Shown here: positions 1-64,000 of the stretch, piece by piece
How the letters are laid out: every line of letters begins with the position of its first letter
How positions within the stretch are numbered: position 1 is the stretch's first letter
From: Prochlorococcus marinus
Lineage (GTDB): Bacteria; Cyanobacteriota; Cyanobacteriia; PCC-6307; Cyanobiaceae
Direction: 5' to 3'
Length of the DNA: 64,000 nt
Assembly: GCF_001180265.1 (NCBI RefSeq)
Contig: NZ_CVSW01000032.1
Coordinates: 1-64,000 of the forward strand
Translations under genes and position numbers: made by a program
The notes under the pieces: model-generated
Told to the model about the DNA's origin: nothing
What the model saw: only the letters and a program-made list of their open reading frames with translations
The model's database searches: none

Positions 1-1
1 T

Positions 2-2350
2 AAAGATAGGCTAATGACAAGATATTTAGCCAGCCAAGAAGTGATAAGAAAAAAACCACAAAAAACTGTCGCCTACTTATCAGCAGAATTTTTAATAGGT
101 CCACAATTAAGTAATAATCTTCTCAATCTTGGGATAACTCAAGAAGCTGAAGATGCTCTAAAAAGATTTGGCATTGAATCATTGTCAACAATTCTTGAAG
201 TTGAAGAGGAGCCTGGTTTAGGGAATGGTGGACTAGGTAGACTTGCTGCGTGTTATATGGAATCACTAGCATCACTACAAGTTCCAGCAGTTGGCTATGG
301 TATTCGCTATGAATTTGGTATATTCAATCAGTTAATTAGAGATGGCTGGCAAGTTGAAGTTACTGATAAATGGCTAAAAGGTGGATGGCCATGGGAACTT
401 CCGCAGCCTGACGAATCATGTTTTGTTGGTTTTGGAGGCAGAACTGAAAGTTATAGTGACGATAAAGGAAACTACAGATCAAGATGGATTCCTTCAGAAC
501 ATGCTATTGGAGTCCCTCATGATGTTCCAGTCCTAGGATATAGAGTAAATACATGTGACAGATTAAGATTATGGAGAGCAGATGCAACCGAAAGCTTTGA
601 CTTTTATGCCTTCAATATTGGTGATTACTACGGAGCAGTTGAAGAAAAAGTTGCCTCTGAAACTCTTTCAAAAGTTTTATACCCAAATGATGGAACTGAC
701 GAAGGTAGAAGATTAAGACTTAAACAACAACACTTTTTTGTAAGTTGTTCTCTACAGGATATGTTGAGAAGCCTTGAAAAAAGATCAATACCAATAACAG
801 AATTCTCTAAGCATTGGACAGTTCAATTGAACGATACCCATCCTGCCATTGCAGTTGCAGAATTAATGCGACTTCTTATTGATCAATATCAAATAGGTTG
901 GGATAAAGCTTGGAATATAACAACATCCTCAGTTGCTTATACCAATCACACATTACTACCAGAAGCTTTAGAGAAATGGGACTTAGGTTTATTTAATGAT
1001 CTTCTTCCTCGTCATTTAGAAATTATTTATGAAATAAATTGGAGATTTCTACAACAATTAAGACTACGTTATCCAGGTGACGATAAAATTCTTCAAAAAC
1101 TCTCAATTATCGATGAAGAAGGCTCCAAATCAGTCCGAATGGCTCACCTAGCTACAATTGGAGCTCACCATGTAAATGGTGTTGCGGCTCTTCACTCAGA
1201 TTTAATAAAAAGACAACTTCTTCCTGAATTCTCAGCACTATGGCCTGAAAAATTTACAAATGTAACTAATGGGGTTACGCCAAGAAGATGGGTAGCCCTA
1301 TCTAATCCATCATTATCTAACCTTCTAGAAGAAGAAGTTGGTCCTAATTGGATAACAAATATGGAACTTCTTAAAAAGTTAGAAGAAAAAAAAGATGATA
1401 ATAATTTTTTACAGAAATTTGAGGAAGCTAAATTAACTGGTAAAAGAAAATTAGCTAATTTTATACATTCAAAAACTGGAATACTTGTAGATCCATCAAG
1501 TCTATTTGATGTTCAAGTAAAAAGAATTCATCAATATAAAAGGCAACATTTAAACGCCCTACAAATTATTGCTCAGTATTTAAGAATCAAAAATGGTAAA
1601 AACAAGTATGAAGTCCCAAGAACAATAATATTTGGAGGTAAAGCTGCACCAGGTTACTTTATGGCAAAGCTAATGATTCGATTTATTAATGGTATTGCTG
1701 ATGTAGTTAATTCAGATCCAGATATGGAAGGACTTTTAAGGGTTGTTTTTCTACCAGACTATAACGTTAAACTTGGTGAAATAGTTTATCCAGCAACAGA
1801 TCTTTCAGAACAAATTTCAACTGCTGGAAAAGAAGCATCTGGAACTGGAAATATGAAGTTTGCCATGAATGGAGCGTTAACTATTGGAACCTTAGATGGA
1901 GCTAATGTGGAATTACGAGATCTTGTAAAAAAAGAGAATTTCTTTCTTTTTGGTAAAACTGAAAGAGAAATTATGGATTTAAAAAATAATAATTACTCCC
2001 CCAAAACTTTCATTGATCAATGCGCAGAGCTTAAAGAGGTTGTACGCTTAATTGAAATTGGGCACTTTAGCAATGGGGATAAAGAATTATTTAAACCTTT
2101 ATTAAATAGCTTGACTGGAAATGACCCATTTTTTGTTATGGCTGACTTTGAAGACTACTTAGATAAACAGGATGTAGTTAGTGAATGCTGGAATAATAAA
2201 AAATCTTGGAATAAAATGGCATTATTAAATACTGCTAGATCAGGATATTTTTCTTCAGATAGATCTATTAGAGAGTACTGTAAATCGATTTGGAAAGTCT
2301 CTCCAATGCCAGTAGAAATTACTTGCGATGTCGAAGAATTAACTAATTAA
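2..2350 (+). CDS. glgP: Glycogen phosphorylase, 5'-truncated by the window edge
   Basis: Glycogen phosphorylase releases glucose-1-phosphate from stored glycogen, the night-time carbon reserve of cyanobacteria. The frame stays open upstream of the first ATG at 14 (codons for K-D-R-L precede it), and 778 residues is shorter than the usual roughly 830-840, so the true start lies before the window. The motif EASGTGNMKFAMNGAL, at about residues 603-620 from the ATG, holds the lysine that binds pyridoxal phosphate. GGLGRLAACYMESLA near residue 73 and VFLPDYNVKLGE near 577 are also typical of the family. Its stop overlaps the convergent gene at 2343 by 8 bases. Family assignment is secure. Confidence 0.97.
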   Translation, partial: KDRLMTRYLASQEVIRKKPQKTVAYLSAEFLIGPQLSNNLLNLGITQEAEDALKRFGIESLSTILEVEEEPGLGNGGLGRLAACYMESLASLQVPAVGYGIRYEFGIFNQLIRDGWQVEVTDKWLKGGWPWELPQPDESCFVGFGGRTESYSDDKGNYRSRWIPSEHAIGVPHDVPVLGYRVNTCDRLRLWRADATESFDFYAFNIGDYYGAVEEKVASETLSKVLYPNDGTDEGRRLRLKQQHFFVSCSLQDMLRSLEKRSIPITEFSKHWTVQLNDTHPAIAVAELMRLLIDQYQIGWDKAWNITTSSVAYTNHTLLPEALEKWDLGLFNDLLPRHLEIIYEINWRFLQQLRLRYPGDDKILQKLSIIDEEGSKSVRMAHLATIGAHHVNGVAALHSDLIKRQLLPEFSALWPEKFTNVTNGVTPRRWVALSNPSLSNLLEEEVGPNWITNMELLKKLEEKKDDNNFLQKFEEAKLTGKRKLANFIHSKTGILVDPSSLFDVQVKRIHQYKRQHLNALQIIAQYLRIKNGKNKYEVPRTIIFGGKAAPGYFMAKLMIRFINGIADVVNSDPDMEGLLRVVFLPDYNVKLGEIVYPATDLSEQISTAGKEASGTGNMKFAMNGALTIGTLDGANVELRDLVKKENFFLFGKTEREIMDLKNNNYSPKTFIDQCAELKEVVRLIEIGHFSNGDKELFKPLLNSLTGNDPFFVMADFEDYLDKQDVVSECWNNKKSWNKMALLNTARSGYFSSDRSIREYCKSIWKVSPMPVEITCDVEELTN

Positions 2351-2798
2351 TATTTTTCTTATCTGGGGAATCTGGCGTTTGATGAAATAATCTGTTCAAA
2401 ATTAATCGATCCATATTTAACGGGTCTGGTGCTAGTTCATTTGCAATTTCTTTGAATTTTGATTCAATATTATTTGAAATTTTTGTATCAAATATTCTTT
2501 CCATTAATGCTTCAATGGAATACAAATAAGCATTAACACTCTCTAGTTCATCTAAAGCCTCATTAATTTCTTCATACGAAATATGCCTATCATCCAGAAC
2601 ATTATCTTTATTGGATTCCCTTTGGGACAGTTGTTTCTGCAATTCATTAGTGACTTTAGTACAAAGAGTTCTAAAAGATTGAATTGATGCCCAATTTAAT
2701 TCTTGTTGCTGCTTAAAAGTAGGAAATTCTCGAATCAAACGATCATGTTCTTTATAAAATCTCTGACAATCAGAGCATTGACATGGTTCTTCAGACAA
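2343..2798 (-). CDS. Conserved-type hypothetical protein with an N-terminal CxCxxC cluster
   Basis: I do not recognise this 151-residue protein. Three cysteines (C6, C8, C11) sit at the extreme N-terminus in the pattern CQCSDC and could bind a metal. The rest is polar and probably helical, with no transmembrane segment or signal peptide. The gene lies 31 bases after a second unknown gene (2830-3162) on the same strand, so the two are probably co-transcribed. Its 3' end overlaps convergent glgP by 8 bases. Coding is supported by its length, normal codon use and lack of a better frame. Function unknown. Confidence 0.75.
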   Translation of the reverse strand: MSEEPCQCSDCQRFYKEHDRLIREFPTFKQQQELNWASIQSFRTLCTKVTNELQKQLSQRESNKDNVLDDRHISYEEINEALDELESVNAYLYSIEALMERIFDTKISNNIESKFKEIANELAPDPLNMDRLILNRLFHQTPDSPDKKNIN

Positions 2799-2829
2799 AA
2801 GAAAAAATAACTCTTCTTACATCATCTCA

Positions 2830-3162
2830 CTATTTGGGCATAATTGTAGGACCATCCGATAATTCGTCATTTTCATCAAGTGAATCTGGACTATCTGGCA
2901 AAGGTATCTCAATACTAGTAACTAAGTTGATAACATCCTTTAGTCTCATAGAATCAGCAAACCATCCCATAGCTTGTTCAGCGTCTCCTCTTTTTTCAGC
3001 ATCATTTGCTTGATCTTCGTGAGCTTCTGCCAATAAAGCAAGCCAGCATAAACATCTCGCTTGAACTATTGATAGATCTAAATCATTAGGTTGGGATTTA
3101 GAAATGCGTTCGTGCTCTTGTTGAATTAAAAGCTTTAATCGCATATCATGCAACTTAGCCAT
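2830..3162 (-). CDS. Hypothetical helical protein, first gene of a two-gene unit
   Basis: This 110-residue protein is unrecognised. It appears helical (residues 1-90), with a central A/C/W-rich segment (RCLCWLALLAEAHEDQA) reminiscent of a helical-repeat packing face, and ends in an acidic, proline-containing tail. There is no signal peptide. The start at 3162 is the first in-frame Met. A TATAGT hexamer on the minus strand at 3179-3184 could be its -10 element, giving a very short leader. It precedes the CxCxxC protein at 2343-2798, and an operon is likely. No function can be assigned. Confidence 0.7.
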   Translation of the reverse strand: MAKLHDMRLKLLIQQEHERISKSQPNDLDLSIVQARCLCWLALLAEAHEDQANDAEKRGDAEQAMGWFADSMRLKDVINLVTSIEIPLPDSPDSLDENDELSDGPTIMPK

Positions 3163-3240
3163 AAAAGATTTATTACTAACTATACGCTAGCTAGAGAGTA
3201 GCAAATGTGCACACATACTACATATAGTTTATTACTTTTA

Positions 3241-3314
<74 letters not shown>

Positions 3315-3352
3315 AATAGATGATTTTTACAGCAATAAGCACTATGCTAAAT

Positions 3353-3728
3353 GAAAGCAGGAGAGGCAATCGCAAAAAAGTTTTATTTTGAAAACAAAAT
3401 AAAACTTTTTTGAGGAAAGTCCGGGCTCCCACATGGTCAGGCTTGCTGGGTAATTCCCAGTGCGGGTAACCGTGAGGATAGTGCCACAGAAACATACCGC
3501 CTAATACTTTTTGTATGGCAAGGGTGCAAGGGTGCGGTAAGAGCGCACCAGCAACATTGAGAAGTGTTGGCTAGGTAAACCCCGGCTGGGAGCAAGGCTT
3601 AGTAGATTTATGACCATTATGCAATCTACTTAAAAGCGCCGCTTGAGACTGTGAAGTAATTCCAGCCCTAGATAGATGATTGCCCATCTTTTTTAAGGTG
3701 AACAGAACCCGGCTTATGACCTGCTTTA
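3353..3728 (+). ncRNA. rnpB: RNase P RNA (catalytic subunit)
   Basis: This RNA matures the 5' ends of tRNAs. Universal parts are visible: GAGGAAAGTCCGGGCTCC (3412-3428 area), ACAGAAACATACCGCC (3486-3501) and the 3' motif ACAGAACCCGGCTTATGACC. Terminal helix P1 is AAAGCAGG (3354-3361) with CCTGCTTT (3720-3727), which sets the ends. A perfect 18-bp hairpin with loop AAAA (3373-3412) lies before the first conserved core segment, in the P3 position. The overall form is the bacterial A type seen in cyanobacteria. The ends are accurate to a few bases. Confidence 0.96.
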
Positions 3729-3753
3729 TAAATAACGTAATGATCTAAATCAT

Positions 3754-4503
3754 ATGACAAATACGATAAACGAAAAGAGAATTAATCAAATAGTTGCCTT
3801 TTTAAATTCTTTAAAAATTAGATCAAAAAGATTTTCTGAAATAATTGAAACACAAAATTTTTCATTAATTCAGAATTTTAATCAAGCCTTAACCCATTCC
3901 TCATATGACAAAATAAGAAATTACGAAATATTGGAATTTTTTGGAGATGCAGTACTCAGATTAGCTGCTTCAAATTTTATTGAAAAAAGTTATCCTCAAA
4001 TGAGTGTAGGAGAAAGATCAGAGCTAAGAGCACAAATTGTAAGTGATGAATGGTTAACGAAATTAGGGAGGAAAATTGGCGTAGAGAAATTAATCCTTAA
4101 AGGACCTAAATCTCTTAATGATGAAAATTCAAAGAATACTATTATTGGTGAAGCGACAGAAGCTTTAATCGGTGCCATTTATAATTGTTTTAATTCAATT
4201 GAGGAAGTCAATCTTTGGTTAAATGATATTTGGGAGGAAGATTCAGAAATTTTTTTAAAAGCTCCATATAAATTTAAATCAAAGACAGTTTTACAAGAGT
4301 GGTGTCAAAATAAGGGTTCAAGTTTGCCAGTCTACAAAATAATTGAATTATCTAAAAAAAATGGGGATCCAAAAAGATTTTCTTGCGATATATTTATTGA
4401 TGGACTAAAGGAATCTTCGGGATATGGCAAATCTCATAAACAAGCCGAAACAAATGCAGCTAGAGTTTTGATAGAAAAATTTATGAATATAGGCAAGTTC
4501 TAA
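3754..4503 (+). CDS. rnc: Ribonuclease III
   Basis: RNase III cuts double-stranded RNA, including rRNA precursors and antisense-paired transcripts. The catalytic domain (about residues 10-160) has the signature LEFFGDAVLRL (E61, D65) and GEATEALIGA (E136). The second metal-binding position, usually Asp, is Glu133 here. A double-stranded RNA-binding domain follows (about 175-245), ending in KSHKQAETNAARVLIEKF. At 249 residues it has normal length. It lies just downstream of rnpB on the same strand. Family assignment is secure; whether the Asp-to-Glu change affects activity is not known from sequence. Confidence 0.95.
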   Translation: MTNTINEKRINQIVAFLNSLKIRSKRFSEIIETQNFSLIQNFNQALTHSSYDKIRNYEILEFFGDAVLRLAASNFIEKSYPQMSVGERSELRAQIVSDEWLTKLGRKIGVEKLILKGPKSLNDENSKNTIIGEATEALIGAIYNCFNSIEEVNLWLNDIWEEDSEIFLKAPYKFKSKTVLQEWCQNKGSSLPVYKIIELSKKNGDPKRFSCDIFIDGLKESSGYGKSHKQAETNAARVLIEKFMNIGKF

Positions 4504-4506
4504 TTT

Positions 4507-4692
4507 TTAAACTATTTCTAAATTAGTTAGTTGAAAAGTTATGAGTTTATCCCAATTACCTCCCTCAAACAGAACAGCTGCTGTTTTTTTTGTAACTCTC
4601 TGGACAAACCCTTTATATCCTCTGTATATAGAGTTAGTGTCTTTTACAACGACAAAAGAACCAGGAAGTATTGGTTTTTTAGATAATTCCAT
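4507..4692 (-). CDS. ndhS: NDH-1 subunit NdhS
   Basis: NdhS is the small SH3-like subunit that helps ferredoxin dock on the photosynthetic NDH-1 complex, which runs cyclic electron flow and respiration at the thylakoid. This 61-residue protein matches the family pattern: PGSFVVVKD near residue 10, GFVQRV in the middle and the hallmark AAVLFEGGNWDKLITF (about 38-53). There is no membrane segment, as expected for a peripheral subunit. It is convergent with rnc, with only 3 bases between, and divergent from rimM. Confidence 0.87.
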   Translation of the reverse strand: MELSKKPILPGSFVVVKDTNSIYRGYKGFVQRVTKKTAAVLFEGGNWDKLITFQLTNLEIV

Positions 4693-4717
4693 AAAACACC
4701 CTTTCTAATACAATTTT

Positions 4718-5257
4718 ATGATAAAAAAAAATGAATGGTTGATTATTGGATTGATAACATCATGTCATGGAATTAATGGACAAGTAAAGGTAAAATCTCT
4801 AAGTGATTTTGAAGAAAGATTTTTAAAACCGGGAATAAGATGGTTGCAAAAAGAAAATGAACCTCCTTCAAAAATAGAACTTATATCAGGTTTCAAACAG
4901 CCTGGTAAAGAAACCTTTGTAGTCAAGCTCAAAGGAATCAATACAAGAAATCATGCAGAGAAACTTAAAAAATTTAAAATACTTGTAAAATCCGATAAAC
5001 TACCTAAATTAGAAAAGGAAGAATTCCACTTGTTGGAACTTATAAATTTAGAGGTAAAGACTTTAGAAAATGATGAATTAAAAATAATTGGTAAAGTTAT
5101 TAATTTAGAAAATGAGAAAAATAATTTACTTGTTATTGAACTTTTTAAAGATCAAAAAAAAGTTCTTGTACCATTTGTAAAAGAAATTGTTCCATTGGTA
5201 GATATAAAAAATAATTTTTTAATCATAAATCCTCCAAATGGACTTTTAGAGCTATAA
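4718..5257 (+). CDS. rimM: Ribosome maturation factor RimM
   Basis: RimM helps the 30S subunit head mature by binding S19. The 179-residue protein has the usual two parts: an N-terminal barrel starting at [19 protein letters not shown] (about 8-26) and a C-terminal PRC-barrel with [11 protein letters not shown] and [14 protein letters not shown] (about 105-165). It lies 25 bases from the divergent ndhS start and is convergent with glmS. Length and domain order are normal. Confidence 0.94.
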
Positions 5258-5288
5258 ATTTAAAAAATAAAAATATATAAAAAACCTA

Positions 5289-7184
5289 TCATTCCACAGT
5301 TACACTTTTAGCTAAATTTCTTGGTTGATCCACGTCAAGTCCTCTATGAGCTGCGATATGGTAACTCAATAATTGTAGAGGTACTATATTAAAAAGAGGT
5401 GAAATCCATTCATTGGAGGAAGGAACTTTCATTAAATAGTCAAAAATTTCAGTTCCTTTACATTCAGGAGCAATTCCAATCAAATATGAATCTCTAGCTT
5501 TTGCTTCCTGAGCATTACTGATAACTTTATCAAAAACTTCACCAGGAGAGGCTATTGAAATTACAGGTACTTTTTTATCTAATAAAGCTATTGGGCCATG
5601 TTTCATTTCACCAGCAGGATAACCTGCTGCATGAATATAACTTATTTCTTTAAGTTTTAATGCCCCTTCAAGAGCAATTGGATAATTTATACCTCTGCCT
5701 AAAAAAATAACATCTTTAATATTAAAAAAGTCATGTGCTAGCTTTTCTGAAGATTTATTATGTTTATCTATGAGTTCTTCCAGTAATGGTGGAAGTTTAA
5801 TAAGTTCGTTAATTAATTTATCTATTTCATCAGGACTTTGATTTCCTTTAATTTGAGCAAATTTTATAGCTAATCCATAAAAAGAAAGTAATTGAGCAAA
5901 AAAAGTTTTTGTTGCTGCAACTCCAACTTCTATTCCAGCGCAGATATCAATTATATTTGAAACCTGCCTTCCTATAGAACTCTCTTTTCTATTTGTTATT
6001 GCAATCAGATTGGGTCTAAATTTTTTATCTTCAATAGTAGAACGTCTTTTAATTTCCATGTCAATAGCCGCAATTGTATCAGCAGTTTCTCCAGATTGAG
6101 TAACTCCAATAGTTAATGTATTTGGCAATAGTGGAGGTGGTGAGTATCTAAATTCGCTTGCATAAAATACATTTGTAGGGATACCTGAAAATTGTTCTAA
6201 CAAAAAGCTGCCCACCATTGAAGCATGTTTACTTGTACCACAAGCAATAATTTCAATTCTTTCTATTGTTTCAAAAAACTTAGTATCAAAGGGATAGTTA
6301 ATTTGATATTGACCATTATCTAAATTTTTAATCAAATAATTATCCACCCAGTTTTTTGCGGTCACAGGCTGATCATATATCTCTTTTAACATGTAGTGTT
6401 TGAAATTCATCTTATCCATTATTTGCTCTGAGACTTTTAAAGAAACTGGATTTCGATATTGTCTTTCATTGTTTGAGTCATATATTTCAATTCCAAGCGG
6501 AGTTAATAACGCTATTTCTTCATCCTCCATAGGCAGAATAATGTTAGTAAAGTTTGCAATGGCAGGAGTATCACTAGCACAAATAAATTCTCCTTCACCC
6601 AAACCAATAATCAAGGGCGCTTGTTTTCTTGCAACTACCAAAGATGTTGGAGCACCAGCCCATAAAACAGCCAAAGCATAAGATCCTTCTAAATCAGATA
6701 TTACATTTCTCACAGCTACTAATAATGTTGAACCATTATTCTCAAGATTAAGTTTACTTAATGTATTTAACTCTCTTTGAATTAAATGAGGAATTACCTC
6801 GGTATCTGTATCAGAATTAAAAATAATGCCCTCTTTCTCTAATTTATTTTTTAAATCTTGGAAATTTTCAATAATGCCATTTTGAACAACTGCAATATTT
6901 CCTGAACTATCGGTATGAGGATGCGCATTTTTAACCTCAGGCTTTCCATGAGTTGCCCAACGGGTATGACCTATACCTACAGTTCCAGGAATTTTGTGAC
7001 CATTAAGATTACTTATTAAATTATTGAGTTTTCCTTCAGCTTTATTACAAGTAATACAATTTGTTTCTGAATTGATTATCGCAATACCTGCAGAATCATA
7101 ACCTCTATATTCAAGTTTTTCTAAACCATTAATTAATAATGGTAAAGCTTTTTTATATCCTGTTACTGCAACTATTCCACACAT
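5289..7184 (-). CDS. glmS: Glutamine--fructose-6-phosphate aminotransferase (isomerizing)
   Basis: GlmS makes glucosamine-6-phosphate from fructose-6-phosphate and glutamine, the first step toward UDP-GlcNAc for peptidoglycan and lipopolysaccharide. The N-terminal glutaminase begins MCGIVAV, with Cys2 as nucleophile after Met removal, and has GIGHTRWATHG near residue 72. Two SIS sugar-isomerase domains follow (TQSGETADT near 365; GRGINYPIALEGALKLKE near 500). It ends in the canonical DVDQPRNLAKSVTVE. It has full length, 631 residues. No glmS-type ribozyme fits in the 77-base gap upstream of its start. Confidence 0.98.
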   Translation of the reverse strand: MCGIVAVTGYKKALPLLINGLEKLEYRGYDSAGIAIINSETNCITCNKAEGKLNNLISNLNGHKIPGTVGIGHTRWATHGKPEVKNAHPHTDSSGNIAVVQNGIIENFQDLKNKLEKEGIIFNSDTDTEVIPHLIQRELNTLSKLNLENNGSTLLVAVRNVISDLEGSYALAVLWAGAPTSLVVARKQAPLIIGLGEGEFICASDTPAIANFTNIILPMEDEEIALLTPLGIEIYDSNNERQYRNPVSLKVSEQIMDKMNFKHYMLKEIYDQPVTAKNWVDNYLIKNLDNGQYQINYPFDTKFFETIERIEIIACGTSKHASMVGSFLLEQFSGIPTNVFYASEFRYSPPPLLPNTLTIGVTQSGETADTIAAIDMEIKRRSTIEDKKFRPNLIAITNRKESSIGRQVSNIIDICAGIEVGVAATKTFFAQLLSFYGLAIKFAQIKGNQSPDEIDKLINELIKLPPLLEELIDKHNKSSEKLAHDFFNIKDVIFLGRGINYPIALEGALKLKEISYIHAAGYPAGEMKHGPIALLDKKVPVISIASPGEVFDKVISNAQEAKARDSYLIGIAPECKGTEIFDYLMKVPSSNEWISPLFNIVPLQLLSYHIAAHRGLDVDQPRNLAKSVTVE

Positions 7185-7261
7185 ACGAATTTTTTTTCAA
7201 TTATATTGAAATAAAACGCGTATTAAATAAAAAATGGACTCTCTTAAAACTGCACTATAAA

Positions 7262-7549
<288 letters not shown>

Positions 7550-7640
7550 TTACAAAGAAATTAAAAAAATTAAGATATGCTTCACTCTTGTTAACTCTAG
7601 GGCATAAAATCATATAGATAATTAGTAATTTACATAAACT

Positions 7641-7880
7641 ATGTCACAAGAAATCCTCGAAAAAGTCTGTTCTATTGTTTCAGAACAATTAAGTGTTGAA
7701 GCAGGAGAGGTAAAATCAGATTCAAATTTCCAAAATGATTTAGGTGCAGATTCTCTAGATACCGTTGAACTTGTTATGGCTTTAGAAGAAGCATTTGATA
7801 TCGAAATTCCTGATGAAGCCGCTGAAGGAATCGCAACTGTTGGCGATGCTGTAAAATTCATCGAAGAAAAAAAAGGTTAA
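7641..7880 (+). CDS. acpP: Acyl carrier protein
   Basis: ACP carries growing acyl chains on a phosphopantetheine arm in type II fatty acid synthesis. The 79-residue acidic protein has the attachment serine S38 in [16 protein letters not shown] and the usual helix-rich fold ending GDAVKFIEE. It is followed after 6 bases by fabF on the same strand, so the two form an operon. Divergent psaC lies upstream. Confidence 0.98.
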
Positions 7881-7886
7881 TAAAGA

Positions 7887-9131
7887 ATGCCAAATCTCCA
7901 TCGAGTAGTTATTACTGGTATCGGAGCAGTAACTCCAATTGGTAATAGCATTGATGAATATTTAGTCAGTCTTCAATCAGGTACTAATGGGGTCTCAGAT
8001 ATTACTCTCTTTGATCCTGAACAACATCCATGCAAATTTGCTGCAGAAGTAAAAAATCTTCAATCTGAAAATTTTATTGAAGCTAAAGAATCCAAAAGAT
8101 GGGATCGTTTTTCCCAGTTTGGAGTTATTGCTGCAAAGCAAGCATTTAATGATTCTGGACTTGAAATTACTGAAGCTAATGCATCAAGAATTGGAGTGAT
8201 TATTGGTTCTGGTGTCGGAGGCTTACTAACTATGGAAAGTCAAGCTCAAATATTGAGTCACAAAGGTCCTAAAAGAGTAAGTCCATTTACTGTTCCAATG
8301 ATGATTCCAAACATGGCAACTGGATTGGCTGCAATCGCTTTGGGTGCAAAAGGACCAAGTTCCTCTGTTTCCACAGCTTGCGCTGCCGGTTCAAATGCAA
8401 TTGGTGATTCTTTTAGATTACTCCAACTTGGAAAGGCAGATGCGATGATCTGTGGGGGAGCAGAAGCAAGTATTACCCCTCTTGGAGTAGCTGGTTTTTC
8501 CAGTGCCAAAGCTCTTTCTTTCAGAAATGACAGCCCTCAAACTGCTAGCAGACCTTTTGATGCAGAGAGAGATGGATTCGTTATTGGAGAGGGATCTGGA
8601 ATTCTTGTTTTAGAAACTTTAGAAAATGCAAAAAAAAGAAATGCAAGAATTTATGCAGAAATAATTGGATATGGAACAACATGTGATGCTCATCATATTA
8701 CTGCTCCATCTCCAGGCGGGATTGGAGGAGCCGAAGCGATCAAATTAGCAATAGAAGACGCTTGTCTTAGCCTTGAAAAAGTTGATTACATTAATGCTCA
8801 TGGAACGAGTACATCAGCTAATGATAAAAATGAAACTTCTGCAATTAAATCTATTTTTAAAGACAGATCTTACCTCATTCCTGTAAGCTCTACTAAGTCG
8901 ATGACTGGTCATCTCCTAGGAGGCTCAGGAGGTATAGAAGCTGTAGCTTGTATACTTTCTTTGACACATAATTTCATCCCTCCTACAATTAACTACGTCA
9001 ATCCAGATCCTGAGTGTGATCTTGATTATGTACCAAATAATGCGAGAGAAGCTCGAGTGGGAGTTGCTCTTTCTAATTCTTTCGGCTTTGGTGGTCACAA
9101 TGTTTGCCTTGCTTTCAGCAAAATGAATTAA
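7887..9131 (+). CDS. fabF: Beta-ketoacyl-ACP synthase II
   Basis: FabF condenses malonyl-ACP with acyl-ACP to lengthen fatty acids. The active-site cysteine is C165 in [12 protein letters not shown]. The two catalytic histidines are in [12 protein letters not shown] (about residue 305) and [15 protein letters not shown] (about 342). It has normal length at 414 residues. It lies directly after acpP, 6 bases apart, and ahead of the transketolase gene, so carrier and elongating enzyme are probably translated from one transcript. Confidence 0.98.
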
Positions 9132-9174
9132 AGACAACCAATTCTGTATTTCCAACTTAACTTACTTTAAAACA

Positions 9175-11181
9175 ATGGTCGCTGCATCTGTTTCATTAGA
9201 ATCACTTTGTGTAAATAGTATAAGAATGCTTGCTGTAGATGCAGTAAATAAATCCAATAGTGGACATCCTGGATTGCCAATGGGATGTGCTCCTATGGGT
9301 TATGCATTATGGCAAAACATACTGAATCACAACCCAAATAACCCAAAATGGTTCAATAGAGACCGTTTTGTATTATCAGCAGGTCATGGCTGCATGCTGT
9401 TATATTCTTTGCTCCATTTGACAGGATACAAATCAGTTTCTATAGAAGATATTAAAGAATTTAGACAATGGGGATCAAAAACTCCTGGACATCCAGAAAC
9501 ATTCGAAACTGAAGGTGTTGAAGTTACAGCTGGGCCTCTTGGAGCCGGAATTTCAAATGCAGTTGGTTTAGCAATAGCTGAAACTCACTTAGCAGCTAAA
9601 TTTAATAAGCCTGATTGCAATATCGTTGATCACTATACTTACGTAATAATGGGTGACGGCTGTAATCAAGAAGGTATCGCATCAGAGGCTTGCTCGTTAG
9701 CTGGGCATCTTAAGCTTGGAAAATTAATTGCACTCTATGACGATAATCAAATTACAATTGATGGACGAACCGACGTTTCTTTTACCGAAGATGTTTTAAA
9801 AAGATATGAAGCGTATGGTTGGCATGTACAACATGTTGAAGATGGGAATCATGATGTTAAAGGGATAACTGAAGCTATCGAAAAAGCGAAATTAATTACA
9901 AATAAGCCTTCAATTATAAAAATTTCTACCACAATAGGTTACGGTTCGCCCAATAAATCAGATACTGCTGGAATACATGGAGCAGCTGTTGGAGAAGAAG
10001 AAGCTGCATTAACTAGAGATTTTCTAAATTGGGAATATCCTCCATTTGAAATACCAGATGAAGTATATGCGCATTTTAGGCAATCAATAAACAAAGGCGA
10101 AAACTTGGAGAAAGAATGGGATTCTAAATTTGAAGAATATCAAAAAAAATATCCCTCTGAAGGAGCTGAGTTAAACAGAATGTTAAAAGGCCAATTACCT
10201 GAGAATTGGGACTCAGATTTACCCTCTTATACACCTGATGATAAAGGGTTAGCTACCAGAAAACATTCACAAATATGTTTAGGTGCTCTAGGACCTAACC
10301 TGCCTGAATTAATTGGTGGATCCGCAGATTTAACTCACTCTAACTACACAGATATCAAAGGAGAAACTGGATCATTCCAGCCTCATAGTCCTGAAAAAAG
10401 ATATTTACATTTTGGTGTACGAGAGCATGCAATGGCAGCTGTACTTAATGGTATCGCCTATCACAATAGTGGTCTTATTCCTTATGGTGGAACCTTCCTT
10501 GTTTTCGCTGATTATATGAGAGGTTCAATGAGGCTTTCAGCACTCAGCGAATTAGGAGTGATCTATGTATTAACCCATGATTCAATTGGTGTAGGAGAAG
10601 ACGGCCCAACACATCAGCCCATTGAAACTATACCTTCTCTTCGAGCAATGCCTAACATGCTAGTTTTCAGACCAGGAGACGGAAATGAGACAAGTGGTGC
10701 TTATAAGCTTGCTATCCAAAATCGAAAAAGACCTTCTGCCCTTTGTTTAAGTAGACAAGGTATGCCAAATCAAGAAAATACTTCGATCGACAAAGTTGCT
10801 CTAGGAGGATATATAGTTTCCGATTGCGAAGGTATACCAGATCTTATTTTTATTGGTACTGGAAGCGAACTGAATCTTTGCATTGAAGCAAGTAAGGAAA
10901 TTTCAAGCTTAGGTAAAAAAATTAGAGTTGTTTCTATGCCTTGTGTAGAACTTTTCGAAGAACAAGAAGAATCTTACAAAGAAAGTGTTTTACCTAGTAG
11001 TGTGAAAAAGAGAGTTGTAGTAGAAGCTGCCCATTCATTTGGTTGGCATAAATATACCGGTTTTGATGGAATTTGTATTACTATGGATAGGTTTGGTGCA
11101 TCAGCACCAGGTGGAGAATGTATGAAAAATTTTGGATTTACACTCGAAAACGTAGTTAATAAGACGAAGGAAATTCTATAA
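9175..11181 (+). CDS. tktA: Transketolase
   Basis: Transketolase moves two-carbon units between sugar phosphates and is a Calvin-cycle and pentose-phosphate enzyme. The 668-residue protein has the thiamin-diphosphate motif GDGCNQEG with downstream [10 protein letters not shown] (about residues 159-200). The pyrimidine-domain segment [18 protein letters not shown] lies near 420. [15 protein letters not shown] (about 470) is a further transketolase signature. It lies 43 bases after fabF and is convergent with thiC, which makes the pyrimidine half of its cofactor; the adjacency may be chance. Confidence 0.98.
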
Positions 11182-11195
11182 TTGCTAATTTATAA

Positions 11196-12569
<1,374 letters not shown>

Positions 12570-12605
12570 TTATAAATTTTAAAAGTTTTATTACTAAAGT
12601 TTGAT

Positions 12606-12692
12606 CAAATTTCCACTTCCCTGAATCATTAATAATGATTCAGGTTCAAAGGGTATGATCTCAGCTAAGTTAAATTTCTTAGCACCCCTAGT
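12606..12692 (-). promoter_or_regulatory. TPP-riboswitch-like element in the thiC leader, altered second arm
   Basis: Read on the minus strand, the leader shows P2 as GGGGT (12688-12684) with ACCC (12654-12651). P3 is GCTAAG/CTTAGC (12683-12678 with 12669-12664), followed by the conserved CTGAGA-type stretch AGCTGAGATCATACCC. TTTGAACCTG follows, as in TPP aptamers. This is the pyrimidine-sensing half. The second arm, normally P4, internal loop, P5, is instead one continuous 11-bp hairpin (CCTGAATCATT, loop ATT, AATGATTCAGG) followed by GGAAGT. The bases that normally bind the pyrophosphate are not visible. Position before thiC and the conserved half make a riboswitch very likely; the ligand is uncertain. 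Confidence 0.8.
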
Positions 12693-12760
12693 ATTTATAT
12701 TATTGATAGCTCTTTTCTAAAGAATAGTCATCAAATATTGTGTGAAAATACATAAATATT

Positions 12761-12976
12761 TTATTTAATTTTTTGATAAAACTTTATCTTTTTTAAAATT
12801 TTCTTTCTAGCTAATCTTCTTCTTAAATCTTTCTCAAAAATAATTGAAATCCCCATTAAACCAATAGGCAAATAAAAAATCTTCCTATTATTATCCCTAA
12901 AAATCAGGCCAATAGATGATATAAGAATCATAAAAGGAGCTACAAAAGACAAAAAAAATCTTTTATTAATTTTCAT
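12761..12976 (-). CDS. Small hypothetical membrane protein
   Basis: An unrecognised 71-residue protein. Two hydrophobic stretches (about residues 7-25 and 34-47) look like membrane helices, and the C-terminus is strongly basic (DLRRRLARKKILKKIKFYQKIK region). The start is 7 bases after the stop of the M20 peptidase gene on the same strand, so it is likely the last gene of the ruvB-TPR-peptidase run. Coding status rests on length, position and membrane-protein character. Function unknown. Confidence 0.6.
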   Translation of the reverse strand: MKINKRFFLSFVAPFMILISSIGLIFRDNNRKIFYLPIGLMGISIIFEKDLRRRLARKKILKKIKFYQKIK

Positions 12977-12983
12977 TATCAGA

Positions 12984-14156
12984 TTAATTATTTATTTCAT
13001 TGTTTAATTTTACAATGGATTCAGTTATCACTTTAATACCAACAGCAATAGCTCTTTCATCAGGATCAAACTTGGAATTATGAAGTGGAGCGCATCCTTT
13101 TGAACTGGAAACACCAAGCCTAAACATAGCACCAGGGATCTCATGCAAAAACTCAGCGAAATCTTCAGCTCCTAACGATGGTTTTTGTAATTCGATAACA
13201 TTTTTTTGACCCAAAACCATAATTCCCGATTCTCTGAGGACTCTATTAATTTCAGGATTATTATTAACTGGTGGAGTAATTTCTCTAAATTTAACTTTTG
13301 CATCAGCTCCGCAACTATTGACTAAAGAAGAGATATTTTCATTGAGCCAATTACCAATATTTCTAAATAATTTAAGATTAGTGCATCTAACAGTCCCAAC
13401 TAAATTAACCTTTTCTGCAAGAACATTGAATGCATTTCCACCATTTATTTTACCAAAAGTTATTACTACAGGATCTAAAGGATCTAATTTACGTGTTATT
13501 GATTCTTGAATTCCCGAGATAACTTTAGAAGCAACCCAAATAGCATCAACACCTTCATGAGGTCTAGCACCATGGCCTGATTTTCCTTTGATCTCAACCT
13601 TTAGTTCACCAGCAGCTGCAGTTAAACTTCCCTCTTTAATTCCAATAGTTCCTACAGATAAATCAGGGTAAACATGAACCCCAAAAATATAGGTTAAACC
13701 ATTTGTTGCACCATCATTAATCATCCATCTTGCTCCACTCGCAATTTCTTCAGCGGGCTGAAAAATTATTCTAATCCCAAAGTCAAGTTCTAAATGCTTA
13801 ACAATTTTTGCTACACCCAATCCAATTGATATATGCAAATCATGACCACAGGCGTGCATAACACCATCTACTTTTGAAGAATAACTTAATTTAGTCTCCT
13901 CAAATATTGGTAAAGCATCCATATCCACTCTTACCCCAATAATGCCATTATCTGTGGGGCCAAAATCAGCGATGACTCCAGTCCTTCCAATAGATTCTCT
14001 GACGGTCCAACCAATATTTTTTAAGTAACCACTAATCAAAATCGCTGTTTGATTTTCAAATCCACTTAATTCCGGATGTGCATGGATATGTCTTCTTAAA
14101 TTAATTAATTCATCATTAAACGAATCAATCTTCTGAAACAACTGATCTCTATTCAT
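12984..14156 (-). CDS. M20D-family amidohydrolase/peptidase
   Basis: This 390-residue protein belongs to the zinc-dependent M20 family that includes hippurate hydrolase, N-acyl-amino-acid amidohydrolase and plant IAA-amino acid hydrolases. Metal-ligand motifs are in order: C103/H105 in MHACGHDLH, the glutamates of QPAEEIASGA (about 137-142), the histidine of GVHVYPD (about 163), and the late HNSKF (about 364). SGHGARPHEGVDAI marks the dimerisation domain. It lies between a TPR-protein gene and a small membrane-protein gene. The exact substrate cannot be read from sequence. Confidence 0.88.
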   Translation of the reverse strand: MNRDQLFQKIDSFNDELINLRRHIHAHPELSGFENQTAILISGYLKNIGWTVRESIGRTGVIADFGPTDNGIIGVRVDMDALPIFEETKLSYSSKVDGVMHACGHDLHISIGLGVAKIVKHLELDFGIRIIFQPAEEIASGARWMINDGATNGLTYIFGVHVYPDLSVGTIGIKEGSLTAAAGELKVEIKGKSGHGARPHEGVDAIWVASKVISGIQESITRKLDPLDPVVITFGKINGGNAFNVLAEKVNLVGTVRCTNLKLFRNIGNWLNENISSLVNSCGADAKVKFREITPPVNNNPEINRVLRESGIMVLGQKNVIELQKPSLGAEDFAEFLHEIPGAMFRLGVSSSKGCAPLHNSKFDPDERAIAVGIKVITESIVKLNNEINN

Positions 14157-14159
14157 TAG

Positions 14160-14960
14160 TTATTTTAAATCGATAAAGTTCATCAAATTTTTAATTGGTA
14201 TTGGAGGCCATCTTCTTATTTGTTTTAACCATTCCTCATCACTATACCTAGGATCTAATTCAGTTACTGCGATCCAATTACTCTCTGCTTGACCTGATTC
14301 ACCTTTGGTCCAATTCAAAGCTGTTAAAGCTGCCCTAGCGTCAGCAAAAGTTGGATAACGTCTTATTAATTTTTTTAATTCTTTTTCAGATTCATCAATA
14401 TTGCCCAATTGGAAATCTGCTAAAGCCATACTTGACCTTGCCATAGCAAATCCAGGATTATATAGAGCAGCTTTTGAATATAAATCTCTTGCTTTTTCCC
14501 ATTGAGATATAGAACCTTCAACATTAGCTAAATTATATAAAGCAGAAAAATTTTTACTATCTTGAGAAATAACAAACATATAATCTTTTCTCGCTTGTGA
14601 CCATAGACCCAATGCTTCCTCTGCTATACCTCTGTTAATGTAAGGATCTATTTCACTTGGATTTAAAATAATTGACTTGTTTTGGTCATCTATTGACCCC
14701 TCTACATCTCCTAATACAAGTCTTACATTACCTCTATTACTCAAACCTGCAGCATCATCAGGATAAGAATCTAGATAGCTATTCCACTCTTGTAGAGCGA
14801 GATCAAATTGTCCGACTGAACTCAACTCTAATGCATTTTTAAACAAATCCTCTCTTAAAGAGGATGAATAGCATGGTGCTACATAAAAAATATTGACAAA
14901 TATAAAAATAAATAAAAAACAAGCCTTAACTTTCTTAAAAGTTACCATTTTGTGAATCAA
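14160..14960 (-). CDS. TPR-repeat protein with N-terminal signal or anchor
   Basis: A 266-residue protein with a hydrophobic N-terminus (about residues 12-31, ending PCYSSS) that looks like a signal peptide, then four to five tetratricopeptide repeats (about 37-240; for example [20 protein letters not shown] and [20 protein letters not shown]). It probably acts outside the cytoplasm, in periplasm or thylakoid lumen, as a protein-interaction scaffold. It overlaps the end of ruvB by 26 bases; a second Met at codon 5 would also be a possible start. The family resembles TPR proteins near photosynthesis genes, but no specific role can be given. Confidence 0.85.
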
Positions 14961-15993
14961 TGTATTTTTTACCTAAAGCGGTAAGCAATCTTCCTCGAGG
15001 AGTTCTAGCAAGGAAACCTATTTGAATTAGATATGGCTCAACTACAAATTCTAACATTGAAGTTTCTTCAGCCAATCCCGCTGCTATTGAATCGAGTCCA
15101 GTTGGAATATTATTGTTTTGCTTTAGAAAAAATAAATATTGTCTATCTAAAGAATCCAACCCTTTTTCGTCTATTTGGTATGAATTTAAAGCTTTTTTTA
15201 TTAGATTCCCCGAAATAAAATTAGTTTTTTTAACAACTTGTGCATAATCTCTCACCCTTCTTAATAGTCTCAAAGCAATTCTTGGAGTCCCTCTAGATAT
15301 TTTTGCTAAATTATAAGATGCTTCATCATCTAAATTTATATTTATTAATCCAGAATAATTAACAATGATTTGTTTTAATTCATCATGTGTATAAAATTCA
15401 ATTTTCTGAGATATACCAAATCTATCTCTTAAAGGAGCACTAATTGATGCTAGTTTAGTTGTCGCCCCAATCAGAGTAAATCTGGGCAGATTAATTGTTC
15501 GGCAACGCGCTCCTCTATTTGCTCCCATAGTTAAATCTAGTCTAAAATCCTCCATTGCTGAATATAACAACTCTTCAGTTAACCTATTTAAGCGATGTAT
15601 CTCATCGATAAATAAAACTTCACCTTCTTTTAATCCAAGCAGTAACCCTACAATGTCTCTAGGTCTTTCAATTGATGGTGCATTAGCTATCCTGCATTTT
15701 GTATGCATTGCATGGGCAATCAAAAAAGCTAAGGTAGTCTTACCCAAACCAGGCTGACCATATAAAAGAGTATGCTCTAAAGGTTCTTTTCTATAAATCG
15801 AGGCATCTATAGCTATTTTTAAAGAAGACTTGAGTTGTTCTTGACCAATAAATTCTTGTAAAGTAACAGGCCTAGCTAAGTTCAGATTATTATTTCTTTT
15901 TTCTTCTGGAATGATATTTGAATCAACTAGCCTAAGCTCTTTATTATGAAAAGGAGCTTCATTGTTACCTATATTAGAGGAAATTATTGCCAT
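14935..15993 (-). CDS. ruvB: Holliday junction branch migration helicase RuvB
   Basis: RuvB is the hexameric motor that drives branch migration at recombination junctions with RuvA. The 352-residue protein has Walker [12 protein letters not shown] (about residue 79), Walker [10 protein letters not shown] (about 130), sensor 1 LIGATTK (about 172) and arginine-finger region APLRDRFG. The C-terminal winged helix ends [17 protein letters not shown]. It heads a minus-strand run and its 3' end overlaps the TPR gene by 26 bases. It is divergent from smpB. Confidence 0.98.
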
Positions 15994-16045
15994 AATTAAA
16001 GGTTAATTGCAATTGTTCTGAGTAGAAAGATTTTTTATAACTAAA

Positions 16046-16540
16046 ATGAAAAAAAACTCAAAAAAAGTTCAAAAAAATACTAAAAAAGAAAATAATTATA
16101 AACTTCTTGCTCAAAATAGATATGCAAAATTTCAATATTCAATTTCTGAAACAATTGAAGCTGGTATTGAACTTTTAGGGACTGAAGTAAAGTCAATTAG
16201 AAACGGAAAAGCAAATTTAAGAGATGGGTACTGTTCATTCAGAGACGGTGAGATTTTATTATTAAATGTTCACATTTCACCACACAAAAATGTGGGGTCT
16301 TTTTTTAATCATGATCCATTAAGAAATAGAAAATTGCTACTTCATAAAAAAGAAATAATAAAATTAAAGTCCAATACTGAAAAAAAAGGCATGACTATTG
16401 TCCCATTATCTTTGTATTTAAAAGGTTCATGGATAAAAATAAGTATTGGAGTCGGAAAAGGGAAAAAATTACATGACAAACGACAAGATGAAAAACAAAA
16501 AAGTATGAAAAAAGAAATTAACTATGCACTTAAAAGATAA
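16046..16540 (+). CDS. smpB: SsrA-binding protein SmpB
   Basis: SmpB binds tmRNA and brings it to stalled ribosomes. Signature segments are [18 protein letters not shown] (about residues 33-50), LLNVHISPH (about 74) and [22 protein letters not shown] near the end, the basic tail that reaches into the empty mRNA channel. The N-terminus is unusually Lys/Asn-rich, and the protein totals 164 residues. The tmRNA gene is not in this window. Confidence 0.97.
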
Positions 16541-16564
16541 AAAAATTATCCAGAATTATTGGAA

Positions 16565-16813
16565 CTATAAATCTAAACTCACTGAACTAGGGGGAGGAGA
16601 GGGATCTGGATCTGCAATTAACATATGCTGTAAAACAGTTTCAGGTCTCTCACTATCTCTCCAACGAATTTTATAGGCAGGCATTTTGGTACCTCTGCTT
16701 GTAGTTTGCTCTACTGGTTCCATGACCCAACCTCTTCTAGATCGGCCTTGAGGATTTCTTTTGACTACTGCATCCGCATGCTTGAAACGGAAACCAACAC
16801 GTTCACCACTCAT
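16565..16813 (-). CDS. Small conserved-type hypothetical protein
   Basis: An unrecognised 82-residue basic protein. The middle (GRSRRGWVMEPVEQTTSRG, then YKIRWRDSERPETVLQHML) looks like a small beta-rich, possibly SH3-like domain. The C-terminus is a proline- and serine-rich acidic tail (DPDPSPPPSSVSLDL). It has no membrane segment. It lies 25 bases after lysS on the same strand and is convergent with smpB. Its more ordered, less AT-biased composition supports a real gene under selection. Function unknown. Confidence 0.72.
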   Translation of the reverse strand: MSGERVGFRFKHADAVVKRNPQGRSRRGWVMEPVEQTTSRGTKMPAYKIRWRDSERPETVLQHMLIADPDPSPPPSSVSLDL

Positions 16814-16838
16814 TTAAAAATTTCGTATTGGAATAATT

Positions 16839-18380
16839 TTAATATTTTACTTCATTCAAGGGTAATTTTTCATTTTTGTTCGAAGTTATTTCTGGTTTTA
16901 ACAATGGGAAAGGAATTACATCTCTAATTGATGGACTATTTGTAATTAACATAATCAGTCTATCAATACCTATACCTAATCCTCCAGTTGGAGGCATACC
17001 AATCTCAAGAGCATTCAAAAAATCTTCATCTATACAATGAGCTTCAACATCCCCCTCATCTCTAAGTGACTGTTGTAGTTGCATTCTTTCTCTTTGATCT
17101 ACTGGATCAATCAACTCACTAAAAGCATTTGCCAGCTCTCGACCAACAATGAATAATTCGAATCTCTGAACCATATCTTTATTATCAAGATGAGGCCTAG
17201 CTAAAGGAGAAATTTCAACAGGATAATCGATAACAAAGGTAGGCTCTATAAGTTCAGACTCTACTTTTTGCTCGAAGACCTCATTTAAAAGTCTTCCCAT
17301 AGTATTTACTTTGTCAGAAAATTCAACATTTATATTTTTAACAGCTTGTTTTGCTACTTGAAAGTCTCCACTGAAAGAATCGAAATCAATGCCTGTATAT
17401 TTTTTGACTATATCTTTCATGGATATTCTTGACCAAGGTTGAGAAAAATCAATCTCTCTATCTTGATAATTTATAACTAAAGAGCCACATGTATCAGCAA
17501 CGATATCTTTAATCAGCTCTTCAGTTAAATTCATCATATCTACATAATTAGAAAAAGCTTGATAAATTTCAACTGAGGTAAATTCTGGATTATGCTTTGT
17601 ACTTATACCCTCATTACGAAAGATTCTTCCCAATTCATAAACTTTCTCAAATCCTCCAACAACCATTCTTTTTAAATGTAATTCTGTAGCTATTCTTAGA
17701 TAAAGCGGGATATCTAATGTATTGTGATGAGTAATAAATGGTCTAGCTTCAGCACCACCAGCTTCAGATTGGAGAATTGGCGTTTCTATCTCTAAAAAAT
17801 CTCTATTATCTAGCCATTTTCTTATAAAACTTATACATTTTGCTCTTGTTTTAAAAACATTTTTAGAGTTAGGATTCACTATTAAATCTAGATAACGTTG
17901 TCTATATCTTTTTTCAATATCAGTCAAACCATGCCATTTATCAGGCAAAGGCTTTAATGATTTGGATAACATTTCCCACTTTTCTACCTTAATTGAAAGC
18001 TCACCTTTATTAGTTTTTTTAATATTTCCGTATACACCTATCCAATCACCAATATCTACTATTTCCTTCAAATCTTCAAATGAGAGTAATATTTGATTTT
18101 CTAGATTACGATTAATAATCCTTTTATCCAAATAAAGCTGAATCTGACCATCTTGATCGCTTATTGTAAAAAAAGCAATTTTACCCATCACCCTTTTTGC
18201 CATAACTCTACCTGCAATAGAGACATTAAAGGATTCCTCTTGTCCATTTTCTAAATGACCAAATTTTTGAAAGAGAAATTTTGTAGTATGAGAGACTGTA
18301 AAACTCTCTGCGTAAGATGCAAAGCCTTTACTAATTAGTGAATTAGCTTTTTGTAAGCGGGCTTCTCTTATTTCAGACAA
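16839..18380 (-). CDS. lysS: Lysyl-tRNA synthetase, class II
   Basis: LysS charges tRNA-Lys. The 513-residue protein has an N-terminal OB-fold anticodon-binding domain (about 55-150). A class II catalytic core follows, with motif 2 [13 protein letters not shown] (about 260) and motif 3 [14 protein letters not shown] (about 470). The order of domains and length are those of bacterial LysRS. It lies 50 bases downstream of rpaB and is followed by a small unknown gene. Confidence 0.98.
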
Positions 18381-18430
18381 AATTTACTTTAATATGTTTG
18401 TTTTATTTAATAAAAGTATCAGACCAAGGT

Positions 18431-19177
18431 TCAACTTGCCAAAGATGTTGCCGTTTCGCCAACTCTCTGTGATGCATAACCGATACCTCTTACAGTTAAT
18501 ATTAATTCTGGATTTCTTGGGTCTGGTTCCAATTTACCTCTTAGTCTAGCTACATAAACATCTACAACTCTTAAATCTGCAGCTCTTCGAGGAGGATAAC
18601 CCCATAATTGTTCTAAAATTTCAGCCCGTGGGACAACTTTACCAGGCTCGTCAAATAATAATTCTAAAAGGCTGAATTCAGTATAAGTTAGACTAATTCT
18701 TTCACCTGCTCTGGAAACTTGTCTTCGATTAGTATCAACAACCAAGCTTCCAAATTTCATAACTCCTTTTCCGGATGGAACTTCTTTAGTTTCTGTAACC
18801 GATACAGTAGGTCCCATCCTTCGCAAAATAGTCGCTATCCTAGCCTCTAACTCTTTAGGGCTAAATGGTTTAGATAAGTAATCATCAGCCCCTAAATCCA
18901 AACCTGCAACTCTCTCTGAAATTGCCTCTAGAGCAGTTAAGAATATTATTGGAACTACTGACTCAGCTCTTATTCTTCTGCAAACAGCGAATCCATCCAT
19001 TTTTGGAAGCATAACATCAAGAACTATCAAGTCTGGGGAATCCCTGTGAAAAGACTCAAGAGCTTCTTCGCCGTTAGTGGCTGAATAAACTTGATATCCT
19101 GCTAGTTGAAGTCTTGTAACTAATACCTTCAAAACTGCTGGCTCATCATCAACAACTAAAATTCTTGCTTTTGACAT
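18431..19177 (-). CDS. rpaB: OmpR-family response regulator, RpaB type
   Basis: RpaB is the essential cyanobacterial regulator of high-light and photosystem genes, usually phosphorylated by NblS. The receiver domain holds the phospho-acceptor D54 in LIVLDVMLPKMDG and K103 in LSKPFSPKE. A winged-helix DNA-binding domain spans about 145-240 (LTYTEFSLLELLFDEPGKVV; VVDVYVARLRGKLE). The close match to the RpaB/Ycf27 family rests on residues such as WGYPPRRAADLRVVDVYVAR. The kinase is not nearby. Upstream is a 172-base gap with no recognised gene. Confidence 0.92.
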   Translation of the reverse strand: MSKARILVVDDEPAVLKVLVTRLQLAGYQVYSATNGEEALESFHRDSPDLIVLDVMLPKMDGFAVCRRIRAESVVPIIFLTALEAISERVAGLDLGADDYLSKPFSPKELEARIATILRRMGPTVSVTETKEVPSGKGVMKFGSLVVDTNRRQVSRAGERISLTYTEFSLLELLFDEPGKVVPRAEILEQLWGYPPRRAADLRVVDVYVARLRGKLEPDPRNPELILTVRGIGYASQRVGETATSLAS

Positions 19178-19349
19178 AGTTAAAAAAGATTTGCAGATAT
19201 TTCAAAGCAAAGAATTATTGCATTGAATATTTATTCTAACAATTAAAAATATAACATTACGAACCCTCAAAGAGATATTCCCTTGATTAAAAAATTTAAA
19301 TAATTACTAAAGATATGATTTTTGTCGAACACTTTCTTATTAGCAAAAT

Positions 19350-19871
19350 TTATGATTGTACTTTTTTCTTTGAAAATTTAAACATTCTTACAAGTTGGGA
19401 GCAAATTAAAGGAGCAAAAAAACCTGTTAGAAAAACTTCAGCTAAAATATTTTGAATGCTGGGGATAAAGAATAAAAAAGTAATATCTGAAAAATTTTTA
19501 AACAAAATCTGCAAAAAATTAAGAGTCCCACATAAAAAGCTTCCAAAAGAACAAATTAAACCATACCTAAAATGGCTTACTAAAGTATCACTTTTTAATT
19601 TAAATTTCCCAAATAAAACTCCGCATAAAATTAAACCTGGTATTTGAGTAAAAGTACTTTCTAGAGTTATAGAATCCAAAATCAGACCTAAAAATAAACC
19701 AAATATTAATCCATTAATTGATCCATGAATCATTGACCAAGGCAATAACCAAAATAAAGACCAATTTGGCTGAGCACCCAAAAATCCCAGCCAATTAGGA
19801 TGCCATAAAAAAAGAACTGGGACAGAAACAAAGGAAATCATAGGCAAATTTTTTGAAAAAAATTTATTCAT
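19350..19871 (-). CDS. mreD: MreD-like rod-shape membrane protein
   Basis: MreD is the membrane partner of MreC in the cell-wall elongation complex. Called from its place right after mreB-mreC and from its pattern of five or so hydrophobic segments. I chose the ATG at 19871 because it overlaps the mreC stop as TAATG, typical of translational coupling, giving 173 residues; an upstream in-frame Met at 19901 would add 10. Sequence identity in this family is low, so the call leans on context. Confidence 0.78.
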   Translation of the reverse strand: MNKFFSKNLPMISFVSVPVLFLWHPNWLGFLGAQPNWSLFWLLPWSMIHGSINGLIFGLFLGLILDSITLESTFTQIPGLILCGVLFGKFKLKSDTLVSHFRYGLICSFGSFLCGTLNFLQILFKNFSDITFLFFIPSIQNILAEVFLTGFFAPLICSQLVRMFKFSKKKVQS

Positions 19872-20623
19872 TAAATTTTTGCTTTTAAAATTTGCACCCA
19901 ATCAATTACGTGAGGTTTTGCCAAAAGTGATATTTTTGCCGTTTTCTGCGAATTATTAAATGTCTCATTTATGGATTGAACAACGCCAATAGGAATATTT
20001 GGAGGTATTAAAGTGCTAGCAGGAGAAGATGATACAAAGTCTCCGACTTTTATATCAGTATCTTTTGAATAAAGTATTAAGCTGGGATAATCATTTCCTA
20101 AACCAACCAGTAATCCATTAATTTGAATCCTATCTACCCAAACTCCTAACCTACTTTCTGGTGAGGTTATTAAGGTCACAGATGAAGTATATAAAGAAGT
20201 ATTGCTTACTCTTCCAATTAATCCCCCAGGCCCAACAACAGAACTACCGATTTCTACTCCATCTATTGAACCTTTATTTAATATTATTTGTCTCCACCAA
20301 CTACCTGTTTTCCTTGAAATAACTGCAGCTGAAATGTTATCTTTATTAGTTGATTTTTGAAGAGATAAAATATCACGCAATCTAATGTTATCCCTTTGAA
20401 GAAGATTTAACTTTATAAAAGATTCTTGGTCTATACTTTTCAGAATAATTTCTTTTTGAAATTGTCCAGGCCAAAAAGGCTTTGAAATAAAATAATAAAA
20501 ATCCTTATAAATAGATCCTTTTGATAACCTTACGAAAACTAAAAATAAAAAAATCCCAAAAAATACCCAATTTTTCTTTTTATGCCACCAACGACTATTA
20601 GAAATTCGTCGGATATCTAACAT
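19871..20623 (-). CDS. mreC: Rod shape-determining protein MreC
   Basis: MreC links the MreB filament to periplasmic cell-wall synthases. It has one N-terminal membrane helix (about residues 17-35). A coiled-coil segment follows, then a beta-rich periplasmic domain with the family signature SRKTGSWWRQIILNKGSIDG and VVGPGGLIGRV (about 103-140). At 250 residues the length is normal. It starts 4 bases after mreB and shares a TAATG junction with mreD. Confidence 0.93.
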   Translation of the reverse strand: MLDIRRISNSRWWHKKKNWVFFGIFLFLVFVRLSKGSIYKDFYYFISKPFWPGQFQKEIILKSIDQESFIKLNLLQRDNIRLRDILSLQKSTNKDNISAAVISRKTGSWWRQIILNKGSIDGVEIGSSVVGPGGLIGRVSNTSLYTSSVTLITSPESRLGVWVDRIQINGLLVGLGNDYPSLILYSKDTDIKVGDFVSSSPASTLIPPNIPIGVVQSINETFNNSQKTAKISLLAKPHVIDWVQILKAKI

Positions 20624-20627
20624 ATTA

Positions 20628-21680
20628 TTAATCTCTTATAGCATTTCTTATGAAATCTGGAGTATCAACAACTCTTTTAAGTTTTTTAAAGTCATCCAAA
20701 ACCTGTCCACAACCATTAACTACACAAAGCAAAGGGTTTTCTGCGATATGAGTAAAAATTCCTGTTTCATCGCTTAATAAATCATTAATACCTCTCACTA
20801 AAGCTCCACCTCCTGCAAGCATAATCCCTCTATCAACAATATCTGCAGCAAGTTCAGGGGGAGTTCGCTCTAAAGTTCTTTTTACAGCTTCCACTATTTT
20901 GCTAAGTGTTTCAGACATGGCTTCTCTGATTTCTCCTGAAGTCAAAGTGACTGACCTAGGTAGACCAGATAAAAGATGTAGACCTCTTACCTCTAAAGTA
21001 GTTTTATCAAAATCATCATCAGGAAATGCAGATCCAATCTTAATTTTAATATCTTCTGCAGTTCTCTCTCCAACAACTAAGTTGTGAACTTTTTTAAGAT
21101 ATAGTGCAATTGACTCATTTATTTCATCGCCAGCTATTCGAACAGATTCACTCAAAACAGTTCCACCTAAACTTAATACTGCGACTTCAGTAGTGCCTCC
21201 ACCAATATCAACAATCATAGTTCCAATTGGCTCAGTAACTGGTAATGACGCCCCTATCGCTGCTGCAACGGGTTCATCAATTAGGTGTACTTCTCTAGCT
21301 CCGGCTAATCCAGCTTCTCTTACTGCTCTTCGCTCAACACTAGTAACTCCACTTGGGATACCAATTACTATTCTTGGGGCTATTATCCCTTTGCCTTCGT
21401 TACATTTTTGAATAAATGTTTTTATCATTTGTTCTGCAGCATCAAAATCTGCGATAACACCGTCTCTTAGTGGTCTTACAGCTCTTATATTGCCGGGAGT
21501 CCTTCCAAGCATTAACTTAGCTTCTTTACCAACAGCTAATGGAATGCCTTCTTCTAAATCCATAGCTACCACAGAAGGTTCTTGTAAAACAACGCCCTTG
21601 CCTGATACGTGTATAAGAGTATTGGCCGTTCCCAAATCTATACCAATATCTCTAGAAAATTTAAATCTGTTAAAAATCAC
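20628..21680 (-). CDS. mreB: Actin-like cytoskeletal protein MreB
   Basis: MreB forms membrane-bound filaments that position cell-wall synthesis. The 350-residue protein carries the actin-fold nucleotide motifs: phosphate 1 [12 protein letters not shown] (about 14-25), phosphate 2 [16 protein letters not shown] (about 158-173) and the adenosine motif [13 protein letters not shown] (about 284). It is the first gene of mreB-mreC-mreD and is divergent from ssb over 131 bases in which I see no further feature. Confidence 0.98.
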
Positions 21681-21811
21681 AATTAAAATTCTTTTTATAA
21701 ATAATATATCTATTTTTTAGTAAGCTCTCAGAAATCTGTCGTTTAGTTATGAATAGCACGCAAAACTTTGAGCAAAATCTGGAAATATGAGTAGTATTAA
21801 GAAAAAAAATT

Positions 21812-22183
21812 ATGGCAATTAACACTATTAACTTAGTTGGCAGAGCGGGAAGAGAACCAGATGTCAGATATTTTGAATCTGGCAGTATCGTAGCAAATTT
21901 CACGCTTGCAGTTAACAGAAGAAGCAGAGATGAGGAGCCCGACTGGTTTAATTTAGAAATATGGGGCAAGCAAGCACAAATAGCCGCAGATTACGTTAAG
22001 AAAGGATCTTTAATTGGAATTACAGGAAGCTTTAAAATTGATAGTTGGAAAGATAAAAATACTGGTGAAGATAGATATAAACCTGTTGTTAGGGTAGATA
22101 GATTAAATTTACTAGGCTCCCGCAAAGAGTCCGATAATAGCCAATATTCTAATAGTAGTAACTCTAGTGAAATCCCTTTTTAA
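21812..22183 (+). CDS. ssb: Single-stranded DNA-binding protein
   Basis: SSB coats single-stranded DNA during replication and repair. An OB fold fills about residues 1-105 (MAINTINLVGRAGREPDVRY; FTLAVNRRSRDEEPDWFNLE). The serine/asparagine-rich linker is very short and the end is SSEIPF, a reduced version of the usual DDDIPF protein-docking tip. The 123-residue length is at the short end for bacterial SSB. The stop overlaps that of the convergent DedA gene by 4 bases. Confidence 0.95.
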   Translation: MAINTINLVGRAGREPDVRYFESGSIVANFTLAVNRRSRDEEPDWFNLEIWGKQAQIAADYVKKGSLIGITGSFKIDSWKDKNTGEDRYKPVVRVDRLNLLGSRKESDNSQYSNSSNSSEIPF

Positions 22184-22839
22184 GCTCTGTTTTTTTTAAA
22201 TAATCTAATAAGTATTCTTAAAAAGAAATATAAGATAATTAAAATTAAAATTGGCTTTACTACGTATTTTATTTGATCTAAATAATTTTCAATTATTGGA
22301 TAATTTTCACCAAATAAATAACCTGCATAAGTTAGAAGTGCTACCCATATCAAGCTCCCAAATGTAGTCCAAATCAAAAATTTTCTTAATGGCATGAGTT
22401 CTATGCCAGCTGGAACTGAAATTAAAGTTCTTATACCTGGTACTAATCTGCCCCAAAAAACTAAAGAAACTCCGTATTTATCAAACCACCTTTTACTTTT
22501 ACTTAAATCATTAGAAGAAATTCCTAGATATTTTCCTTTTTTATCAAGAAAATTAGAAAGTCTTTTTTCATTTACTAATCTACCTAAATAATACCAAGGC
22601 AATGATCCTAAAATGGTTCCAAGTAATCCCCAAAAAACTAAAATATAGAAATTCAATTTTTGTTGATAAACGAAAAACCCACCTAATGGCATGATTATTT
22701 CCGAAGGAATTGGAGGTATTATGTTTTCCAAAAACATAGCCAAACAAATAGTAAGGTATGCAATTATTGAATTCTTTTCAACAGCCAAACTAATATAGTC
22801 GGGGATTGAAGTAAGAAAATTTACAAAAATAAAACTCAA
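22180..22839 (-). CDS. DedA-family membrane protein
   Basis: DedA proteins (SNARE-associated/VTT domain) are polytopic inner-membrane proteins linked to lipid transport and membrane homeostasis. The 219-residue sequence has about five hydrophobic segments. It shows the family pattern: FLENIIPPIPSEIIMPLGGFFVYQ (F-L-E-N and P-P-x-P-S-E region, about 37-60), FDKYGVSLVFWGRLVPGIRT (about 115-134), and PAGIELMPLRKFLIWTTFGS. It lies 2 bases after ahcY on the same strand. Confidence 0.93.
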   Translation of the reverse strand: MSFIFVNFLTSIPDYISLAVEKNSIIAYLTICLAMFLENIIPPIPSEIIMPLGGFFVYQQKLNFYILVFWGLLGTILGSLPWYYLGRLVNEKRLSNFLDKKGKYLGISSNDLSKSKRWFDKYGVSLVFWGRLVPGIRTLISVPAGIELMPLRKFLIWTTFGSLIWVALLTYAGYLFGENYPIIENYLDQIKYVVKPILILIILYFFLRILIRLFKKNRA

Positions 22840-22841
22840 AC

Positions 22842-24260
22842 TTAGTATCTATAAAGCTCTGGTTTATAAGGTCCCTCAACAGAGACATTAATGTAATCAG
22901 CTTGTTCTTTAGTTAATTTTGTTAATTTTGCACCAATTTTTTCTAGATGTAATCTAGCTACCATTTCATCTAAATGTTTTGGTAAAACATAAACCTCCTT
23001 AGCATATTTTTCTGACTTATTGAAAAGTTCAATTTGAGCTAATACTTGATTAGTAAAAGAATTACTCATAACAAAACTTGGATGTCCAGTAGCACAACCT
23101 AAGTTAACTAATCTACCTTCGGCTAAAAGAATTATTTTATTGCCACTTGGTAAAGTTATGTGATCAACCTGAGGCTTAATATTTTCCCATGGATAATTTT
23201 TCAATGAAGCCACATCAATTTCATTATCGAAATGACCGATATTACAGACTATGGCCTCATCTTTCATCTTGACAAGATTTTTATTTGTTATTACCTGATA
23301 GTTCCCAGTAGCTGTAACAAATATATCTATATCTTCAACAACCTCGTCAAGCGTTACGACGCTATAACCTTCCATTGCTGCTTGAAGAGCACATATTGGG
23401 TCAACTTCAGCAACTTTTACAATTGCGCCAAGTCCTCTTAGAGACTGGGCTGAACCTTTACCTACATCACCAAAACCAATGACAAGTGCTACTTTTCCAG
23501 CAATCATTACATCGGTAGCGCGCTTAATGCTATCAACTAAAGATTCCCTACAGCCGTACAAATTATCAAATTTGCTCTTAGTTACTGAATCATTAACGTT
23601 AATAGCTGGGAAAGGTAAGGCATTTTGCTTTTGAAGTTGATAAAGTCTTGCAACTCCCGTTGTAGTTTCTTCAGTGACACCAATAATATTACTCTTAATT
23701 CTAGAATAGAAGTTACTATCATTTTCCAACTTAGACCTAATAGAATTATATAAAGCAATTTCTTCTTCATTTTCAGGATTATCTAAAACAGATAAATCTT
23801 TTTCTGCTTTACTTCCTAATATCAATAAACCAGTTGCATCTCCCCCATCATCAAGAATCATATTTGGAGAGTCTGAACCCCAATCGAGGATATAGTGGGT
23901 ATATTGCCAATATTCTTCAAGAGTCTCACCTTTTTTTGCATATACAGAAATTCCCTGATCTGCAATAGCTGCAGCGGCATGATCTTGAGTTGAAAAAATA
24001 TTGCATGAAGCCCATTTTACTTCTGCTCCAAGATCAACAAGAGTTTCTATTAAGACTGCTGTTTGAATAGTCATATGAAGACTTCCAGCTATTTTTGCAC
24101 CTTTTAGTGGCTTCTCAGATTGATATTTATCTCTTAGTGCCATTAAGCCGGGCATTTCCGTTTCGGCAATCTTAATTTCTTTACGACCAAAATCTGATAA
24201 AGACATATCAGCAATTACGTAATTTGGTATGGAGGTTTTAACTGAGTTTGCGATAACCAT
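22842..24260 (-). CDS. ahcY: S-adenosylhomocysteine hydrolase
   Basis: AhcY splits S-adenosylhomocysteine into adenosine and homocysteine, relieving product inhibition of methyltransferases. The 472-residue protein has the NAD-binding loop [13 protein letters not shown] (about 259-271). It also shows [14 protein letters not shown], the active-site EYWQYTH region near 118, and the conserved C-terminus [25 protein letters not shown], seen in pieces. It is divergent from tsaE over 51 bases; no SAH riboswitch is evident in that gap. Confidence 0.98.
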
Positions 24261-24311
24261 ATCTAGTAAATACTTTTTCTATTAAACTATAAATGATTTT
24301 TGTGAAATTTT

Positions 24312-24749
24312 GTGTTTGTTGAGAATTTAACAGAAACTTTAAATTTAGGGAAAAAACTCTCACACAAATTAAATCCCCAATCAATTGTTTTATTACAAGG
24401 TCCGATTGGCGCTGGGAAAACTTCCTTTATTCAAGGGATTGCTAAAGGGTTATCAATCACTGAGGACATTACAAGCCCTACATTTTCGTTATCGCATCAC
24501 TATTACTCTGGAAAAATTCCACTCATTCACCTTGATTTATACAGGTTAGAAAATGTTTCTTCAGCAAAAGAAGTTTTTTTTTCAGAAGAAGAAGAAGCAA
24601 TACAAAGACAAGCTATTTTAGTTATTGAATGGCCAGAATTAATAGAAGCAGTTATTGATAATTTCTGGAAAATAGAAATTAGTTACGCAAAAAATTATGG
24701 AAGGCACTACGAGATAAGAGACCCCAAAAATTTATTAACATTCTCATAA
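24312..24749 (+). CDS. tsaE: tRNA threonylcarbamoyladenosine ATPase TsaE
   Basis: TsaE is the P-loop ATPase that works with TsaB and TsaD to make t6A37 in ANN-decoding tRNAs. The 145-residue protein has Walker A GPIGAGKTSFIQG (about 30-42), SPTFSLSHHY (about 56) and HLDLYRLEN (about 74), all family landmarks. It starts with GTG at 24312. Its last 43 bases overlap the 3' end of the convergent PfkB kinase, one of the longest gene overlaps in the window. Confidence 0.95.
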   Translation: MFVENLTETLNLGKKLSHKLNPQSIVLLQGPIGAGKTSFIQGIAKGLSITEDITSPTFSLSHHYYSGKIPLIHLDLYRLENVSSAKEVFFSEEEEAIQRQAILVIEWPELIEAVIDNFWKIEISYAKNYGRHYEIRDPKNLLTFS

Positions 24750-25705
24750 TATGGCTGTGGCTCAATAGCGCCTTCACCAAGACATGTTAATAATCCACAA
24801 ACACCTGCGAACTTAATGCAATTTTCTATCTCGAGTTCATTTGAAGGATAGCCAGAAGAAATTAATTTTGAAATTAAGCCAGCGAGAAAAGCATCGCCTG
24901 CGCCAGTTGTATCAACAATTTTTTGTGAAGTAGGAGTTTCTGTAATTCCCTGCAATCCATTGACATACCAAGCAATTGGATTTTTTCCATCAGTTATTAT
25001 TACATCTGGTCTATTAGACAATTGTTGAGATATTCGCAAGGGATTTTCATCCTCAAAAAACAAAGTTGCTTCTTCTTTAGCAAGTTTTAAAACATTTGAA
25101 TTATTTAAAAATTTCTTGATTAAATTAACTCTTGCAGCTTTACTAATTTCAGATGAAAAACTTGAATAATCCCAAAAGACCTCTCTCCAATTCAAATCAA
25201 TAACTATTTTGACTTCAAATTTTTTAGCTTTTTCTAGAAGAAAAAAAATAGTCTCTGCTGATATAGGAGATGATAATAAGATTGTTCCTGTAACCAAATA
25301 TTTTGTTTCTAGAAAAGATTTCTCCAAATTTAAAATTTCTTTTTCAATTAATTTCTTACTAAGAACTTCGTCAGCAAAGCAAGAATTAGAACTTGCTTCA
25401 AATCCTGAAAAAAAACGATCTCCAAATTGATCTCTATCTACATTTACCACGCGAGTAGATGAGTCATTGTCTAATTGCAAGAAATCTAAATTTACGTCTA
25501 ATTTATTAAATTGCTTAATAAATTTTTTTCCATAGTGATCACTACCCAAACTTCCTATAAATATTGAATCTATTTTTAATTTTCTTAATGAACAAGCAAC
25601 ATTAGCCGGCGCACCACCCAAAAAATCTGTAAATCCTTGATTTGACTTATTTCTGATTCTGTCTATTAAAGCCTCTCCAATACATATGACCTTTTTCTTT
25701 TTCAT
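24707..25705 (-). CDS. PfkB-family carbohydrate kinase, probably fructokinase
   Basis: A 332-residue ribokinase-fold sugar kinase. The N-terminal signature GGAPANVACSLRKL (about 30-43) and the C-terminal ATP/anion-hole motif DTTGAGDAFLAGL (about 265-277, catalytic Asp in GAGD) are both intact. Sequence style resembles cyanobacterial fructokinases, but ribokinase or another hexose kinase remains possible. It overlaps tsaE by 43 bases at its 3' end and is divergent from an alpha/beta hydrolase. Confidence 0.88.
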   Translation of the reverse strand: MKKKKVICIGEALIDRIRNKSNQGFTDFLGGAPANVACSLRKLKIDSIFIGSLGSDHYGKKFIKQFNKLDVNLDFLQLDNDSSTRVVNVDRDQFGDRFFSGFEASSNSCFADEVLSKKLIEKEILNLEKSFLETKYLVTGTILLSSPISAETIFFLLEKAKKFEVKIVIDLNWREVFWDYSSFSSEISKAARVNLIKKFLNNSNVLKLAKEEATLFFEDENPLRISQQLSNRPDVIITDGKNPIAWYVNGLQGITETPTSQKIVDTTGAGDAFLAGLISKLISSGYPSNELEIENCIKFAGVCGLLTCLGEGAIEPQPYYENVNKFLGSLIS

Positions 25706-25794
25706 AAAATAAACGCTTTTTCTTAATTAAGAATAATTTATTAAAAACGAATAATTTTTTTTTGAATTAAAGTTTAATTAAAAGCATATTCATA

Positions 25795-26709
25795 GTGTCT
25801 TTAAATAAATCTGAAACTTGGAAGTGGAAAAATTGGGAAATTTCTTGGTCTTTATCAAAAGAATCTACTTCTGAAAAAAATATTAAAATTTTATTAGTGC
25901 ATGGATTTGGGGCATCAAAAAATCACTGGAGACATAATCAAGATTTTCTTGGTAAATTCTCTAACTGCTACGCCATTGACTTATTAGGATTTGGAAAAAG
26001 CAGTCAGCCTAGTGCTTTATTAAATTACGAAACTGATAAAGAAAACTCAATTAAATATTCATTTGACTTATGGGGTAATCAAATATCAACATTTTGTGCA
26101 GAGGTTATAAAATCTCCAGTTTACTTAATAGGAAATTCAATAGGAGGTGTTATTGCATTGAAAGCTGCTGAAATCCTCAAAGATAATTGCAAAGGTGTCA
26201 TTTTAATTGATTGTGCACAAAGAACTATGGATGATAAACGCTTGAAAAAAAATGATATTTTGATGAATTTTCTCCGGCCCATATTAAAAACTTTTGTAAG
26301 GCAGAGAATAATTAGCAATACCCTTTTTACAAGAGCTGCTAATCCAAAAATTATAAAAAAAATACTTGAACAAGCTTACCCTTCAGGAAAAAATATCGAC
26401 GAAGAGTTGATTGAAATATTATATAAACCTTCTCAAAGAGAAAACTCTAAAGAAGCATTTCGTGGTTTTATTAACTTATTTGATGACTATCTTGCTACTG
26501 ACCTTTTCGATAAGGTTGATGCTCCAATCCAATTGATTTGGGGAGAAAAAGATCCTTGGGAATCTTTAAATGAAGCAAGAGAGTGGAAGAAAAAATTTAG
26601 AAATATAAAAAGATTAGATATCATTAATGGTGCCGGTCATTGTCCTCATGATGAAGAACCTGAAAAAACAAATAAATTAATAAATGAATTTATTCAAGAA
26701 ACAAAGTAA
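25795..26709 (+). CDS. Alpha/beta-fold hydrolase
   Basis: A 304-residue alpha/beta hydrolase. The catalytic triad is readable: nucleophile elbow GNSIGG (Ser about 115), acid in LIWGEKDPWE (Asp about 252) and histidine in NGAGHCPHDEEPE (about 282). HGFGASKNHWRHN (about 36) forms the oxyanion-hole region. It starts with GTG at 25795. There is no signal peptide, so it is probably cytoplasmic. The substrate is unknown; related cyanobacterial and chloroplast proteins act on lipid or pigment esters. Its end overlaps the sigma factor gene by 16 bases. Confidence 0.88.
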   Translation: MSLNKSETWKWKNWEISWSLSKESTSEKNIKILLVHGFGASKNHWRHNQDFLGKFSNCYAIDLLGFGKSSQPSALLNYETDKENSIKYSFDLWGNQISTFCAEVIKSPVYLIGNSIGGVIALKAAEILKDNCKGVILIDCAQRTMDDKRLKKNDILMNFLRPILKTFVRQRIISNTLFTRAANPKIIKKILEQAYPSGKNIDEELIEILYKPSQRENSKEAFRGFINLFDDYLATDLFDKVDAPIQLIWGEKDPWESLNEAREWKKKFRNIKRLDIINGAGHCPHDEEPEKTNKLINEFIQETK

Positions 26710-27695
26710 GCTTCCACATTATCACTAAGTCTTCTCAAGCCTCTTAATCCATCTCGCTCAAGGTTTCTTACTCGATCTCTACTTATGCCTAGTACTCTTC
26801 CTATACCTGTAAGAGACATTGGTTCGTCTCCGTCCATACCATATCTCATTCTTAAAACTCTACATTGAAGATCTGGCAATTGATGTAAAAGGGAATGAAG
26901 ATCGCCTCTCATACAATCCATTTCTATTTGTTCATCTGGTAAATCCTCTCCACCTGCAAGCAAATCTAATAAAACAGTATCTTCACCATCACCAACTTTT
27001 GTTTCAAGACTAACTGGCTGTCCAGCTTTGCACATTAAATCTTTAACATCATCTTCTGGTAGTTCTACGTATTTTGCTAGTTCACTTACCGTTGGAGTTC
27101 TAGACATTTCTTGGCTTAGCTCTCTTTGACCTTTTTTCAACTTATTCAGCATTTCAGTTATGTGAATGGGTAACCTTATGGCTCTACTTTTTTCAGCTAT
27201 TGCTCTTGTAATTCCTTGTCTAATCCACCAATATGCATATGTTGAAAACTTATAGCCTCTGGCTGGATCAAATTTTTCAACTCCCCTCACTAAACCTATT
27301 GTGCCTTCTTGAATTAAATCTAGTAACTCCATATTTCTTTTAGTGTATTTTTTTGCAACACTTACAACCAATCTTAAATTAGCTGCAACCATTCTTTCTT
27401 TTGCCCTCTGTCCTGCTCTAAGTCTTCTTTTTATTACAGAAGTAGATAAATTTAATTTATCTGATAGTTCCTCAATACTTGGTTTATCTCCAGTTAATTC
27501 AATGAGTTCCAATTCTGCTCTTTCAACTTGCATATATTCTTGAACCTGCCTACCCAAAGTAATTTCTTGCTCGTGGGATAATAAAGGGACTCTTCCTATA
27601 TCCCTTAAATAAGACCTAACAAGATCAACATCATTACTAGCTTTTAAGCTGGATATTGTAGCTAATTTATTTTCACTCAATGTTTCAGAAGACAT
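26694..27695 (-). CDS. RNA polymerase sigma factor, sigma-70 group 2
   Basis: A primary-like but probably non-essential sigma factor. Region 1.2 is at VRSYLRDIGRVPLLSHEQE. Region 2 holds the core-binding and -10 recognition helix (DLIQEGTIGLVRGVEKFD; YKFSTYAYWWIRQGITRAI). Region 3 lies around PTVSELAKYVELPEDDVK, and region 4.2 is the helix-turn-helix LTGIGRVLGISRDRVRNLE. It lacks a long region 1.1. I take the ATG at 27695 (MSSETLSENK, 333 residues) rather than the one at 27728, because the extra 11 residues look like leader sequence. It overlaps the alpha/beta hydrolase by 16 bases. Confidence 0.93.
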   Translation of the reverse strand: MSSETLSENKLATISSLKASNDVDLVRSYLRDIGRVPLLSHEQEITLGRQVQEYMQVERAELELIELTGDKPSIEELSDKLNLSTSVIKRRLRAGQRAKERMVAANLRLVVSVAKKYTKRNMELLDLIQEGTIGLVRGVEKFDPARGYKFSTYAYWWIRQGITRAIAEKSRAIRLPIHITEMLNKLKKGQRELSQEMSRTPTVSELAKYVELPEDDVKDLMCKAGQPVSLETKVGDGEDTVLLDLLAGGEDLPDEQIEMDCMRGDLHSLLHQLPDLQCRVLRMRYGMDGDEPMSLTGIGRVLGISRDRVRNLERDGLRGLRRLSDNVEAYFVS

Positions 27696-27795
27696 AAAAT
27701 GTAGATAATGTTTTGTAAACAATACCATTAAGAAATGTAAAGTTAAACAAAAAAATCCACATTTTTACAAAAATGAGAATAAATACCTAGTGAAA

Positions 27796-29202
27796 TTATA
27801 TTATTGAGGAACTTAATAGCCATTTTGCAGTACTTAGATAAATAAATACACCTGCAATATCGGTAACAGTGGTAATGAAAGGAGAGGACATTAAAGCCGG
27901 ATCTAGTTTCATTCTATCAAACAATAAAGGGAGAATAGCACCTGTTGTAGCAGCTAAAGTGGTTATAGATATTAAACTTATGGCCACTGCAGAAGCTATT
28001 AAAGGTCCTTCTCCCTGCCACCAAGCAAAAGGAAATACTACTAGCATCATGAAAATACCTAAAAGAGCGCCTGTTATTGCCTCCTTAACTACTGCCTTAA
28101 TTGCACCAAGAGACTTCAATTTTTGAGTACTCAAACCTCTAATAACGACTGTTGAACTTTGAGCTCCAACATTTCCCCCAGTACCTATTAGCAATGGAAT
28201 AAATGCAGCCAGCAAAACTATTTCTTTTAGTATTTGATCGTTCATAGCTATAACTTTTGTAGTCAAACCATTTGCCAAGACCAAAATTAACAACCACAAA
28301 ATTCTCCGTCGAGCTATCGTGAACAAACTACTTTGAAAATAATCATCTTCATCTCCAGGCTGAACTGCCCCAGCCGCATAAATATCTCTTGTAGCTTCTT
28401 GCTCTATAACATCAATTAAATCATCAACAGTTACTATCCCAACGAGTCTTTTTTCTTTATCAACAACAGGGAGTGCTAAAAAATCGTATCTTTGGATTGC
28501 TCTTGCGACCTCTTCTTGATTAGTATTTGTAGAAATATTAACTACATCTTTCGTCATAACATCCCCAATTGGCTTAGATGGATCAGCCGTTACAAGGTCT
28601 CTCAAAGAAAGAATACCTGTTAGATGTCTTTCTTTGTCGGTTACATATAAACTGTAAATTGTTTCTGTGTATGGAGCTCTCTTTCTTACCAAAGACAGAG
28701 CTTCATCTGCTGTTTGCATCTCTTTAAGATCTATGAATTCAGTTGTCATTAATCTTCCAGCAGTTTCAGGCTCATATCCAAGTAATTCAGCTGTAACCTT
28801 TCTCTCGCCAGGACTAAGGGCAGATAAAAATTTTCGTACAACTTTTGCGGGTAATTCATCAAAGAGTTGAACTCTATCATCAGGAGACATTTTCTCAACA
28901 ATTTCTAAAACTTCTCCAGAACGAAGTCTGTCTAATAAAGTTTGCTGAACTATTGGATCTAAATATTCATAAACTTCAATTGCCTCATTTTTCTTTAACA
29001 ATCGAAATGCTAATGCTTGTAATATTAATGGAAGGCTTCCAATAGCATCTGCAATATCAACAGGTTGAGAAGGTTCTAAAAGTAACTTTGCCTCATCATA
29101 ATTGCCTGCGATGAGCAACTCTTCAAGTTGAATAGTAATATTTTCTCGAGCACTTAAATCTGAAGATAAAGATGTAATCCCCTCAAGATTATTTTCAGAC
29201 AT
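27796..29202 (-). CDS. mgtE: Magnesium channel/transporter MgtE
   Basis: MgtE is a magnesium-gated Mg2+ channel. The 468-residue protein has the N-terminal superhelical domain (about 20-140), two CBS domains (about 145-270; DVMTKDVVNISTNTNQEEVA, RLVGIVTVDDLIDVIE) and five membrane helices (about 300-465). The pore signature PLLIGTGGNVGAQSS lies near 335. It is in a long minus-strand run after two crcB genes, which groups two ion-homeostasis functions. Confidence 0.96.
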   Translation of the reverse strand: MSENNLEGITSLSSDLSARENITIQLEELLIAGNYDEAKLLLEPSQPVDIADAIGSLPLILQALAFRLLKKNEAIEVYEYLDPIVQQTLLDRLRSGEVLEIVEKMSPDDRVQLFDELPAKVVRKFLSALSPGERKVTAELLGYEPETAGRLMTTEFIDLKEMQTADEALSLVRKRAPYTETIYSLYVTDKERHLTGILSLRDLVTADPSKPIGDVMTKDVVNISTNTNQEEVARAIQRYDFLALPVVDKEKRLVGIVTVDDLIDVIEQEATRDIYAAGAVQPGDEDDYFQSSLFTIARRRILWLLILVLANGLTTKVIAMNDQILKEIVLLAAFIPLLIGTGGNVGAQSSTVVIRGLSTQKLKSLGAIKAVVKEAITGALLGIFMMLVVFPFAWWQGEGPLIASAVAISLISITTLAATTGAILPLLFDRMKLDPALMSSPFITTVTDIAGVFIYLSTAKWLLSSSII

Positions 29203-29243
29203 AGATATATCCTAATCAAAGTTTCAAAACTATTATAAGAAAT

Positions 29244-29573
29244 TTAAGTAATTTTTCTACTTATCCAAGACCCGAAATACATTGTGAATAGGTTAATAAT
29301 TATGATTAAATTAAAAAAAATAATGAATTTTATCCAATCTCCTTGATTTAAAATTTTGTACAAAAAATATATAAATCCAGTGAAAGATGTAAAGCACGAA
29401 CAGAATCCACTTAATAAAATTTTTTCTTTCGAGAAACTTAAGTTTTTTTCAATAACAAAACCAAAAAAAAACGAACCAATAATTGAAACAATGAAATTAT
29501 TATTTATTAATACCCTTAAAAAAGTTGCTAAATAACATGCTAAAAGTAAATGTATCAAAATTTTTATTTTCAC
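29244..29573 (-). CDS. crcB: CrcB/Fluc fluoride channel subunit, divergent copy
   Basis: A 109-residue protein with four hydrophobic helices, matching the CrcB (Fluc) dual-topology fluoride channels. The TM1 arginine (LATFLRVLI) and the TM3 motif, here GFCSCFTSFTGF, are recognisable, but the usual G-G-x-T-T-F-S is degraded. The conserved TM2 asparagine is Ser (IVSIIGSFFFG). It starts 1 base after the other crcB, so the two are probably co-translated subunits of one heteromeric channel. Assignment rests on motif remnants plus the tandem arrangement. Confidence 0.8.
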   Translation of the reverse strand: MKIKILIHLLLACYLATFLRVLINNNFIVSIIGSFFFGFVIEKNLSFSKEKILLSGFCSCFTSFTGFIYFLYKILNQGDWIKFIIFFNLIIIINLFTMYFGSWISRKIT

Positions 29574-29574
29574 T

Positions 29575-29940
29575 TTAAAAAAATTTTGTCAAACAGTAAC
29601 CTAAATAAAAGAAAAGAATAGAAATCAATATTACTTCAACATAATGAAAAAATAATCTTATGTATTTCCTCTTCTTAAATAAAATAAATAGCTGGTATAT
29701 AAAGGAAGAAAATGTGCTAAAACAACCTAAAAAACCAGTATAAAATAACAATAAGATGTCGTTATTAACAAAATCTAATACTACAAAAATTCCCAAAAAA
29801 AATGATGCTATAAAATTAACTATAGATGTATTTTGAATATCAAAAAATATACTTTTTTTGAAGTTATTTTGTATAACTATTCTCAGTGTTAATCCAAAAG
29901 TACTCCCTAATAAAACAATGTTTATTGATTCAATATCCAA
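29575..29940 (-). CDS. crcB: CrcB/Fluc fluoride channel subunit
   Basis: A 121-residue, four-helix membrane protein of the CrcB (Fluc) family, which exports fluoride. The TM1 motif GSTFGLTLRIVI, TM2 asparagine in SIVNFIASFFLG, and TM3 motif GFLGCFSTFSSF with its two phenylalanines are close to family consensus. It lies 3 bases after the SH3-domain gene and 1 base before its paralogue. No fluoride riboswitch fits in these gaps. Its strong A/T bias has altered many hydrophobic positions toward Ile, Leu and Phe. Confidence 0.87.
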   Translation of the reverse strand: MDIESINIVLLGSTFGLTLRIVIQNNFKKSIFFDIQNTSIVNFIASFFLGIFVVLDFVNNDILLLFYTGFLGCFSTFSSFIYQLFILFKKRKYIRLFFHYVEVILISILFFYLGYCLTKFF

Positions 29941-29943
29941 ACT

Positions 29944-30273
29944 TTACATTTTTATCCAGCCTTTTCTAATCTTGTGTGGATCGTCTAAAAATTTATTAGA
30001 AGCTAATTCCACTCTAACCCAAGTTTCACTTTCACTGACTTTCCAATTACGTAATATTGATAAAGTTGTACCCGTTTCAAGAAGTAATAATTCTTTAGCA
30101 TGAATTTCAGGAAAAGAATAAAGAGAAGTCCTGGAACTCAATATAATTTCATCTGTATTATTAGGAAACTTATTTTGATTTAAAGTTTTTTGGATACCAC
30201 CTGCAGGTAATGTAATTGGAGCTATTAATGCAAAAATAATTAAGCAAAAATTCTTAAGAAGATTATTAATCAT
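29944..30273 (-). CDS. Exported SH3-like domain protein
   Basis: A 109-residue protein with an N-terminal hydrophobic signal (about residues 5-25, cleavage plausible near PAGG). One bacterial SH3-like domain follows (about 42-108; LYSFPEIHAKELLLLETGTTLSIL, then TWVRVE and the end GWI). Such domains often bind cell-wall peptides. Its start overlaps the gyrB stop as ATGA, implying translational coupling, and it precedes the crcB pair by 3 bases. Specific function unknown. Confidence 0.78.
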   Translation of the reverse strand: MINNLLKNFCLIIFALIAPITLPAGGIQKTLNQNKFPNNTDEIILSSRTSLYSFPEIHAKELLLLETGTTLSILRNWKVSESETWVRVELASNKFLDDPHKIRKGWIKM

Positions 30274-32237
30274 ATATCTAAAGTTGCCATATCTAAGTTA
30301 CTACTATGAGTTTCAATGAAATCTCTTCTTGGTGCAACTTTATCTCCCATTAATATGTTGAATATTCTATCAGCCTCAAGTGCATCTTCAATTTCAACTC
30401 TTTTCATCATCCTAGTTTTAGGGTTCATAGTTGTATCCCACAATTGTTTTGGCATCATCTCACCCAATCCCTTAAATCGTTGGATATTATAATTAGCATT
30501 TTCTCCAAAACCTGCAATTGTATCCTTTAATTGATCCTCGTTATAACAGTATTGATGATTCTTACCTCTTTCAACTTTATACAAGGGAGGACAAGCTATG
30601 TATATAAAACCTTTCTCAACAAGTTCTCTTTGATATCTATAAAAAAATGTTAATAAAAGAGTTCTTATGTGAGCGCCGTCAACATCAGCATCAGTCATAA
30701 TTACAACCCTATGATATCTCAAAGATTTTACGTCGAACTCTTCACCTTTTATTCCTAATCCAAGAGCTGTTATTAATGACTGAATTTCTGTATTTTTATA
30801 TATTTTAGTATCGTCAGTTTTTTCAATATTAAGAATTTTACCTCTGAGGGGCAAAATAGCTTGAAAATTTCTATCTCTTCCTTGTTTAGCAGACCCTCCT
30901 GCAGAATCTCCCTCAACGATGTAAATTTCTGTTTCTGATGGATCTCTAGAACTACAGTCTGCTAATTTACCAGGCAAAGTTGAACTTTCAAGGACACTTT
31001 TTCTTCTAACTAATTCCCTAGCCCTTCTTGCAGCTTCTGCTGCATTAAATGATTGAATTGCTTTTTCAAGAATCAAATCAAAAATTCCAGGATTGAATTC
31101 CATATATTTTGTAAGAGCTTCCCCAATAAGAGAGTCAACAATTCCTCTTACTTCAGTGTTTCCTAACTTTGTTTTTGTTTGTCCTTCAAATTCGGGATCT
31201 GGAACTTTAACAGATAAAACTACAGTCAAGCCCTCTCTTATATTCTCGCCAGCTAAATTTTTATCAATTTCTTTTCTTTTGCCTCTCTTTTTTGCAAGAT
31301 TATTGAATGTTCTTGTCAAAACTGTCTTTAATCCTTCAATATGAGTACCACCATCAATAGTTCTAATATTATTTGCAAAACCTAAAATATTATCTGAATA
31401 TACGTCTGAGCACCATTGCAGTGCTGCTTCTACGTAAACATTTTCTTTCTGTGAGTCAACATAAATTATCTCAGGATGAATAGACTCTTTTTCAGCATTC
31501 ATGTATTTAACATATTCTTTAATACCCCCTTCATATAAGTAAATTTCTTGCTTAAAAGAACCATCTGACAACTGATTTCTTTCATCTCTAAAAACAATTT
31601 TTACACCACCATTAAGATAAGCTAGTTCTCTTAACCTAGATGAAAGAAGAGCATATTCGAATTCGATTCCTCCTGAAAAAATCGTTTTATCTGGTTTAAA
31701 ACAAATAGTGGTTCCCTTTTTGAAAGGTTTTATAGATTGCTTTTTGGTTTGCAATTCCCCCTTCGATAAACCTTTTTCAAACCTTTGATTAAACTCACTA
31801 CCCTCTCTGTAAACAGTCACATTAACCCATTCACTTAAAGCATTCACTACAGATATTCCTACTCCATGCAAGCCACCCGAAACTTTATAACCGCCACTTC
31901 CGAATTTACCTCCCGCATGAAGAACAGTCAAAACAGTTTCTAAAGCACTTTTCCCCGTTATTGGATGAATATCTGTTGGGATGCCTCGTCCATTATCAGA
32001 GATTAAAGCAGATCCATCAGCTCGTAGAACTATTTCTATATGATCACAATGCCCTGCTAGTGCTTCGTCAACTGAATTATCAACAACCTCGTATACTAAA
32101 TGATGCAAACCTCTTGGACCTGTAGAACCTATATACATTCCCGGGCGTTTACGAACTGGCTCTAAACCTTCTAAAACCTGAATTTGTTCCGCACCATAAT
32201 CATTTGAGATTTTATTAGATCTTTTGTCCTCACTCAT
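30270..32237 (-). CDS. gyrB: DNA gyrase subunit B
   Basis: GyrB is the ATPase subunit of gyrase, which introduces negative supercoils. The 655-residue protein has the GHKL ATPase domain (EVVDNSVDEALAGHCD about 50; ISDNGRGIPTD; GGLHGVGISVVNALS). The transducer domain follows, and then the TOPRIM domain with EGDSAGGSAKQGRDR (about 437) and TDADVDGAHIRTLLLTFF (about 510). The length is that of the short, insert-free GyrB form. Its leader holds an inverted repeat followed by a T-run (32245-32284). Confidence 0.98.
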   Translation of the reverse strand: MSEDKRSNKISNDYGAEQIQVLEGLEPVRKRPGMYIGSTGPRGLHHLVYEVVDNSVDEALAGHCDHIEIVLRADGSALISDNGRGIPTDIHPITGKSALETVLTVLHAGGKFGSGGYKVSGGLHGVGISVVNALSEWVNVTVYREGSEFNQRFEKGLSKGELQTKKQSIKPFKKGTTICFKPDKTIFSGGIEFEYALLSSRLRELAYLNGGVKIVFRDERNQLSDGSFKQEIYLYEGGIKEYVKYMNAEKESIHPEIIYVDSQKENVYVEAALQWCSDVYSDNILGFANNIRTIDGGTHIEGLKTVLTRTFNNLAKKRGKRKEIDKNLAGENIREGLTVVLSVKVPDPEFEGQTKTKLGNTEVRGIVDSLIGEALTKYMEFNPGIFDLILEKAIQSFNAAEAARRARELVRRKSVLESSTLPGKLADCSSRDPSETEIYIVEGDSAGGSAKQGRDRNFQAILPLRGKILNIEKTDDTKIYKNTEIQSLITALGLGIKGEEFDVKSLRYHRVVIMTDADVDGAHIRTLLLTFFYRYQRELVEKGFIYIACPPLYKVERGKNHQYCYNEDQLKDTIAGFGENANYNIQRFKGLGEMMPKQLWDTTMNPKTRMMKRVEIEDALEADRIFNILMGDKVAPRRDFIETHSSNLDMATLDI

Positions 32238-32244
32238 TTAATAT

Positions 32245-32284
32245 AAAAAAAAACAATAAACTTTTAAAATGTTATTTTAAAAGT
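32245..32284 (-). promoter_or_regulatory. Inverted repeat plus T-run in the gyrB leader
   Basis: On the minus strand, ACTTTTAAAAT and ATTTTAAAAGT form a perfect 11-bp stem around a 3-base loop (32284-32260). Six bases later comes a run of nine T (32253-32245), 7 bases before the gyrB start codon. The shape is that of an intrinsic terminator or attenuator, but the stem contains only two G-C pairs or fewer, so stability is doubtful. It could equally be a protein-binding or supercoiling-sensitive site. Confidence 0.35.
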
Positions 32285-32387
32285 ACTTTCATTAAACTTA
32301 CCACTGCAATAAGAGAAAGGCTCGCAGTCTATGAAAAATTTAATCACTTTAATTATATAGCTAATAGATTTTTCTTCAGAAATTCAT

Positions 32388-33287
32388 ATGTCTTCCAATC
32401 GACCTAATGTAATAGTTTTAGTTGGACCTACAGCAAGTGGTAAAACAGAATTAGCTATTGAGATCGCGAAGTACTTTAAAACTCGTATACATAATATTGA
32501 TTCAAGACAAATTTATAAGTCAATGGATATTGGGACAGCTAAACCATCTAAAAATCAACAAAAAAAAATAAAGCATTTTTTAATTGATATTGAAGAGCCT
32601 GTGAATCATATGAATGTAAAACAATTTCAAGAAATTGCTCAAAATTCCATACAAAGAGAACTTAAAAAAAATTATTTACCTTTTCTTGTCGGAGGAAGTG
32701 GTTTATATATGAACTCAATAACAAAAGGATTTTTTGTACCAGATGTCCCTCCACAAAATGATTTAAGAAAACAATTTAAAGAAATTGGTCAGAAAGAATG
32801 TTGGGAGCTTTTGAAAAATTGTGATCCAGAGTCAACAAAAAAAATCAACTTTGCTGATCAGATTAGAACAATAAGAGCATTAGAAGTTTATTACGTAACA
32901 GGTAAAACTTTATCAACTCAAAAAGTTCAAAAACCACCTGGCTGGAGAATTCTAGAACTTGGATTAGATAGAGAAAATTTAAAAGAAAGAATTATACAAA
33001 GAACAAAAAATATGTTTTTATCTGGGATTATTGATGAGACAAAATACCTTATTTCTCAGTATGGATATAACCTACCAATATTAGAGACTATTGGTTACCG
33101 TGAAGCTATGGCAGTCTTACAAAACCACTTAACCATTGATAAGGCAATTGAGTTAACTAATGCAAAAACCATTCAATTTGCTAAAAGACAAAAAACATGG
33201 TTTCGTAATAAAAATAATCCTATTTGGCTTAATAACAAAAACCTGCTAAAAGATGCAATAATTAAAATAGAGTCTTTTTTAGGCTAA
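32388..33287 (+). CDS. miaA: tRNA dimethylallyltransferase
   Basis: MiaA adds a dimethylallyl group to A37 of tRNAs that read UNN codons. The P-loop [16 protein letters not shown] (about 13-28), [17 protein letters not shown] (about 38-54), [14 protein letters not shown] (about 101) and the late RQKTWFRN (about 272) are all family signatures. The 299-residue length is normal. It is divergent from gyrB over 150 bases and is followed after 52 bases by infC. Confidence 0.97.
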
Positions 33288-33339
33288 CTTTGTAAATAAG
33301 AGATTTGTTCATCATCCAATCAATTTTCAACTAAACTGA

Positions 33340-33912
33340 ATGCCACCACGCCCACGCTTTGACCGCCGCGCTCCAGTTAGAGAGCTCCCAAATATTAATG
33401 AAAGAATAAAATACACCCAATTGAGAGTCGTTGATTCAGATGGACAACAATTAGGAGTTATTGATAGATCAAAAGCATTAGAAATTGCATCTCAAAGAGA
33501 ACTTGATTTGGTTTTAGTAAGCGAAAAAGCAAATCCCCCCGTTTGTAGAATCATGAATTATGGAAAATATAAATTTGAACAAGAAAAAAAAGCAAAAGAA
33601 GCGAGAAAAAAATCTCATCAAACAGAAGTTAAAGAAGTAAAAATGAGGTACAAAATTGACAAGCATGATTACGACGTACGTATAGGTCAAGCTTCGAAAT
33701 TTTTAAAATCGGGAGACAAAGTAAAATGTACTGTAATTTTTAGGGGTAGAGAAATTCAACACTCAAATTTGGCTGAAACACTTCTTTTAAAAATGGCTAA
33801 TGATTTAGAAGAGCAGTCAGAAGTTCAACAAAAGCCAAAAAGAGAAGGCAGAAATATGATTATGTTTTTAAGCCCAAGAAAAACTCCTCTTATAAAAAAA
33901 GAAGAAGTGTGA
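33340..33912 (+). CDS. infC: Translation initiation factor IF-3
   Basis: IF-3 keeps ribosomal subunits apart and checks start-codon selection. The N-terminal domain (about 18-85; [33 protein letters not shown]) and C-terminal domain (about 95-180; [23 protein letters not shown], then FRGREIQHS) are complete. The start is ATG at 33340, not the rare AUU/AUC codon used for autoregulation in enterobacteria. rpmI and rplT, its usual operon partners elsewhere, lie 30 kb away at the other end of this window. Confidence 0.97.
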
Positions 33913-33990
33913 GAAATTATTTTCGAAAAACTATGACGAATGTTAAAGTGTCACTGTGAATAAAAATTAATTAGTAAGGATTTTTATAAA

Positions 33991-34977
33991 GTGAGATTCC
34001 ATATTCAACAGGAAAGTGATATCCCAGCATCAACACAACTATATAATCAAATTTGCTTTGCAATTGCGGCAAGACATTATCCACCAGGTCACCGACTTCC
34101 CAGTACAAGGCAACTCGCAATGCAGACAGGACTGCATCGAAATACTATAAGCAAAGTTTACAGACAACTTGAAATAGATGGAGTTGTTGAAGCTATAGCT
34201 GGTTCAGGTATTTATGTAAGAGATAATCTTAATAAAAAAAACTTAAAAAAATCACTCTACAATAAAGAAAGGGAAATTAAACCACCTGATCAAGAAGCAA
34301 AAAAAGCTATCAATAACTTCATAAATCTTGGCTGCACCCTTCAAGAAACAAAAGAAGTATTAATCAATGAAATTGATTGGCGTATGAAATGCGGAGCAAG
34401 AATTATAGTTAGTACTCCTAGAGAGGATATAGGAGCTTCAATGCTAATAGCGGAAGACCTCTTTCCAAAAGTTAACGTCCCAGTTGAGGTTGTTCCTATG
34501 GAAGAATTAGAAAAAGTTTTGAGTAATTCTAATCATGGTACTATTGTCACCAGCAGATATTTTTTACAGCCTTTAGAAAAAGTTGCCAAACAACATGGAG
34601 TTCGAGCTATTGCAGTTGACTTGAGCGACTTTCAAAAAGAACTAAAGATTCTCAAAGAATTAAGTCCTGGTAGCTGTGTAGGTATTGTTAGCATAAGCCC
34701 AGGATTATTAAGAGCAGCAGAGGTTATCATACATAGCATGCGAGGAAGTGAATTAATGCTTATGACGGCAATCTCGGAAAATCAGAGTAGATTACTTTCA
34801 CTTTTAAAAGCGTCAAACCACATAGTTTGCGATGGGCCAAGTTTATCGGTTGTTGAAGATATATTATTAAAAAATCGTTCTCAGCTGATGAGATTACCTA
34901 AAATAATTTGCGCTAAAAATTATTTAAGTATCGAAACAATAAACCAATTAAAAAAAGAAATTGGAGTTACGAACTAG
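33991..34977 (+). CDS. GntR-type regulator with an unfamiliar C-terminal domain
   Basis: A 328-residue transcription regulator. The N-terminal winged helix-turn-helix (about residues 10-78; PASTQLYNQICFAIA, PPGHRLPSTRQLAMQTGLHR, GVVEAIAGSGIYV) is typical of the GntR family, YtrA/MocR-like. The rest (about 100-328) is not the aminotransferase domain of MocR proteins nor a FadR or UbiC-like fold I can recognise. It contains alternating strand/helix elements (RIIVSTPREDIGASMLIAED; VGIVSISPGLLRAAEVII) suggesting a Rossmann-like ligand domain. It starts with GTG at 33991 and lies 3 bases before cysE. Confidence 0.87.
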   Translation: MRFHIQQESDIPASTQLYNQICFAIAARHYPPGHRLPSTRQLAMQTGLHRNTISKVYRQLEIDGVVEAIAGSGIYVRDNLNKKNLKKSLYNKEREIKPPDQEAKKAINNFINLGCTLQETKEVLINEIDWRMKCGARIIVSTPREDIGASMLIAEDLFPKVNVPVEVVPMEELEKVLSNSNHGTIVTSRYFLQPLEKVAKQHGVRAIAVDLSDFQKELKILKELSPGSCVGIVSISPGLLRAAEVIIHSMRGSELMLMTAISENQSRLLSLLKASNHIVCDGPSLSVVEDILLKNRSQLMRLPKIICAKNYLSIETINQLKKEIGVTN

Positions 34978-34980
34978 AGA

Positions 34981-35718
34981 ATGATACTAAGAACTCTTAA
35001 ATCAGATATAGAAATTATCAAAGAAAGAGATCCTGCTGCCAGAGGAATATTAGAGATTTTTCTTTGTTACCCAGGCTTTCAGTCAATAGTTATTCATAGG
35101 TTTACTCATAAATTGTGGCAATTAAAAATCCCTTTAATCCCTCGCTTTTTAAGTCATCTCAATAGGTTAACAACAGGGATAGAAATCCATCCTGGGGCCA
35201 AAATTGGCAAACGAGTTTTCATAGATCATGGAATGGGAGTTGTAATTGGAGAAACCGCTGAGATAGGAAACAATTGCCTACTGTATCAGGGAGTTACCTT
35301 AGGAGGTACTGGTAAAAGTCATGGTAAAAGACATCCAACTCTAATGGAAAATGTTGTAGTTGGAGCAGGCGCAAAAGTTCTTGGATCGATTACAGTAGGG
35401 TCTAATACCAGAATTGGAGCAGGCTCAGTAGTTGTTCGAAATGTAGAGGGGAATAGTACTGTGGTTGGAGTTCCTGGCAGAATAGTACATCAAAGCGGAG
35501 TCAAAGTTAATCCATTAGCTCACTCTGCCTTACCAGATGCAGAAGCTAATGTAATAAAAAATCTAATGGATAGAATAGACTTGCTTGAAAATGAAATTCT
35601 AAAATTACAAAAAACTCTTCAATGTTTAGCAAACTCAGAATCTATTGATATCTCTAAACTTGGAGATGCTCAAAATCTTAAAGACAAAGAAATAATAGAA
35701 TTTCTTGGTGATGATTAA
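34981..35718 (+). CDS. cysE: Serine O-acetyltransferase
   Basis: CysE acetylates serine to O-acetylserine, the acceptor for sulfide in cysteine synthesis. The N-terminal helical part (about 1-60) is followed by the left-handed beta-helix of hexapeptide repeats: IHPGAKIGKRVFIDHGMGVV, GETAEIGNNCLLYQGVTLGG and SITVGSNTRIGAGSVVV pieces. The active-site histidine is in FIDHGMG and a second in KSHGKRHPT. It lies 3 bases after the GntR-type gene, strongly suggesting co-transcription. Confidence 0.95.
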   Translation: MILRTLKSDIEIIKERDPAARGILEIFLCYPGFQSIVIHRFTHKLWQLKIPLIPRFLSHLNRLTTGIEIHPGAKIGKRVFIDHGMGVVIGETAEIGNNCLLYQGVTLGGTGKSHGKRHPTLMENVVVGAGAKVLGSITVGSNTRIGAGSVVVRNVEGNSTVVGVPGRIVHQSGVKVNPLAHSALPDAEANVIKNLMDRIDLLENEILKLQKTLQCLANSESIDISKLGDAQNLKDKEIIEFLGDD

Positions 35719-35726
35719 ATCTAAAT

Positions 35727-38558
35727 TTAATTTTTATCATCCGAATCAGTTTTTGGTTGAAACATAAACATTGAATAAATAACGTTTCGTCTCATATTTG
35801 TCATCATTTCGAGAAACATATCATATCCTTCATTTTTGTACTCTATTAAAGGATCTTTTTGTCCATAACCTCTTAATCCAACCGATTCTCTCAAAGAATC
35901 CATAGATTGAAGGTGTTCTCTCCATAAATTATCAATTTGCTGCAAAATAAAGAATCTTTCAGCTTCTCTCATTAATCCTGGACGAATCTTTTCTATTTGT
36001 GATTCCTTTAAATCATAAGCTGTACGCAATTGCTCTTGAAGATAGTTTTTTAATTCTTCTATTGACAATAACTTGATATCATCAACTTTAAGGTCATCTA
36101 ATAAATATATAAACTCTTTAACTTTAGAAATTAATTGATCAATATTCCATTCTTCTGGAGGTAGATCAGGATTAATATAAGCCTCTACAATTTCACACAT
36201 TGTTCTTTCCCCATATCCTATGACTTGCCTTTTTAAATCATTTCCTTGCAAGACTCTTATTCTTTCGCTGTAAACTGCTTTTCTTTGATTATTCATTACC
36301 TCGTCATATTCAAAAACTTGTTTTCTAATATCGTAATAATATGTTTCTACCTTCTTTTGCGCACTTTCTAAAGACCTAGTTAGCATTCCTGATTCGATAG
36401 GCATATCTTCATCCACCCTAAATGCATTCATTAGATTTGCTACCCTGTCACCTCCAAAAATTCTTAATAAATTATCTTCTAAAGATAAAAAGAATCTTGT
36501 ACTTCCAGAATCACCTTGTCTTCCTGACCTCCCCCTAAGTTGATTATCCACCCTTCTTGATTCATGTCTCTCAGTCCCAATGACATGTAAACCACCTACT
36601 TCTCTTACTTTTTGTTCTTCATGAATCAAAACTTTTTCATATTCCTCTTTTACACGTGATAAAGATTCTCTTAAAAGCTTTATCATATTATCTTCGGTTG
36701 GTGCTTTTTCTGCAGCTGTAGCTATTCTGTCATCTAACTCCAAGACAGAAAGCTGTCTATCACCCCAATTCTTAACAAGTTCATCAGATAAAAGAGAAAG
36801 TTTCTTTTCAACTTCTTCATCCAGTTTGCAAGGAAAAAGACTTGTAGAAGAATCCTGAATTTTCTTTTTAGAATTTGAGCCGACTTTTTGAGAAAAACCA
36901 CCCTTAGATTTTGAACTTCTTTGTTTAGGTATCGGTGGCTTATGCTCATCATCTGGTTTAACTAATAAAGGAATTAGAATTTCTTTTAATTTAAGTCTTG
37001 CCATATAGTCACTATTTCCGCCAAGGATTATATCTGTTCCTCTTCCAGCCATATTAGTAGCAATAGTAACGGCTCCTGCTCGTCCCGCTTGAGCTACAAT
37101 TTCTGCCTCACGTTCAACATTTTCTGGCTTGGCATTTAACAAGTTGTGTGGGATTTTTTCATCAGCTAAAAGTGAACTTAACAACTCACTTTTTTCAACA
37201 CTTGTTGTTCCAACTAAAACAGGTCTACCATCTCTATGAATTTGGGCAGTTTCTTTAGCAACAGCTTTCCATTTACCTATCTCTGTCTTAAATACTTGAT
37301 CAGGCCAATCTTTTCTCTTTCTTATTTGATTTGTTGGTATAACTGTTGATTCTAATTTATAAGTCTTTTCAAATTCAACTTCCTCTGTTTTGGCAGTTCC
37401 TGTCATACCTGCTAAACCAGGATATAAAAGGAAAAAATTCTGATAAGTAATTGATGCTAATGTTTGGGTCTCTGGCTGAATTTTAAGATTCTCTTTCGCT
37501 TCTATCGCCTGATGCTGACCGTCACTCCATCGCCTCCCTGGCATTACCCTACCCGTAAATTCATCAACTATCACAGCCTCATCATTCTTAATAATATAAT
37601 TAACATCTTTAATAAATAATTCCTTGGCTTTTAAAGCATTGGTTATATAATGCGCCCAAGGGTCTTTAGGATTATATAAATCACTTACTGCCAAATACTC
37701 TTCACATTTAGCGAAACCTTGATCAGTTAAGATACAACTTCTCTGCTTTTCATCAACTTCATAATCCCCTTCTGGATCAATACCATCTTTACTTAATTCT
37801 TTTGCTTTTACTAGTTCCAGAGCTAATTCTGAAGCTTTTTGATATTTCTCTTGGGGTCTTTCGACTTGGCCAGAAATGATCAGAGGTGTTCTAGCTTCAT
37901 CAATTAATATTGAATCTACCTCATCAATGACACAATAATTGAATTTTCTTTGCACTACCTCATTAATATCGGTAGCCATATTATCTCTTAAATAGTCAAA
38001 CCCTAATTCCGAATTCGTAGCATAGGTTATATCACAGTCATAATTTTTCTTTCTCTCAACTGGGCTCATATCTTGCTGAATCAAACCAACGGATAAACCT
38101 AAAAAACGATGAACTTGTCCCATCCACTCAGCATCTCTTCTAGCTAAATAGTCATTTACAGTAACAACATGAACCCCTTTGCCAGTTAACGCATTGAGAT
38201 AACAAGGCAATGTTGCGACAAGAGTTTTTCCTTCTCCAGTCTTCATCTCAGCAATTTGACATTCATGTAAAACCATCCCGCCTATTAATTGAACGTCAAA
38301 ATGTCTCATCTCAAGAACACGTTTACTTGCTTCTCTAACAATTGCAAAGGCTTTAGGAAGAAATTCTTCTAAAAGTTCCTTTTGTTTTTTAATATCTAAT
38401 TCAGATGAGATCTTTAATTTAAGATGATGAGTTTCTCCTCTCAACTCATCATCAGTTAATTTAGAAATTTCTTCTTCTAAAAAATTTATCTCCTCCACTA
38501 TTGGTTGATAGCGCTTTAACTTTCGTGTATTCGGATCTCCCAACAAAAGTTTTAGCAT
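35727..38558 (-). CDS. secA: Preprotein translocase ATPase SecA
   Basis: SecA is the motor that pushes preproteins through SecYEG in the plasma and thylakoid membranes. Walker A is [14 protein letters not shown] (about 105-118), the DEAD-like box is [18 protein letters not shown] (about 210), and [14 protein letters not shown] (about 497) marks the second nucleotide domain. A Lys/Ser-rich insertion lies at about 535-580. The C-terminus ends [11 protein letters not shown] without the cysteine-rich zinc motif of many bacterial SecAs. At 943 residues it matches cyanobacterial and plastid forms. Confidence 0.97.
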
Positions 38559-38595
38559 AAGTAGTAGTCCTTAAAAAATTCATCTTATTACAAAC

Positions 38596-38601
38596 ATTAT
38601 A
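38596..38601 (-). promoter_or_regulatory. Candidate -10 element of secA
   Basis: On the minus strand a perfect TATAAT lies 37 bases before the secA start codon, predicting a leader of about 30 bases. No strong -35 is seen at standard spacing, which is common in AT-rich cyanobacterial genomes. The remainder of the 173-base gap up to 38731 shows no gene I can support. Confidence 0.45.
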
Positions 38602-38731
38602 AATTAGTGCGTTACAACAGAATGAAGAAAAATCATAACTCTTTATTTTATAGAAATGATCGACTAGTGTATTTAAATTGCAATCAAAAAAAATAACCTA
38701 ACTATCATCGATTTTTACCACTTTTTTAAAA

Positions 38732-39187
38732 ATGAAAGCAATATCTCTAATAAACCATTCCAAAGGAGCTATAGGTTTAAGATTTTTTGGATTAGGCCCA
38801 AACCTAAAGCCAACTAATGGATTAAATAAATTAAAAATATTACTTGATAGAAACGCTTTCTGGGCAAAAAATAGAACAATTAAAGATCTAAAAAAGTGTC
38901 TTGCAAACAGTGATGTTGTAATAAGTCTTTGGGTTGATAACGAAATAGTTGGTTTTGGTAGAGCTTTAACAGATGGAATTTACCGAGGGGTTCTTTGGGA
39001 TATAGTTATTGATCAAAATCACCAAGGAAAGGGTTTTGGGAAATTAATTATAAACAATCTTTTATCTTCTAAGAAAATTAAAAATACAAAGAAATTATAT
39101 TTAATGACTACCAATAAAAAATTGTTTTATTCTCAACTTGAATTTAAAGAAGTTACTTCTCAAAATTTATTATTAAGAGAAATATAA
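38732..39187 (+). CDS. GNAT-family N-acetyltransferase
   Basis: A 151-residue protein of the GNAT fold. The acetyl-CoA-binding motif A is clear: WDIVIDQNHQGKGFGKLIIN (Q/R-x-x-G-x-G/A pattern as QGKGFG, about 95-112). A conserved strand precedes it (VWDNEIVGFGRALTDGIYRG region). The C-terminal motif with F-Y is also present (KLFYSQLEFKEV). It resembles small cyanobacterial and plastid GNATs. The acceptor may be a protein lysine or a small amine; this cannot be read from sequence. Confidence 0.85.
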   Translation: MKAISLINHSKGAIGLRFFGLGPNLKPTNGLNKLKILLDRNAFWAKNRTIKDLKKCLANSDVVISLWVDNEIVGFGRALTDGIYRGVLWDIVIDQNHQGKGFGKLIINNLLSSKKIKNTKKLYLMTTNKKLFYSQLEFKEVTSQNLLLREI

Positions 39188-39243
39188 GGAATAATATCTA
39201 TAACAATAAGTTCGAATGAAAAAAATTCAATTCATAAATTAAA

Positions 39244-39675
39244 TCAAGAAACAAATTTACTATAAAGCCATCTTATAAAAGGACCTAATATAGGAACGGG
39301 ACCAAAAGTTGGTCCACAAAAATCAAAATAATCTCTGTGTTCTTTTATTAAGCCATTTTCCCCAAATAATAATCGTGTAGTTCCAGGATAAATAAATTCT
39401 TTACCCATAATTTTTAAACCCATTGTCCATTCAACGAATCCACAATTTCCACTAATAGAGATTGCATGAGTTTCTAAAAAAACATCATCACATCTTTTAA
39501 TTAGCTTTTCTTGAGCTTTAATATATGAATCTAATCCCTTTGTTTCCTGCGTTGGATCTACAAAAATAACATTCTCATTATAAAATTCAGCCCATTTTTG
39601 TTTTGTTGGTGCATCTGCACCATAAGATTTTGTAAATAGTCGCCTAAGATCTTCAATAGAAATTAATCTTGACAT
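39244..39675 (-). CDS. NTF2/SnoaL-like fold protein
   Basis: A 143-residue protein with the layout of the NTF2-like (SnoaL) cone fold: a helical start (ISIEDLRRLFTKSYG), then WAEFYNENVIFVDPTQETKG with the typical F-x-D-P turn. Later strands are GNCGFVEWTMGLKI and FPGTTRLLFGENGLIKEHRDYFD-like segments. These proteins may be enzymes, binding proteins or scaffolds. There is no signal peptide. It lies next to tRNA-Gly on the same strand. No substrate can be assigned. Confidence 0.8.
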   Translation of the reverse strand: MSRLISIEDLRRLFTKSYGADAPTKQKWAEFYNENVIFVDPTQETKGLDSYIKAQEKLIKRCDDVFLETHAISISGNCGFVEWTMGLKIMGKEFIYPGTTRLLFGENGLIKEHRDYFDFCGPTFGPVPILGPFIRWLYSKFVS

Positions 39676-39720
39676 TATAAAATTATTACTATTAATAGTT
39701 TAAAAGATACAAACATTAAA

Positions 39721-39792
39721 AGCGGATGAAGAGATTCGAACTCTCGACATTCTCCTTGGCAAGGAGATGCTCTACCACTGAGCTACATCCGC
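39721..39792 (-). tRNA. trnG-GCC: tRNA-Gly (anticodon GCC)
   Basis: On the minus strand: acceptor GCGGATG/CATCCGC, hence a GCGGATG start typical of tRNA-Gly, D-arm GCTC...GAGC, anticodon stem TCTCC/GGAGA around loop TTGCCAA, and T-arm GAGAG-TTCGAAT-CTCTT (one G-U). The anticodon GCC reads GGC and GGU. The discriminator is U at 39721, and CCA is not encoded. Confidence 0.97.
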
Positions 39793-39851
39793 AGAACATT
39801 GTTATTTTATATCAAAGAAGGGATCATTGAAAAATAATTAATTTTTTTCAA

Positions 39852-40328
39852 CTAATTTAAATTTTTAATTAAAGATCCCATCTCAATTGCTTGCAAAGCA
39901 TAATTCCAACCAAGATTATTCTTAATCCCCGCTCTCTCTAAAGCCTGCTGCATAGTATCAGTAGTTAAAACTCCAAAAATAATTGGAACATTATTCTCAT
40001 TTGAAACTTGTGAAATACCTTTGCTTGCTTCAGATATAACCACATCATAGTGAGAAGTTTCCCCACGAATCACAGCCCCAAGAGCAATTACAACGTCATA
40101 ACTCTTTTTCTTCATAAGAGTTTTAGCTGCAATTGGCAATTCGAATGAACCAGGTACCCAAACTATATCTACTTGATTACTTAATTCAGAAGTATCTAAA
40201 CCATGTCTTTTTAAACAATCAAGACAACCAGATAAAATTTTATTTGTAATTAAATCATTAAATCTTGCTATTACAATCCCAACTTTTAAAGTAGAGGCAT
40301 TAGTAAAAGAACCCTCAAAAATAGCCAT
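39852..40328 (-). CDS. ribH: 6,7-dimethyl-8-ribityllumazine synthase
   Basis: RibH makes the lumazine precursor of riboflavin and assembles into hollow shells. The 158-residue protein shows [17 protein letters not shown] (about 17-33) and [15 protein letters not shown] (about 56-70, substrate contacts). [16 protein letters not shown] (about 82-97) carries the catalytic histidine. [20 protein letters not shown] comes next, in two parts. It lies between tRNA-Gly and psbZ on the same strand, with 49 bases to psbZ. Confidence 0.97.
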
Positions 40329-40377
40329 TAAATTTTACTTAGATATATTAATAGACTCTCACGAAAAGGTATTAAGT

Positions 40378-40575
40378 TCAAACTAACGAAGAAACTATCC
40401 CCGTAACAAAAACCAAAACAACCCAAACAGCAGCAATAGAATAAATTTTTCTCCTACTTTCTCGCTGTCCTTCCTCAGTAGAAGGTTGAGTCACATATAA
40501 AACGGGTACTCCAACTACCGCAATTAAAGAAGCAAATAATAGAGCATTTACGAAGAAAAAGTTAACAGCCTGCAT
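40378..40575 (-). CDS. psbZ: Photosystem II protein PsbZ (Ycf9)
   Basis: PsbZ is a two-helix subunit at the edge of the photosystem II core near CP43. The 65-residue protein has two membrane helices (about 4-27 and 44-63) with family residues VVGVPVLYVTQPS at the end of the first and AAVWVVLVFVTGIV in the second. It is followed by ribH on the same strand and divergent from mutS. A consensus -10 element and an inverted repeat lie just upstream. Confidence 0.9.
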   Translation of the reverse strand: MQAVNFFFVNALLFASLIAVVGVPVLYVTQPSTEEGQRESRRKIYSIAAVWVVLVFVTGIVSSLV

Positions 40576-40597
40576 AATTCAGTCATAGGTTTCAAAT

Positions 40598-40629
40598 ATT
40601 ATAAATACAATAATCTCATTAAAATGAGA
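40598..40629 (-). promoter_or_regulatory. psbZ promoter with an inverted repeat over the -35 region
   Basis: On the minus strand a perfect TATAAT (40603-40598) lies 22 bases before the psbZ start. A perfect inverted repeat, TCTCATT-TT-AATGAGA (40629-40614), ends 10 bases upstream of it, so it covers the place where a -35 hexamer would sit. The -10 call is moderately secure; the repeat being an operator is inference from its position and symmetry. Confidence 0.45.
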
Positions 40630-40716
40630 ATTTTTAGAGAAAATTTACATACTTTATCCACATATAAATGCAAAAAAAAAATTTCTACCTAATATCTATT
40701 TAGGAATTAAAAAAAT

Positions 40717-43458
40717 ATGCAAGAAGATACTATAATTCAAAAGAATTTATTTACGATTGGTAATGATAATAATGAGCAAAAAGAAATAACAAAAATTCCA
40801 GAAGATTTATCTTTGGAAAATTTAAAAAAGGAATCGCAAAAAAGACCCAGACAAAGAAAAAATTCAACTAATTTAATAAATAAATTCAAGACTGATTTAA
40901 TTTCAGATAACAAAAATGTTTGCATCAATGAAGAATCTTATAGCTATAAAACAGTTTCAAAACTGAAATTAACTCCTGTAATGAGGCATTATGTCACTCT
41001 AAAAGAAGAAAATAAAGATAGGTTATTACTTTATAGATTAGGAGATTTTTTTGAATGTTTTTTTGAGGACGCTGTATTAATATCTAACCTTTTAGAAATA
41101 ACGCTTACCAGTAAAGATGCTGGCAAAGAGATTGGTAAAATCCCTATGGCGGGGGTTCCCCATCATGCAATGGAGAGATATTGCGCTGATTTAATTAAAA
41201 AAAATTATTCTGTGGTTATATGCGATCAATTAGAAAAAAGTTCTGGCAATTATGGGACTCCAATTAAAAGAGGAATAACAAGAATAATTACTCCTGGAAC
41301 TGTAATTGAAGAGGGGATGTTGATAGCAAAGAAAAATAATTGGATTACTGCTATTTACTTATCAGAAGAAAACTCAGATGAATCTTATGAATGGGGTATA
41401 TCAAAAGCTGATGTAAGCACAGGAGAATTAATAACTTTAGAAGGCCAATCTCTGTCAAAACTATTTGATGAAATTATTAAATTAGATTCTTCAGAAATCA
41501 TTGTAGGAAGCAATGCAGTAAGAAATTTATTAATTAAAGAAAATAGTCAAATTACATATACTGTTTCTCAAGAGACAAATTTTGGAATAAATGAAGCAAA
41601 TTATCTAATAAAAAATTATTTCCAAATTGCAAACCTCGAGGGAATAGGACTTAAAAATTTAAATAATGCAACTAGATCACTTGGAGGTTTATTAAATTAT
41701 TTAGAAAAAATTAATCCTTCAAATTTAGATAAAGATTCTTCTTTAAAAATCTCATTAGACTTTCCACAAATCCAATATAGTCACAACAAGTTAATCATTG
41801 ATTATCAAACTCAAAAAAACTTAGAAATCAAAAATACACAACGAGAAAACAATTATGTAGGTTCGCTACTATGGAGTATTGATAGAACTTATACTTGCAT
41901 GGGTGCAAGGTGTTTAAGAAGGTGGATAGATTCACCACTATTAAACGTTAATGAAATTTATAAAAGACAAAATATAATTACAAACTTTATTGAATCTAAA
42001 AAATTACGTACAGATACCCAAAATTTACTTAGAGCAATGGGGGATTTAGAAAGACTTGCAGGTAGAGCTTGTGCAGGTCATGCAAGTCCCAGAGACTTAA
42101 TTGCAATAGCTGAAGGTTTAAAAAAATTGCCTAGATTAAAATCCATAATTGAATTATTTAAATATGATCTCCCAGATTGGACTAATCAATTAAAAAATAT
42201 TGATGAAGGACTCTTAGAATTAGCTGATACCATAAGTTTTAAACTAATAGAAAATCCTCCCCTAAATATTAGTGAAGGAGGGATGATCCACGATGGTGTT
42301 GACAATATATTAGATGGTTTACGCAACTTAATGGATGATTACTCTAAGTGGCTAAATAAAGAGGAATTAAAAGAAAGGAAAATTAGCAAAATTTCAAACC
42401 TAAAAATTCAATTTCATAAAAATTTTGGTTATTACATTTCTATAAATAAGTCAAAAGTTAATTTAGCTCCACAACATTGGATCAAAAGGCAAACACTTAC
42501 TAATGAAGAAAGGTATATCACTTCAGAAATTAAAAATAAAGAAAATAAGATTTTCCAAATAAAAAGTAGAGCTTCATCAAAAGAATATGAAATTTTCTGC
42601 GAATTAAGAAATATAGTTGCTGAAAAAACAAAACAAATAAGATCGATAGCAAAATCCATAGCATCTCTTGATGCACTGCTTGGTTTATCAATTACTTCAG
42701 TAGAAAACAATTTTATAAAACCTTCATTAATACCAATTAATGATTTAATGACAAAAAATAGTACAAAAATTATCGCAGGAAGAAATCCAATTGTAGAGCA
42801 ATTGTTAAGTGATAAAAAGTTTGTAGCAAACGATATCTCTTTTGAGGAGAATCAAAAATTAATTATATTAACTGGTCCAAATGCAAGCGGAAAAAGTTGC
42901 TTTATAAGACAACTTGGTTTAATACAAATTCTCACACAAATTGGTAGCTTTGTTCCTGCTAAGAATGCTGAAATCAAGATTGCAGATAGAATTTTCACAA
43001 GAATTGGGGCAGTTGATGATCAATCATCTGGACAATCAACATTTATGGTAGAAATGTCTGAAACTGCATCAATTCTAAATCAGGCAACTTCTAACTCAGT
43101 AGTTTTACTTGATGAGATCGGCAGAGGGACATCTACTTTTGATGGACTTTCAATAGCTTGGTCAGTAAGTGAATATCTTGCAAAAAAAATTCAATGTAAT
43201 ACTATTTTTGCTACGCACTATCATGAGCTCAATTATTTAAAAAATTCAAATAAGAATATCCAAAATTTTCAAGTTTTAGTAGAACAAAATAACGATCAGC
43301 TAATTTTTAGCCACAAAATTGTTAAAGGGGGCTCAAACAAAAGCTATGGCATAGAAGCAGCTAAATTAGCAGGAGTTCCAAAAGAAGTTATAGAAAAAGC
43401 AAAATCAGTTTTAAATTCTTTAGAGGAAAATAACAAATTAAATTATGATATTAAGTAG
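40717..43458 (+). CDS. mutS: DNA mismatch repair protein MutS
   Basis: MutS finds mismatches and starts repair. The mismatch-reading motif F-x-E is present as F111-F112-E113 in [13 protein letters not shown]. The ATPase domain has Walker [18 protein letters not shown] (about 719-735), the [13 protein letters not shown]-type segment (as [17 protein letters not shown]), Walker [19 protein letters not shown] and the [10 protein letters not shown] histidine switch. A basic, low-complexity extension of about 75 residues precedes domain I compared with E. coli MutS. The total is 913 residues. It is divergent from psbZ. Confidence 0.97.
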
Positions 43459-43489
43459 ATTTTTGACATTTTTATAAAATAAATACTTT

Positions 43490-44113
43490 TTAAATAGTTT
43501 CCCTCAATAAGGCGTTAACCGCAGCAGCTGCCATGGCAGCACCTCCTCTAGTTGAATTCAAAACAATTCTAGGAAGATCGGTAGAAATTAGTTTGCTTTT
43601 GCTTTTTTCTACTCCAATAAATCCAACAGGCATTCCGATAATTAAACTAGGTAAATCTTTTGCATTCTCTAAAATATCAATTAAATAAGTTAACGCTGTA
43701 GGCGAACTGCCAATAACTACAATAGGTGATTTGCTTCCAGAATTCATAGCTGATAACTCCTTCCAACCTTCACTTAAGCCATATGCAGTTTTAGTTAAGT
43801 TTGTATGATTATTTTTGCTAAACCACATTCTAGCGGTGAATACTTTATTCCTAGTGGTATTTTCTGCCATGGATTTTATTGCTGCTGCTGCCATATCAGT
43901 ATCAGTTAAAATCGGAGCGCCATTTTTAAGTGCCTGAAGACCTTTTTCGCAAGCACCTTCACTAAAATTTACAAGATTTTGAACTGAAAAATCTCCTGAA
44001 GTATGGACTAATCTCTCTAACACTTTTTTTTCCAAATAATTTAGATCATTTGCTAATAAATGAGATCTTATAAATCTGATGCTTTCCAAAAAAATTGGAT
44101 GATCTATTACCAT
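43490..44113 (-). CDS. cobH: Precorrin-8X methylmutase
   Basis: CobH (CbiC) shifts a methyl group from C-11 to C-12 to form hydrogenobyrinate or cobyrinate, late in corrin-ring synthesis. The 207-residue protein has the catalytic-histidine region ERLVHTSGDFS (about 30). Further family segments are ILTDTDMAAAAI (about 69), GSSPTALTYLIDIL (about 138) and GMPVGFIGVEKSK (about 157). The latter are strong family landmarks. It is convergent with mutS and divergent from holA. The call implies a cobamide pathway in this organism. Confidence 0.95.
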   Translation of the reverse strand: MVIDHPIFLESIRFIRSHLLANDLNYLEKKVLERLVHTSGDFSVQNLVNFSEGACEKGLQALKNGAPILTDTDMAAAAIKSMAENTTRNKVFTARMWFSKNNHTNLTKTAYGLSEGWKELSAMNSGSKSPIVVIGSSPTALTYLIDILENAKDLPSLIIGMPVGFIGVEKSKSKLISTDLPRIVLNSTRGGAAMAAAAVNALLRETI

Positions 44114-44171
44114 TAAATTTAATTTGTGTTAAAAGTAATCATAGTTAATATATGGTTTTTATTGAGCTATT

Positions 44172-45173
44172 ATGCCAATACAAATATTATGGGGTAATGA
44201 TTTAAATGCTCAAAATACATTTATTCAAAAATTAATTGATGAGGAAGTATCCAAGGAATGGAAAGAAATAAACGTAACAAATTTAAATGGAGATAATGAT
44301 GAACAAGTCAATAAAGCTTTTGATGAAGTTCTTTCACCTCCTTTTGGAGAGGGATACAGAATAGTTACATTGAAAAATAATCCAATTTTTACTGCCAAAA
44401 ATGAGGATCTAAGAACTAAATTTGAAAAAATTCATGACAATATACCTCAAAATACCTATTTCATTTTACAAAATACAAAAAAACCAGACTCAAGACTAAA
44501 GAGTACTAAATTTTTACAAAAACTTATCAAAAATAATTTAGCTAAAGAAAAGTCATTTTCTTTACCAGAAATCTGGGACTATGAAGGACAAAAAAGATTT
44601 TTAGAAAATGCAGCAAATGAAATGAATATCAAAATTGATAAAAATGCAGCTGAATTAATAATTGATTCAGTTGGTAATGATAGCTTTAAACTAATAAATG
44701 AATTAGCCAAAGCAAAAACATACCTTTCTGCAGTATCAAGTGATTCGAATTCACAACTTTTTCTTAAAAGTATTGATGTAAAAAAAATATTTAGTGATCA
44801 TCAATCCAATATTTTCAAAATCATTGATCTTCTCTTACAAAAAAATATTAATGAAAGCCTCATAGAAATAAATTTTTCCTTACAGAAAGGAGAACCTGCT
44901 TTAAAACTAAATGCAGGATTAATTAGTCAAATAAGAATTCATACCATCATAAAATTAGCAATTAATTCAGGTAACGATAATGCAGAAAAGATTTGTAATC
45001 TTGCAGGCATTTCTAATCCAAAAAGAATTTTTTTTATTCGAAGAAAAGTCAAAAATGTATCTCAAGAATATTTAATTAATTTAATGAGTAACTTATTAGA
45101 TATTGAATCATCACTAAAACAAGGTAATAATCCTATAAATGTTTTTACGGAGAAATTAATTAATTTAAGTTAA
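44172..45173 (+). CDS. holA: DNA polymerase III delta subunit
   Basis: HolA opens the sliding clamp within the clamp loader. The 333-residue protein has an N-terminal AAA+-like domain beginning IQILWGNDLNAQNTFIQKLI without a functional Walker A, as expected for delta. LSPPFGEGYRIVTLKN lies at about 58. The C-terminal collar domain has GEPALKLNAGLISQIRIHTIIKLA around 245-265 (shown in part). It is followed 39 bases later by lysC. Low sequence conservation is normal for this subunit. Confidence 0.88.
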   Translation: MPIQILWGNDLNAQNTFIQKLIDEEVSKEWKEINVTNLNGDNDEQVNKAFDEVLSPPFGEGYRIVTLKNNPIFTAKNEDLRTKFEKIHDNIPQNTYFILQNTKKPDSRLKSTKFLQKLIKNNLAKEKSFSLPEIWDYEGQKRFLENAANEMNIKIDKNAAELIIDSVGNDSFKLINELAKAKTYLSAVSSDSNSQLFLKSIDVKKIFSDHQSNIFKIIDLLLQKNINESLIEINFSLQKGEPALKLNAGLISQIRIHTIIKLAINSGNDNAEKICNLAGISNPKRIFFIRRKVKNVSQEYLINLMSNLLDIESSLKQGNNPINVFTEKLINLS

Positions 45174-45212
45174 CCAAATTATAAGTTTAAGAATTTACAT
45201 TATGATTTAAAT

Positions 45213-46973
45213 ATGGCTTTACTAGTAAAAAAATTTGGCGGTACTTCTGTAGGTGATATTAAAAAAATTAAAAATATTGCAAGTAGCATCTGTCAAAGTA
45301 AAGAAGAAGGAAATGAAATTGTCGTAGTTGTCTCTGCAATGGGGCAAACTACAGATGATTTAAATTGTTTAGCGGAATCAATTAGTAAAAACCCTAATCG
45401 AAGAGAATTGGATATGCTTCTCTCAACTGGAGAGCAAGTAACCATAGCTCTTCTCTCAATGGCATTGAACGAATACGGAATACCTGCAATTTCAATGACT
45501 GGCAGCCAGGTTGGAATTATTACTGAATCAATTCATGGGAAAGCGAGAATTCTGGATATTAAAACAGAAAGGATCCAAAATTATATAAATCAGGGTTTTG
45601 TAGTTGTAGTGGCTGGATTTCAAGGAACAACATTAAGCCATACGGGTTCAATGGAAATTACAACTTTGGGTAGAGGTGGTTCAGATACTTCCGCAGTAGC
45701 TTTATCAACTGCTTTAGGAGCTGAGGCGTGCGAAATTTATACAGACGTTCCAGGGGTTCTTACTACTGATCCAAGAATTGTTCCTAATGCAAAACTATTA
45801 GATGAAATTAGCTGCGAGGAAATGCTTGAACTTGCAAGTGTCGGTGCTTCAGTTCTGCATCCAAGAGCAGTGGAAATTGCTCGCAATTATGGAATTAAAT
45901 TGTGTGTCAAATCAAGCCAAAGTGACTCCAGTGGGACTCTCCTAGAAAGTCAAATCCAGCCTCTCCCGCTAAAAAGAGGAAGCTTAGAATTAACAAAAAC
46001 AGTAAATAGTCTTGAGGTATTAGAAAACCAAGCAGTATTCAGTCTCTCAAATATTCCTGATAGGCCTGGGATTGCTGCACAAATATTTGAAAAACTTTCA
46101 GAAGCAAGTATTAGTGTAGATTTAATAATACAAGCGACAAATGATGGGAATAAAAACGATATTACATTTACTGTTAGTGAATTAGAAGTTAAAAAAACTG
46201 CAGAACAATGTGAACTTATAACTAGTCAATTAGGAGGAGAATATAACTTAAAAACAAACATGACTAAATTAAGTATTCAAGGAGCAGGCATTATGGGCAG
46301 ACCTAGTGTTTCAGCTGATTTATTTGATACTTTATCTCAAGCGAATATAAATGTCAGGGTAATAGCTACTAGTGAAATTAAAGTCAGCTGTGTAATTGAA
46401 ATCAATAATATACCAAAAACTATTAGATTTGTTGCTGAGAAATTTAAGTTATCCGATACACAAATATTTGTTAATCCAATCAATGAAAAACAAGATCAAC
46501 CTGAAGTAAGAGGAATCGCATTAGATAAAAACCAAGTTCAAGTAAGTTTTCGAAAACTGCCTGATCGTCCAGGTGTAGCAGCATCGATATGTTTAGCACT
46601 AGCTGAAAATAATTTACTTATCGATACTATCGTTCAGTCTGAAAGAATTTCTTCTTTAAAAACTAAGGATATTAGTCTTACAATGAATAAACAAGATAGA
46701 GAAAAAGCTAACTTAGTTTTCGAGGCCTTAACAAAAAAATTACCCGGATCATACATTGAAGATGGCCCTGCTATAGCCAAAGTAAGTACTGTAGGAGCTG
46801 GAATGGCATTTAAGGTTGGAACGGCTGGAAAAATATTTAGAGCATTGGCTGACCAAAATATCAATATTGAAATGATTGCTACTAGTGAAATCAGGACTTC
46901 ATGTATTGTCTTAGAAAAAGATTGTGACAAAGCAGTTAATGCTATTCATAATCATTTCGAATTAGAAAAATAA
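45213..46973 (+). CDS. lysC: Aspartate kinase with tandem ACT domains
   Basis: LysC phosphorylates aspartate, the first step toward lysine, threonine, methionine and diaminopimelate. The kinase domain starts LLVKKFGGTSVGD (about 3-15) and includes FQGTTLSHTGSMEITTLGRGGSD (about 140, in part). Four ACT regulatory domains follow from about residue 265, as two pairs, each with a DRPGIAAQIF/DRPGVAASIC element, which is the cyanobacterial arrangement. Feedback control by lysine and/or threonine is expected. It is a single-copy-style 586-residue protein. Confidence 0.96.
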   Translation: MALLVKKFGGTSVGDIKKIKNIASSICQSKEEGNEIVVVVSAMGQTTDDLNCLAESISKNPNRRELDMLLSTGEQVTIALLSMALNEYGIPAISMTGSQVGIITESIHGKARILDIKTERIQNYINQGFVVVVAGFQGTTLSHTGSMEITTLGRGGSDTSAVALSTALGAEACEIYTDVPGVLTTDPRIVPNAKLLDEISCEEMLELASVGASVLHPRAVEIARNYGIKLCVKSSQSDSSGTLLESQIQPLPLKRGSLELTKTVNSLEVLENQAVFSLSNIPDRPGIAAQIFEKLSEASISVDLIIQATNDGNKNDITFTVSELEVKKTAEQCELITSQLGGEYNLKTNMTKLSIQGAGIMGRPSVSADLFDTLSQANINVRVIATSEIKVSCVIEINNIPKTIRFVAEKFKLSDTQIFVNPINEKQDQPEVRGIALDKNQVQVSFRKLPDRPGVAASICLALAENNLLIDTIVQSERISSLKTKDISLTMNKQDREKANLVFEALTKKLPGSYIEDGPAIAKVSTVGAGMAFKVGTAGKIFRALADQNINIEMIATSEIRTSCIVLEKDCDKAVNAIHNHFELEK

Positions 46974-46980
46974 GTTCTTT

Positions 46981-49023
46981 TTAATTATTTCTTGTCAATT
47001 TTTGTCTTAATTTTTTGATTCTATCCCTCAAATTTGCTGCTTCTTCAAAATTTAACTCTTTTGCAGCATCTTTCATTTTAATTTCTAACTTTTCTATTAA
47101 GTCAGGCAATTCTTCTAGCAAACATTGATTATCACTGGAACTGAGAATCGCGTCAGTTTTGTTATTAACTATATTTATTAAATCTTTAGATAAACCACCA
47201 GCATCTAGTTTTCTGGAAAGTTCTAAAAATGATAATATTGAATTTTCTATTTTTTTGCCTGCAGGTTTTGGAGTAATACCATTAACTTGGTTATATTTTT
47301 TTTGAATAGTTCTTCTTCTTTCAGTTTCAGATATTGCTTTTTTCATTGAATCTGTGAAGTTATCTGCATAAAGCAAGGCAACACCTTCAACATGTCTTGC
47401 AGCTCTTCCTATTGTTTGAATCAATGACCTTTCAGCCCTTAAAAAACCCTCTTTATCAGCATCTAAAATGGCAACTAAGGATACTTCAGGAAGATCTAGT
47501 CCCTCTCTTAATAAATTAACTCCTACCAAAACATCATATTCGCCCATTCTGAGATCTTGAATAATTTCAATTCTTTCAATTGAATGGATTTCGGAATGCA
47601 AATATCTAACTCTTACTTTATTTTCAGATAAAAAATCAGTTAAATCTTCAGCCATTCTCTTAGTAAGTGTTGTCACTAGCACTCTTTGATTCTTTTCAGC
47701 TCTAATTCTTATTTCTGATAACAGATCTTCTATTTGGCCCTCACTAGGTCTTACATCAATTACAGGATCTAATACCCCAGTTGGTCTTATAACTTGCTCT
47801 ATAAATTCACCATCACATTGATCTAATTCCCATTGACCCGGAGTGGCACTTATAAATAATGTCTGTTTTGATTTTTCCCAAAACTCTTCACATTTTAAAG
47901 GTCTATTATCTGCAGCACTGGGCAATCTAAAACCATGATCTATTAAAACTTTTTTTCTAGATTGATCACCGTTGTACATCGCATGAAGTTGAGGACATGT
48001 TACATGACTCTCATCAACTACCAACAACCAATCTTTGGGGAAATAATCTATTAAGCATTCTGGCGGTGAACCTTCCTCCCTGCCTGATAAATGACGAGCA
48101 TAATTCTCAACTCCATTACAATAACCAACCTCTTTGAGCATTTCTAAATCATATTTTGTGCGTTGTTCTAGACGTTGAGCCTCTAATAATTTTCCTTCAT
48201 ATGTAAATTTATCTAGTTGAGTTTTTAATTCACTTCTAATTGCACTTATTGCACTCTCAAGTCTTTCTTTTGGGGTAACAAAATGCTTCGCTGGGTAAAC
48301 GCTAACTTGTTCCAAACTTTCAAGTATTTCTCCTGTAGTAGGATCAACATATCTAATAGCTTCGACTTCATCACCAAATAATTCGATTCTAATTAATCTA
48401 TCCTCATAAGCTGGACCTATTTCTAAAACATCACCTTTAATTCTGAATCTACCTCTAGTAATTTCAATATCATTTCTAGTATATTGATTTTCAACAAGAG
48501 ACCTCAAAAAGGAACGTAGATTTATAGATTTTCCCACTTCAAATTTAACTGCAGCTTTTAAATACTCACTCGGTATACCAAGACCATAAATACAACTTAT
48601 TGAGGCTACAACAATTACATCTTTTCTTTCAAATAATGAACGTGTTGCAGAATGCCTAAGCATATCTATTTCTTCATTAATTGAAGCCGTTTTGGCTATG
48701 TAAGTATCACTTACGGGGACATAGGCTTCAGGTTGATAATAATCGTAGTAAGAAATGAAGTACTCAACAGCATTTTTTGGAAAAAATTCCCTTAATTCAT
48801 TACATAGTTGTGCAGCTAATGTTTTGTTATGTGCTAATACAAGTGCTGGTCTTCCTGTTTGTTGAATTACATTCGCAATAGTAAATGTTTTACCAGTTCC
48901 CGTAGCTCCTAAAAGAGTTTGAAACTCTTTACCAGTATTGACGCCTTTAACTAATTTTTTAATAGCTTCTGGTTGATCTCCATTTGGTTCGTAAGGAGCT
49001 TGAAGCTTATAGTTGTTCATCAA
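46981..49023 (-). CDS. uvrB: Excinuclease ABC subunit B
   Basis: UvrB verifies damage and positions UvrC in nucleotide excision repair, important under strong sunlight. Walker A is [16 protein letters not shown] (about 38-53), and the beta-hairpin region [12 protein letters not shown] lies at about 92. Helicase motifs include [13 protein letters not shown] and [17 protein letters not shown] parts, and the UVR motif [17 protein letters not shown] sits at the C-terminus. It has 680 residues. A second in-frame Met directly follows the first. It is convergent with lysC. Confidence 0.98.
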
Positions 49024-49049
49024 CCTAGTAGCAAAAGGGTATTGCTATA

Positions 49050-49826
49050 CTAAGAAATTTTTTCTCCAATTATTGAATTTTTCAAAGATTCTTTTAAGCC
49101 CCTAACAACCGCAATCATCGATATTAAATCATCTAATTTATTAACTACAGAACCAACACCAACTGCTGAGGCTCCAGAGGATATTGCTAGTGGACAAGTT
49201 ACTTGGCTTAATCCAGAGGCACTCATGATTGGTATATTCAGAGATTGTTTCTTAAATTCTTGATGAATAGCATAGGTAGCTGCAAGAGTTGGTACTGATT
49301 TTTCAAAAAAACCTTGAATTCCTGAAGAGTAAGGTTTAGAGCTGGTGCCACCTTCTGTTTGAATAATGTCAACACCTTCTTCCACAAGCTTTATAGCAAG
49401 ATCAACTTGTTTATCAATAGGCAAAGTATGTGGAACAGTTACTGATAAAGGAACATTAGGCAATAAATCCCTCGTCTCTTTTGCAATGTTTAAAACTTTT
49501 TTATCTGAAAAATTAATGCCTTTTTCATAAAAAGTATCATAATTTCCTATTTCAATAATTGATGCTCCTGCTTTTACAGAATCTTGAAAAGATTGAGGTA
49601 CTACTGAACTAACACAAACGGGTAGTGTTGAATTCTTAAGTGCTAAATCAACTAGTTCAGGTTTACAAGCAATATCGACAAGATCTGCACCTCCTAATGA
49701 AGCGGCCTCAACAATTATTTTCACAGATTGAGCATCGAAATTATTCAATCCTGAAATAACCTTGAGTAAGGATTTGCTTCTTAACTCTTCTTTGATTTTT
49801 TGTGGCAAAAGATTAATCAGACTCAT
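49050..49826 (-). CDS. DUF561-like TIM-barrel protein
   Basis: A 258-residue protein built of alternating beta/alpha units (for example VKIIVEAASLGGADLVDIAC, GVDIIQTEGGTSS, SASGLSQVTCPLAISSGASAVGVGSVV pieces), typical of a phosphate-binding TIM barrel like those of thiazole or tryptophan synthases. I recognise it as the cyanobacterial/plastid DUF561 type, which lacks an assigned reaction. The conserved GG/GVGSVV end suggests a phosphate-group site. It lies 26 bases upstream of uvrB on the same strand. Confidence 0.8.
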   Translation of the reverse strand: MSLINLLPQKIKEELRSKSLLKVISGLNNFDAQSVKIIVEAASLGGADLVDIACKPELVDLALKNSTLPVCVSSVVPQSFQDSVKAGASIIEIGNYDTFYEKGINFSDKKVLNIAKETRDLLPNVPLSVTVPHTLPIDKQVDLAIKLVEEGVDIIQTEGGTSSKPYSSGIQGFFEKSVPTLAATYAIHQEFKKQSLNIPIMSASGLSQVTCPLAISSGASAVGVGSVVNKLDDLISMIAVVRGLKESLKNSIIGEKIS

Positions 49827-49856
49827 TTACTTAATGAATTTATTACCCGATTGTGA

Positions 49857-49885
49857 CATTGTTTTAGTAAAACAGTGCATTTTTT
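49857..49885 (+). terminator. Terminator-like hairpin in the tilS leader
   Basis: CATTGTTTT and AAAACAGTG form a 9-bp stem with one G-U pair around loop AGT (49857-49877). After CA comes a run of six T (49880-49885). On the plus strand this has intrinsic-terminator form, but it lies 26 bases before the tilS start, between divergent genes. It could attenuate tilS or stop antisense transcription arriving from the left. Unproven. Confidence 0.35.
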
Positions 49886-49911
49886 AAAAAATATTATCTG
49901 AGCAACACAAA

Positions 49912-50922
49912 ATGATTGATAAAAAATCAACTCAGAAAAATTGGTCATCATGGCATCATCAGCTTCATAAGGAGATTCTTACCAAAAAAAAATTAATTCC
50001 CAAAGGATCCAATATTTTAATAAGTGTTTCCGGGGGTCAAGACTCAATGGCCTTATTAACCCTAATTAATGACCTAAAAAAACTTCATAATTGGTCTATT
50101 AGTGTTTGGCATGGTGATCATCAGTGGCACGAAAAATCATCACTATATGCTCTTGAATTAAAAGATTATTGCGAAGATAAAAATATTTCATTCTATTTTG
50201 ATCAAGCAAATAAAGAAAGTATTTCTTCAGAAGAAAAAGCACGAGAATGGAGATATAAAAAATTATGTGAAAGAGCCAAAACTTTATTAAATTTAAACCA
50301 GCAAAAACATAATATTTATTTGTTAACTGGTCACACGAGTAGTGATAATGCAGAAACATTTATCCTCAATTTATCTAGAGGAAGCAATTTTGCAGGTCTG
50401 AGTAATATTGAGAGTAAAAGATTTATAGAAAATCAAATTTTTTTAATAAGACCAATATTAATTTTCAGTAGGGAAGATACAAAACAATTTTGCAATGATA
50501 TGAAGATCCCAGTCTGGGAAGATCCTACAAATTCAGATCTTAAATTAAAAAGAAATTTAGTGAGAAAAAAAATTATTCCTACCTTAGAAGTCATCTATCC
50601 TGGTTGTTCTGAAAGGATAAATAATTTTTCCCAAAAAATGAGCAATTACAATAATGAACGTAATGATCTTGGTGAACTAGCATACCTGTATTGTAAAAAT
50701 GTAAAAGGTATCGATAGGAATCTCCTAAATGGTATGTGTATTGAAGCGAGGTGCACAATCTTAAATAGATTTTTAAAAGAAATATCTGCAAAGCAATGTA
50801 GTTCTAAAAATCTTACAAAACTAGCAATTTCAATTTATAAAAAAAATAAAGGTCAAATTAATTTGCAAGAGTTTTTAAAAATTGTTTGGGATAAAAACTA
50901 TATAAATTTTGAAAAAAGTTAA
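49912..50922 (+). CDS. tilS: tRNA(Ile)-lysidine synthase
   Basis: TilS attaches lysine to C34 of the CAU-anticodon tRNA-Ile so that it reads AUA rather than AUG, essential in an A/T-rich genome. The PP-loop motif ISVSGGQDSMALL (about 41-53) is intact, as are WHGDHQWHEKS (about 64), EKAREWRYKKL (about 106) and LTGHTSSDNAETFILNLSRG (about 142-161). The C-terminal part is short (336 residues in all), as in other cyanobacterial TilS. Its stop overlaps convergent rnj by 4 bases. A terminator-like hairpin lies in its leader. Confidence 0.96.
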   Translation: MIDKKSTQKNWSSWHHQLHKEILTKKKLIPKGSNILISVSGGQDSMALLTLINDLKKLHNWSISVWHGDHQWHEKSSLYALELKDYCEDKNISFYFDQANKESISSEEKAREWRYKKLCERAKTLLNLNQQKHNIYLLTGHTSSDNAETFILNLSRGSNFAGLSNIESKRFIENQIFLIRPILIFSREDTKQFCNDMKIPVWEDPTNSDLKLKRNLVRKKIIPTLEVIYPGCSERINNFSQKMSNYNNERNDLGELAYLYCKNVKGIDRNLLNGMCIEARCTILNRFLKEISAKQCSSKNLTKLAISIYKKNKGQINLQEFLKIVWDKNYINFEKS

Positions 50923-52904
50923 GATGTTACAGCAGATCTTCTTCTTCTTGTTCTACCTTCAAATGAATCTTCTGTAGCAGTCTCAACTGATGGATTCTGT
51001 GAAACTTTTGGACTTTTTTGAGTATTTTGTGGGTTATTTGAGCTATTAGGATGATTATTGTTTGATTTCTTATGGAAATTATTATTATTTCTATTTCTAT
51101 TGGAGAAATTTTGCTCTTCGGTAATCTTTGGAATATAAGCACGAGTTCCACTTGGAGCGGGTTGAACTAAACACAAAATAAGTGGTTCAACTTGTAATTC
51201 TCTTCTCATTCTTCTCGATAAACCATTTTCAATTTCTCTTTGTACACCAATCCAATCTACCTCAAAATTATTCGGCCCAGTTTGTCTGGATAATTGTTTC
51301 CATCTATTTTCTAAGACCCAGCTAATTTCTCGTTCTGTCCACATAGACATTTTTCTTGACTCTGCAGTAGTAACAACTCCTCTTAAATTAACTCTGGGAG
51401 GCGCAACCATCTTCCCATCTGTACTAATAGGAGCTAAAACAGTTACTACACCATCCCCAGCTAATTGCTGCCTTTCCTTTAATACTCGAGCATCTACTAT
51501 CCCATTTCGCGAATTATCAAGCAGTTCAACACCAGCTTTTACAGGATCACCCTTTTGAATAGAATTAGGTGTTAACTCAACTACATCTCCATTTTCAATA
51601 ATTAAAATATTGTCCTTTGGAACCCCCATGATTTGAGCGCTTCTACTGTGACAAACGAGCATTCTATGTTCTCCGTGAACCGGAACGAAAAACTTAGGTT
51701 TTGCGAGTGCCAACATTAATTTTTGATCTTCTTGGAAACCATGACCAGAAACATGAATATTTTCACCCTTTCCATAAACAACCTTCGCTCCCAATTTCAT
51801 TAATCTATCTATTGTATTGACTACACCAATAGTGTTTCCTGGGATTGGGCTAGCAGAGAATATAACAGTATCAGTAGTCTTAAGACGTACATGCTGATGT
51901 TCACCACGAGAGATTCTACTTAACGCTGCTAAGGGTTCACCTTGACTTCCTGTCATTAATAATAAAGTCTCCCTATCTGGCAAATCTCTAATTTGCTTAA
52001 TAGGAACAAACAAATCATCTGGGCATTTCATATAACCAATATCTCTCGCCTTAGCAATAACATTTATCATCGATCTACCTAACAAACCGACCTTTCTTCC
52101 ATGTTTCATGGCCAATTCTAAGATCATTGTCACTCTATGAACAGAACTAGCAAAAGTGGTAAGGATAACTCGTTCTTTTGCTTCTGCAATATGTTTTTCT
52201 AAAGAAGGATAGATAGTCTTCTCAGAAGGACAAAAACCTGGAACTTCGGCATTAGTCGAATCACTGAACATGCATAAAACACCCTTCTCTCCGTAATGCA
52301 CCATTCTTTCAATATCAAATTGCTCTCCATCAACTGGCATATGATCAAACTTAAAATCTCCCGTGAAAATAATTGTGCCAACGGGTGTTGTAACTGCTAA
52401 AGAAAAGCTATCGCAAATAGAATGGGTATTTCGAATAAATTCAACGGAAAAATGTTGTCCTACTTTTACAACATCTCTTGGATTTACTGTCTGTATAGTT
52501 GTTCTATCAGATACCCCTGCTTCCTCCATTTTTCCTCTAAGCATTGACATTGCCAGTCTTGGGCCATAAATTATCGGAATATTAAAATGCTTTAAATGAT
52601 GAGAAATACCTCCAATATGATCCTCATGCCCGTGAGTGACAATCATTCCTTTTATTCTTCTTTGATTTTCTTTTAAAAAAGTTGTATCAGGCATAACAAC
52701 ATTTACGCCATGCATACCATCAGACGGGAAAGCTAGGCCAGCATCAACAAGCATTAATTCATCACCATATTCAAAAACGCAAGTATTTTTTCCTATTTCA
52801 TGTAGTCCTCCAAGAGGTATTACTCGTAGAGCTGGCGTATTACTTTTAGATCTAGATGAATCATGAGTAGATCTATTTACAGTTGAATTTGTACTTGATT
52901 GCAT
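50919..52904 (-). CDS. rnj: Ribonuclease J
   Basis: RNase J is a metallo-beta-lactamase nuclease with 5'-exo and endo activity that matures and degrades RNA. Motif VTHGHEDHIGG (about 89-99; H91, H93, D95, H96) holds the zinc ligands. FTGDFKFD, PVHGEHRML and the beta-CASP part follow. The 661-residue protein has a long C-terminal tail (about 600-661) rich in Asn and Ser and ending RRRRSAVTS. It is downstream of asd-dapA, with 80 bases between dapA and rnj. Confidence 0.95.
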   Translation of the reverse strand: MQSSTNSTVNRSTHDSSRSKSNTPALRVIPLGGLHEIGKNTCVFEYGDELMLVDAGLAFPSDGMHGVNVVMPDTTFLKENQRRIKGMIVTHGHEDHIGGISHHLKHFNIPIIYGPRLAMSMLRGKMEEAGVSDRTTIQTVNPRDVVKVGQHFSVEFIRNTHSICDSFSLAVTTPVGTIIFTGDFKFDHMPVDGEQFDIERMVHYGEKGVLCMFSDSTNAEVPGFCPSEKTIYPSLEKHIAEAKERVILTTFASSVHRVTMILELAMKHGRKVGLLGRSMINVIAKARDIGYMKCPDDLFVPIKQIRDLPDRETLLLMTGSQGEPLAALSRISRGEHQHVRLKTTDTVIFSASPIPGNTIGVVNTIDRLMKLGAKVVYGKGENIHVSGHGFQEDQKLMLALAKPKFFVPVHGEHRMLVCHSRSAQIMGVPKDNILIIENGDVVELTPNSIQKGDPVKAGVELLDNSRNGIVDARVLKERQQLAGDGVVTVLAPISTDGKMVAPPRVNLRGVVTTAESRKMSMWTEREISWVLENRWKQLSRQTGPNNFEVDWIGVQREIENGLSRRMRRELQVEPLILCLVQPAPSGTRAYIPKITEEQNFSNRNRNNNNFHKKSNNNHPNSSNNPQNTQKSPKVSQNPSVETATEDSFEGRTRRRRSAVTS

Positions 52905-52976
52905 AATTTTGAAATTTATGAAGGCCTGCTTGAAATCAAATAAGGTTTATTTAAATTTAATTATCAAGTTAAATAT

Positions 52977-52995
52977 AATCCCTATTATAGGGATT
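52977..52995 (-). terminator. Hairpin carrying the dapA stop codon in its loop
   Basis: On the minus strand AATCCCTA and TAGGGATT pair perfectly (8 bp with three G-C pairs) around a three-base loop, TAA, which is the dapA stop codon. The downstream sequence, ATATTTAAC, is only mildly T-rich. It may be a weak terminator or a processing or decay barrier between dapA and rnj, or it may be chance. Confidence 0.4.
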
Positions 52996-53887
52996 TCAGG
53001 ATAAAAGATAGTTGCTTTTTCATGTCATTGGTTAATGGTGACAAAGGACTTCTAGGATTACCTACATTCCATCCCGATAGCTCCAAAGCAGCCTTAATTG
53101 GGATTGGATTAGTAGTCATAAAGAGTGCTTTAAAAAGAGGCTGAAGTTTTTCATGAATAGCAAGCGCATTTGAAACCTCCCCACTTTGAAAGGAATGAAT
53201 CATCTCTTTCAATTGCAAGCCAACCAAATGACTTGCAACACTTACTACCCCTACAGCACCTACAGATAACATTGGAAGCAACAACGAATCGTCGCCACTA
53301 TATACAGATAGTTCAGAGCCGCAAATAGCTCTTAATTCTGTTACTTCCTCTATTCTACCGCTTGCAGCTTTAATACTGAGAATATTTGAGAAATCCATAA
53401 GTTTCTTCACAGTATCAGGTAATAAATTGCATCCTGTCCTTCCAGGTATGTTGTAAAGCATTAAAGGCAAATCCTTTGCAGAATTAGCAACAGAACTGAA
53501 ATGTTTATAAAGACCTTCTTGAGGTGGTTTATTGTAATAAGGAACAACCACCAAAGCACCGTCGGCTCCAGATTGGTAGGCTTTTTTTGTAGCTTCCACA
53601 GCCTCGCTTGTACAGTTGCTACCAGTGCCGACTATAACTTTACATCTTGGATCCAAAGCTCCTTTTACTGCAATAAATAAATCATGCTGTTCCGCCCATG
53701 AAAGAGTCGGAGATTCCCCAGTAGTACCACACAGCACAATTCCATCAGAACCGTTCTCAAAAAGATAATTTGAAAGTTTTATAGCTACTTCATAATCTAC
53801 ATCTCCATTTTCAGTAAATGGAGTGATCATTGCAGTTAATATTCTTCCAAATAGTGGATTATTATTCTCAGTTTTGTCTCTAATCAT
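52985..53887 (-). CDS. dapA: 4-hydroxy-tetrahydrodipicolinate synthase
   Basis: DapA condenses aspartate semialdehyde with pyruvate in lysine and diaminopimelate synthesis. The 300-residue TIM barrel shows GTTGESPTL (about 54-62), [12 protein letters not shown] (about 113), YNIPGRTG with the catalytic Tyr (about 143), and the Schiff-base Lys in LSIKAASG (about 172). Its start overlaps the asd stop as ATGA, so the two consecutive enzymes are translationally coupled. Its stop codon lies in a hairpin loop. Confidence 0.98.
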
Positions 53888-54915
53888 TTTTTTGGAATTA
53901 ATAACTCAGCTATTTGAACAGCATTAAGAGCCGCTCCTTTTCTTATTTGATCACCGCATAACCATAATTCTAATCCATTAGGCTGACTTATATCAGTTCT
54001 TAGCCTACCAACAGCAACATTATCCCTTCCCATAACGTCATTTGGCATGGGAAATCTATTATTTTTGTAATCCTCAATAATTTCAATTCCAGGAGATTTT
54101 TTTAATTCTTCAAGAGCATCTTTAGGCTTAACTACACTGGCAAATTCAATATTGATAGATTCAGAATGTGCTCTGAGTACTGGTACTCGAACACATGTAG
54201 CAGAGAGCTTTAAATCAGCAATATTTAATATTTTTCTGGTCTCATTAACCATTTTCATCTCTTCTTCGCAGTAATTATTTTCGAGCATGGGTGAATTGTG
54301 TAAAAACAAATTAAAAGCCAGTGAATACGGCAAAACTTCACTTTTTTGAGGATTACCCTGAAGATGTTGTTCAGTTAAAAGTTTTAGTTCCTCCATCGCC
54401 AATTGGCCTGCACCACTTACAGATTGATATGTTGAGACAACAACTCTTTGAATAGTCGAGAGTTTATTTAACGGCGCTAAAACTAATGTCAACAAAATGG
54501 TAGTACAGTTTGGATTTGCAATTACCCCATCATGATTGAGCGCGTCATTAGCATTAACTTCGGGAACTATAAGAGGTACATTCTTATCTAGCCTGAAAGC
54601 ACTTGAATTATCTATTAATAAAGCATTTTGATCCATTATGGTAGACAACCATTTTTTTGAAATACTTCCACCAGCTGAAGCCAAAACTAAATCAAGATTC
54701 ATAAATTCTTCCTTAGAAGTTTTTTTTGTAACTAATTCTTCACCTTTCCAAATAATTTTTTTTCCTTCTGACCGCTCTGATGAAAGCAAGACCAATTCTG
54801 ATATTGGGAAATCACGTTGTTCAAGAATTTTTAATAATTCAGATCCCACAGCACCTGAAGATCCTAAAACAGCAACTTTTAATGGCCTACTAGGCAAAAA
54901 CGGAGTTTGTCTCAC
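53884..54915 (-). CDS. asd: Aspartate-semialdehyde dehydrogenase
   Basis: Asd reduces aspartyl phosphate to aspartate semialdehyde, the step after LysC and before DapA. The 343-residue protein has the NADP-binding [14 protein letters not shown] (about 18-31), the active-site cysteine in [17 protein letters not shown] (about 132-148), and substrate contacts in [11 protein letters not shown] (about 237) with the catalytic histidine there. It heads the operon asd-dapA-rnj and is divergent from tig. Confidence 0.97.
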
Positions 54916-55039
54916 ACTTTTAAATGATTTTTATAAATAGATTGACTATTTTTTTACTTTATCAAAAAATTAACTTTCAAGGAAATCACATAATGTGAAA
55001 TAATTAAGATAAGGCTTATTAGGAATAATTACAAAAAAC

Positions 55040-56452
55040 ATGGCTAAAGAAGCATTAATAGTCAAAACAACTACTCTGCCTCAAAGTAGAATTTCATTTG
55101 AATTAGAGATACCATCTGAGACATGCAAAACGTGCGTAAATGAGACAATCAGTACTATTAGCCGTTCAGCTAAAATTCCTGGATTTAGACTTGGTAAAAT
55201 TCCTAAACAAGTCTTAATCCAAAGAATTGGGATCACACAATTACATGCTTCTGCTCTAGAAAAAATTATTGATAAATCATGGCAAGAAGCATTAAAAATA
55301 AAATCTATAGAGCCACTTAGTGAGCCAGAATTAGTAGATGGATTTGAAGCTTTACTTGCAAAGTTTAGTCCTGAAAAATCACTCAAAGTAACTCTTCAAA
55401 CTGATATTGCCCCCGAATTAAAACTAAAAAAATCCAAAGGACTAAGTGTTGAAATCTCAAAAACAAAGTTTGATCCTAAGTCAGTAGATGAAGCGCTTGA
55501 AAAATCGAGAAATCAGTTCGCAAATATTATTCCGGTAACCAACAGAGGAGCGAAATTAGGAGATATTGCTGTGGTTAGTTTCAAAGGAAAATATAAGGAT
55601 TCTGGTGAAGAGATTGATGGTGGAACAAGTGAATCAATGGATCTCGAGTTAGAAAAGAACAAAATGATTCCTGGTTTCGTTGAGGGAATAGTAAAGATGA
55701 AAATTGGAGATACTAAAACACTTAACCTTAAATTTCCTGAAGATTATTCTCATGAGGATTCAAGAGGCAAAGATGCGATCTTTGAAGTCAATCTTAAGGA
55801 TCTTAAAGAAAAAGAATTACCTGAACTTAATGACGATTTTGCAAAACAATCTGGCAATAAAGACTCATTAAAAGAGTTAAAGAAAGATATTGAAAAACAA
55901 CTTAAAGACAATTTTGAAAAAACTCAAAAAGATATCAAAATTGAAGCTTTATTAGATGCCTTAACAAACGAATTAGTTGCTGAAATTCCAAAATCTATGA
56001 TTGATGTAGAAGTGAGGAATAATATTGAGCAAACCGCTCAAAGATTTGCTCAACAAGGTCTTGATGTTAAATCTACTTTCACTCCGGAATTAGTTAAGTC
56101 ATTAGCCGAGTCCACAAGGCCTCAAGCTGAAAAAAATGTTCAAAGAAATTTAGCTTTAAAAGCATTAGCTGAAAAAGAAAACATAAAAGTTGGGAAAGAT
56201 GAAATTGATTTAAAAATGAAGGATTATGAAGATGCAATATCTCAATCTTCAAAACAAATAGATATTAAAAAACTAACAGAAGTAATAAGTAACGATTTAC
56301 TCAAAGAAAAGTTAATAATTTGGCTTGAAGAAAATTCTGAAGTAAAAGAAAAAACTTCGAAAACTTCTAAAGCTAACAAAACCTCTAAAACAACAAAAGC
56401 GACAAAAACTACAAAAGCGACAAAAACTCAAACTAAAAAAGAAAAAAAATAA
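55040..56452 (+). CDS. tig: Trigger factor chaperone
   Basis: Trigger factor binds the ribosome exit tunnel and helps new chains fold. The N-terminal ribosome-binding domain has the signature PGFRLGKIPKQVL (about 51-63, G-F-R-x-G-K-x-P). The FKBP-type prolyl isomerase domain spans about 165-250 (VVSFKGKYKDSGEEIDGGTS; MIPGFVEGI), and the helical C-domain runs to about 430. The final roughly 40 residues are a Lys/Thr/Ala tail with an internal 18-base DNA repeat. It is first in tig-clpP-clpX. Confidence 0.96.
   Translation: MAKEALIVKTTTLPQSRISFELEIPSETCKTCVNETISTISRSAKIPGFRLGKIPKQVLIQRIGITQLHASALEKIIDKSWQEALKIKSIEPLSEPELVDGFEALLAKFSPEKSLKVTLQTDIAPELKLKKSKGLSVEISKTKFDPKSVDEALEKSRNQFANIIPVTNRGAKLGDIAVVSFKGKYKDSGEEIDGGTSESMDLELEKNKMIPGFVEGIVKMKIGDTKTLNLKFPEDYSHEDSRGKDAIFEVNLKDLKEKELPELNDDFAKQSGNKDSLKELKKDIEKQLKDNFEKTQKDIKIEALLDALTNELVAEIPKSMIDVEVRNNIEQTAQRFAQQGLDVKSTFTPELVKSLAESTRPQAEKNVQRNLALKALAEKENIKVGKDEIDLKMKDYEDAISQSSKQIDIKKLTEVISNDLLKEKLIIWLEENSEVKEKTSKTSKANKTSKTTKATKTTKATKTQTKKEKK
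56393..56428 (+). repeat. Tandem 18-base repeat in the tig tail
   Basis: Two identical 18-base copies (56393-56410 and 56411-56428), each ACAAAAGCGACAAAAACT, code for the repeated TKATKT residues at the C-terminus of trigger factor. Partly similar A/C-rich sequence lies just upstream. The repeat is in frame, so copy-number change would lengthen or shorten the tail by six residues. Confidence 0.85.
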
Positions 56453-56517
56453 TTTATGAAATTTCCTACTAATTAAACAAAAAACCCTTAAATTATTTAT
56501 AAGACGAAAACTAATTT

Positions 56518-57162
56518 GTGAACTCAGAAAAAAAACATTTAATCCAAAGCTCAATAAGTTCTTACGAAAGTAATAATAAAACTATTGCCGCTGTTCCTAC
56601 TGTTATAGAACAATCAGGCAGAGGAGAAAGAGCTTTTGATATTTATTCAAGACTATTAAGAGAGAGAATAATTTTTTTAGGTACTGGAATTAATGATCAA
56701 GTATCTGACTCACTTGTTGCACAATTATTATTTCTTGAAGCTGAAGATCCAGAAAAAGACATACAAATATACATCAATTCTCCTGGAGGCTCAGTCACTG
56801 CAGGAATGGCGATCTACGATACTATGCAACAAATATCCCCAGATGTGGTGACAATATGCTTTGGAGTAGCGGCAAGTATGGGAGCATTTCTACTTTCTGG
56901 AGGAGCAAAGGGGAAAAGATTAGCTTTACCTAATTCTAGAATTATGATTCATCAGCCTCTTGGTGGTGCACAAGGTCAGGCAGTAGAAATTGAAATACAA
57001 GCTAAAGAGATACTGTTTCTCAAGAAAACATTAAATTCGCTTTTAGCAGAACATACCGGTCAACCTTTAGAAAAAATTAATGAAGATACAGAAAGAGATT
57101 ACTTTTTATCTCCCTCAGAAGCAGTCGAATATGGATTAATAGATAAAGTTATCAAAAAGTGA
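56518..57162 (+). CDS. clpP: ATP-dependent Clp protease proteolytic subunit
   Basis: ClpP is the serine peptidase barrel. The triad is complete: S120 in [15 protein letters not shown]145 in [10 protein letters not shown] and D194 in TERDYFLS. It starts with GTG at 56518. As the copy that lies between tig and clpX it corresponds to the ClpP2 type of cyanobacteria, expected to pair with ClpX. The 214 residues include an N-terminal stretch of about 25 that may be a propeptide. The gap to clpX is 105 bases. Confidence 0.97.
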
Positions 57163-57267
57163 CAAGGGATGCAGATTTTTTAAAAATATGATGACGAATC
57201 GATATTTATAAGCAATCCTAGTGAATAGGGGAATATTTAACACCTTTCACATTAAAACTTATATACG

Positions 57268-58635
57268 ATGGCTAAATTTGACGCCCATCTTAAATGTTCA
57301 TTTTGCGGAAAATCTCAAGACCAAGTAAGAAAGCTTATAGCTGGTCCTGGGGTTTATATCTGTGATGAGTGCATAGACCTATGTAATGAAATTCTCGATG
57401 AAGAACTTCTTGATAATCAAGCGAACACAAACAACTCTCCGCAAGTAAAAAAGAAATTATCAACTGATAATCCAAAAAAATCTGTTCCTTTAGAATTAAC
57501 CTCGATTCCAAAGCCCTTAGAAATTAAAAGTTTTCTAGATAATCAAGTTGTTGGACAAGAATCTGCAAAAAAAATATTATCAGTAGCCGTATACAATCAC
57601 TACAAAAGATTAGCTTGGAAAGTTAAAGAAGACAGTAAAAATAGCAATTCAACAGATTCACAAGCAACAAAATTACAAAAATCAAATATTTTACTCATTG
57701 GCCCTACTGGAAGCGGAAAAACATTATTGGCGCAAACTTTAGCAGAGTTTCTAGATGTTCCTTTTGCAGTAGCTGATGCAACTACTTTGACAGAAGCTGG
57801 ATATGTTGGGGAGGATGTTGAAAACATACTTTTAAGACTTCTACAAAAATCAGAAATGAATGTAGAACTAGCTCAAAAAGGAATTATTTATATTGATGAA
57901 ATAGATAAAATTGCAAGAAAAAGCGAGAATCCTTCAATTACGAGAGATGTCTCTGGGGAAGGAGTACAGCAAGCATTATTAAAAATGCTTGAAGGAACAA
58001 TTGCTAATGTGCCACCACAAGGTGGAAGAAAACATCCTTATCATGACTGCATCCAAATTGATACGAGTCAAATATTATTTATTTGCGGGGGAGCTTTTAT
58101 AGGTTTAGAGGATATAGTTCAAAAGCGTATGGGGAAACATTCTATAGGATTTACCACCAATTCAGATCAAAACAAAGTTGATACAAAAAAAACAGTAGAC
58201 CCAAGAGATTCCTTAAAAAATTTAGAATTAGATGATTTAGTTAAATATGGCCTAATTCCTGAATTCATTGGAAGAATTCCGGTTTGTGCTGTATTAGATC
58301 GTCTTACTAAAGAAACCTTAGAATCTATTTTGACTCAACCAAGAGATGCATTAGTAAAGCAATTCAAAACTTTGCTCAGTATGGATAATGTTGAATTATC
58401 ATTTGAGCCTGATTCTGTTGAAGCTATAGCAAATGAAGCATACAAAAGAAAAACAGGTGCGAGAGCGTTAAGATCAATAATTGAAGAGCTAATGCTAGAT
58501 ATAATGTACACCTTGCCTTCTGAAGAAAATGTAAAAGAATTCACAATTACGAAAAAAATGGTAGATAATTTGTTCTCATCTAAAATTGTTAAACTACCTT
58601 CAGGATCAAAAAGAATCATTAAAGAGTCTGCATAA
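57268..58635 (+). CDS. clpX: ClpX unfoldase
   Basis: ClpX unfolds substrates and feeds them to ClpP. The N-terminal zinc finger has C10, C13, C32 and C35 ([10 protein letters not shown]...CDECID). The AAA+ core shows Walker [16 protein letters not shown] (about 143-157), the pore loop GYVGEDVEN (about 177) and Walker [14 protein letters not shown] (about 208). Sensor 2 is in [15 protein letters not shown]. At 455 residues length is normal, with a variable acidic/Asn linker after the zinc domain. Confidence 0.98.
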
Positions 58636-58692
58636 AATTAGATTTTAATTTTTTAAATTGAATCCCTAATTTTTCTAATAAATGGAAAATAA

Positions 58693-60456
58693 ATGCCAAA
58701 TATACATAAGCCTTTTCATCAAAAATATAGACCAAACAACTTAGACGAACTAGTTGGGCAAAAATTTATATCCATTACACTCAAACAAGCTCTATTAACA
58801 AAAAAAATTGCTCCTGCATACCTTTTTAATGGTCCAAGAGGCACTGGAAAAACATCAAGTGCAAGAATATTTGCAAAATCTCTAAATTGCCAGGCATTCG
58901 AACAACCTACAATAACTCCTTGTTGTAAATGTGACTTATGTAGACAAATTACAGATGGGAGCGCTCTAGATATTATTGAGATTGATGCAGCATCAAATAC
59001 GGGAGTAGAAAACATAAGAGAAATTATAGAAAGAGCGAGATTTGCACCTACTCAAGCGAGATGGAAAGTATATGTCATTGATGAATGTCATATGCTTTCA
59101 ATGGCAGCTTCAAATGCTCTACTAAAAACTATTGAAGAACCGCCCTCGAGAGTTGTATTTATCCTTGCGACGACAAATCCTGAGAGAGTATTAAATACAA
59201 TAAAAAGTAGATGCCAAAAGTTTGATTTTAGACGAATAAGCCATAGTGATATTTTTCAACATTTATCAGAAATCGCGGAAAAAGAATCCATTGAGTACGA
59301 AGTTCAGGCGTTAAAAATGATTGCAAAAAGATCTAATGGAGGTATGAGAGATGCACAAAGCCTACTTGAACAATTGAATCTTTTACCAGAAGGGATAACA
59401 ATTAATAATATCCAAAACCTTTTAGGAGAAGTATCAGAAAGTGAATTAACAAATCTGATTAAATCATTGGTTGAGAATAATCCAGAGTCATTAATTATCA
59501 CCTGCAACAAATTATATGATGCTGGAAACGAACCTCTTCAAATCATTATGGGATTATTGAATATAACAAGAGATCTACTATTACACACTACAGATAATAA
59601 ATATTCAGATCTCTATTATACCTCTGATGATTTTCTAGATGAATTGAATCAAATCTCAAAAACAATAAATAAATCAACAATAAGTAATTGGCATAATAAT
59701 CTGAGAAATATTGAATATCAAATCAAAACAAGTGATAATCCAAGGCTTTGGTTTGAAATACATTTAACTGGCCTTCTAGGTAATCAAGAGATAAATAGTT
59801 TTGAAAATAAGGAAGAAAGTAAGAATAATACGACTGAGGAGAACCATGAAAACAGAAAAAACGTTGCAATTTTTAATAAAGAAAATATTTCTAATATAAT
59901 GCAAAAATCAAGTATCAAAAAAGAGATAACTCGCGAGAAATTGATCGAAAAAAAAGACGGAAAATTGGAAAAATCTATCGCTCCTGAAAAAGAAAGTATT
60001 GAAAATATTTCTGACATTAACCAAAATAATTCTGGATCAAATAATTTAAAAGATAAATGGGAATTAATTCTTTCTAAAGTAGAGTTACCATCAACAAGAA
60101 TGTTACTTTCACAACAAGCCGAACTTGAAAGTTTTGATTCGGAAAAAATTACAATAGCATTATCTCCGAACTGGGAAAATATGATAAAAAGCAGGAAAGT
60201 TATAATTGAAAACACTGTAAAAAAGATATTTGGAGATGGAATAATACTTAATTTTTCAACAAAGCAATTTAATAAAAGTAACCCAACAAACACTCCAGAA
60301 ATAACCCAAAATGAAGTAAATAATTTCCGACCAGTAAAAAAAACAGAACCAAAAACTAATTCCTCACCAAAAATATCAAAAGAGGAAACTTATGATGATA
60401 GTTCAAAAAACTTAGCAAATTTTTTTAATGGAGAAATTATAGACCTTGATGAATAA
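58693..60456 (+). CDS. dnaX: DNA polymerase III subunit tau (gamma/tau)
   Basis: DnaX forms the clamp-loader motor. Walker A is FNGPRGTGKTSSARIF (about 45-60). The zinc module has C66, C77/C78, C80 and C83. Walker B is VYVIDECHMLS, and sensor 1 FILATTNPERV is present. Domains I-III end near residue 370, followed by a long polar linker (about 370-440) and a C-terminal tau domain. An A8 run at codons 419-421 could permit a -1 shift ending after 431 residues, which would give a gamma-like form. It lies 57 bases after clpX. Confidence 0.96.
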   Translation: MPNIHKPFHQKYRPNNLDELVGQKFISITLKQALLTKKIAPAYLFNGPRGTGKTSSARIFAKSLNCQAFEQPTITPCCKCDLCRQITDGSALDIIEIDAASNTGVENIREIIERARFAPTQARWKVYVIDECHMLSMAASNALLKTIEEPPSRVVFILATTNPERVLNTIKSRCQKFDFRRISHSDIFQHLSEIAEKESIEYEVQALKMIAKRSNGGMRDAQSLLEQLNLLPEGITINNIQNLLGEVSESELTNLIKSLVENNPESLIITCNKLYDAGNEPLQIIMGLLNITRDLLLHTTDNKYSDLYYTSDDFLDELNQISKTINKSTISNWHNNLRNIEYQIKTSDNPRLWFEIHLTGLLGNQEINSFENKEESKNNTTEENHENRKNVAIFNKENISNIMQKSSIKKEITREKLIEKKDGKLEKSIAPEKESIENISDINQNNSGSNNLKDKWELILSKVELPSTRMLLSQQAELESFDSEKITIALSPNWENMIKSRKVIIENTVKKIFGDGIILNFSTKQFNKSNPTNTPEITQNEVNNFRPVKKTEPKTNSSPKISKEETYDDSSKNLANFFNGEIIDLDE

Positions 60457-60457
60457 G

Positions 60458-61759
60458 TTAAACTCCAGTATGAAGTGTTTTTCGCCAGAGTATCTTTTTG
60501 GGAAAAATAGACATCTTTATTGTTACCCAAGGGATAACCAAAAACCAATGTGATAAATAAAAAACTGATACAAATACCATCAAAAAATTGCTTTTTTGCA
60601 ATACAAGTACTTCGCTTTTACAAGAAGAGCCGTACCAAAAAGCAATTCCAGATAAAGTAAAAGCTGTCAATGAAATAGGCCAGTAAATTGGTGAATCTAA
60701 TAAAGCAATACTGAAAACTAAATCAAAAATTGAAATGATTGGTAATGCATATTGCAAGATAAAAAAGTAAGTTAAATCAAATTTCTGCAAATAATCAATT
60801 TTATTTGTAAATAATTGATCTCCATAATCAAAGAATCTTTGCAAACCACCCTCTGCCCATCTTTGTCTTTGCGCTAATAAAGCATTTAAATTCTCAACTG
60901 CTTCCTCCATGACTGGAGGATCCCATAAGATTCCAATTCTAGATTTTGATAATAATAATCTTAAACTCAAATCAAGATCATCTGTAACTGTATCTTCATT
61001 AAAAGAACCACATGCCAATAATGTTTCTTTCTTAATTAATTGGCCATTTCCCCTTAATTCAGAAACTCCTGCAACTGATAATCTTCCATATTGAAAGATT
61101 GCGTCCATAGCCATCTCCATTGACTGACAGGAAGTTAAAAAATTCTTACTAACATTTGTTACTGATTTTCTTAGTTGAACTGCAGACCAACCACCCTCTT
61201 CTACAAAACTAAATAACCTTATCAAAGAATCTTGTTTTAATACAGCATCAGCATCCAAAACTAATAACCATTCCCCATGAGTAAACTTCAAGGCATAATT
61301 CAAAGCTCCTGACTTTCCTCCCCCTGCATTTGGAGAACGACTTACGACTTTTAACTTGTCATATTGTCTAGATAATCGATCTAAAATTAAAGGCGTCTTA
61401 TCAGAACTGCCATCATCGATTATGTAAATATTTAATTTATTTATTGGATAATCTAAACTAAATAATCTTTCAACTAATCTTGCTATGACATTCTCTTCAT
61501 CTCTAGCTGCGACTAAAATATCAAGCACAGGTAACTCTTTATTGCTATTACTTCTGCTTAAAGTATTTAAAACATTGTTCCTTTTGAAATTTCTAGAAAT
61601 AACTATTAATCCGTAGAGAACAATCACAAAAGAAAGCGTCAATATAAGGTAAAAGAAACTTGCGATATTGTATGCATGAGGAAGAAAAGCTAATAAAAAA
61701 CAAGCACTAAGAAATATGAACGACTTTAATCTTCGATTTTTATAAAAACCCTTACTCAT
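60458..61759 (-). CDS. Processive-type family 2 glycosyltransferase
   Basis: A 433-residue membrane glycosyltransferase. Two N-terminal helices (about 12-52) precede the GT2 catalytic domain. The domain has DILVAARDEENVIARLVERL (about 79), IIDDGSSDKTPLIL, DADAV (about 171), VTDDLDLSLRLL (about 258) and the processive signature QRQRW (about 297). At least three more helices follow. Comparable cyanobacterial proteins include glucosyldiacylglycerol synthase and polysaccharide synthases; either is possible. Its stop is 1 base from the dnaX stop. It is followed upstream by the SpoIID gene on the same strand. Confidence 0.87.
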   Translation of the reverse strand: MSKGFYKNRRLKSFIFLSACFLLAFLPHAYNIASFFYLILTLSFVIVLYGLIVISRNFKRNNVLNTLSRSNSNKELPVLDILVAARDEENVIARLVERLFSLDYPINKLNIYIIDDGSSDKTPLILDRLSRQYDKLKVVSRSPNAGGGKSGALNYALKFTHGEWLLVLDADAVLKQDSLIRLFSFVEEGGWSAVQLRKSVTNVSKNFLTSCQSMEMAMDAIFQYGRLSVAGVSELRGNGQLIKKETLLACGSFNEDTVTDDLDLSLRLLLSKSRIGILWDPPVMEEAVENLNALLAQRQRWAEGGLQRFFDYGDQLFTNKIDYLQKFDLTYFFILQYALPIISIFDLVFSIALLDSPIYWPISLTAFTLSGIAFWYGSSCKSEVLVLQKSNFLMVFVSVFYLSHWFLVIPWVTIKMSIFPKKILWRKTLHTGV

Positions 61760-61786
61760 AAAAGTAAATTTTTAATTACTTAAATT

Positions 61787-63325
61787 TCATTGAGACAATA
61801 TCTCAATTTTTTTTAGTTTTGCATCTCGATAGTAATGATTCAATATTTGTTCATAAGAGAATCCTAATTTAGCCATTTCAATTGCTCCTGACTGAGATAA
61901 ACCTACACCATGACCGAAGCCTCCTCCTCTCAAAAGCCATAAATCATCATTTAATTTATTAATAGTAAACAAATTACTAGGTATAAAATTTAATACCCGT
62001 CGAATATCATCTTTAACAAGAACAATAGATTTATTACTTTTGTCCGTTTGTATTTCCAATTTTGTCACTCTGCCACTAGACCCGCGTTCAATAGAATTTA
62101 AATTCAAAACATCTTCATTACTATTTATAAGTTTGTTTTTAATTAACTTTTCTTTAATTTCAATACTAGAGATTTTCTTATTCCATCTAAAAAGAGAATG
62201 ATTACTCCCATAAAACTGTTCTTTATCAAAACCTAAAAACTTATTTAAATCAGATTTATTTGTAATTGGAAGTTTAAAAATTTTATTTAATGATTTAGAA
62301 CCATCAATGATTGAATTGAAATAAGAATAATCTTGAATTTGCCAAGACTCTCCTGCATTAGCAGATACGCCTCCATTAGAACCATGATAAAAAGCATTTA
62401 TTGGTTTATTGCCATAAGTGAGGATTAAATCTGAAGTTGCTTCTATAGCTTGTAGTACTTTTTTATTTGTAATTTTAGGAGGCTTATAAACTTGACATTG
62501 AGTGGTGATACATAAATGATATTTATCCATATTAAATCTATCAGAATTAAAAATTCCCCAAGTTCTTGCTATAACTGCTTGAGCTTTGAGTGCCTCTAAA
62601 GGAGAATTAGGTCCAATTTCGTATGGCAAAACACCTGCCAAATAATCGTCAAACTCAATTTTTTGAACTAATGTCCAAGTTCCATATAAATCTTTTAATA
62701 AATAAAAATTTTTACCAAAATTGACACCATTTATCTTTATTTCCTCTTGAGCATAGATATATATAGGTCCTTCGAGTTTCATAACACTATATTCACTTCT
62801 AAGAACAGGAGTAATTTGAAAATTTTTTATTTTTCTGAAAATCTTATTTTTCAATTCAAACTCTGGAAGATCATCTTCAAATGGAATCCATACTTCCCAA
62901 TTTTTAGGGTAAGCAACAGTCGTCTCAAATCCTTTATCTTTAAGTTTCTCAGCTTGTTTTTTTGCTGATTCATAACTAGCAAAAGGGCCAAAAACAATTC
63001 TTTCGATTGTTTTTGGATTTTTGATGGGTATATTCACCCAGCTGATATTAATCTGTTTTGATTTATGTTTAATACCATTGGATGATATCAGGTTTAAAAA
63101 ACCTTTATCAGTTATAAGATTGATATTCTTTTTTTTTGAAAAACTGTCATTCTCCCCACCTAAATATTGCTTTAAACCAATAAAAAATTTTCCTTTTTTA
63201 ATTTCATTATTGAGTTCAATCTTTAGCAATTCTTCTCCTTTTGCATTTGAAATAAATTTAGTGTTTATTATTAAAAGAGAAATACAGCCTAAAAATAAGT
63301 TTAAAAAGGCAAATTTAAGTTTCAT
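61787..63325 (-). CDS. SPOR-like plus SpoIID/LytB-domain exported protein
   Basis: A 512-residue protein with an N-terminal signal (about 1-30). A SPOR-like segment follows (about 108-150; FGPFASYESAKKQAEKLKDK). The SpoIID domain (about 190-510) shows LPYEIGPNSPLEALKAQAVI (about 236-255, catalytic Glu region of SpoIID lytic transglycosylases), the ITTQCQVY loop, FYHGSNGG (about 305) and GGGFGHGVGLSQSGA (about 470). It probably cuts or binds peptidoglycan glycan strands in the periplasm. These cells do not sporulate, so the role must be vegetative. Confidence 0.9.
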   Translation of the reverse strand: MKLKFAFLNLFLGCISLLIINTKFISNAKGEELLKIELNNEIKKGKFFIGLKQYLGGENDSFSKKKNINLITDKGFLNLISSNGIKHKSKQINISWVNIPIKNPKTIERIVFGPFASYESAKKQAEKLKDKGFETTVAYPKNWEVWIPFEDDLPEFELKNKIFRKIKNFQITPVLRSEYSVMKLEGPIYIYAQEEIKINGVNFGKNFYLLKDLYGTWTLVQKIEFDDYLAGVLPYEIGPNSPLEALKAQAVIARTWGIFNSDRFNMDKYHLCITTQCQVYKPPKITNKKVLQAIEATSDLILTYGNKPINAFYHGSNGGVSANAGESWQIQDYSYFNSIIDGSKSLNKIFKLPITNKSDLNKFLGFDKEQFYGSNHSLFRWNKKISSIEIKEKLIKNKLINSNEDVLNLNSIERGSSGRVTKLEIQTDKSNKSIVLVKDDIRRVLNFIPSNLFTINKLNDDLWLLRGGGFGHGVGLSQSGAIEMAKLGFSYEQILNHYYRDAKLKKIEILSQ

Positions 63326-63416
63326 AAATTAGAACTTTCCTTATCAATTAAAAACTTTAATTTGCACCAATGCGTATAAAGGTTTAGATTATCCTAATTA
63401 AACACATTTGACTTAA

Positions 63417-63614
63417 ATGTCTAAACTAAAAACTCGTAAATCAGCCGCCAAAAGATTTAAAGCTACTGCGACGGGTAAATTCATGAGAAGAAGAGCTTTC
63501 CATAATCATTTACTTGATCATAAAAGCTCAAAATTAAAAAGACATCTATCAACAAAAGCCGTAGTTGATGAAAGAGATGCTGATAATGTAAGATTAATGA
63601 TTCCATACGCATAA
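63417..63614 (+). CDS. rpmI: 50S ribosomal protein L35
   Basis: L35 is a small basic protein of the large subunit. The 65-residue sequence begins [20 protein letters not shown], the family signature, and continues [21 protein letters not shown]. It is followed after 27 bases by rplT; the pair is conserved in bacteria, but infC, which often precedes it, is elsewhere (33340). Confidence 0.98.
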
Positions 63615-63641
63615 ATCTTTAACCAATTTTATTAGATATTC

Positions 63642-63989
63642 ATGGCACGGGTAAAAAGAGGCAACATAGCCAGAAAAAGAAGAAACAAAATCTTAAATCT
63701 TGCAAAAGGTTTTAGAGGCGGTAACAAAAATCTTTTCAGAACCGCAAACCAAAGAGTGATGAAAGCTCTTTGTAATGCTTATAGGGATAGAAGAAGAAGA
63801 AAAAGAGATTTTAGAAGACTTTGGATCTCTAGAATTAACGCATCTGCGAGGATAAATGGAACTAACTATAGCAAGTTAATAAATGGCATGAAAAATTCAG
63901 AAATTATCATAAACAGAAAAATGCTTGCTCAATTAGCTTTAAACGATCCTAAGTGTTTTGAAAAAATTGTTTCTACCGTTAGTAAGTAG
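63642..63989 (+). CDS. rplT: 50S ribosomal protein L20
   Basis: L20 is needed for early 50S assembly and, in several bacteria, represses its own operon by binding the leader RNA. The 115-residue protein has the full pattern: [60 protein letters not shown] and GLSYS-type [12 protein letters not shown]. It is complete in the window, stopping 11 bases before the edge. Confidence 0.98.
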
Positions 63990-64000
63990 AAAAAAGAATA

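Follow-up and report, generated by a model that had tools for sequence, protein, structure and literature searches.

A thiC leader of Prochlorococcus that keeps the pyrimidine half of the TPP aptamer and lacks the pyrophosphate-binding internal loop

The window, the whole stretch of 64,000 nucleotides of Prochlorococcus that was analyzed, encodes thiC on its minus strand. The leader of this gene is a TPP-class aptamer directly upstream of thiC. Positions 77 and 78 and the like are those of E. coli thiM. The elements of the locus, from the 5' end of the leader to the gene, are these:

12601..12699, minus strand: TPP-class aptamer, the whole RF00059 match (52.2 bits, E 1.1e-9)
12690..12693, minus strand: P1 5' strand TACT, also the 5' part of a predicted competing helix (predicted fold)
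12685..12688, minus strand: P2 5' strand GGGG (in AGGGGTGC, 1 change over 8 sites in the 121-species tree)
12664..12683, minus strand: P3 hairpin GCTAAG...CTTAGC (model alignment and fold)
12659..12664, minus strand: J3-2 CTGAGA, the pyrimidine-binding T-loop (0 changes over 6 sites in 121 species; role as reported in PMC3764141)
12651..12654, minus strand: P2 3' strand ACCC (0 changes over 4 sites)
12645..12650, minus strand: J2-4 TTTGAA, part of the three-way junction (0 changes over 6 sites)
12620..12644, minus strand: P4-P5 arm, closed up as CCTGAATCATT-ATT-AATGATTCAGG, with the J4-5/J5-4 internal loop lost
12634-12644 and 12620-12630, minus strand: the arm strands CCTGAATCATT and AATGATTCAGG, joined by the loop ATT
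12624..12625, minus strand: equivalents of C77 and G78 of E. coli thiM, both of them U here (model alignment; 8 and 29 changes in the clade)
12603..12607, minus strand: TGATC, complement of GATCA in and next to J3-2, a predicted competing pairing (0 changes over 5 sites; in 114 of 121 clade leaders the pairing has a mean probability above 0.5)
12592..12599, minus strand: CTTTAGTA, complement of TACTAGGG in the 5' strands of P1 and P2, a predicted competing helix (CTTTAGT, 3 changes over 7 sites; fold)
11196..12566, minus strand: thiC (HMP-P synthase), 456 aa, behind the leader (ORF; Pfam ThiC_Rad_SAM, E 1.5e-189)

Between the leader and a Peptidase_M20 gene (12984-14156) there is an ORF of 71 aa (12761-12976, minus strand). 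By eye it has two hydrophobic stretches, and it has no Pfam match.

A covariance-model scan of 301 bases matched RF00059 to 12601-12699 of the minus strand along the full model (positions 1-105 of 105), with 52.2 bits and an E value of 1.1e-9. This score narrowly misses the Rfam cut-off of 54.3 bits, and at the gathering score a scan therefore reports no TPP match for the window. When the whole genome, which is about 85% complete, was scanned, the leader had an E value of 1.2e-9 and the sole other match one of 5.28. The leader also folds far better than its shuffles (z -4.84). The earlier note had named P2 (GGGG/ACCC), P3 (GCTAAG/CTTAGC), CTGAGA and GAACC as the pyrimidine half of a TPP aptamer, and all of these sit on the minus strand of the window; CTGAGA corresponds to the T-loop U39-A43. 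Of the pyrophosphate site, G60 is present and C77 and G78 are both U. ThiC is encoded downstream, as expected of a thiamin gene context. A score slightly below the Rfam cut-off could point to chance resemblance or an assembly error. The E value of 1.1e-9, the position upstream of thiC and the occurrence of the CG-less form in 120 of 121 species refute this explanation, and we give it practically no credence. The same CG-less form is found in Prochlorococcus single cells and in MIT 9201.

The positions that differ in the window are among those on which recognition of TPP depends. U39-A43, U59, G60, C77, G78 and A80 are reported as highly conserved in E. coli thiM, and the highlighted columns of the Rfam seed are more than 95% conserved according to a supplementary legend (PMC3764141). 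The same paper describes U39-A43 as the pyrimidine-binding T-loop, and G60, C77 and G78 as interacting with a metal ion that coordinates the pyrophosphate. C77 and G78 are also said in a review to hydrogen-bond the pyrophosphate directly (PMC7824784). In the model alignment, the two J5-4 columns that hold CG in RF00059 are occupied by UU in the window, and P4-P5 is a single helix of 11 pairs. The central claim of the earlier note, that of a TPP-type leader (RF00059, E 1.1e-9) without the pyrophosphate-binding GCG internal loop, is therefore upheld. Its description of the second arm as replaced is not: P4 (CCTG/CAGG) and a short P5 remain, and what is gone is the internal loop.

Loss of the CG is a property of a whole clade. 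RF00059 matches occur in 216 of the 266 genomes of the genus, and above the cut-off in 72 of the 266. From the 216 matching genomes we read 154 leaders, namely that of the window, those of the 30 top scorers, 63 from the low end and 60 with intermediate scores. The CG arm is absent in 122 of these and present in 32, one of which (L062) lies inside the CG-less clade. Of the 62 matches outside the 154, three (L156, L158 and L159) have no usable aptamer, and those listed score about 52-54 bits, like the variant. In a FastTree tree of 226 thiC sequences (five of the 231, L115, L175, L189, L231 and L238, were left out for having fewer than 200 codons), the window falls within a clade of 121 species with a support of 1.0, and 120 of the 121 lack the CG. 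The sister clade has it in 21 of 21. The neighboring group (support 0.69 as a group) consists of this 21-member CG clade and L130, which is without CG. The earlier note had asked whether relatives carry an ordinary GCG arm in a register that had been missed. They do not, since in 120 of the 121 clade members the closing AGG is not preceded by CG.

The leaders were found with the TPP model and with motif rules that lean on the pyrimidine half, and leaders damaged in that half are harder to find. ThiC is encoded within 2 kb downstream of 231 of 232 leaders, the exception being L018. L062 (G099:C15:19366-21364), the clade member that has CG again in J5-4, apparently differs by a single change, U77 to C. 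Another locus of the genus, L157, contains two weak TPP-like matches of 24.9 bits each, about 1.3 kb apart (G142:C11:14792-14884 and 16088-16180).

Relative to the sister-clade form, the arm of the clade has one base fewer, most leaders have U in place of C77, and position 78 is variable. The arm after GAACC is 23 bases long in 116 of 122 variant leaders and 24 in 31 of 32 others. Standard pairs are found in clade leaders at 57/82 (120/121), 58/81 (121/121), 59/80 (119/121), 60/79 (110/120), 61/78 (16/120), 62/77 (112/121), 63/76 (120/121), 64/75 (120/121) and 65/74 (113/121). The usual clade arm is thus nearly closed, with one A.N mismatch, and the window is among the few with A-U at 61/78. 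The continuous 11-bp helix with loop ATT proposed at the outset holds for the window, but as a general form it fails at 61/78, where 16 of 120 clade members have a pair. The second helix had also been expected to covary. It does so minimally: shuffles mostly attain the observed pairing (61 of 2000 did so at 63/76), and covariation thus offers little proof of the helix. The idea of a new helix with strong covariation was dropped, and the closed arm of the clade is mostly conserved sequence. A new ligand contacting the second arm should have left invariant bases of its own there. Apart from the P4/P5 pairing no such bases are apparent, which weighs against a new ligand of this kind.

Changes within the clade were counted by parsimony on the FastTree tree of thiC itself. 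There are none in CTGAGA (6 sites), the adjoining TCAT (4), the 3' strand of P2 (4), TTTGAA of J2-4 (6) and the downstream TGATC (5). AGGGGTGC has 1 change over 8 sites and CTTTAGT 3 over 7. The pyrimidine half is thus conserved in relatives as the earlier note had supposed, with 0 changes in CTGAGA and 0-1 in P2. Position 78 has changed 29 times, position 77 8 times and position 72 20 times; the loop has 71 changes over 7 sites, and 148 fall in the 20 sites of the spacer that precedes the start codon. Four-fold degenerate sites of thiC in the same species (n=133) have a mean of 15.55 and a median of 13 changes, and 12 of the 133 reach 29. At 29 changes against a four-fold mean of 15.6, position 78 is unconstrained. 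The 8 changes at position 77 fit its pairing with 62. In the sister clade neither position has changed, and about 6 changes would be expected at 78 at the clade's rate. Position 72 is reported as a thiazole contact in thiM (PMC7824784). Relative to four-fold sites, L5 changes at a rate of 0.65 in the clade and 0.17 in the sister clade. L5 docks the two arms together in TPP structures (PMC3764141), and its faster change suggests that this docking is relaxed too in the clade. Decay of the entire leader is excluded by the frozen sites of the pyrimidine half, and the one decayed leader that we found (in G104, described below) differs in appearance.

The leader could still be a TPP sensor of weaker affinity, in which G60, the backbone and metal ions hold the diphosphate, with a higher set point that the cell either tolerates or requires. 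We regard this as possible, though on balance doubtful. It would be consistent with the single credible TPP-like element in the genome (about 85% complete), with the presence of genes for making TPP, and with the retention of G60 (G in 114 of 121 clade leaders), of P4 and of parts of a UAAU-like loop. The reported contacts speak against it, in that C77 and G78 belong, together with G60, to the highly conserved positions that contact the metal and pyrophosphate (PMC3764141). Furthermore, selection on TPP affinity should restrain position 78, and this position is unconstrained.

Sequences further downstream in the leader are predicted to pair with the pyrimidine half. In predicted folds, the mean probability that the J3-2 region pairs downstream (TGATC with GATCA in the clade) exceeds 0.5 in 114 of 121 clade leaders and 19 of 21 sister leaders, and in 36 of 69 other CG leaders and 14 of 21 others without CG. 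The predicted fold that masks the pyrimidine pocket is therefore near-universal in the clade and its sister and occurs in about half of the rest. Shuffling the downstream part lowers the mean J3-2 pairing from 0.81 to 0.07 in 25 clade leaders, from 0.67 to 0.18 in the 21 sister leaders and from 0.49 to 0.17 in 25 others. The GGGG strand of P2 is predicted to pair downstream with a probability above 0.5 in 111 of 121 clade, 21 of 21 sister, 57 of 69 other CG and 20 of 21 other CG-less leaders. The downstream strands of this predicted competition with the pyrimidine pocket have been retained, and the leader therefore probably still works as a switch. The aptamer fold itself also seems to be under selection, since ten aptamer positions to which the window's predicted competing fold gives no partner (leader positions 44, 45, 66-68, 74, 75 and 82-84) are nevertheless constrained, with 1 change in total.

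These constraints bear on a further explanation, that the leader is blind to ligands: sensing would have been lost, and the conserved parts would matter for initiation, for the stability of the mRNA or as a binding site for a protein or RNA. We think this unlikely. Regulation has been dispensable at least once, as the G104 leader has decayed in both halves before an intact thiC, and diatom TPP aptamers with conserved motifs are reported not to respond to thiamine or HMP (PMC9544697). However, the 121 species show 0 to 1 changes in CTGAGA, J2-4 and other aptamer positions, among them the ten left unpaired by the predicted competing fold, and the decayed G104 leader looks unlike those of the clade.

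A simple consensus scan found 0 terminator-like sites in 12500-12900, which would make control of thiC by translation or stability likelier than by an intrinsic terminator; the scan, which also covered promoters, was otherwise unproductive. The absence of terminator-like sites separates the window's leader from the HMP-PP riboswitch (thiS motif). Both would belong to classes for a pyrimidine-bearing thiamin precursor, but the thiS motif is described as a small aptamer that forms part of an intrinsic terminator and responds to the diphosphate form (PMC6478431).

We favor, tentatively and at a little short of an even chance, the view that the leader is a derived TPP-class riboswitch that has lost recognition of pyrophosphate, has kept switching, and senses only the pyrimidine, as HMP, HMP-P, thiamin or TMP. 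The aligned sequences show an arm with one base fewer than the sister form, with C77 and G78 gone and the J4-5/J5-4 loop, the site of the diphosphate and metal ions of TPP, closed. Position 78 then drifts freely, with the pyrimidine pocket, the three-way junction and the two complementary downstream strands frozen. The RNA may toggle between the aptamer fold (P1, P2, P3 and P4-P5) and a competing fold, in which TGATC is predicted to mask J3-2 and CTTTAGTA to pair with TACTAGGG. An aminopyrimidine compound that does not need a diphosphate (HMP, HMP-P, thiamin or TMP) would fill the J3-2 pocket; HMP-P, the direct product of ThiC, would be among the candidates. The ligand would favor the aptamer fold and lower thiC output, an OFF direction suggested by TPP switches in general. 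Several observations count against pyrimidine-only sensing. J3-2 masking above 0.5 is predicted in just 36 of 69 CG leaders outside the Prochlorococcus-type sister clades, L062 has the CG again, and the retention of G60, P4 and part of L5 would fit weak TPP binding.

A changed thiamin pathway does not account for the variant, as 11 genomes (7 variant and 4 classical) gave no sign of one. ThiL and the ThiE family were each found in 11 of 11 (6 of the ThiL matches score above the curated cut-off), and the ThiD family and TenA in 10 of 11 each. Neither the ThiD family nor TenA was found in G095, a classical genome.

Compared with the TPP riboswitch (THI element, RF00059), the clade's leaders share the P1-P2-P3-P4-P5 plan, the CTGAGA T-loop, GAACC at J2-4 and the site before thiC; they differ in having lost the J4-5/J5-4 pocket (C77 and G78), in an arm one base shorter and in a relaxed L5. 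With thiC leaders from the sister Prochlorococcus clade and from other genera in the family they share the pyrimidine half and the gene, and in many cases a complementary downstream strand (TGATC or GTGATC). Unlike the window's clade, the sister clade (21 of 21) and most leaders read from other genera (59 of 78) keep the CG of J5-4.

The CG has also been lost outside the clade. In the other genera of the family (Cyanobiaceae), 19 of the 78 leaders read lack C77 and/or G78. This share is not a frequency, since the sampling was enriched for low scorers: 29 of the leaders came from 30 genomes picked mainly for low scores (18 without CG), and 49 were listed high scorers (1 without). If CG cannot be regained, the tree implies about 17 separate losses besides the clade (other genera and L130). 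Under unordered parsimony there are 18 changes, interpreted as 11 losses and 7 regains. The CG-less leaders of the other genera retain the pyrimidine half. Among 13 genomes with no, weak or cut TPP matches, 11 also lack ThiC. L361 (G104:C1:306953-308320 and upstream), outside the clade and its sister, is the intact thiC with a leader decayed in both halves. The leader in G084 is cut by a contig end and its arm is classical.

More distant bacteria contain similar leaders. An exact search for the pyrimidine half returned at least 119 stretches, and arms were read in 79 among the 80 loci listed. Among the matches listed, some Bacteroidota have arms without CG before TonB receptors, and Clostridia have them before Thia_YuaJ (ThiT-type) transporters. 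These leaders likewise keep the pyrimidine half and have a P4-P5 without CG, but they differ from the window's clade in their uptake genes and arm sequences, and presumably have separate origins. The cases came from an exact pattern and from genomes chosen for it, and expression data for B. thetaiotaomicron (PMC5613172) were not used as evidence. Two clostridial leaders before Thia_YuaJ (ThiT-type), L254 (G612) and L284 (G613), keep the pyrimidine half and have GGACAGGATAATCCCTGAACGG-like arms without CG. Absence of CG cannot be a general rule for TPP leaders before Bacteroidota uptake genes, because an even sample of Bacteroidales (31 genomes and 34 matches) keeps CG in 29 of 34 by our reading. 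The keepers include four before TonB-receptor genes (L388, L389, L392 and L404); L393, L412, L413, L419 and L420 are without. On the sequences read, this pocket has closed repeatedly in bacteria, though not as a rule.

Tandem TPP-type aptamers precede one TonB-receptor gene in Marinilabilia rubra (L421, G599:C59:169200-172500) and in Anaerophaga thermohalophila (L422, G600:C22:72800-76300). In both, the first aptamer has the CG of J5-4 and the second is without it, possibly a two-input arrangement.

Our open literature search found no report of a CG-less TPP variant before thiC; a 2017 survey of variant riboswitches, which might describe one, fell outside its coverage. MED4 and MIT 9201 are high-light strains. 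A 2005 screen gives a putative TPP riboswitch before thiC in SS120, MIT 9313 and WH 8102, and MED4 is absent from that list (PMC1242208). High-light status of MED4 and MIT 9201 would fit this absence. In the portions available, neither a 2007 survey of riboswitch structures (PMC2258182) nor a 2022 review of ligands (PMC9971707) mentions a TPP variant for HMP, HMP-P or thiamin.

We speculate, with rather low confidence, that these leaders form a natural TPP-derived riboswitch class for a vitamer without diphosphate, fixed in a major Prochlorococcus clade and reached repeatedly in other picocyanobacteria, and perhaps in leaders of uptake genes in Bacteroidota and Clostridia. Two half-pockets account for the specificity of the TPP riboswitch, and the clade shed one half and retained the other. 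The sister clades are a natural before-and-after pair and would allow a direct test of how riboswitches change ligands. Picocyanobacteria have been discussed as putative sources of B1 and of vitamers such as HMP (PMC10881298). A thiC that is not repressed by TPP in the usual way could alter the amount of pyrimidine that picocyanobacteria make.
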